This document shows, one piece after another, positions 1 to 24,939 of a stretch of 24,939 nucleotides of DNA. The DNA comes from a virus. The stretch covers positions 1 through 24,939 of IMG/VR virus record IMGVR_UViG_3300010885_078395, one strand, 5' to 3'. The notes under the pieces were generated by a model. That model saw only the letters and a list, made by a program, of their open reading frames with translations, was not told where the DNA came from and searched no databases. How positions within the stretch are numbered: position 1 is the stretch's first letter; each line of letters begins with the position of its first letter. Both the position numbers and the translations under genes were made by a program.

Positions 1-1687
1 ATATATATAATCCTGATTTTTTTTCAAAAGCAATTGCAAAAGAAATATAGTCATTAATCTGCATGTTTGCAGTGACTATTGGATTTTTTGCAGTTTTAGT
101 CCACGTCAGACCGTCTGACAAAGGAGAACTAATCATTGTATTATTATCTCCACATGCTACATATATATCTGATCCTTTACAAATAGAACGAAGAGGAGTG
201 AACCCTGCAGGGGAATAATGAGTGGAAACTTCGTTGTTTTTATAAGTTAAAATTCTTCCACTATTTCCAACAGCAACAAATTCCTGACTATCTCCAACAA
301 CACTATTCAATCTATTTGGATCTGTTGTGTTGCTAAGAATGGTTTGATATGCATTAAAGATTGTCCAGTCTCCATCAATTATAGTCTCATTAGCGCTGAC
401 TCCACTAACTGTAGTCATCATGTTTCCTTTATCTCCAACAGCTACAGCTCCACGAGAAATATCATCATTATTACAAGCAACGCTTCGAATCTGAAATGAA
501 ATATCATCATACACGTTGTACCATGGACTCGGAATAGGAGTTGGAATAGGAGTTGGAGTTGGAGTAGGAGGATTAACTTCTCCAAACCCAAATGTTCTGT
601 GAGCAACGAATCCATTTGTTCCTACGACTAAAAATTTATCGGGACCTACACATGAACCGTTTATATCTCGATCCGGTCCACAAGGACACATATTTGTTTC
701 TAATGAAAATTTTCCATTATTAGCAGTAACACTATCAGCTGAACAGAATTCATTTTGTTTTCGAGATAAATAATCTCCGTTAGTGAGAAATACTTTACCT
801 TTAGGTCCAGCAACTAAAAGCTGATTCCAAGTATAATTATAACACATTGTTTTTATTTCCGGAAATGTATTAGAATAATATAGATGCCAGAAATTAGTAG
901 GATTTGCTAAAATGGAATTATTTGAACGGTTCATTCCATACCATCGAGATCTACCTATCCAATTGGGAGATCCCCACCGAGGACCTACAGTAAGAGCTCC
1001 AGGTAAAGTAAGATCTCCTGTTCCAAATCCATCAATATTATAATCCCTAGTAAAACCTGTTGGGAATTTGTTTGGAATGGTTAAAAAAGAGGAAGCATAA
1101 GGGTATAATTTACTAGAAGTATCTATACCAACCCCAAAGAATACTTTTGCTACTTGATCATAAGCAATTGTTAGCAATTCTCCGGGAACGGGAGGGATTA
1201 ATGTTGGAAAAGATTTGGTTAAATCTCTTTCTCGTATAGCATAAAATGTGGAGTTGTTTCCTATTGCTACATGAATACCGTTTCCACTACAGATCCCTTT
1301 AAGTTGCTGACCTATAATTATTTCTTGTGTTAACGGAGAGTCAAATGACGTCAAATTTGTTGCTACACGAATTTCGGCATTTCTGTTGCTGTGATTGACA
1401 GCTATAGCTATAGAGGCATTTCCGTCGCTAATTCCTACAATTTCTGCATCTGCACTAAAACTTGGAGATATTTGAGTCCACGTAGTTCCGTTTGTAGAAC
1501 TAGCTAAATAATTTCCATTACCATATGCAATATACTTTCCTAAACGAGAGCTATATATTACTCCTTTAAGGTCAACTGTTGTGAGAATATTGCTGTCATT
1601 TGATTCAACTAATGTCCAAAAATTATTAGGAACTGGCTTCCACCTTTTAAAAGTTTTAACAATGTAATCTATCAGTCCTATAATCAT
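1..1687 (-). CDS. Propeller-like phage fibre/structural protein, 3' end cut by window edge
   Basis: The minus-strand frame is open from ATG at 1687 to the left edge without a stop: 562 codons, C-terminus missing. It is rich in short beta-type segments of the kind GNGNYLASSTNGTTWTQIS (about residues 55-75), LLVAGPKGKVFLT and EFVAVGNSGRILTYKNN. These resemble YCF48/BNR-type propeller blades in which a 'time-point versus expected' phrase recurs. A proline-threonine linker of alternating P-T/P-I pairs (about 370-385; DNA 527-575) separates two such regions, which suggests two propellers joined by a hinge. It is the last gene of the fibre locus and, unlike the other four, has no GDS/INNNF anchor motif at its N-terminus. 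A CATAAGTA octamer lies 8 nt upstream. Surface-exposed fibre or accessory adhesin is inferred from location and composition. The ligand is unknown. Confidence 0.7.
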   Translation of the reverse strand, partial: MIIGLIDYIVKTFKRWKPVPNNFWTLVESNDSNILTTVDLKGVIYSSRLGKYIAYGNGNYLASSTNGTTWTQISPSFSADAEIVGISDGNASIAIAVNHSNRNAEIRVATNLTSFDSPLTQEIIIGQQLKGICSGNGIHVAIGNNSTFYAIRERDLTKSFPTLIPPVPGELLTIAYDQVAKVFFGVGIDTSSKLYPYASSFLTIPNKFPTGFTRDYNIDGFGTGDLTLPGALTVGPRWGSPNWIGRSRWYGMNRSNNSILANPTNFWHLYYSNTFPEIKTMCYNYTWNQLLVAGPKGKVFLTNGDYLSRKQNEFCSADSVTANNGKFSLETNMCPCGPDRDINGSCVGPDKFLVVGTNGFVAHRTFGFGEVNPPTPTPTPIPTPIPSPWYNVYDDISFQIRSVACNNDDISRGAVAVGDKGNMMTTVSGVSANETIIDGDWTIFNAYQTILSNTTDPNRLNSVVGDSQEFVAVGNSGRILTYKNNEVSTHYSPAGFTPLRSICKGSDIYVACGDNNTMISSPLSDGLTWTKTAKNPIVTANMQINDYISFAIAFEKKSGLYI

Positions 1688-1695
1688 GACTTAGT

Positions 1696-1703
1696 TACTT
1701 ATG
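1696..1703 (-). promoter_or_regulatory. Late-promoter-like octamer before the partial propeller gene
   Basis: CATAAGTA on the minus strand ends 8 nt before the ATG at 1687. With T4 late-promoter geometry (octamer at -13 to -6) the transcript would start at 1690, leaving a 3-nt leader. A second AT-rich match (TATAAATT) lies a little further upstream, so the exact element is uncertain. Confidence 0.4.
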
Positions 1704-1735
1704 TGAACAATTTATATCATTCTATGTATACAAGA

Positions 1736-2452
1736 CTATGCAGTATTTCCTGCTAAAGTCCAAGTGTTTGCCGCTCTTTTAAGTAAGGTTACTGTGGCAT
1801 ATTGTCCTGAAGTTGACAGCTGATTGTTTAGAGATTGAACCGTAACGCCAGTTGCTCCTCTAATACTCACGACTCCATTTGGACTAACTCCTGTTTGTTG
1901 GATTATAATCTGTGTTCCAATTGGAAAGTTAACAGAGGAGTCTGAGGGAATAGTTAAAGTTTGATTAGAACTCGTAAAGTTAATTGGAATGAAAGAATTT
2001 GTATCAGTAAGAGCTAAAGTAAAAGAAACGTTTCTTTCTGCTGACTGTACATTTAGAGAATCTCTGAATGAACAACTAGTACCATCAAATGTTAGAATTT
2101 GACCACGAAGAGCTCCAACAGTAGTAATTTGAGAGGGAGCTACGTACGTAGGCCCCAAATCCCCTTGTATTTGAACGCCCCAAGATCCGCTTTGAGTGGT
2201 CTGATTATAAAACCACACGAGATTAGCATTTTGTTGAAGAGTAGAAGTGTTAGGAGCAGGTATAAATTTTCGATCAACCGTAGAAGATATACTAGTAGTA
2301 ATGGTAGGATCGTTTTTGATAGCATATCCCGGAAGAGCAGAAGAGATTGACTCAACGCTTCCAGATAAACTTATAAAGGCGTTGTTAATTGCTCCAAGAG
2401 AGTCTCCGATGCATTGGTTTTCTGAAATTGGTATACCAGGTAATGTTGCCAT
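1736..2452 (-). CDS. Tail fibre protein with GDS/INN anchor motif (238 aa)
   Basis: Residues about 10-30 (SENQCIGDSLGAINNAFISL) carry the same N-terminal motif as the three genes upstream, probably an attachment module to baseplate or tail. The middle (about 85-135) contains short segments of the type 'GALRGQILTFDGTSC', common in phage fibre shafts. The C-terminus (about 140-238) has the pattern 'NFPIGTQIIIQQTG ... VVSIRGATGVTVQS ... GQYATVTLLKRAANTWTLAGN', a beta-rich terminal domain I recognise from fibre and structural proteins of marine T4-like phages. The ATG at 2452 is supported by a perfect TATAAATA 5 nt upstream. No Shine-Dalgarno sequence is visible. Fibre assignment is strong; the receptor is unknown. 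Confidence 0.75.
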   Translation of the reverse strand: MATLPGIPISENQCIGDSLGAINNAFISLSGSVESISSALPGYAIKNDPTITTSISSTVDRKFIPAPNTSTLQQNANLVWFYNQTTQSGSWGVQIQGDLGPTYVAPSQITTVGALRGQILTFDGTSCSFRDSLNVQSAERNVSFTLALTDTNSFIPINFTSSNQTLTIPSDSSVNFPIGTQIIIQQTGVSPNGVVSIRGATGVTVQSLNNQLSTSGQYATVTLLKRAANTWTLAGNTA

Positions 2453-2457
2453 ATGTT

Positions 2458-2465
2458 TATTTATA
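2458..2465 (-). promoter_or_regulatory. T4-type late promoter TATAAATA
   Basis: A perfect T4 late-promoter octamer ends exactly 5 nt before the ATG at 2452. With T4 geometry (octamer -13 to -6) the first transcribed base would be the A of the ATG. It overlaps the stop codon of the upstream fibre gene (TAA at 2461-2463). Confidence 0.65.
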
Positions 2466-4401
2466 AGTTGAAATCAACTTTCCAACCAAGAACATGAGCT
2501 GATTTTTGAAAAGTACCAGAATTTAATGGTCTTCTTACAAAGAACCTCAATAAGTCTCCTTTAGAATAATTCTTGAATATTTCAGAATTAACAGGAAAAG
2601 TAGTTTGATTTACTGTTCCATAAACTCCTGGATAGGAACTAACTGTATCAAATGTAGTTAAGTCCATGTTTAAACTCATTCCTGGAGAGCAGCATTGAGA
2701 TCCAAATTCCCATACAACAGAATATAAAGAATCAGAAGAAACAGATTCTCCTACTCCATTGACTCTTGCTAACCGTAACACGTCTGTATTACCAATCTTT
2801 TTAAATGTTCCTCCAACAATAAGAGAATTATTATAACGAATTAGTCCTTGATTGATTAGAGATGGGCTATGTTGCAAGTTAATCTTCCATAAAGAAGCAT
2901 CTGTGCCATATCTAAGGTTTTTATAACTTTTTTGTATTGCTGCTAAATAGTTAACATTTGTTGCATTAACTTTTGTGAATTTTCCATAGCAATACACATA
3001 ACTATCATATGCTCCATCATGAAAAGCAAAGCTTGTAACTGCTCCGTTAAAAGCAGGTTTCCAATTAGATTCAAACGTTGGAGAATATATGTTTGAGATG
3101 TTAAAGCACGCTGCATTATAAGCTCTCGTTGACTCATCGTTTGTTCTTGGTCTCGAATAAAATTGCGAAGAAGAATGCACTGAATTGAAAGATCCTCCAA
3201 TATAAAGATAGTTCCCATCAACAGAAGAAGTGAGAACTTCTCCTCCTATAAGACACTCCCAACCTCTGTTTTGTGTTCCGTCAACATTTAAGATAGCAAC
3301 GTTCCTAGTAGTTATAAAAGAATTATTCTTAATACTAAACAATCCCCCAATATATAACGCTAAACTTTTGAAAGAGATAGTATTAATAATTGCTCTTCCG
3401 TCAAACAGACTTGTAGTTGTAGATGCAAATTCTTTGTCAATTGCATTGTTTGGAGCTACATACAATTGTAGTAAAGAAATTTTTATTAGACCTTTTGTAT
3501 AGACTCTAAGTCCAGAAGAAGGAGAAGGACTTTGAGCTCCATAACTAATATAATCAAAGTCTCCTCCAACATACAAATCTGATCCAACTACGATTACTTT
3601 TCTTACATCTCCGTTTACATAGAATGGATAAACTTTCTTTGACTGTTTATCTAAAATTGTTAAGCCTCTACCTTTTGAAAGACTTTGGAAAGAACCTCCA
3701 ACTATTAGTAATGTTTTAAATTCAGCAATTGTTTGTACAGACCCAAATGATTGTAAGTCTCCTCCAGAAGATGTAGACAGAGGGCTGCTTACTACAGATC
3801 CAAAATTGCCTAAAGAAATGTTATCTCCTACATCTCCTCCAGATAAATCAAACGTGCATAATTTGTTGCGAGTTACTCCTCCAACTGTTGTAAATTTGCC
3901 TCCAACATAAAGTAAGTTATCAGAAGAAGAAAAATATAACAAATCAACAGAATCATTAAACTGAGAAGACAAATTTAGATTTGTGCTGTATATAGTAGTC
4001 GTGTCTGTCCCAGAAGCAGTCCAAAATAAACTAACAGTAGGAAGAGCATCAGTAAGGGAAACCGTTGAAAACGTTGCAACTGAATTATTGCCATTAGTTG
4101 CATACGGAAATGTAGTAACAGGAATATTTGTTCCGTCTCTCAAAAAGATTGACTCGGAGGGAGCTGAAGCTGTATACTCAAATTTTGTATTATAAACAAA
4201 AGAATTGGTTGTAGAAATATGAGAATTAAAACGAGATTGCTCTGTTATTTCTGAACTTACTGTTGTTCCCAATCCTCCAATTACTTCAGGGATTTCACAA
4301 AGACCTTCGTCAAGGGACTGAAAGTTAGCATTAAACGTAGCTAAAGAATCTCCCAAACAGGTATTGGGAGTTACTTGTTGTGTAAAATTGCAGACAGACA
4401 T
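2461..4401 (-). CDS. Tail fibre with seven delta-60/DUF5122-like propeller repeats and GDS anchor (646 aa)
   Basis: The N-terminus carries the locus-wide anchor motif (TPNTCLGDSLATFNANFQSL, about residues 11-30). The central part has seven repeats of the form [Y/I]-[V/I/C]-[G/Y]-G-x-F followed by a short variable stretch and an 'L-x-x-[F/L]-[D/N]' strand, e.g. LLYVGGKFTTVGG, LLIVGGSFQSL, LYVGGDFDYIS, LYIGGLFSIKN, LYIGGSFNSVH, VYCYGKFTKVN and LIVGGTFKKIG. This is the pattern of the delta-60/DUF5122 beta-propeller family; seven copies suggest a seven-bladed propeller. The last ~100 residues differ and end in a beta-rich segment (about 560-646) that could be a tip domain. The stop is followed almost at once by the next fibre gene, so the two probably share transcription. 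Receptor or glycan binding is inferred only. Confidence 0.75.
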   Translation of the reverse strand: MSVCNFTQQVTPNTCLGDSLATFNANFQSLDEGLCEIPEVIGGLGTTVSSEITEQSRFNSHISTTNSFVYNTKFEYTASAPSESIFLRDGTNIPVTTFPYATNGNNSVATFSTVSLTDALPTVSLFWTASGTDTTTIYSTNLNLSSQFNDSVDLLYFSSSDNLLYVGGKFTTVGGVTRNKLCTFDLSGGDVGDNISLGNFGSVVSSPLSTSSGGDLQSFGSVQTIAEFKTLLIVGGSFQSLSKGRGLTILDKQSKKVYPFYVNGDVRKVIVVGSDLYVGGDFDYISYGAQSPSPSSGLRVYTKGLIKISLLQLYVAPNNAIDKEFASTTTSLFDGRAIINTISFKSLALYIGGLFSIKNNSFITTRNVAILNVDGTQNRGWECLIGGEVLTSSVDGNYLYIGGSFNSVHSSSQFYSRPRTNDESTRAYNAACFNISNIYSPTFESNWKPAFNGAVTSFAFHDGAYDSYVYCYGKFTKVNATNVNYLAAIQKSYKNLRYGTDASLWKINLQHSPSLINQGLIRYNNSLIVGGTFKKIGNTDVLRLARVNGVGESVSSDSLYSVVWEFGSQCCSPGMSLNMDLTTFDTVSSYPGVYGTVNQTTFPVNSEIFKNYSKGDLLRFFVRRPLNSGTFQKSAHVLGWKVDFNL

Positions 4402-4406
4402 AAAGA

Positions 4407-4414
4407 TACTTATT
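4407..4414 (-). promoter_or_regulatory. Late-promoter-like octamer AATAAGTA
   Basis: AATAAGTA on the minus strand ends exactly 5 nt before the ATG at 4401. It overlaps the TAA of the 90-residue anchor gene just upstream. The G at position 6 recurs at 1696, 19408 and 24766, so it looks like a genuine variant of the octamer in this phage. Confidence 0.5.
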
Positions 4415-4682
4415 GCGGAGTAACAGGATTAGTACCATCTGCTACATACCATGTATCGTTATCTGCAGCTCCTGTAGCTACCATTAAACGAAAATTTGTC
4501 GAGTCATACACTATTCTACCTTGTTCTTTATCAATAGTGTTTGCTTCACTAGATCTATTAGCAATCTCGTCTGCAGTGAACGAAGGAGCAACAAATTTAT
4601 ATAATTCCAAAAAATTATTGTTAATCTTAGAAAGAGAGTCTCCAACATATTCTGTTCCGTCAATTAATTGAATGTTTACCAT
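4410..4682 (-). CDS. Stand-alone copy of the fibre N-terminal anchor domain (90 aa)
   Basis: The whole protein matches the first ~90 residues of the giant adhesin just upstream: an anchor motif (DGTEYVGDSLSKINNNFLEL, about 7-26), then KFVAPSFTADEIANRSS, then QGRIVYDSTNFRLMVATG and a WYVADG ending. The giant has KFVAPHSTAADLLTS, GKLIFDTDHNRLMVA and WHVINN at the same places. I chose ATG 4682 rather than the upstream in-frame TTG at 4700: it is an ATG, an ATTAAATA octamer lies 5 nt before it, and the anchor then starts at the same distance from the N-terminus as in the paralogues. It may be a duplicated anchor that lost its fibre, an adapter, or a competitor for attachment sites. Which of these cannot be told from sequence. 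Confidence 0.72.
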   Translation of the reverse strand: MVNIQLIDGTEYVGDSLSKINNNFLELYKFVAPSFTADEIANRSSEANTIDKEQGRIVYDSTNFRLMVATGAADNDTWYVADGTNPVTPQ

Positions 4683-4687
4683 AATTC

Positions 4688-4695
4688 TATTTAAT
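4688..4695 (-). promoter_or_regulatory. Late-promoter-like octamer ATTAAATA
   Basis: ATTAAATA on the minus strand ends exactly 5 nt before the ATG at 4682. It supports that ATG over the upstream TTG at 4700, which would place the octamer inside the coding region. Confidence 0.5.
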
Positions 4696-4720
4696 ATCAA
4701 CGTTGCCTGACTTTAGATTA

Positions 4721-7700
4721 TTAGGGAATAATATAAGGAATGACGTTGTCATCATAATTATAAGTTAAAAGAGCAGGATATCTGTCTGTGTTAAAATTGA
4801 GTAATAAAGTAGTGTTGATGTCCATCTTATAAGCATTTATTGGCACTCTGTATTCATGGAATGGAGGAGAAGATTGAAGCATATTATCTTCTATTCCTCG
4901 TGCTACATTAGAAAAACGTATTCCTGCCATTCGACCAATAAATTTATTATTATTTACTCGAGGACGGGCCCCTATAGTTAACAAAGCTCCATTTGAAAAC
5001 ATATCTGAGGAATCAGTAACGGAAGTTACTCTTTTGCCGTCTAGGAAATACTCTAATTGGCTTCCTCTTCTTCGTAATGCTAAATGATGCCAAATGTAAG
5101 CAGAGTTGGCCCCCCTATAAGGAACTTCTTGCAGATCTTTAGGGGCAGCGTTCGTGACTGCATTTGGCCCAGCAAGAGAAGAATAGTAGTTTATCATATG
5201 AGGAACGAGTGTTCCAAGGCCAGCTGAAGAAATAATATTGTTTCCTTCGTAACTATCAAAGGCAAACATATTCCAAAAAGAATAATCAATGTTGCTTGTA
5301 TAGAAAAATTCAAAAGTAAAATCTCCTTTTCCGAACGAAACTGATCTTGAAAGAGGAATGCTTATGTATCCATTTCCATCAAAGTTAACACACTTTATCT
5401 TGTAATATCGATAATACATACTATCGTTTCCCCAACCATGATACATATCTGGTATATGATTAGTTGTTGGACCATAAACGTATTGTGGGATCCCAATTCC
5501 ATAATTTCCTAATTGTTCAATTTTCCACTGAGAAACAAAATCCTCCGCCAAAGTTACTCCTTTATATATTAAAGGGGTTTCTGAATAAGTTGTTACAGAG
5601 TTAGCAAACCATTGTTGTTGTTGGGTAGTATATGCTATAGTTCTGCTTCCATTACTATAATTCCAGTAATTACCATGAGCATCAATAACAGCAGCTGCTG
5701 GTAAAGTTAATCCAGTATCTCCATCAGTAACAAATTGAGATATAGGATCTCCAAGCGGAGCATCATTCAAGTCTAAATTATTTAGCTGGGCGTTACCAGA
5801 ACAATCAAATTTTTTGTATACTAAAAGGGGACCTTTTATGCTAGTTAGTTGATTATAAGAACAATCAAAATAGGTATTTACCCACAACGGAGCTCCAGAT
5901 AAATTAGTTATTGTATTAAAAGAACAATTAAAGCTCTCCACTTTAGGAGGAGCAAATTGTATACTGCTTAACCGGTTGTAAGAACAATCAAAAACACCTC
6001 CGACTTGCAAAGGAGCAAATTGTATACTGCTTAAACTGCCGTAAGAACAATCAAAATTGCCTATAACAGCTGTTGGAGCATGCATCAATGTTTGTAAATT
6101 ACTATTATATGAACAATTAAAATACCCATATATATTAACAGGAGCTCCTTGTAAATTTATTATATTGTTGTAGCTACAATTAAAATTAGTAGCACTTGGA
6201 GCCCATTGCAAATTAGTTAATAAATTATTAGAACAGTTAAAAGTACCAGATACAGCGCTAGGAGCATAGTGCAACGTAGTTAGCTGGTTATCGTTGCAAA
6301 TAAAATCTCCATTTATTTCAGTCGGAGCTCCATATAGTGTAGTTAGTTGATTATTTGAGCAATAAAAAGAAGACCCAACATTATATGGAGAGTTCTCTAA
6401 ACTAGAAAGTTGATTTGAAGCACAATTAAAGCTGCCTGTAACTTTTATATTACTAAAATACAAAGAAGTTAATCCTTTTCCAGATATATTTAGATCTCCA
6501 GTATATGTATCTATAACAATACCATTGCTATCTGTGATAATACACAAACCATCTTTTTGAAAAAATAAATTTGGAGCTCCGTCTTCTCCATAAGAAGTTG
6601 TAAATATTTTGTCTCCAAGTTGAGGAAGGGGATAGTTGGAATAATAGACAGAGTTTTGTATATATGAGCGTTTAACTCTATAACGAACTTCGCTAACATA
6701 TTCCCAAGAAAGACCATTAATATCTTTTCCTAAAATTGGAGAAGCAAGTTGATTGTAATAACAATAGAAATTTTTACCCACTTTAGCAGGAGCATATTCT
6801 AAGGAAGATAATTGATTGCTATTACAATTAAACGTTCCTCCGACAGTAGACAATGTACTACCTAACATGGACACCAATAAGTTAGAACTGCAGTTAAAAT
6901 CTCCTCCAACGCTTGAAGGAGCATATTGTAGAGTGGTTAATTGATTATTAGAACAATTAAAATCTTTTCCTACACTAGAAGGAGCATATTGTAACGTAGT
7001 TAACAAGTTTGAATTACACAATAAACTGTCATTAAGATTAATTGGAGCTCCAGATAAACTAGTTAATCTATTGTTGTTACAAATAATACTTGAACTTGGG
7101 GGAGCATATTGAAGAGCAGTTAACTGATTGTAGCTGCAATTAAAAATTCCGTTTACTTGCTGAGGTGCTCCTCGCAAGCTAGATAATAAATTGTTAGAGC
7201 AATTAAAATTGCCAGTTACTTGCTGAGGAGATCCGGATAAACTTGATAAAAAGACATTAGAACAATCAAAGTTTCCACTTACTGTAACGATATTACTAAA
7301 ATACAAAGAGCTCAACCCCTGAATTGCTAGTGATATATTTCCCACAATAGTATCTGTAACTGCTCCATTGCGGTCTGTAGCAATACATATATCTCCTTGT
7401 TGATAAAATACGTTTGCGGCAACGTCTTTAGTCTGGCTATTGATATATAATATAGAACCCAAAGACAGAACAGAATCGTCAGAAAAATATATTCCCTGAG
7501 CGTAAGGATGAGTAGCAGCCAAACGAGTCGTTCCATTATATAACCAAGATTTCCCATCAACATCATTAGCTATAACTGGAAAATAAAGTTGATTATAAAA
7601 ACAAGTAAATCCTTCTCCAACATAAGCTGGAGCAGCACTGAGGGTGTAAAGTTTGTTGTTGAGGCAATTAAAATACCCTCCTATGCTGGAAGGAGAATAA

Positions 7701-10700
7701 TTCAAAGTAGATATACTATTGTAAGAACAATCAAAATATCCTCCTATGCTAGAAGGAGCATGTTGTAAAGTAGATATGCCGTTGTTTGAACAATTAAAAT
7801 ATCCTGTAACTTCAGAAGGAGATCCAACCAATGTTGTTATTCTGTTGTTGCTGCAATTAACATTTGTAACTATTTTAGGAGCATAACTTAACGTAGTTAA
7901 TTTGTTTTTAGAACAATCAAATGTTCCTCCAACACTCGAAGGAGCATAAAACAATGTAGTAAGGTAATTATCGTGACATACAAAGCTTCCAGGAACAACA
8001 GAGGGAGAATATTCAAGAACATCTAACTGATTATTATAACAATAAAAACTACCGTTTACTTTAGATGGAGCTCCTTGCAAGCTAATTAATTTGTTATTAC
8101 TACAATTGAAATCTCCACCTGTGCTCAAAGGAGAACCTCTCAATCCAGTTAATAAATTATCAGAACAATCAAAATTTCCTGTTACTGTTAAATTACTAAA
8201 ATATAAAGACGTTAAATTTTGGCCAGATACTGTTAAGTTTCCAGTCCAAGTATTTGCTACTGCTCCTTGATTGTCTGTTGCAATACAAATGTCTCCTTGT
8301 CTAAAATATATAGCAGATGCTACATCAGTTGTAGTTGGAGAGATGTATAGAATAATTCCTGCGCTCAAAGTAGGAACTCGAGAAAAATAAATATTTTGAC
8401 TATATCTATTCAAAGGAATGCTTCTTGCGCTGCCACCATAAGACCATTTATTACTATCTATATCCAGAGAAATTATTGGAAGAGGTATGTTATTATTTGA
8501 GCAATTAAATGTTGTTCCTCCAACATACGCAGGAGCATATTGCAGATCTACTAATTGATTATATGAACAATTAAAATTGCCGCCAACACTTGACGGAGAG
8601 TATTGCAAAGTGTGTATTGAATTATAACTACAATCAAACAAACCTCCTACTTTTAAAGGACCTCCACTCAGTCCTACCAAAGAATTGTAACTACAAATAT
8701 AATCACTTGAAACACTAGAAGGAGAGTATTGCAAAGTAGTTATATAATTGTTACTACAATCTAAATAAGTTACGTTTGAAGGACAATAAGATAGAGAAGA
8801 TAAACTGTTGTTGTTACATTTATATTGGCCAGTTACACGTGTTGGCCCGCTCTGTAAACCGGTTAATTGATTGTTACTACAAACAAAATTACCATTAATA
8901 GATTGAGGAGAACCATTCAGACTAGAAAGTAAATTGTCTGAGCAATTAAATGTTCCAATAACCTGTTTAATGTTGCTAAAATATAAAGATGTTAAGTTTT
9001 GATCAGAGACAGTTATATTTCCTGTATACACATCTGTAACCTGACCATTGTTATCTGTAGCAATACATATGTTTCCTTGTTTAAAGTACACATTTGCAGC
9101 TACCACGTTTGCTGTGTCGTAATTTCCTACATCAGGATTTACAAACAAAGTAGAACCAATTCTTAATATTTCATCATCAGAAAAATAATTTCCATGAGCA
9201 TATTTGTGATTATACACTATTTGATGAGATCCGTCACTGTTGTATCTTATATCTTGGCCAGCAGCATTCAAAGCAACATGAGGAAGATCAAATAGATTAC
9301 CTGCACAATAAACATTTCCAAATATTGTATCAGAAACAAATCTCATATTAGGAAGATTATTGTGAGAACAATTATATGTTCCAGCAGTCGACGGACATTT
9401 TCCTTGAAAACTTCCTCCTCCGCTCAGAGTTATTAATTGATTGTAGCTACAATCAAAATTCCCATTTATGTACATGTTATCAAGAGACCACAAACCTCCT
9501 TCTGTTCCAGCTTCTTGAATATAAATTCCATTTACTACACGTCCTATGTTGGTTACTGGTTTGAACTGACTAAGAGAAAAGCTAGTTAATTGATTATAAC
9601 TACAATTAAAATTACCTTGAATTCCTCCATGAAACAAAAATGTCTGATAACTATTATAAGGAATAGCTAAATGAACAATGTTGTTATGACTACAGTCAAT
9701 ACTCCCAGACACATATGCTGGAAATCCGTTAACGCTTGTTAGTTGATTATGGCTACAATTAAAATTTCCATTAACTGTTAAATTACTAAAATACAAAGAC
9801 GACAAACTTTGATTTGACACATCAATATTTCCTGTAAAATTATTTGTAACAACTCCGTTTCCATCCGTTGCGATACAAGTGTCTCCTTGTTTAAAATAAA
9901 CACCAGAAGCAACAGCAGTCGTAGTTGGAGAAGAATATAAAGTAACTCCTGTTTTTATTGTCGGAATTTTTGAAAAATATGAATTAACTGGATATGGATT
10001 TATTGCTCGAGTTCTGACTGTTTGTCCTGTATTTGGATTGCTTACAACATATGTCCAATATATATTTCCGTTATCAACAGCTGTGTGAGGAAAGGAAATT
10101 TGATTATCATTTCCGATCAGTATCAATCCTCCAATAGTATGAGGAGAATATTGTAAGGAACTTAAATTAGAATACCTACAATCAAAGTCTCCTCCAACTA
10201 CAGAAGGAGCTCCTTCCGTACTACTTAAAGGATTAGATCTGCAAATAAAATTTCCAGCTACATTAATTGGAGATCCTCGTAAACTAGTTAAATTATTACC
10301 TCCACAATTGAAATTTCCTGTTACTGTTATATTGCTAAAATATAAAGAGCTGAGAGAGCTTCCGGAAAGGCTTATATCTCCTACAAAATTGTTTGTGATA
10401 ACTCCTTTCTCGCTCGTAGCAATACAAATATTTCCTTGTCTGTAATAGATGTTGTTTGCTGTTATCGATCCAGTAGGAGAAACATACAAAGTGGATCCCA
10501 GATTTATTATAGGAGTTTTAGAAAAATAACCACCTTGATAATAAGGATTATCTGGAAGAACTCTAGCATTAATATCTATATTGTAATCCCAAATTGTTCC
10601 TTTAACATCAGCCGCGAGATGAGGAGAAGTAAAAAGATTTCCACCACAAAAAACATGACCTCCTATAACATGAGGAGCATATTCCATACTGGATAAAAAG

Positions 10701-11272
10701 TTATTTGTACAATTAAAGTTACCAGAAACGCTCGACGGAGCTCCTTGCAAGGTTCTCAACAAATTATCAGAGCAATTAAAATTACCAGTTATATTTAAAT
10801 TACTAAAATATAAAGAATTAAGATTCTGAGCAGATACTGTAATGTTTCCATTATATGTGTTTGTGACTGCTCCGTTTCCATCTGTTGCAATACAAAAATC
10901 TCTTTCTCTAAAATATACATTTGGGGCAGGAGTAGTGCCTTCTGTAGTAGTATATATTATGTCTCCAGCAGATAAATTAGCTACTTTTGCAAAGTAAATA
11001 TCATGAGGAAAGCGAGCTGGATTATTTATAACATGCCACGGGGACGCTGGATCAGAATTATAAGCAACCATTAGCCTATTGTGATCTGTATCAAATATTA
11101 GCTTCCCAAATGCTTTGTTGGTTGTATTTACAGACGCTGTAGAAGTAAGTAAGTCAGCAGCAGTTGAATGAGGGGCAACAAACTTAGCTAATTCATAAAA
11201 ATTATTGTTAATCTTCTCTCGGGATACTCCTAAACATTCTGTATTAGAAATTATTTGAATTAGCTCTGCCAT
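4721..11272 (-). CDS. Giant modular adhesin: anchor, seven LRR-like cysteine-ladder modules, LamG-like C-terminus (2183 aa)
   Basis: Residues ~1-90 form the anchor domain (SNTECLGVSREKINNNFYEL motif) shared with the neighbouring small protein. Residues ~90-1880 are seven modules. Each opens with a ~70-residue cap (YFSK-x-P..., G-x-x-LY-x-SP, [V/I]YF[K/R]QGD-x-CIATD, T-G-[N/D]-[I/L]-x-[V/I]-S, SLYFSN) and continues with 20-23-residue repeats of the type G-x-F-[N/D]-C-S-x-N-x-L-[T/S]-x-L-x-x-[A/S]-P. I count about 51 repeats, 3, 4, 6, 8, 10, 9 and 11 per module from N to C. The pattern is leucine-rich-repeat-like with a cysteine at a fixed place, as in the cysteine-ladder LRRs of Listeria InlJ. 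Residues ~1960-2150 (FDGNGYISIPLS, GDFTFEFFYTS, LTIGARP, GRMAGIRFSNVARG) look like a LamG/concanavalin-type lectin domain, probably the receptor-binding tip. The ATG at 11272 follows an AATAAATA octamer by 6 nt. A long tail fibre is inferred. Confidence 0.82.
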   Translation of the reverse strand: MAELIQIISNTECLGVSREKINNNFYELAKFVAPHSTAADLLTSTASVNTTNKAFGKLIFDTDHNRLMVAYNSDPASPWHVINNPARFPHDIYFAKVANLSAGDIIYTTTEGTTPAPNVYFRERDFCIATDGNGAVTNTYNGNITVSAQNLNSLYFSNLNITGNFNCSDNLLRTLQGAPSSVSGNFNCTNNFLSSMEYAPHVIGGHVFCGGNLFTSPHLAADVKGTIWDYNIDINARVLPDNPYYQGGYFSKTPIINLGSTLYVSPTGSITANNIYYRQGNICIATSEKGVITNNFVGDISLSGSSLSSLYFSNITVTGNFNCGGNNLTSLRGSPINVAGNFICRSNPLSSTEGAPSVVGGDFDCRYSNLSSLQYSPHTIGGLILIGNDNQISFPHTAVDNGNIYWTYVVSNPNTGQTVRTRAINPYPVNSYFSKIPTIKTGVTLYSSPTTTAVASGVYFKQGDTCIATDGNGVVTNNFTGNIDVSNQSLSSLYFSNLTVNGNFNCSHNQLTSVNGFPAYVSGSIDCSHNNIVHLAIPYNSYQTFLFHGGIQGNFNCSYNQLTSFSLSQFKPVTNIGRVVNGIYIQEAGTEGGLWSLDNMYINGNFDCSYNQLITLSGGGSFQGKCPSTAGTYNCSHNNLPNMRFVSDTIFGNVYCAGNLFDLPHVALNAAGQDIRYNSDGSHQIVYNHKYAHGNYFSDDEILRIGSTLFVNPDVGNYDTANVVAANVYFKQGNICIATDNNGQVTDVYTGNITVSDQNLTSLYFSNIKQVIGTFNCSDNLLSSLNGSPQSINGNFVCSNNQLTGLQSGPTRVTGQYKCNNNSLSSLSYCPSNVTYLDCSNNYITTLQYSPSSVSSDYICSYNSLVGLSGGPLKVGGLFDCSYNSIHTLQYSPSSVGGNFNCSYNQLVDLQYAPAYVGGTTFNCSNNNIPLPIISLDIDSNKWSYGGSARSIPLNRYSQNIYFSRVPTLSAGIILYISPTTTDVASAIYFRQGDICIATDNQGAVANTWTGNLTVSGQNLTSLYFSNLTVTGNFDCSDNLLTGLRGSPLSTGGDFNCSNNKLISLQGAPSKVNGSFYCYNNQLDVLEYSPSVVPGSFVCHDNYLTTLFYAPSSVGGTFDCSKNKLTTLSYAPKIVTNVNCSNNRITTLVGSPSEVTGYFNCSNNGISTLQHAPSSIGGYFDCSYNSISTLNYSPSSIGGYFNCLNNKLYTLSAAPAYVGEGFTCFYNQLYFPVIANDVDGKSWLYNGTTRLAATHPYAQGIYFSDDSVLSLGSILYINSQTKDVAANVFYQQGDICIATDRNGAVTDTIVGNISLAIQGLSSLYFSNIVTVSGNFDCSNVFLSSLSGSPQQVTGNFNCSNNLLSSLRGAPQQVNGIFNCSYNQLTALQYAPPSSSIICNNNRLTSLSGAPINLNDSLLCNSNLLTTLQYAPSSVGKDFNCSNNQLTTLQYAPSSVGGDFNCSSNLLVSMLGSTLSTVGGTFNCNSNQLSSLEYAPAKVGKNFYCYYNQLASPILGKDINGLSWEYVSEVRYRVKRSYIQNSVYYSNYPLPQLGDKIFTTSYGEDGAPNLFFQKDGLCIITDSNGIVIDTYTGDLNISGKGLTSLYFSNIKVTGSFNCASNQLSSLENSPYNVGSSFYCSNNQLTTLYGAPTEINGDFICNDNQLTTLHYAPSAVSGTFNCSNNLLTNLQWAPSATNFNCSYNNIINLQGAPVNIYGYFNCSYNSNLQTLMHAPTAVIGNFDCSYGSLSSIQFAPLQVGGVFDCSYNRLSSIQFAPPKVESFNCSFNTITNLSGAPLWVNTYFDCSYNQLTSIKGPLLVYKKFDCSGNAQLNNLDLNDAPLGDPISQFVTDGDTGLTLPAAAVIDAHGNYWNYSNGSRTIAYTTQQQQWFANSVTTYSETPLIYKGVTLAEDFVSQWKIEQLGNYGIGIPQYVYGPTTNHIPDMYHGWGNDSMYYRYYKIKCVNFDGNGYISIPLSRSVSFGKGDFTFEFFYTSNIDYSFWNMFAFDSYEGNNIISSAGLGTLVPHMINYYSSLAGPNAVTNAAPKDLQEVPYRGANSAYIWHHLALRRRGSQLEYFLDGKRVTSVTDSSDMFSNGALLTIGARPRVNNNKFIGRMAGIRFSNVARGIEDNMLQSSPPFHEYRVPINAYKMDINTTLLLNFNTDRYPALLTYNYDDNVIPYIIP
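5620..11010 (-). repeat. Seven direct repeat modules within the giant adhesin gene
   Basis: Approximate module spans, in transcription order: 10540-11010, 9985-10540, 9195-9985, 8400-9195, 7500-8400, 6655-7500 and 5620-6655. Each cap contains the peptide SLYFSN, seen on the plus strand as near-identical 'CTAAAATA[CT]AAAGA' at about 10803, 10334, 9785, 8966, 8190, 7294 and 6452. Within modules the ~63-69-bp LRR units are also similar at DNA level. The array offers many sites for unequal recombination. Confidence 0.8.
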
Positions 11273-11277
11273 AAGGG

Positions 11278-11823
11278 CTATTTATTAGGTAAGTTTAAAA
11301 CTTCTTGTGTATCAGAACCAAATAATTTTTTCATAATGTCTTCTCGAGAAGCAACTAAAATATTGTTATTTGTGATATGATTTGGACCTTGAGTGAGCTG
11401 AGCTATTTCTTTTCTTCCTTGTATACGAATTCTCTCAAGACCTTCATCCCTGTTAGCTTTTTTATTAATAAGAGCAAGTTTTTGCAAAGCTTCTAAAGAT
11501 TGAGCTGTAGAGGTCATCAGCTTTGAAAGAGCTTCAATCTCCCGTGAATCAGAACCAGCAACTATACTGGGAGTTAAATCTTGTACAGCTCCCAAGCCAG
11601 CTTCAACAAGAGCTTTGGTTTTATTTAAAAAGTATTGCTGGAGGTCTTCTTCTTTAAAAGGAGTTGTGTCTTGTACGGCTTTTTGGGTATTAGGAGAGGG
11701 CATAGAAAAATTGCCAATCTCATCTAGTAGATTTGAAATATCATCATCAGAAGTGCTCACAATAAATTTACTTAACTGAGTTGATAAATTTGTTAACAGC
11801 TGTATAGTTGTTTGGTATGTCAA
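11278..11823 (-). CDS. 16: Small terminase subunit, T4 gp16-like (181 aa)
   Basis: The protein resembles T4 gp16 in length (181 vs 164) and arrangement. An acidic N-terminal part (DDDISNLLDEIG) is followed by a central coiled-coil stretch, about residues 93-130, with the phrase 'REIEALSKLMTSTAQSLEAL' that parallels T4 gp16 '[20 protein letters not shown]'. The C-terminal 'NNNILVASREDIMKKLFG' parallels gp16 '[20 protein letters not shown]'. The small subunit regulates the large terminase gp17 and recognises concatemeric DNA during headful packaging. No gp17 is visible nearby. The only usable start is TTG at 11823, because upstream in-frame codons are TAG and TAA and there is no early ATG. That start overlaps the divergent gene by 7 bp. 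Family call by remembered pattern, not by alignment. Confidence 0.68.
   Translation of the reverse strand: MTYQTTIQLLTNLSTQLSKFIVSTSDDDISNLLDEIGNFSMPSPNTQKAVQDTTPFKEEDLQQYFLNKTKALVEAGLGAVQDLTPSIVAGSDSREIEALSKLMTSTAQSLEALQKLALINKKANRDEGLERIRIQGRKEIAQLTQGPNHITNNNILVASREDIMKKLFGSDTQEVLNLPNK
11279..11286 (-). promoter_or_regulatory. Late-promoter-like octamer AATAAATA before the giant adhesin
   Basis: AATAAATA on the minus strand ends 6 nt before the ATG at 11272. It overlaps the TAG stop (11278-11280) of the small terminase gene. The predicted leader is one base. Confidence 0.55.
11781..11808 (+). promoter_or_regulatory. Sigma70-like promoter for the 11817 operon
   Basis: TTGATA (11781-11786), a 16-bp spacer, then TATAGT (11803-11808), with the ATG 8 nt downstream. 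It lies inside the 5' part of the divergent terminase gene. The expected start point falls 0-2 nt before the ATG. It lacks the TGTCCAC box seen in the other plus-strand promoters. Confidence 0.5.
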
Positions 11824-11996
11824 TTACTATTCACACATCATCAGGAACTTTTATTGTACCGGCAGATAAGCAACCAGCTTTAATTCACTGGCTTCAACAA
11901 AATGCAGTAAAGGCTGGCCAAGAACCAATTCGAGAGCAGTCTCAACATTCGAGCCAACCATATACAGGTCGTCAGCTAATTAACGAAAACCACTAA
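11817..11996 (+). CDS. Small hypothetical protein (59 aa), first gene of the plus-strand island
   Basis: I do not recognise the family. The N-terminal half (SITIHTSSGTFIVPADKQ) looks like a short beta hairpin followed by a helix (PALIHWLQQNAVKAGQ). The C-terminal 20 residues are polar and probably disordered. ATG 11817 is chosen over the in-frame TTG at 11808: the TTG would overlap the -10 box, and the ATG sits 8 nt after a good -10 hexamer. It overlaps the head of the divergent terminase gene by 7 bp. It ends 16 nt before the dUTPase-like gene, whose Shine-Dalgarno sequence overlaps its TAA, so the two are surely co-transcribed. Confidence 0.6.
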   Translation: MSITIHTSSGTFIVPADKQPALIHWLQQNAVKAGQEPIREQSQHSSQPYTGRQLINENH

Positions 11997-12001
11997 AGGA
12001 G
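11997..12001 (+). promoter_or_regulatory. Shine-Dalgarno AGGAG that fixes the 12013 start
   Basis: AGGAG lies 11 nt before ATG 12013 and only 2 nt before an in-frame TTG at 12004, which favours the ATG. It is the only strong Shine-Dalgarno sequence I find in the window. It serves an operon-internal gene, which cannot be leaderless. Confidence 0.6.
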
Positions 12002-12012
12002 AATTGAGAGAT

Positions 12013-12507
12013 ATGAAACACATTCTAGGTCCTAATTCAAAAAGTACTCTAACTAACGTCCAAGAAGGAGACAGTCAACCAAACGCAGTAGACCTTCGAT
12101 TAGATAAAGTATTTCGTATTTTTTCAGATGTATTTGAAATTACAAATGAAACAAAAAAGCACAGAAAAACAATTGTAATTGAACCAGATGAAGACGGTTT
12201 CTTTAACTTAGACATAGGAGATTATGAAGTAATTTTTGAAAATGTAATCAACGTTGGAGAAGGAGAAGCAGGATGGGTCATAACAAGAAGCACACTTAAT
12301 AGGAATGGATTATTTCTCACTAGTGGATTGTATGATACTAACTATCACGGTTTGATGGCAGGTTGTTTGCATGTGGGAACTGGGCCTGCTCGTATCAAAA
12401 AGGGAACTCGTATTGGTCAGTATTTAAGCTTTGACTCTGAGAGCTTAAGCAAGTATAATGGTTCATATGGACTACAGTCAGAGCACGATAAAAAATACAA
12501 TGTCTAG
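12013..12507 (+). CDS. dUTPase/dCTP deaminase-fold nucleotide protein (164 aa)
   Basis: The fold is shown by QPNAVDLRLDKVFRIF (about residues 22-37, like the dCTP deaminase 'NPASVDLRLG..FRVF'), GWVITRSTLNRNGL (about 91-104, phosphate-binding 'RSSLxRxG'), GLYDTNYHG (about 109-117) and KKGTRIGQYLSF (about 131-142). At the active site it has the D-x-x-Y-x-G arrangement of dUTPase motif III. The glutamate that dCTP deaminases carry just after it (…LE…) seems replaced (LMAGCL). On those residues dUTP hydrolysis is more likely than dCTP deamination, but a clear glycine-rich dUTPase motif V is missing. Probable role: keeping uracil out of phage DNA or supplying dUMP. It lies between the 59-aa gene and the clamp loader, overlapping the latter by 8 bp. 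Confidence 0.8.
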   Translation: MKHILGPNSKSTLTNVQEGDSQPNAVDLRLDKVFRIFSDVFEITNETKKHRKTIVIEPDEDGFFNLDIGDYEVIFENVINVGEGEAGWVITRSTLNRNGLFLTSGLYDTNYHGLMAGCLHVGTGPARIKKGTRIGQYLSFDSESLSKYNGSYGLQSEHDKKYNV

Positions 12508-13429
12508 TGTAACTGGATTATGGATAGAACGCTATCGTCCAAAGACTCTTGATGAAATTGTTCTTTCTAAAGACGACCGAGAGTTTTTTGAAAATCTCAG
12601 CAAAAAGCAAGACATCCCCCACTTGCTTTTTGCTGGAACTGCTGGAGTTGGTAAGAGCTCTCTTGCAAAGATTATTATCAATGATGTTCTTAATTGCGAC
12701 TCTCTCTATATTAATGCCTCAGATGAGAATGGAATTGATACAATTCGTGGTAAGATTGTAGGTTTTGCTCGAACTAAATCTTTTGATGGTCGTCTTAAAG
12801 TAATCCTTCTGGATGAGGTTGACGGTCTCTCTGGAGAAAGCATGAAAGCTCTTCGCAATGTTATGGAAGAGTATAGCTCAACATGTCGTTTTCAAATGAC
12901 TTGTAACTACTTGTTTAAAGTGATTGCTCCAATTCAGTCTCGTTGTACTATCATTAATCTTATTCCTCCAATTGAGGGGGTCGTTCAAAGAGTTAGTGAG
13001 ATTCTAAAGAAGGAAAACATTGTTGTTGATCCTAAGCAGAAGCCTCTTCTTCTTGAACACATTCGTAAGAATCTTCCAGATCTTCGTAGAATTGTTAATG
13101 ACATTCAAAAATTTTCAATCACAGGAACTCTCAACATTAAGAATGAAGATTGCTCTGGATTTGTTAAGAACATCTTAGCTAAGATTCTTCGTAAGGAAGA
13201 TATGATGAAGCTTCGAAGAGAAATCATTGAAGGAGAGAAGCTCTTTTCGGGAGACTATAGACACCTTCTAAAATTACTTTTTGAAGAATTGTTCAACTCT
13301 GACTTAAATTACGACTTAAAATCAGATCTTCTTTTAATAGTTTCTCGAGCTATGGAAACTGATACATTGTCTATAGATAAAGAAATAAATTGCTTTTCAG
13401 CTCTCCTTTATCTCTCCCGAAACATCTAG
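12500..13429 (+). CDS. 44: Clamp-loader ATPase, T4 gp44-like (309 aa)
   Basis: AAA+ clamp-loader subunit that opens and loads the sliding clamp (T4 gp45) on primer-template DNA. N-terminal 'WIERYRPKTLDEIV' (8-21) is the classic RFC/gp44 signature. Walker A is GTAGVGKSS (46-54), Walker B VILLDEVD (101-108), sensor 1 TCNY (134-137) and the arginine-finger SRC motif 147-149. The length is close to T4 gp44 (319). Walker B reads DEVD rather than the usual DEAD, a mild change. ATG 12500 is chosen because the protein then begins a few residues before the conserved signature; an in-frame ATG at 12458 would overlap the upstream gene by 50 bp. It overlaps the dUTPase-like gene by 8 bp, with no obvious Shine-Dalgarno, so translational coupling is likely. 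A gp62-like partner is not seen here. Confidence 0.93.
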   Translation: MSSVTGLWIERYRPKTLDEIVLSKDDREFFENLSKKQDIPHLLFAGTAGVGKSSLAKIIINDVLNCDSLYINASDENGIDTIRGKIVGFARTKSFDGRLKVILLDEVDGLSGESMKALRNVMEEYSSTCRFQMTCNYLFKVIAPIQSRCTIINLIPPIEGVVQRVSEILKKENIVVDPKQKPLLLEHIRKNLPDLRRIVNDIQKFSITGTLNIKNEDCSGFVKNILAKILRKEDMMKLRREIIEGEKLFSGDYRHLLKLLFEELFNSDLNYDLKSDLLLIVSRAMETDTLSIDKEINCFSALLYLSRNI

Positions 13430-13430
13430 A

Positions 13431-13742
13431 TTATTGCCTCCCGCAACATTTCCGGGGAGTGGGAGTCGGAGGAATGAATACTTGCCTGGGAGTTGGGTTT
13501 TGATTTGAACTAATTGGAACATTATTATCAATAATTGGAACAGCAATTGGAATGTTTGGAACAGAAGATTGAGAAGGAGGTTGAGCTCTTTCTTCCATTG
13601 CTTGGGCTATAAAAGAAGAAAGTTCTCTTGAAACCATTACAGTATCATTGTGAACATTAGTGGTAAAAATAGTTTCTTCATTTAACATTACATATCCTAT
13701 ATAACCATGTTCTGCTGGGGTAATTCTAGTTTTGTATTTCAT
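13431..13742 (-). CDS. Hypothetical proline-rich protein with CCGRQ tail (103 aa)
   Basis: I do not recognise the family. The first ~55 residues (KYKTRITPAEHGYIGYVML … ETIFTTNVHNDTVMVSRELSSFI) look like a compact alpha/beta domain. Residues 55-95 are rich in P, I, N and S and probably disordered. It ends in RKCCGRQ, two adjacent cysteines that could bind metal or form a disulphide. It is the last gene of the baseplate block, 8 nt after the hub gene. Its stop codon is one base from the stop of the convergent clamp-loader gene. CTTAATTA lies 5 nt before the ATG. Confidence 0.6.
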   Translation of the reverse strand: MKYKTRITPAEHGYIGYVMLNEETIFTTNVHNDTVMVSRELSSFIAQAMEERAQPPSQSSVPNIPIAVPIIDNNVPISSNQNPTPRQVFIPPTPTPRKCCGRQ

Positions 13743-13747
13743 AAAAA

Positions 13748-13755
13748 TAATTAAG
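13748..13755 (-). promoter_or_regulatory. Weak late-promoter-like octamer CTTAATTA
   Basis: CTTAATTA on the minus strand ends exactly 5 nt before the ATG at 13742. The sequence match to TATAAATA is poor and it overlaps the hub gene's TAA, so the constant spacing is the main argument. Confidence 0.3.
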
Positions 13756-15544
13756 CTGGTTGTTCAACAAGTACATTATTAAAAGTTTCTTTTAAATCAC
13801 TGAACCGATGGAGTTTGATAGCATAAATTACATTTAGATAAGCTCCAGCTTGAAACAAATGGTCTACTTTCACAACAAACCATTGACCGTATAGTTTATT
13901 ATTATAATCATTATCTGCAGATCCAGCTGTTTTATCAATGCCTATAAAGATTCCAGATTCTCTCCACGTTAATCCATATGTTTTAAAGCATATACAAGCA
14001 TTCTGAAACAACCCAGTGTATATTAAATTATGGAGACCGTTTCTTTGTCTTACCAAAGGATTTGTTCCGTTTGCAGAAAAAGTAGGAAATATATTAATGT
14101 CTTTTTTATTTTTATGTATAGTGGGTAAGAACAAATTTATATTATCTTCTGTTTTTGTATATAATTCTGAAACATAAGACTCTGCAATTACTTTTCTTGC
14201 ACTAGTAATACTATTACCTTTAAACTCTACTGTAAATTCTCTCTTACCTATATTGACAGAGTATACTGGTTTTGAACTAAACATATTACTATTGACGTTT
14301 GGAGCCATATCAACAAAGCTATATGATATTATTTGTCCGTATTTGTTTGTTTTTAAGTCTACTTCTGCATCAATTCCTCCCATGGGAGCTTTGTATAAAG
14401 CGTCAGCTCTTTCAACTTCGTCTGTAGCGGCTGTTACAAAAAAATGTTCTTTTTGTAACTCTCCGGGATCTCCTTGTTTGCTTCCAGCCTTTTTAAAAAA
14501 ATCAGCAAGAGGTGTAAGAACTATTGGTTCAATTTGACCAAAAGTTGTAGCTCTATCTGTGTGAAGCATACACAAATCATTTAACTTAAGTTCATCTATT
14601 CCTTTCAATTCTGTAGATCCAACATGATGGGAGAATATGTATTCTATATCTTCAGCAGCTGAGCTTTGAGCTGGAGAAGTATAAAACAATTCTGCTGTTC
14701 CTTTGTCCCAATTTGGAGAATCTTCTGGTATTCTAAATTCTTCGCATCCTCCGGTTTCTTGCTTTGCAAGAGCTTCATTAAAAATGTCTCTCAAAATATC
14801 TCCTGTATACAATACTCCTTGTTTGGGAGCAACAGATGAATCAAAATTTGGAGTCAAATTGCCTTTTGGCATAGCTGTAGAGTACTCTAGATTTGATGTT
14901 AGAAGCATTTGATACCGAACATCATGGAACTTCAACTTTAAACACTTCATGTATGTTGATGCAACCCCTTGAAGCTCCGGAACATCAATAATATCTTCTA
15001 CATCATATATAGAAAACACATAAGAAAGCATCCATCTTGTATCATTTTTTCCTATTTTTATTCCTTGAGCAACATTATTTTTCTCATCTGTTGAGTTAGG
15101 AACAATCATTACTCTTAATAGATCAAGCCCATCTCCTCTGAATGTATATGATTTAAGAGTTTGTCCATTTTGTACTGCTGCTTGCTGAAATCCAGCTGTA
15201 TTAGTGGATTTAGATTGACCTGTATTTCCATCATCAACCGGAGCTCCTTCAGGCATATACATAAAAGTTAAATAGCCGTCTGTAATCCAATCATTAACGG
15301 TATCGCATATATGCAAGCCGAGGACTGCAGCTGGATTTATAAAAAATCTGCTTGGATTGTCAAAATCCCCACTATTATCTAGATATAAATCTACGTCATG
15401 ATATATGTCATTGTATTTTTGCTGAACATATTGACCAGAATCAAAACGGCTTCCTTTAGAATTATCAGACGGAGCTGCGTTGCCTGGATTAGTTGCTCCA
15501 GGATTTGTAAAGTTTCCTGTATCAATTGTTGGTTCATCTGCCAT
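13751..15544 (-). CDS. Baseplate hub protein, gp27-type (597 aa)
   Basis: The N-terminal ~45 residues are polar and probably flexible. Residues ~70-230 have the hub beta-barrel pattern: a 'L-H-I-x-D-T-V-N-D-W-I-T-D-G-Y-L' strand set, a loop, SYTFRGDGLDLLRVMIVP, then LSYVFSIYDVEDI and CLKLKFHDVRYQMLLTS. The middle (~300-330) has IEYIFSHH followed by a helix-rich phrase, as in hub proteins where domain 2 is inserted. The C-terminal ~100 residues (GQWFVVKVDHLFQAGAYLNVIYAIKLHRF) form the second barrel. It lies next to the gp53-like and gp48/54-like genes, consistent with the centre of the baseplate. It is longer than T4 gp27 (391), mostly in the N-terminal arm and middle. No lysozyme-like gp5 spike is visible beside it. 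Assigned by pattern and context, not alignment. Confidence 0.58.
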   Translation of the reverse strand: MADEPTIDTGNFTNPGATNPGNAAPSDNSKGSRFDSGQYVQQKYNDIYHDVDLYLDNSGDFDNPSRFFINPAAVLGLHICDTVNDWITDGYLTFMYMPEGAPVDDGNTGQSKSTNTAGFQQAAVQNGQTLKSYTFRGDGLDLLRVMIVPNSTDEKNNVAQGIKIGKNDTRWMLSYVFSIYDVEDIIDVPELQGVASTYMKCLKLKFHDVRYQMLLTSNLEYSTAMPKGNLTPNFDSSVAPKQGVLYTGDILRDIFNEALAKQETGGCEEFRIPEDSPNWDKGTAELFYTSPAQSSAAEDIEYIFSHHVGSTELKGIDELKLNDLCMLHTDRATTFGQIEPIVLTPLADFFKKAGSKQGDPGELQKEHFFVTAATDEVERADALYKAPMGGIDAEVDLKTNKYGQIISYSFVDMAPNVNSNMFSSKPVYSVNIGKREFTVEFKGNSITSARKVIAESYVSELYTKTEDNINLFLPTIHKNKKDINIFPTFSANGTNPLVRQRNGLHNLIYTGLFQNACICFKTYGLTWRESGIFIGIDKTAGSADNDYNNKLYGQWFVVKVDHLFQAGAYLNVIYAIKLHRFSDLKETFNNVLVEQPA

Positions 15545-15545
15545 A

Positions 15546-15899
15546 TTATTTTGTAATTTGAGACAGAATTTCTTTTACTACTGCCATTTTGGGAATTTTA
15601 ATTACTGTTCCATTAACGAGGGGCTTTCCTTTGTTTGTTGGATCTTGTATATTATTTGCTAAAAGAATAACCCACCACAAATTTGGACTGTTTAATGTTT
15701 TATAAGAAATATAAGGCCAAGTATCTCCATATGAAATTGTATAAAATTTAAACAAATTAACAGGAAGGTTCTGAGGAAATACAATTGTTTGCAACAAGTT
15801 ATAATAATACATGTTGTTTTCATCTTGATAAACGCTAAAAATGTTCTCAAAGTTTTCTGTATCTAATTTAGGCAAAGATGATATTTGATTTTGCTTCAT
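15546..15899 (-). CDS. 53: Baseplate wedge protein with LysM-like fold, gp53-like (117 aa)
   Basis: Residues ~53-103 hold a LysM-type module: YTISYGDTWPYISYKTL, then NLWWVILLANNIQDPTN and a closing VIKIP strand. T4 gp53 has the same kind of phrase ('YGNPQLYWVLLMCNDNYDP'). In other contractile systems small LysM-like proteins sit between hub, tube and wedges. At 117 residues it is shorter than T4 gp53 (196), close to the LysM core alone plus an N-terminal extension. It is packed between the hub gene (1 nt away) and the gp48/54-like gene (1 nt away), which implies translational coupling. No octamer or Shine-Dalgarno precedes it. Confidence 0.62.
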   Translation of the reverse strand: MKQNQISSLPKLDTENFENIFSVYQDENNMYYYNLLQTIVFPQNLPVNLFKFYTISYGDTWPYISYKTLNSPNLWWVILLANNIQDPTNKGKPLVNGTVIKIPKMAVVKEILSQITK

Positions 15900-15900
15900 A

Positions 15901-16926
15901 TTAATCCCGGGTGGATGTTGTTACATAACTTGATGCTTCTCCATTTGTAATTGCATCAAATTGATTTTGGCTAGCCATTACCATTTCTGATAATGTTATT
16001 GAAACTTGATATGCATCTGGAACAATGTTTTTTTCTAATTGTCTTATGTTTCCAAGATTATCTACTTTTATGTTGGTAATACAGGCAGCATAACAATAGT
16101 ACTGGCCTGGAATGCTGATATCATAAAATACCGGAGGAACTCCTGTAATATAATCTCTTTTATAGAATAAATTTTGGTTCATTAAACCATATATAAAATT
16201 TCTATTTTGAGTCCAATCTCCTTCATTAATTGTATTGTATAGGGGAAATGATATGACAATCTGCCTGCTGGCGTGCGAATTGAACATTCGAGGTCTATCT
16301 ACTACCCCAACGCTCGGATACTTTAAGTTCAAAGCAAAGTTTGAAGCAGCTACAGCAAGTTCTCCAGCTGATTTTACTGCTTTTCCTACGCCTCCAAGAT
16401 TGTCTGCAATTTGACCCAAACTATCTCCAAGAGAGTCTAAAGCTTGCCATTCCTGAGTGTTGAGCTCAAATGCTGTTTGATTAAAATAAGGAAAGGTGTA
16501 AATAAATCCAGTTGGATGAGTTTTAGGAAATATATCTGCATAGATAGACAGCCCAGATTTATCTTCTCTTCCCTGTCCAGCAAGATTTTTAGCTGTATCT
16601 TTTGCTATATTAGTGTATAAGTTGTATTGCTTCTTGATAGAACTCTCGTTGCATTTATATTCTCTAATACGAATAGTGGGAATTTCTCCATTAAAAGCTC
16701 CAACATTTGAAAGAGTCCAGATATAATCATTCACTATATCAATTGAATATCCAGCCATTGACGGTCCTCCAGCAAAAGTATTGTCTCCGGAGCCCATTTT
16801 ACTAAGAGCTCCTCCTGACATATCATCTAATTTTTTGCCTAAGGCTTCTGCTGCATCAACTCCTTTGTTGGCTGCAATTTTTATGTTCTCTAAGTTAACA
16901 GGAAATGTTGGAGATTCAGGAGGCAT
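15901..16926 (-). CDS. Baseplate tail-tube initiator, gp48/gp54-type (341 aa)
   Basis: The last ~130 residues show the tube-initiator pattern: SRQIVISFPLYNT, YYCYAACITNIKVDNLGN, then IVPDAYQVSITLSEMVMASQNQFD, the 'P-[E/D]-A-Y-x-[V/I]-x-I-x-L-x-[E/D]-[L/M]' ending found in gp48/gp54-like proteins that cap the hub and start tube polymerisation. The first ~60 residues are glycine- and helix-rich; a helical insert (about 165-200) has heptad-like Gly/Ala spacing. The length fits T4 gp48 (364) and gp54 (320). It directly follows the tape-measure gene, as 48 and 54 follow 29 in T4. The ATG has an ATTAAATA octamer 5 nt upstream. Whether it replaces gp48, gp54 or both is unclear. Confidence 0.55.
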   Translation of the reverse strand: MPPESPTFPVNLENIKIAANKGVDAAEALGKKLDDMSGGALSKMGSGDNTFAGGPSMAGYSIDIVNDYIWTLSNVGAFNGEIPTIRIREYKCNESSIKKQYNLYTNIAKDTAKNLAGQGREDKSGLSIYADIFPKTHPTGFIYTFPYFNQTAFELNTQEWQALDSLGDSLGQIADNLGGVGKAVKSAGELAVAASNFALNLKYPSVGVVDRPRMFNSHASRQIVISFPLYNTINEGDWTQNRNFIYGLMNQNLFYKRDYITGVPPVFYDISIPGQYYCYAACITNIKVDNLGNIRQLEKNIVPDAYQVSITLSEMVMASQNQFDAITNGEASSYVTTSTRD

Positions 16927-16931
16927 AATGT

Positions 16932-16939
16932 TATTTAAT
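16932..16939 (-). promoter_or_regulatory. Late-promoter-like octamer ATTAAATA
   Basis: ATTAAATA on the minus strand ends exactly 5 nt before the ATG at 16926, in the 15-nt gap after the tape-measure stop. The sequence is identical to the octamer at 4688-4695. Confidence 0.5.
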
Positions 16940-16941
16940 TA

Positions 16942-19398
16942 CTATGCTGGTTGAAAGCGAGAAGCTTCCACTAGCCCCATTCTAAAGTTTAATATATCAC
17001 TGTTGCCAGCTTGAGCTATTTCAGAAGAGTTTGGTTTCATAGGAGAATCTCCCCCTTTAACATTTACAACTGAAGGAATTTTTACTTTTTCTCCTGAATT
17101 CTTTTCTAAAGCTTTTGCCAAATTATTAAACCCTGTAATAAGATTTGACATATTTTGTGTAGTTGCTCCTGTATTGCTAGCTATTCTCTCAAGAATTGAT
17201 TCTGCTTTACTAAATGATATCTCTGGTTTTTGTAAAGGTTTGTTGTCTCCCATTGGAGCAGCAACTATTCCATCCTTTTTGTTTATCTGATACAAAGAAC
17301 CAACTGTCGGAGAAGAAATTAACAGTCCTCCGTCTGGATCTACTGCGGCATCTTTAAGAGGAGTTACTGTTTCTGATTTTGGAGCATCATTTGATCCCCA
17401 TCCAACCCATCCTTTTAATTTCTCAAAAGCACTTTTTTGAGGAATAACTGGAGTAGTATTTGTATCTGTAGAGGGAGCTGGAGCAGGAGTAGTATTTGTA
17501 TCTGTAGAGGGAGCTGGAGCAGGAGTAGTATTTGTATCTGTAGAGGGAGCTGTAGAACTATCCGTAGGTGTTGGACCTACTCCAAGCCAACCAGCTACTC
17601 TTTTTCTAATTTCAAATGGACCAATTTTTTCCGGTAGAGCGTCTATAAACATCTTTATAATGCTATCAAATAAATTTGTAAAGAAATCTCCTATTTTGCC
17701 AACAGACTTTTTAACGGATCCAGTTACAGCTCCAGCTCCTGATTTTAAATCTTCAAAAAATGCGGCTATTCCTTCAGCTCCCGGAAGAGCTTTAAGTCCT
17801 TCTATCCATTGTCCTTCAGCAAAATGATCTACAGCTTTAATCAACGAACCAATAATAGGAACATCTACAAGTTTCTCTCTAAGCCATTCTCCAAGTTTTG
17901 TTGATAGTCCTACGGATTCTTTTGCAGCATATTTTGCTACTGCTCCTGTATCTTCATCTCCTAGCAGAGCTCCTATCATTTCAAACCCAGGATTAATATA
18001 AGCTAATTGTTTTAATCCTTTTAACCATTCTCCGTCAGCAAAATGTCCAAAAGCTTTAATAGCAGGACCAATAACAGGAAGATCTATAAGTTTTTCTTTT
18101 AACCAACTTCCCACTTTACTAACAAAACCTTTTATCATGTCCCATTTCTTGCCACTGGATTCTTTTGAGCTTCCTCCAGTTTTATAATCTAAAAAAGCAT
18201 TCAATGCATCAAATGCTAGAGAAATTCCAGTGCCGGGAAGGAACAATCCACTTAAAATAGAAAGTATTTCAATACCTCCTCCAACTATATCTCCGTTCTT
18301 GAATCGACTTACGGCAAATGCTATAGATATAAGAGAACCTATGAATGGAATATTTTTAAGAAGCTTTCCAAATTTTCCTAACAATTTTGGAAGAAACCCA
18401 GTAAGTTTGCCAATTACTCCTTTTGCAGCTCCTCCTCCAGCTGCTTTTCCAAACAGACTCCCAATAGCCTTTCCAATAGATTTAAAAGGTTTTGATATTA
18501 AACCAAATATTTTACTTCCTATGTTTTTAACAAATTTTGTTATAGGAGAAAGTAGCTTGCCTACTTTAGATAGAATGGACGAAGTGACACTTTTTAGTTT
18601 TCCAAACACTCCTCCAATAATTTTACCCGCTGACTTTATCAGTTTAAGAGGAGTTTTTACTAACAATTTAGTAATTCCTTTAAGGAATCTCAATAAAGGT
18701 CTTGTTAGGATTTTACCAATTTCTAGTAACCCTTTTCCAGCTAATTTTGCAAGTCCTTTGAACGGGCCATCTGTCATTAACCCATACAATAGTGTCAGCA
18801 CTCCCCCGAGAATAGCTAAAGCTCCCAGAGCAAACCCTCCCATTCCACTAGACGGTTTTTTAGGATCCGGAGCAGCTGCTATCTTTTTAGTATCTAGAAC
18901 ACCTTTTAATATTTCAGGCATTTTTTTACAGAAATCTTTATATCCCTGATCTGTAAATCCTCCTAATAATACTACTTGAGGCTTTTGTTCTTTTTCTAAT
19001 TCGCTTTTTGGTTCTGGAGATGTTCCATCTAAAATTTTAGGCAGTTTTTTGCTAAAATCTCTAAATCCTTGTTCCGTAAATCCTCCTAATAATACTACTA
19101 GATCATCGTTTTTTTTCTCTAGCTCACTTGGCTGAGCTTCTGTTTTCTGATCTGTTTTCTTATCTTTTTTAGGAGATAATACCTCTTTAGCAACTTTATC
19201 TATTCCTGGAACTATATTATTGATTCCTTTAACAGGAGAGGAACGAGAGGTGTCTGGCTTAGAAAGACGTTCTTCTATTTTCTTAAAAGAGTTAGTATAC
19301 AACTCCAAGAGTCTATCCAACGCCTTACTAGACTTTAAGTAGAGTTTACTCAGTAAGTCAGACGTTACATCTTCTTTTAGTGTGGCGGCTTTAGGCAT
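16942..19398 (-). CDS. 29: Tape measure protein (818 aa)
   Basis: Sets tail length and is threaded inside the tube. Evidence: long helical N-terminus; two copies of 'VVLLGGFT-[E/D]-QG-x-x-DF-x-KK-x-P-x-IL' (about 101-124 and 142-165); a membrane-type helix at about 187-207; a long glycine/lysine amphipathic stretch (about 210-345: 'KPFKSIGKAIGSLFGKA' and similar); and a hydrophobic region at about 347-400. These are typical of tape measures that reach the host membrane. Two further repeats (about 420-475 and 490-545) share 'W-L-[K/R]-E-K-L-[I/V]-D-[L/V]-P-[V/I]-I-G' and 'H-F-A-[D/E]-G-[E/Q]-W'. A PAPSTDTNTT tandem linker follows. By the usual ~1.5 Å per residue, 818 residues suggest a tail of about 120 nm. 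It precedes the tube-initiator gene, as gene 29 does in T4. The symbol is by role; direct similarity to T4 gp29 is not evident. Confidence 0.78.
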   Translation of the reverse strand: MPKAATLKEDVTSDLLSKLYLKSSKALDRLLELYTNSFKKIEERLSKPDTSRSSPVKGINNIVPGIDKVAKEVLSPKKDKKTDQKTEAQPSELEKKNDDLVVLLGGFTEQGFRDFSKKLPKILDGTSPEPKSELEKEQKPQVVLLGGFTDQGYKDFCKKMPEILKGVLDTKKIAAAPDPKKPSSGMGGFALGALAILGGVLTLLYGLMTDGPFKGLAKLAGKGLLEIGKILTRPLLRFLKGITKLLVKTPLKLIKSAGKIIGGVFGKLKSVTSSILSKVGKLLSPITKFVKNIGSKIFGLISKPFKSIGKAIGSLFGKAAGGGAAKGVIGKLTGFLPKLLGKFGKLLKNIPFIGSLISIAFAVSRFKNGDIVGGGIEILSILSGLFLPGTGISLAFDALNAFLDYKTGGSSKESSGKKWDMIKGFVSKVGSWLKEKLIDLPVIGPAIKAFGHFADGEWLKGLKQLAYINPGFEMIGALLGDEDTGAVAKYAAKESVGLSTKLGEWLREKLVDVPIIGSLIKAVDHFAEGQWIEGLKALPGAEGIAAFFEDLKSGAGAVTGSVKKSVGKIGDFFTNLFDSIIKMFIDALPEKIGPFEIRKRVAGWLGVGPTPTDSSTAPSTDTNTTPAPAPSTDTNTTPAPAPSTDTNTTPVIPQKSAFEKLKGWVGWGSNDAPKSETVTPLKDAAVDPDGGLLISSPTVGSLYQINKKDGIVAAPMGDNKPLQKPEISFSKAESILERIASNTGATTQNMSNLITGFNNLAKALEKNSGEKVKIPSVVNVKGGDSPMKPNSSEIAQAGNSDILNFRMGLVEASRFQPA
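17450..17551 (-). repeat. 36-bp in-frame tandem repeat, about 2.8 copies
   Basis: The unit begins GGAGTAGTATTTGTATCTG on the plus strand. Copies start at 17450, 17486 and 17522; the third stops after about 30 bp. The unit is a multiple of three and encodes a 12-residue Pro/Ala/Thr/Ser linker in the tape measure. The copies look nearly identical, which suggests recent slippage or unequal crossing-over. Confidence 0.9.
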
Positions 19399-19407
19399 TC
19401 CGCCAAA

Positions 19408-19415
19408 TACTTATT
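19408..19415 (-). promoter_or_regulatory. Late-promoter-like octamer AATAAGTA before the tape measure
   Basis: AATAAGTA on the minus strand ends 9 nt before the ATG at 19398, the longest spacing of the set. The predicted leader is 4 nt. It overlaps the TGA stop of the upstream gene. Confidence 0.42.
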
Positions 19416-20200
19416 CATCGAAGAGAGAATAAAGAGCCATCAATTGTTATAGTATGGCCTTCTACAGTTAGACATTCTTCTATAATAGATTTATATTTTT
19501 CAATGTACTCAATCACGTTTTGAATAAGAGAAGCAGGAAGAGATTCCACTGTTTTGATCCGAGATTTAAAGGTAACTGTTGATAAATCTAGTGTCTTATC
19601 TTCAATTGTTATTGATTGAATGGCTTTTGCAATTTCATGTACAAATGCTTCTCCAATAAGCTTTCTTAGCTCTCCAATATCTTGTACGTTTGGATTGACG
19701 TTTTTGTATAATTCTTCGTTTAACTTTGTTTCTGTGTCTATTAAAGTTACTCCAAACTTGATAGAAATTTTACCTTCTGTAGCTGAACTTGGAACTAATA
19801 GACCAGCATTATCTTTCAAGCACTGAGTAAGTTTGTTTCGAACTACTTCAAAGTCAATTATAATTGTCTTATCTTCTTCTGTTACAGTCATCGAAGAAGA
19901 TAGAGAATGAATTCTTGTTTCTATAATGAACAGCAAACGATCAATTACATTTAATTGTACAGAAGGAGGATTTACAATAGAGCTTTTAAAGACAGTAGAT
20001 GCAGTAGAATTAAATGAATTTTGAGTTACAGGGCTGTCAACGACGGTTTCAATTAGTTTTTTTAATTGACTAGTTGAGAGCTGTCGACAAGTAACAGGAG
20101 GAATTTCTTCTGGAAGTCTAGGGGAAAGGTTTAACACAAATGTTTGTTCATCAACAATTGATTGCAACAAATCATAGAACTCTTTATTGTCGTTACTCAT
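19415..20200 (-). CDS. gp26/gp51-type baseplate hub assembly protein, copy 2 (261 aa)
   Basis: Residues ~38-110 follow the gp26-family pattern: 'RQLSTSQLKKLIETVVDS' (a segment where gp26 proteins have 'frPf-x-V-K-E-x-K'), a helix, then 'LNVIDRLLFIIETRIHSLS', matching the family's '-D-x-x-x-L-x-x-x-R-x-x-S' phrase. The neighbouring gene has the same layout (LNAIDLFCLLLDTRINSQG at the same distance), so the two are paralogues. In T4, genes 26 and 51 lie just before the tail-measure genes and their products help to assemble the baseplate hub. The gene occupies that position here, 17 nt before the tape measure. The C-terminal ~150 residues I cannot place. It is the only gene in the block ending in TGA. 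Confidence 0.5.
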   Translation of the reverse strand: MSNDNKEFYDLLQSIVDEQTFVLNLSPRLPEEIPPVTCRQLSTSQLKKLIETVVDSPVTQNSFNSTASTVFKSSIVNPPSVQLNVIDRLLFIIETRIHSLSSSMTVTEEDKTIIIDFEVVRNKLTQCLKDNAGLLVPSSATEGKISIKFGVTLIDTETKLNEELYKNVNPNVQDIGELRKLIGEAFVHEIAKAIQSITIEDKTLDLSTVTFKSRIKTVESLPASLIQNVIEYIEKYKSIIEECLTVEGHTITIDGSLFSLR

Positions 20201-20205
20201 ACAGT

Positions 20206-20213
20206 TATTTAGA
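20206..20213 (-). promoter_or_regulatory. Late-promoter-like octamer TCTAAATA
   Basis: TCTAAATA on the minus strand ends exactly 5 nt before the ATG at 20200, within the short gap after the upstream gp26-like gene. CTAAATA is an accepted variant in T4-like marine phages. Confidence 0.5.
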
Positions 20214-20214
20214 A

Positions 20215-21102
20215 CTACTCATCTGAAAGTCCAGCTTCTTCATCAAAAAAAGATCCATCATCTTGCTTTTCTCCAGAATCTTTAGCTGATTGGGTTCTTA
20301 ATAAACAGTTAACAAAATAGTTGTATTCTCCCACTACACAATTTTCTACATATTCAGAAGACATATGTCCGTGAAGAGACAAGTAAAACAAATTATCATA
20401 AAATGTTTCCAGAGGTTCATTGAACATTAATTTAGTAAACCATATCAAAGAATTTAAGGAAGGAACAAATACCAGCTGTTGGTCTTTAACTCCGTATCGA
20501 GAAAGAAGATTTGTTTTAGTGGCAGTTTCAACAAATTTATTAAAATTATCAATTATTTTTAGAAATGTTTTTGGAGAAATTTTATCAAATAGTAATTCTG
20601 CTTGTTCATTTGTTGCTATTTCAATAAACTTTTTTGTATCATTTTGTTTGATGTATGTTCCTGTTATAAAAGATAGATATTCATTTTGAGTTGGTTGCAA
20701 CAATCTCTCTACTGAAGGACATCCAAAAACAATTTCTATATTGTTTTGATCAATTGTTGTAAACAGATTGTTGTATATTGATTTAATATCTGTTTTTATA
20801 TGTTCCAGATTCAACTCTAAAGTCATTTGTTTTGAATCTTTTGTAACTAAAACTTTACAAATGTTTCCTTGAGAATTAATTCTAGTATCTAAAAGCAAAC
20901 AAAATAAATCTATTGCATTGAGTTTTTTAAAATACTCTGTAGATTTATTTGTGAGTTTCATAAAGATATCACAAATTGTTTCAGCAAATATTCTTGGATT
21001 TACTTCATCTCCATATGAACATTTTAAAATACTTTTATAATCTCTAACTTGTAATTCAGAACAAATTAAAGTTTCTTTAGAAAGTTCCGATAAAAACTTC
21101 AT
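20215..21102 (-). CDS. gp26/gp51-type baseplate hub assembly protein, copy 1 (295 aa)
   Basis: Residues ~15-110 parallel the next gene: 'SELQVRDYKSILKCSYGDEV', a helix (IFAETICDIFMKLTN), 'LNAIDLFCLLLDTRINSQG', then a beta pair and 'LNLEHIKTDIKSIYNN'. The helical C-terminal half (about 140-265) ends in an acidic tail (GSFFDEEAGLSDE). The T4-like order (26-51 before 29) and the internal match to the neighbour support a hub-assembly role, possibly as a tape-measure or hub chaperone. It starts 2 nt after the stop of the tube-like gene, so translation is probably coupled; no octamer precedes it. Moderate confidence, because the family is poorly conserved. Confidence 0.5.
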   Translation of the reverse strand: MKFLSELSKETLICSELQVRDYKSILKCSYGDEVNPRIFAETICDIFMKLTNKSTEYFKKLNAIDLFCLLLDTRINSQGNICKVLVTKDSKQMTLELNLEHIKTDIKSIYNNLFTTIDQNNIEIVFGCPSVERLLQPTQNEYLSFITGTYIKQNDTKKFIEIATNEQAELLFDKISPKTFLKIIDNFNKFVETATKTNLLSRYGVKDQQLVFVPSLNSLIWFTKLMFNEPLETFYDNLFYLSLHGHMSSEYVENCVVGEYNYFVNCLLRTQSAKDSGEKQDDGSFFDEEAGLSDE

Positions 21103-21104
21103 GA

Positions 21105-21833
21105 TTAGAATAATCCAAATGAGCCACTATCTTGATATCCTCCTCCATTTCCTAAGAAGTCTGAAGAATTTTGAGAAACAGTATCAACACTGTAATTATG
21201 ATATGCAAACTGAGCTTCTCTCTTTACAAAGGAGGATGTGACATCATAATTGTATTCTTCTTCTGATACGCTTATGCAACATATTCCTTCAAACGTCATC
21301 TGCTGAATAATCACAGGGCCGGAAGGAGTGATTCCAAACTTATAACGAGTCATTTCTGTTCTGTAATTCTCTCCTCCACTTCTCGCAATCATTCCAAAAT
21401 TTGCTGTAGCTAAAGCCAATCCCCGAAGAAAAGAATCTGTAAATGAAACATGAGTGTCGATAAACGTCATCCTCATTATTGGAAAATCATTCCTTCCAGC
21501 TCCAACATACGATCTGATGAAAGCGTTAGACTTTATACTTCCTTCTGACACAGCAGTGAATCCTTCTCCAGGAAGAGCAACTGCTTGACAAAACATACAA
21601 CCATATCTTTCTTGATAGTCGTTTGTTAAAACAGTAGAGGCAGCGTCTTCTGTTTTCCATCTATTGGACCCGTTTGGTTCTCTCTGATATGCAAGACTTA
21701 TTGCTGGAAGAATATTACCTTCTAAATCATTAAACACAACTGCCCATTGAGCTCCTTTTGGGATAGCAGAAGCTGGTCTCGATAAGAATAAATCAAGAAA
21801 ATCAACAGGAGTTCCTTTATTTTCCGCAGCCAT
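21105..21833 (-). CDS. Tail-tube-like structural protein (242 aa)
   Basis: The sequence has the tube-fold style of T4-like gp19/gp48/gp54 proteins: 'MFCQAVALPGEGF' (about 78-90, like the tube 'C-x-x-V-x-L-P-G' strand), 'FPIMRMTFIDTHVSFTDSFL' (about 115-134), 'FGMIARSGGENYRTEMTRYK' (about 143-162), 'VIIQQMTFEGICCISVSEEE' and a Gly/Ser/Phe tail ending in SGSFGLF. It could be a tube-like baseplate component or a tube terminator; the major tube protein is usually shorter (T4 gp19, 163). It is first in line after two unknown genes and 2 nt from the gp26-like gene. AATAATTA lies 7 nt before the ATG. Confidence 0.48.
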   Translation of the reverse strand: MAAENKGTPVDFLDLFLSRPASAIPKGAQWAVVFNDLEGNILPAISLAYQREPNGSNRWKTEDAASTVLTNDYQERYGCMFCQAVALPGEGFTAVSEGSIKSNAFIRSYVGAGRNDFPIMRMTFIDTHVSFTDSFLRGLALATANFGMIARSGGENYRTEMTRYKFGITPSGPVIIQQMTFEGICCISVSEEEYNYDVTSSFVKREAQFAYHNYSVDTVSQNSSDFLGNGGGYQDSGSFGLF

Positions 21834-21840
21834 TAGATTT

Positions 21841-21848
21841 TAATTATT
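21841..21848 (-). promoter_or_regulatory. Weak late-promoter-like octamer AATAATTA
   Basis: AATAATTA on the minus strand ends 7 nt before the ATG at 21833 and overlaps the stop of the upstream gene. The T at position 6 departs from TATAAATA, so this is one of the weaker members. Confidence 0.3.
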
Positions 21849-22377
21849 GTTGAGGAGGAGCTGCAGGTTGTGGAGGAGTACCAACTGGTAATGCTGTCTC
21901 TCCTGTATTTCCTGGTTGTGCTCCACCTTCTTCTCCTGGAAGACTCTTTACAGCCGCAGCTCCAGAAGTAGATTCCATCTTAACTTTATCTAAATAAGCA
22001 ACTACATTATCGCAAATTGATTCTGGAGATTCAGCACCTGTAAATTTCTTTTGTTTTTCTGTAATGGCATTATTGGTCGTTGCCAGTACTGCAGCAACTA
22101 CATTAAAGTCATCTACATCCGTGGATTGACTAAAATGTAAACGAATCTTTGGAAGATAACTTAATTCATCAGCTCCAATATCAAGAATGTTATCATTTTT
22201 TATAATATCTTTTGTAATATCTTCTGCTGTACGGTCTCTTCCAATATATTTGTTGGTTGGATCCTGAAGTTTAAGCACAAGAGTTCGAATGTTAAGTTCT
22301 AAGTCTTGGTTTGGTCTTTGTTCTTGTTCTCTCAAAGACCTCATAGTTTTTTCAAATATTAGATCAAATTTACTCAT
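21844..22377 (-). CDS. Hypothetical protein with Pro/Gly-rich tail (177 aa)
   Basis: Family not recognised. The N-terminus MSKFDLIFEKTMRSLREQEQ is a short amphipathic helix ending in an L-R-E motif. It is followed by a mostly helical body (residues ~20-130) and a low-complexity C-terminus rich in G, A, P and Q (about 138-177), probably disordered. ATG 22377 is chosen over the in-frame TTG at 22398, because GTTAAATA lies 5 nt before the ATG and the TTG would put that element inside the gene. It lies in the baseplate block 10 nt before the tube-like gene. Possible roles: virion component or assembly factor; the L-x-E site could be a prohead-protease site (see findings). Confidence 0.55.
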   Translation of the reverse strand: MSKFDLIFEKTMRSLREQEQRPNQDLELNIRTLVLKLQDPTNKYIGRDRTAEDITKDIIKNDNILDIGADELSYLPKIRLHFSQSTDVDDFNVVAAVLATTNNAITEKQKKFTGAESPESICDNVVAYLDKVKMESTSGAAAVKSLPGEEGGAQPGNTGETALPVGTPPQPAAPPQQ

Positions 22378-22492
22378 GGAATTATTTAACAAGAACAATA
22401 AAGAATTCTAGGGAAGCTGCAAACTAACATCTTCCTCAATCTGTTTTGAATACTCTAGAAGGACGGATTTGAGTAAAACCGTACCTTTTAAG
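22378..22492 (-). other. Intergenic stretch of 115 nt with two weak hairpins
   Basis: Lies between the 120-aa and 177-aa genes. On the minus strand it contains GGTACGG...CCGTCC (one bulged base, 12-nt loop) and GGAAG...CTTCC (14-nt loop), neither followed by a clean T-run. I see no convincing ORF, tRNA or Rho-independent terminator. It ends in the GTTAAATA octamer at 22383-22390. This is the longest gap within the minus-strand baseplate/tail block. Confidence 0.45.
22383..22390 (-). promoter_or_regulatory. Late-promoter-like octamer GTTAAATA
   Basis: GTTAAATA on the minus strand ends exactly 5 nt before the ATG at 22377. It lies in true intergenic sequence, so coding constraint cannot explain it. 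Confidence 0.5.
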
Positions 22493-22855
22493 CTACCGTT
22501 GTTTGATTATATTAGGATTACCAATTAAAGTTTTTATTCCAAGTTCTTTTGCTTTAGCCACAAGTTCAGCAGGATACATTCCTCTGTCTCCTCTTGTTCT
22601 ATTAAAACCAAACTTTTTTCCATTATGTACAATCAAGTATTGAAACCTGTCTGAAGAAGTTCGAGGATGTTCATCATGACCTGATCCTGCTTGCTGTTCT
22701 TCCTCTCTTGCGGATTGACTCATCATACTTCCTCCGGCTTCTCTTCCTGGATTATATCGTTTAGAGGCCATTGCTCTTTTGGTATAATCATCATGACCAG
22801 TAAAAGGTTGAGATACTTCATTCAAGATGCTGTTAATAAGTTTTTCAAATTCCAT
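22493..22855 (-). CDS. Hypothetical virion-block protein (120 aa)
   Basis: Not recognised. The N-terminus MEFEKLINSILNEVSQPF is an amphipathic helix ending in L-N-E. Residues ~18-70 are polar, rich in G, S, E and H and probably disordered. The C-terminal half (RFQYLIVHNGKKFGFNRTRG … YPAELVAKAKELGIKTLIG) looks like a small alpha/beta domain. It is the first gene of the baseplate/tail block and divergent from the RadA-like gene across a 152-bp region. GATAATTA lies 5 nt before the ATG. The N-terminal style matches the next gene, suggesting a common targeting or processing signal. Confidence 0.55.
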   Translation of the reverse strand: MEFEKLINSILNEVSQPFTGHDDYTKRAMASKRYNPGREAGGSMMSQSAREEEQQAGSGHDEHPRTSSDRFQYLIVHNGKKFGFNRTRGDRGMYPAELVAKAKELGIKTLIGNPNIIKQR

Positions 22856-22860
22856 ACAGG

Positions 22861-22868
22861 TAATTATC
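22861..22868 (-). promoter_or_regulatory. Weak late-promoter-like octamer GATAATTA
   Basis: GATAATTA on the minus strand ends exactly 5 nt before the ATG at 22855, in non-coding sequence at the head of the tail block. Weak by sequence, supported by position. Confidence 0.35.
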
Positions 22869-22886
22869 TCACTCTAAAGTTTTTTC

Positions 22887-22915
22887 TTGAAATGTCCACG
22901 AATTATTTTTAAGAT
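22887..22915 (+). promoter_or_regulatory. Sigma70-like promoter with TGTCCAC box, copy 1
   Basis: TTGAAA (22887-22892) is followed directly by TGTCCAC (22893-22899), then 10 nt, then TAAGAT (22910-22915): 17-bp spacer. An ATG begins 5 nt further on (22921), opening a 27-codon frame. It lies upstream of a second promoter with the same box, so it may be a tandem promoter for the RadA-like gene. Confidence 0.55.
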
Positions 22916-22920
22916 TTTTG

Positions 22921-23004
22921 ATGATTGAGAGAGAACTCCTTCCTGCCAAAGAGCGGCACAGGAGATCTTGCTTGAGCTGTCCACTTCAACCTTTTATACT
23001 ATAA
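22921..23004 (+). CDS. Possible 27-residue upstream peptide before the RadA-like gene
   Basis: ATG 22921 lies 5 nt after a -10 box, in the same arrangement as the two other genes with TGTCCAC promoters. The frame stays open for 27 codons to TAA (23002-23004), which ends 3 nt before the RadA-like ATG at 23008. The peptide is basic with two cysteines (C-L-S-C) and no recognised domain. It contains the second promoter within its DNA. It may be a chance frame, a leader peptide, or a way to deliver ribosomes to the next start. Low confidence as a gene. Confidence 0.25.
   Translation: MIERELLPAKERHRRSCLSCPLQPFIL
22972..23000 (+). promoter_or_regulatory. Sigma70-like promoter with TGTCCAC box, copy 2 (RadA-like gene)
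   Basis: TTGAGC (22972-22977), TGTCCAC (22978-22984), 10 nt, TATACT (22995-23000): 17-bp spacer. The ATG of the RadA-like gene is 7 nt downstream, so the expected start point is at or next to the ATG. No Shine-Dalgarno fits between. Confidence 0.62.
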
Positions 23005-23007
23005 CGT

Positions 23008-23922
23008 ATGGATGTCATTACTAACACAACTTGCAAAAACTTCACTAGAGCTTCAGAAGTTGAGATTCCTGGAATCTATTTTAGGAAATTCAAGACCGGT
23101 ATTGAAGATCTTGATAATGCTTTTGGAGGACAAGGATTTCTTCCAGGTAGTGTTATTATGTTAGCAGCAACCGCAGGACTTGGAAAATCAACTCTTGCTC
23201 TTCAGCTTCTTCAGTCTTTAGAAGATTCTGGAAAAAAGACTGCATACATTTCTGGAGAAGAGACTATCATTCAGATCAGTCTTGCAGCACGAAGAGTTCA
23301 AGCTCTTAGTGTTCCTGTTGCTAATCTTACCTACATAGAAGATATCGAACAAGCTGTTATAGAGCATGGATTTGACTTTATTGTTCTAGATAGTTTTCCT
23401 ACTATTGCAACAAAGCAAAAGAAAATGAAGAGCAAAGAAAAGGAAAGTTATGTTATCAGCAAGTTAGTCAAGCTTGCAAAGGAACGTGAAGTATGTATGT
23501 TGATCATTCAGCATTGTACTAAGGATGGAAACTATCGTGGTGGTACTGAGCTAGTACATGCAATTGACGCTCATTTCTCTTTGGAGAAGAACAAGGAAGA
23601 TGATGGTCTTCGTGACTTGATAGCTCACAAGAATCGTTTCGGAGCTTGTGTGATTACTACATTCTCTTTTAGTTCTAGAGGATATGACTTTGAAGCAGTA
23701 GAAGTAGAGTCCCCTATTGAAACTCCTAAGAAAGGTAACAAGGGCCCAAGCAAAAGAGATGCCGTGTTAAGCATTCTTGATACCAACAAAACTATTGCAG
23801 ACATTGTTAAAGAGACTCAAGTTAATGGAGGATATCTTACGACCCTAATGAGAGAAGTTGTAAACGAAGGACTAGTAATTAAACAAGGAAAAGGAAGTAC
23901 TGCTACTTTTATTAAAGCTTAA
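23008..23922 (+). CDS. RadA/Sms-like RecA-superfamily ATPase (304 aa)
   Basis: RecA-fold core with Walker A ATAGLGKST (54-62), 'AYISGEET' (79-86, RadA/KaiC style), Walker B FIVLDSF (124-130), a basic loop (KQKKMKSKEK) and the KNRFG motif (208-212) that marks RadA/Sms proteins. Bacterial RadA drives branch migration in recombination and acts as a DnaB-type helicase. This protein lacks RadA's N-terminal four-cysteine zinc finger and C-terminal Lon-like domain. It has instead a ~55-residue C-terminus (about 250-304: KRDAVLSIL, IADIVKET, YLTTLMREVVNEGLV) resembling a winged helix, probably DNA binding. Likely role: phage recombination or replication ATPase. Its stop overlaps the convergent GIY-YIG gene by 11 bp. 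The ATG is fixed by position: the next in-frame Met is at residue 51, inside the conserved core. Confidence 0.82.
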   Translation: MDVITNTTCKNFTRASEVEIPGIYFRKFKTGIEDLDNAFGGQGFLPGSVIMLAATAGLGKSTLALQLLQSLEDSGKKTAYISGEETIIQISLAARRVQALSVPVANLTYIEDIEQAVIEHGFDFIVLDSFPTIATKQKKMKSKEKESYVISKLVKLAKEREVCMLIIQHCTKDGNYRGGTELVHAIDAHFSLEKNKEDDGLRDLIAHKNRFGACVITTFSFSSRGYDFEAVEVESPIETPKKGNKGPSKRDAVLSILDTNKTIADIVKETQVNGGYLTTLMREVVNEGLVIKQGKGSTATFIKA

Positions 23923-24757
23923 TCCCACAACGAATAGCATGTAGGGCAACCAAAAAGAAAAACTGGTCTCTTCCTTGATGCCACGTTTTCCATCTTTTAA
24001 TTTGAGCTTCTGATTTTTGCTTTTGGAGTTCTGGATTTAGTTGAGCTTTTGATTGATTTGATCTTTTTTGTTCGGATGCTATTTTTCCTTTCCATTTCTC
24101 AGAAAGTATAATTCCGCAACGGAGAGCGTACAAAGCAATCATATACATATAACAATCCTTTCCCAATCGCCTTTCTGCCCAAACTCTTTCCATTCTTTCG
24201 CTTTTTATCTTTACCATTTCAGGAGAGGATTGAAACTCTTTAACTTTTGCTTTATGTTCTTCTGACTTGGGTCTTCCTTTCATTTTTGATCTAAGATTGG
24301 CACACCACTCTTCGCTACGTTTTTTGCCTTTATGTCGAAGAGAATTTGCTTTTTTCCATTCATCAGTATGTTTGTAATTTCTAGCTTTTTGAATTATGGA
24401 CATTCTTTGTCTATCTTCTAGAGTATGCTTCTTTCCAGTCATTGGAGCTTTTACTACTCTAGCGCTATTATATCCCTTTTCATTAAAAGGTTGGAGAGTA
24501 TCTAAATAGTATTGTTCCCTTTCCCATAAGATGTTTTGAGAGCATTCTTCAATTACTTCCCACATGAAAGATTCTTTTCCGTATTTCTCAAAAGCTCTTA
24601 ACAGATACTTGTTGTTATTCTTTCCGGTATTAAGATCAGTTCTATGTAGTCCCCACCTTCTGTGCACATCTACAGACGAACCAACATATATTTTTCCATT
24701 TGGGATACAGGTAATTTTATAAATACCTACAGTACGAGATTGATTATTAACTGACAT
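23912..24757 (-). CDS. GIY-YIG homing endonuclease with NUMOD3 repeats (281 aa)
   Basis: Free-standing seg-type endonuclease that cuts DNA to spread its own gene. GIY is at 11-13 and the YIG equivalent is YVG (24-26) in GKIYVGSS. The catalytic arginine is R33 or R34 (HRRW) and the metal-binding glutamate lies in WEREQYYLD (79-83). Residues ~106-175 hold three to four NUMOD3-type DNA-binding motifs (TGKKHTLEDRQ, HKGKKRSEEW, KGRPKSEEHKAKV). The C-terminus has a duplicated phrase, IALYALRCGI (207-216) and VALHAIRCGI (270-279), absent from typical members as far as I know. I chose ATG 24757, which is directly before the GIY core and has GATAAGTA 8 nt upstream. An in-frame ATG at 24820 would include a long hairpin in the coding region. 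It lies against the plus-strand genes and may have been inserted between the RadA-like gene and its terminator. Confidence 0.88.
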   Translation of the reverse strand: MSVNNQSRTVGIYKITCIPNGKIYVGSSVDVHRRWGLHRTDLNTGKNNNKYLLRAFEKYGKESFMWEVIEECSQNILWEREQYYLDTLQPFNEKGYNSARVVKAPMTGKKHTLEDRQRMSIIQKARNYKHTDEWKKANSLRHKGKKRSEEWCANLRSKMKGRPKSEEHKAKVKEFQSSPEMVKIKSERMERVWAERRLGKDCYMYMIALYALRCGIILSEKWKGKIASEQKRSNQSKAQLNPELQKQKSEAQIKRWKTWHQGRDQFFFLVALHAIRCGIKL

Positions 24758-24807
24758 TGCATAATTACTTATCATCTCCAGGGCTATTTTTGTGGACTGA
24801 CATTGCA
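24750..24807. repeat. 12-bp direct repeat ACTGACATTGCA flanking the endonuclease 5' end
   Basis: Identical 12-mers occur at 24750-24761 and 24796-24807, 46 bp apart. One covers the chosen endonuclease start codon and the other lies in the loop of the hairpin. It could be a small local duplication, a target-site trace or chance. Confidence 0.5.
24766..24773 (-). promoter_or_regulatory. Late-promoter-like octamer GATAAGTA for the endonuclease
   Basis: GATAAGTA on the minus strand ends 8 nt before ATG 24757. The predicted transcript would start at 24760 with a 3-nt leader, just downstream of the hairpin arm at 24774-24784. Confidence 0.42.
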
Positions 24808-24840
24808 ATTTCTTCTTCACAAAGGCCCTGGAGATTTTTT
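24774..24840 (+). terminator. Long hairpin with T-run, probable terminator
   Basis: Perfect 11-bp arms ATCTCCAGGGC (24774-24784) and GCCCTGGAGAT (24825-24835) continue, after a small internal loop, with TTTGTG (24789-24794) pairing CACAAA (24818-24823); the apical loop is about 23 nt. Six Ts (24835-24840) follow on the plus strand. It ends 1 nt before the next plus-strand promoter, so it would insulate that gene from upstream readthrough. The large loop is atypical for a Rho-independent terminator. The same arm would also fold in minus-strand RNA 5' of the endonuclease gene. Confidence 0.5.
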
Positions 24841-24841
24841 G

Positions 24842-24870
24842 TCGACCTGTCCACGGAAACCTCCTACAAT
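24842..24870 (+). promoter_or_regulatory. Promoter with TGTCCAC box, copy 3
   Basis: TCGACC (24842-24847) takes the -35 place, then TGTCCAC (24848-24854), 10 nt, and TACAAT (24865-24870). An ATG follows after 6 nt. The -35 hexamer is poor, which suggests that the TGTCCAC box contributes to recognition. The match with copy 2 extends to G-A-[CG]-CTGTCCAC and to AACCT inside the 10-nt gap. Confidence 0.58.
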
Positions 24871-24876
24871 TCTTAC

Positions 24877-24939
24877 ATGATGAAAACCAAAAAGCAACCA
24901 GGAAAAGACACAGCAGTAGAATTTTTAAGAATGGTTGAA
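24877..24939 (+). CDS. 5' end of an unidentified plus-strand gene, cut by window edge
   Basis: ATG-ATG at 24877/24880 opens a frame that runs to the right edge (21 codons; MMKTKKQPGKDTAVEFLRMV...). The start is basic, then helical. It has the TGTCCAC promoter directly upstream, so it probably belongs to the same expression class as the RadA-like gene (early or middle DNA metabolism). Too short to assign. Confidence 0.6.
   Translation, partial: MMKTKKQPGKDTAVEFLRMVE

What the first reader, a model, noticed from the sequence alone, without database searches (positions are those of the whole stretch)
4721..11272. Giant cysteine-ladder LRR adhesin with seven capped modules growing in length toward the C-terminus
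About 51 LRR-like units with a near-invariant cysteine are divided into seven modules, each introduced by the same ~70-residue cap (QGD-x-CIATD ... SLYFSN). The repeat count rises along the protein: 3, 4, 6, 8, 10, 9, 11. A LamG-like domain ends the fibre. Cysteine-ladder LRRs are known in bacterial surface proteins such as InlJ. A 2183-residue phage fibre built this way, with periodic caps, looks unusual and may be a string of rods and hinges of graded length.
Basis: partly seen in the sequence, partly recalled or inferred. Interest (0 to 1): 0.72.

Follow-up and report, generated by a model that had tools for sequence, protein, structure and literature searches.

The report
Giant phage fibre of LRR rods
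A T4-like phage carries a 2,183-residue, probably tail-borne adhesin built from seven capped leucine-rich-repeat rods with a lectin-like C-terminal domain; the parts are known, the arrangement is rare, and the neat growth in rod length is probably incidental.

Summary
Window 4721-11272, minus strand, is one 2183-aa frame with 51 leucine-rich-repeat (LRR) units of ~21 residues, 50 with the ladder cysteine, in seven blocks of 3, 4, 6, 8, 10, 9 and 11. A Laminin_G_3 domain follows. AlphaFold2 of one module (pLDDT 85.5) gives an LRR solenoid close to InlJ and YopM/IpaH-type LRRs.

The N-terminus carries an anchor motif found in 27 distinct proteins of this gene cluster in the phage and its relatives, and in none of 1020 control phage ORFs. 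Several of those proteins match tail-fibre families, so this is very probably a virion adhesin in a swappable fibre cassette. One relative has an anchored fibre ending in LRRs. An otherwise different 184-kb phage contig encodes a second multi-block LRR giant (2195 aa) with homologous caps, but its blocks are not graded. Graded length is therefore not a rule; 63-bp duplications show rods grow unit by unit.

Verdict: new variant of a known kind (phage fibre using InlJ-like LRR rods). Virion location, oligomeric state and receptor are inferred.

The parts
4721..11272 (-). whole gene P0001, 2183 aa
11183..11272 (-). N-terminal anchor motif (aa 1-30, CLGVSREKINNNFYEL), shared with other proteins of the cassette
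11021..11182 (-). aa 31-84, rest of the N-terminal domain; with the anchor it is 43% identical to the 4410-4700 ORF
10583..11020 (-). module 1 (aa 85-230): link + N-cap, 3 LRR, C-cap; boundaries set by eye
10049..10582 (-). module 2 (aa 231-408): 4 LRR, the fourth without Cys
9242..10048 (-). module 3 (aa 409-677): 6 LRR, irregular, with inserted loops
8438..9241 (-). module 4 (aa 678-945): 8 LRR
7538..8437 (-). module 5 (aa 946-1245): 10 LRR; structure predicted as aa 900-1345
6698..7537 (-). module 6 (aa 1246-1525): 9 LRR
5657..6697 (-). module 7 (aa 1526-1872): 11 LRR and C-cap LPAAAVIDAHGNYWNY
   Evidence: C-cap by eye
7665..7805 (-). 63-bp tandem array inside module 5, one LRR unit per copy (82% matches)
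5920..6056 (-). 63-bp tandem array inside module 7 (79% matches); units 7 and 8 are 90% identical in DNA
4898..5380 (-). Laminin_G_3 (concanavalin-like lectin) domain, aa 1965-2125
   Evidence: E 7.7e-8, above Pfam cut-off
11278..11823 (-). conserved gene directly upstream that marks the fibre cassette in relatives
4410..4700 (-). 96-aa ORF: anchor domain alone, no fibre
2461..4401 (-). 646-aa anchored protein with weak beta-propeller matches; counterpart present in near relatives
1736..2452 (-). 238-aa anchored protein; C-terminal half matches minor tail / virion structural PHROGs

Best explanation
P0001 is a virion adhesin, most likely a tail or baseplate fibre, of a T4-like phage. Its N-terminal anchor plugs it into the same virion site as the other anchored proteins of the cassette (shared motif shown; site inferred). 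Seven complete capped cysteine-ladder LRR rods, joined by short links, form a long segmented arm (LRR fold shown by prediction for one module; arm shape and link angles inferred). The LamG domain near the C-terminus and/or the faces of the LRR rods bind the host surface (inferred). Rods lengthen by duplication of 63-bp units and whole modules were copied, so reach and binding surface can change quickly (duplications shown; consequence inferred).
For: LRR solenoid: AF2 pLDDT 85.5, YopM Z 20.3 and InlJ Z 18.6, InlJ best by sequence E 2e-15. Anchor: 27 distinct proteins in the cassette loci against 0 of 1020 control ORFs. Anchored cassette proteins match tail fibre, tail collar and virion structural PHROGs. 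Setting: tape measure, baseplate hub and T4-type clamp loader matches nearby. Relative L026 has an anchored collar-domain fibre ending in LRRs. LamG domain above cut-off; LamG_3 domains are reported in jumbo-phage tail fibres (PMC7824862). Unit duplications.
Against: No proteomics or EM; the anchor's function is inferred from position and company. Fibre shafts are usually trimeric, and LRR solenoids usually are not; oligomeric state unknown. The C-terminal model failed. None of the near relatives holds a P0001-like giant. Most phage LRR ORFs of this type are small single-block proteins, probably not fibres.
Confidence: 0.75

Rival explanations
1. The LRR rods are mainly a stalk: their length sets the reach, and only the LamG domain binds the receptor.
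For: LamG lies distal to the rods. Rod length changes by unit duplication. In P0003 and P0002 the LRRs are C-terminal, so here a tip may have been added beyond them.
Against: In P0003 the LRRs are themselves the end of the fibre, and P0002 ends in LRRs. The InlJ LRR is classed as the adhesive domain, not the stalk, in fibrillar adhesins (PMC9210967).
Confidence: 0.35
2. The growing module length is a designed gradient that sets the mechanics of the fibre (short stiff units at the base, long ones at the tip).
For: One inversion only in seven modules (7 of 5040 permutations).
Against: Post hoc statistic on one protein. The other multi-block giant runs roughly 14, 13, 5, 9. Unit number changes by recent duplication.
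Confidence: 0.1
3. P0001 is not a virion part but an accessory protein acting in or on the infected cell, like the small phage LRR proteins.
For: Phage LRR ORFs of this type are mostly small, single-block proteins; a relative of this phage (G003) carries several.
Against: Anchor shared with fibre-like neighbours, position in the structural cluster, LamG domain.
Confidence: 0.12

Closest known systems
Internalin J (InlJ, PDB 3bz5), cysteine-ladder LRR adhesin
   Same: 21-residue LRR with ladder cysteine; best PDB match by sequence (E 2e-15); Z 18.6 over 238 residues
   Different: Seven capped domains, phage anchor and LamG instead of one domain on a bacterial wall protein; 139 bits against NCBIfam's InlJ cut-off of 1700
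YopM / IpaH / SspH-type bacterial effector LRRs
   Same: LRR fold, best Foldseek matches
   Different: Match limited to LRRs; short matches by sequence; no effector domains seen
phrog_7816 and phrog_21719 (phage LRR proteins, unknown function)
   Same: E 8e-34 and 3e-32 to P0001; same LRR type
   Different: Profiles are 739 and 554 positions long and matched only in part; most phage ORFs of this type are 200-400 aa with one block
P0002, 2195-aa LRR giant of IMGVR_UViG_3300035188_001379 (L123)
   Same: Four LRR blocks separated by homologous C-cap/link/N-cap junctions (hhalign E 4e-14)
   Different: Different N-terminus (repetitive, no anchor motif), no LamG match, blocks not graded
P0003, anchored collar-domain fibre of L026
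   Same: Same anchor, same cassette, C-terminal LRRs
   Different: 965 aa, one LRR block, no capped modules
LamG-bearing giant proteins of cyanophages (Synechococcus phages S-M1, QB2) and jumbo-phage fibres
   Same: LamG (concanavalin-like) domain in a large phage protein
   Different: The match covers the LamG domain only; LRRs are not mentioned in the jumbo-phage survey

Membership tests
InlJ-type internalin | LRR solenoid of ~21-residue units with ladder cysteine | tested here: met
   Cys-Cys distances in the model were not measured
InlJ-type internalin | full-length match to NCBIfam model NF033187 | tested here: not met
   139.4 bits against a cut-off of 1700
InlJ-type internalin | signal peptide and LPXTG wall anchor | tested here: not met
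   N-terminus MAELIQIISNTECLGVS lacks a hydrophobic core and the C-terminal 60 residues hold no LPXTG (by eye)
Phage tail fibre / virion adhesin of this cassette | shared N-terminal anchor CxGDSLxxINxNFxxL | tested here: met
Phage tail fibre / virion adhesin of this cassette | position directly after the conserved 181-aa gene, in the tail gene cluster | tested here: met
Phage tail fibre / virion adhesin of this cassette | present in virions | not testable with these tools
   needs proteomics or EM
Phage tail fibre / virion adhesin of this cassette | trimeric shaft | not testable with these tools
   oligomer not modelled
Laminin G / concanavalin A-like lectin domain | match above Pfam gathering score | tested here: met
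   PF13385, 33.1 bits against 27.6
Laminin G / concanavalin A-like lectin domain | jelly-roll fold | tested here: inconclusive
   single-sequence AF2 failed, pLDDT 28
Multi-module capped LRR phage giant (with P0002) | LRR blocks separated by homologous C-cap/link/N-cap junctions | tested here: met
   hhalign E 4e-14; three end-to-end profile matches in P0002, best E 6.6e-11; the middle of the link is not conserved

The most novel reading that the evidence does not exclude
A new architectural class of phage fibre: a segmented, possibly single-chain arm of repeated complete cysteine-ladder LRR domains, in place of the usual trimeric shaft, whose reach and binding surface change by duplication of 21-residue units and of whole modules.
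Probability: 0.3. Interest if true: 0.65.

Novelty: new variant of a known kind. Interest (0 to 1): 0.45.

Why it matters
Phage fibre shafts are usually trimeric (general knowledge). A shaft of repeated LRR domains would be a different solution, with possible binding surfaces along its whole length and an easy way to change by unit duplication. It also gives part of the large pool of uncharacterised phage LRR proteins a likely virion setting, through the anchored fibres P0001 and P0003.

Tried and rejected
Close relatives of P0001 by exact peptides in IMG/VR: none. Cap profile in IMG/VR and in GTDB genomes: none. Cap against Pfam and PDB sequences: nothing significant. N-terminal 164 aa in phages and plasmids: only weak matches (E 0.06-0.5), to Agrobacterium phage Atu_ph07, Sinorhizobium phage Phosso and one plasmid. 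C-terminal structure prediction without an alignment failed, so no fold search was made with it. The cap was not folded alone, so whether its link has a known fold is open. LRR search of GTDB genomes gave 17 loci; the LRR ORFs listed there are 159-598 aa and none resembles P0001. Literature searches found no paper describing an LRR phage tail fibre in the held open-access library; subscription papers are not covered. Horizontal acquisition is not suggested by G+C: 33-35% in the gene against 30-37% across the window.

Full report
Check of the observation. The ORF is real, on the minus strand. Fifty of 51 units carry the ladder cysteine. Module 3 is irregular.

Anatomy. The last unit of each block is a variant ending in NxxxxPxxAxDxxGxxWxY, which aligns across modules. 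It is followed by a short link (YFSxxPxLxxGxxLYxxP...) and an N-cap (QGDICIATDxNG...SLYFSN) that is itself LRR-like. So what was called a cap is C-cap, link and N-cap, and the protein is a chain of seven complete capped LRR domains. Module 7 also ends in a C-cap (LPAAAVIDAHGNYWNY, by eye); then come a further stretch and a Laminin_G_3 domain at aa 1965-2125.

Structure. AlphaFold2 on module 5 with flanking junctions, using the protein's own modules as alignment, gives pLDDT 85.5 and pTM 0.73. Foldseek finds bacterial LRR proteins first. VIA-align gives YopM Z 20.3 (227 residues) and InlJ Z 18.6 (238 residues, 24% identity), among many tied LRR folds. Among viral models the matches are mainly LRR proteins of giant viruses and uncultured phages. 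Cysteine distances and the angle between modules were not measured. The C-terminal model failed.

Setting. The record is a 24.9-kb virus contig of a T4-like phage, judged from clamp loader, tape measure and baseplate hub matches. The gene starts 5 bases after a conserved gene whose relatives were found in 33 viral loci. In near relatives that gene is followed by a changing set of proteins, most of which start with the same anchor, CxGDSLxxINxNFxxL. The motif occurs in 27 distinct proteins there and in none of 1020 ORFs from other phage loci. Anchored proteins match tail fibre, collar and virion families. P0003 of L026 carries the anchor, a collar-like domain and LRRs. In the 12 nearest relatives no P0001-like LRR giant was found in this place; P0003 was missed by the LRR pattern and found by profile only.

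Wider relatives. LRRs of this sequence type are common in phages, mostly as single-block ORFs (median 265 aa among 214 ORFs; only one over 1000 aa). That one is P0002 in a 184-kb contig, 2195 aa, with about 14, 13, 5 and 9 units in four blocks (my count). Its junctions are homologous to those of P0001 at both caps, and the P0001 junction profile matches it end to end three times. The middle of the link is not conserved. P0002 lies next to other fibre-like ORFs (by eye).

Growth. Two tandem arrays of 63 bp, one LRR unit, at 79-82% match, lie in modules 7 and 5; units 7 and 8 of module 7 are 90% identical in DNA over the segment compared. So rods lengthen by unit duplication. The near-monotone series has a permutation frequency of 7/5040, but this was noticed after the fact, and P0002 is not graded. 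I regard the gradient as probably incidental.

Mechanism and confidence. Most likely a tail or baseplate adhesin, anchored at its N-terminus, with segmented LRR rods and a LamG domain towards the far end (0.75 for virion adhesin). Whether the rods themselves bind or only give reach is open. InlJ-type LRRs are adhesive domains in bacterial fibrillar adhesins (PMC9210967), and LamG domains are reported in jumbo-phage tail fibres (PMC7824862), where LRRs are not mentioned.

Novelty. New variant of a known kind: a known LRR type, a known LamG domain and a phage fibre anchor, in an architecture for which only one further example, P0002, was found.

Noticed in passing
window 4410-4700, minus strand: A 96-aa ORF that is the P0001 anchor domain alone (43% identity over 80 aa): a stub of another fibre, or a scar of swapping.
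   Followed up: partly
L019 (G003:C1:44000-54000): A relative of this phage carries a family of ~200-aa ORFs that share an N-terminal stretch like MNKDQKLLEEAYxxI and a C-terminal DxDxxDF, several with LRRs between; might be a targeting tag, for example for the capsid (a guess).
   Followed up: no
G008 (596,785-base record, L097), and LR756501 (L021): Very large phages with many separate LRR ORFs: at least 110 profile matches in G008 and a run of LRR genes in LR756501. Function unknown.
   Followed up: no
L005 12189-13004 and 14023-15024; L006 14714-15808; L007 13039-14028; window 23912-24820: GIY-YIG-like ORFs (by eye, KIYVGSS / FYVGKGKG) sit between structural genes; those of the relatives are absent at the same place in the window.
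   Followed up: no
window 12004-12507, plus strand: dCTP deaminase-like gene (Pfam DCD, E 3.6e-12) next to the clamp loader, inside the structural cluster.
   Followed up: no
OP917831.1 7213-26064 (Synechococcus phage S-M1; L134): A single 18.9-kb CDS annotated as hypothetical protein contains the LamG relative.
   Followed up: no
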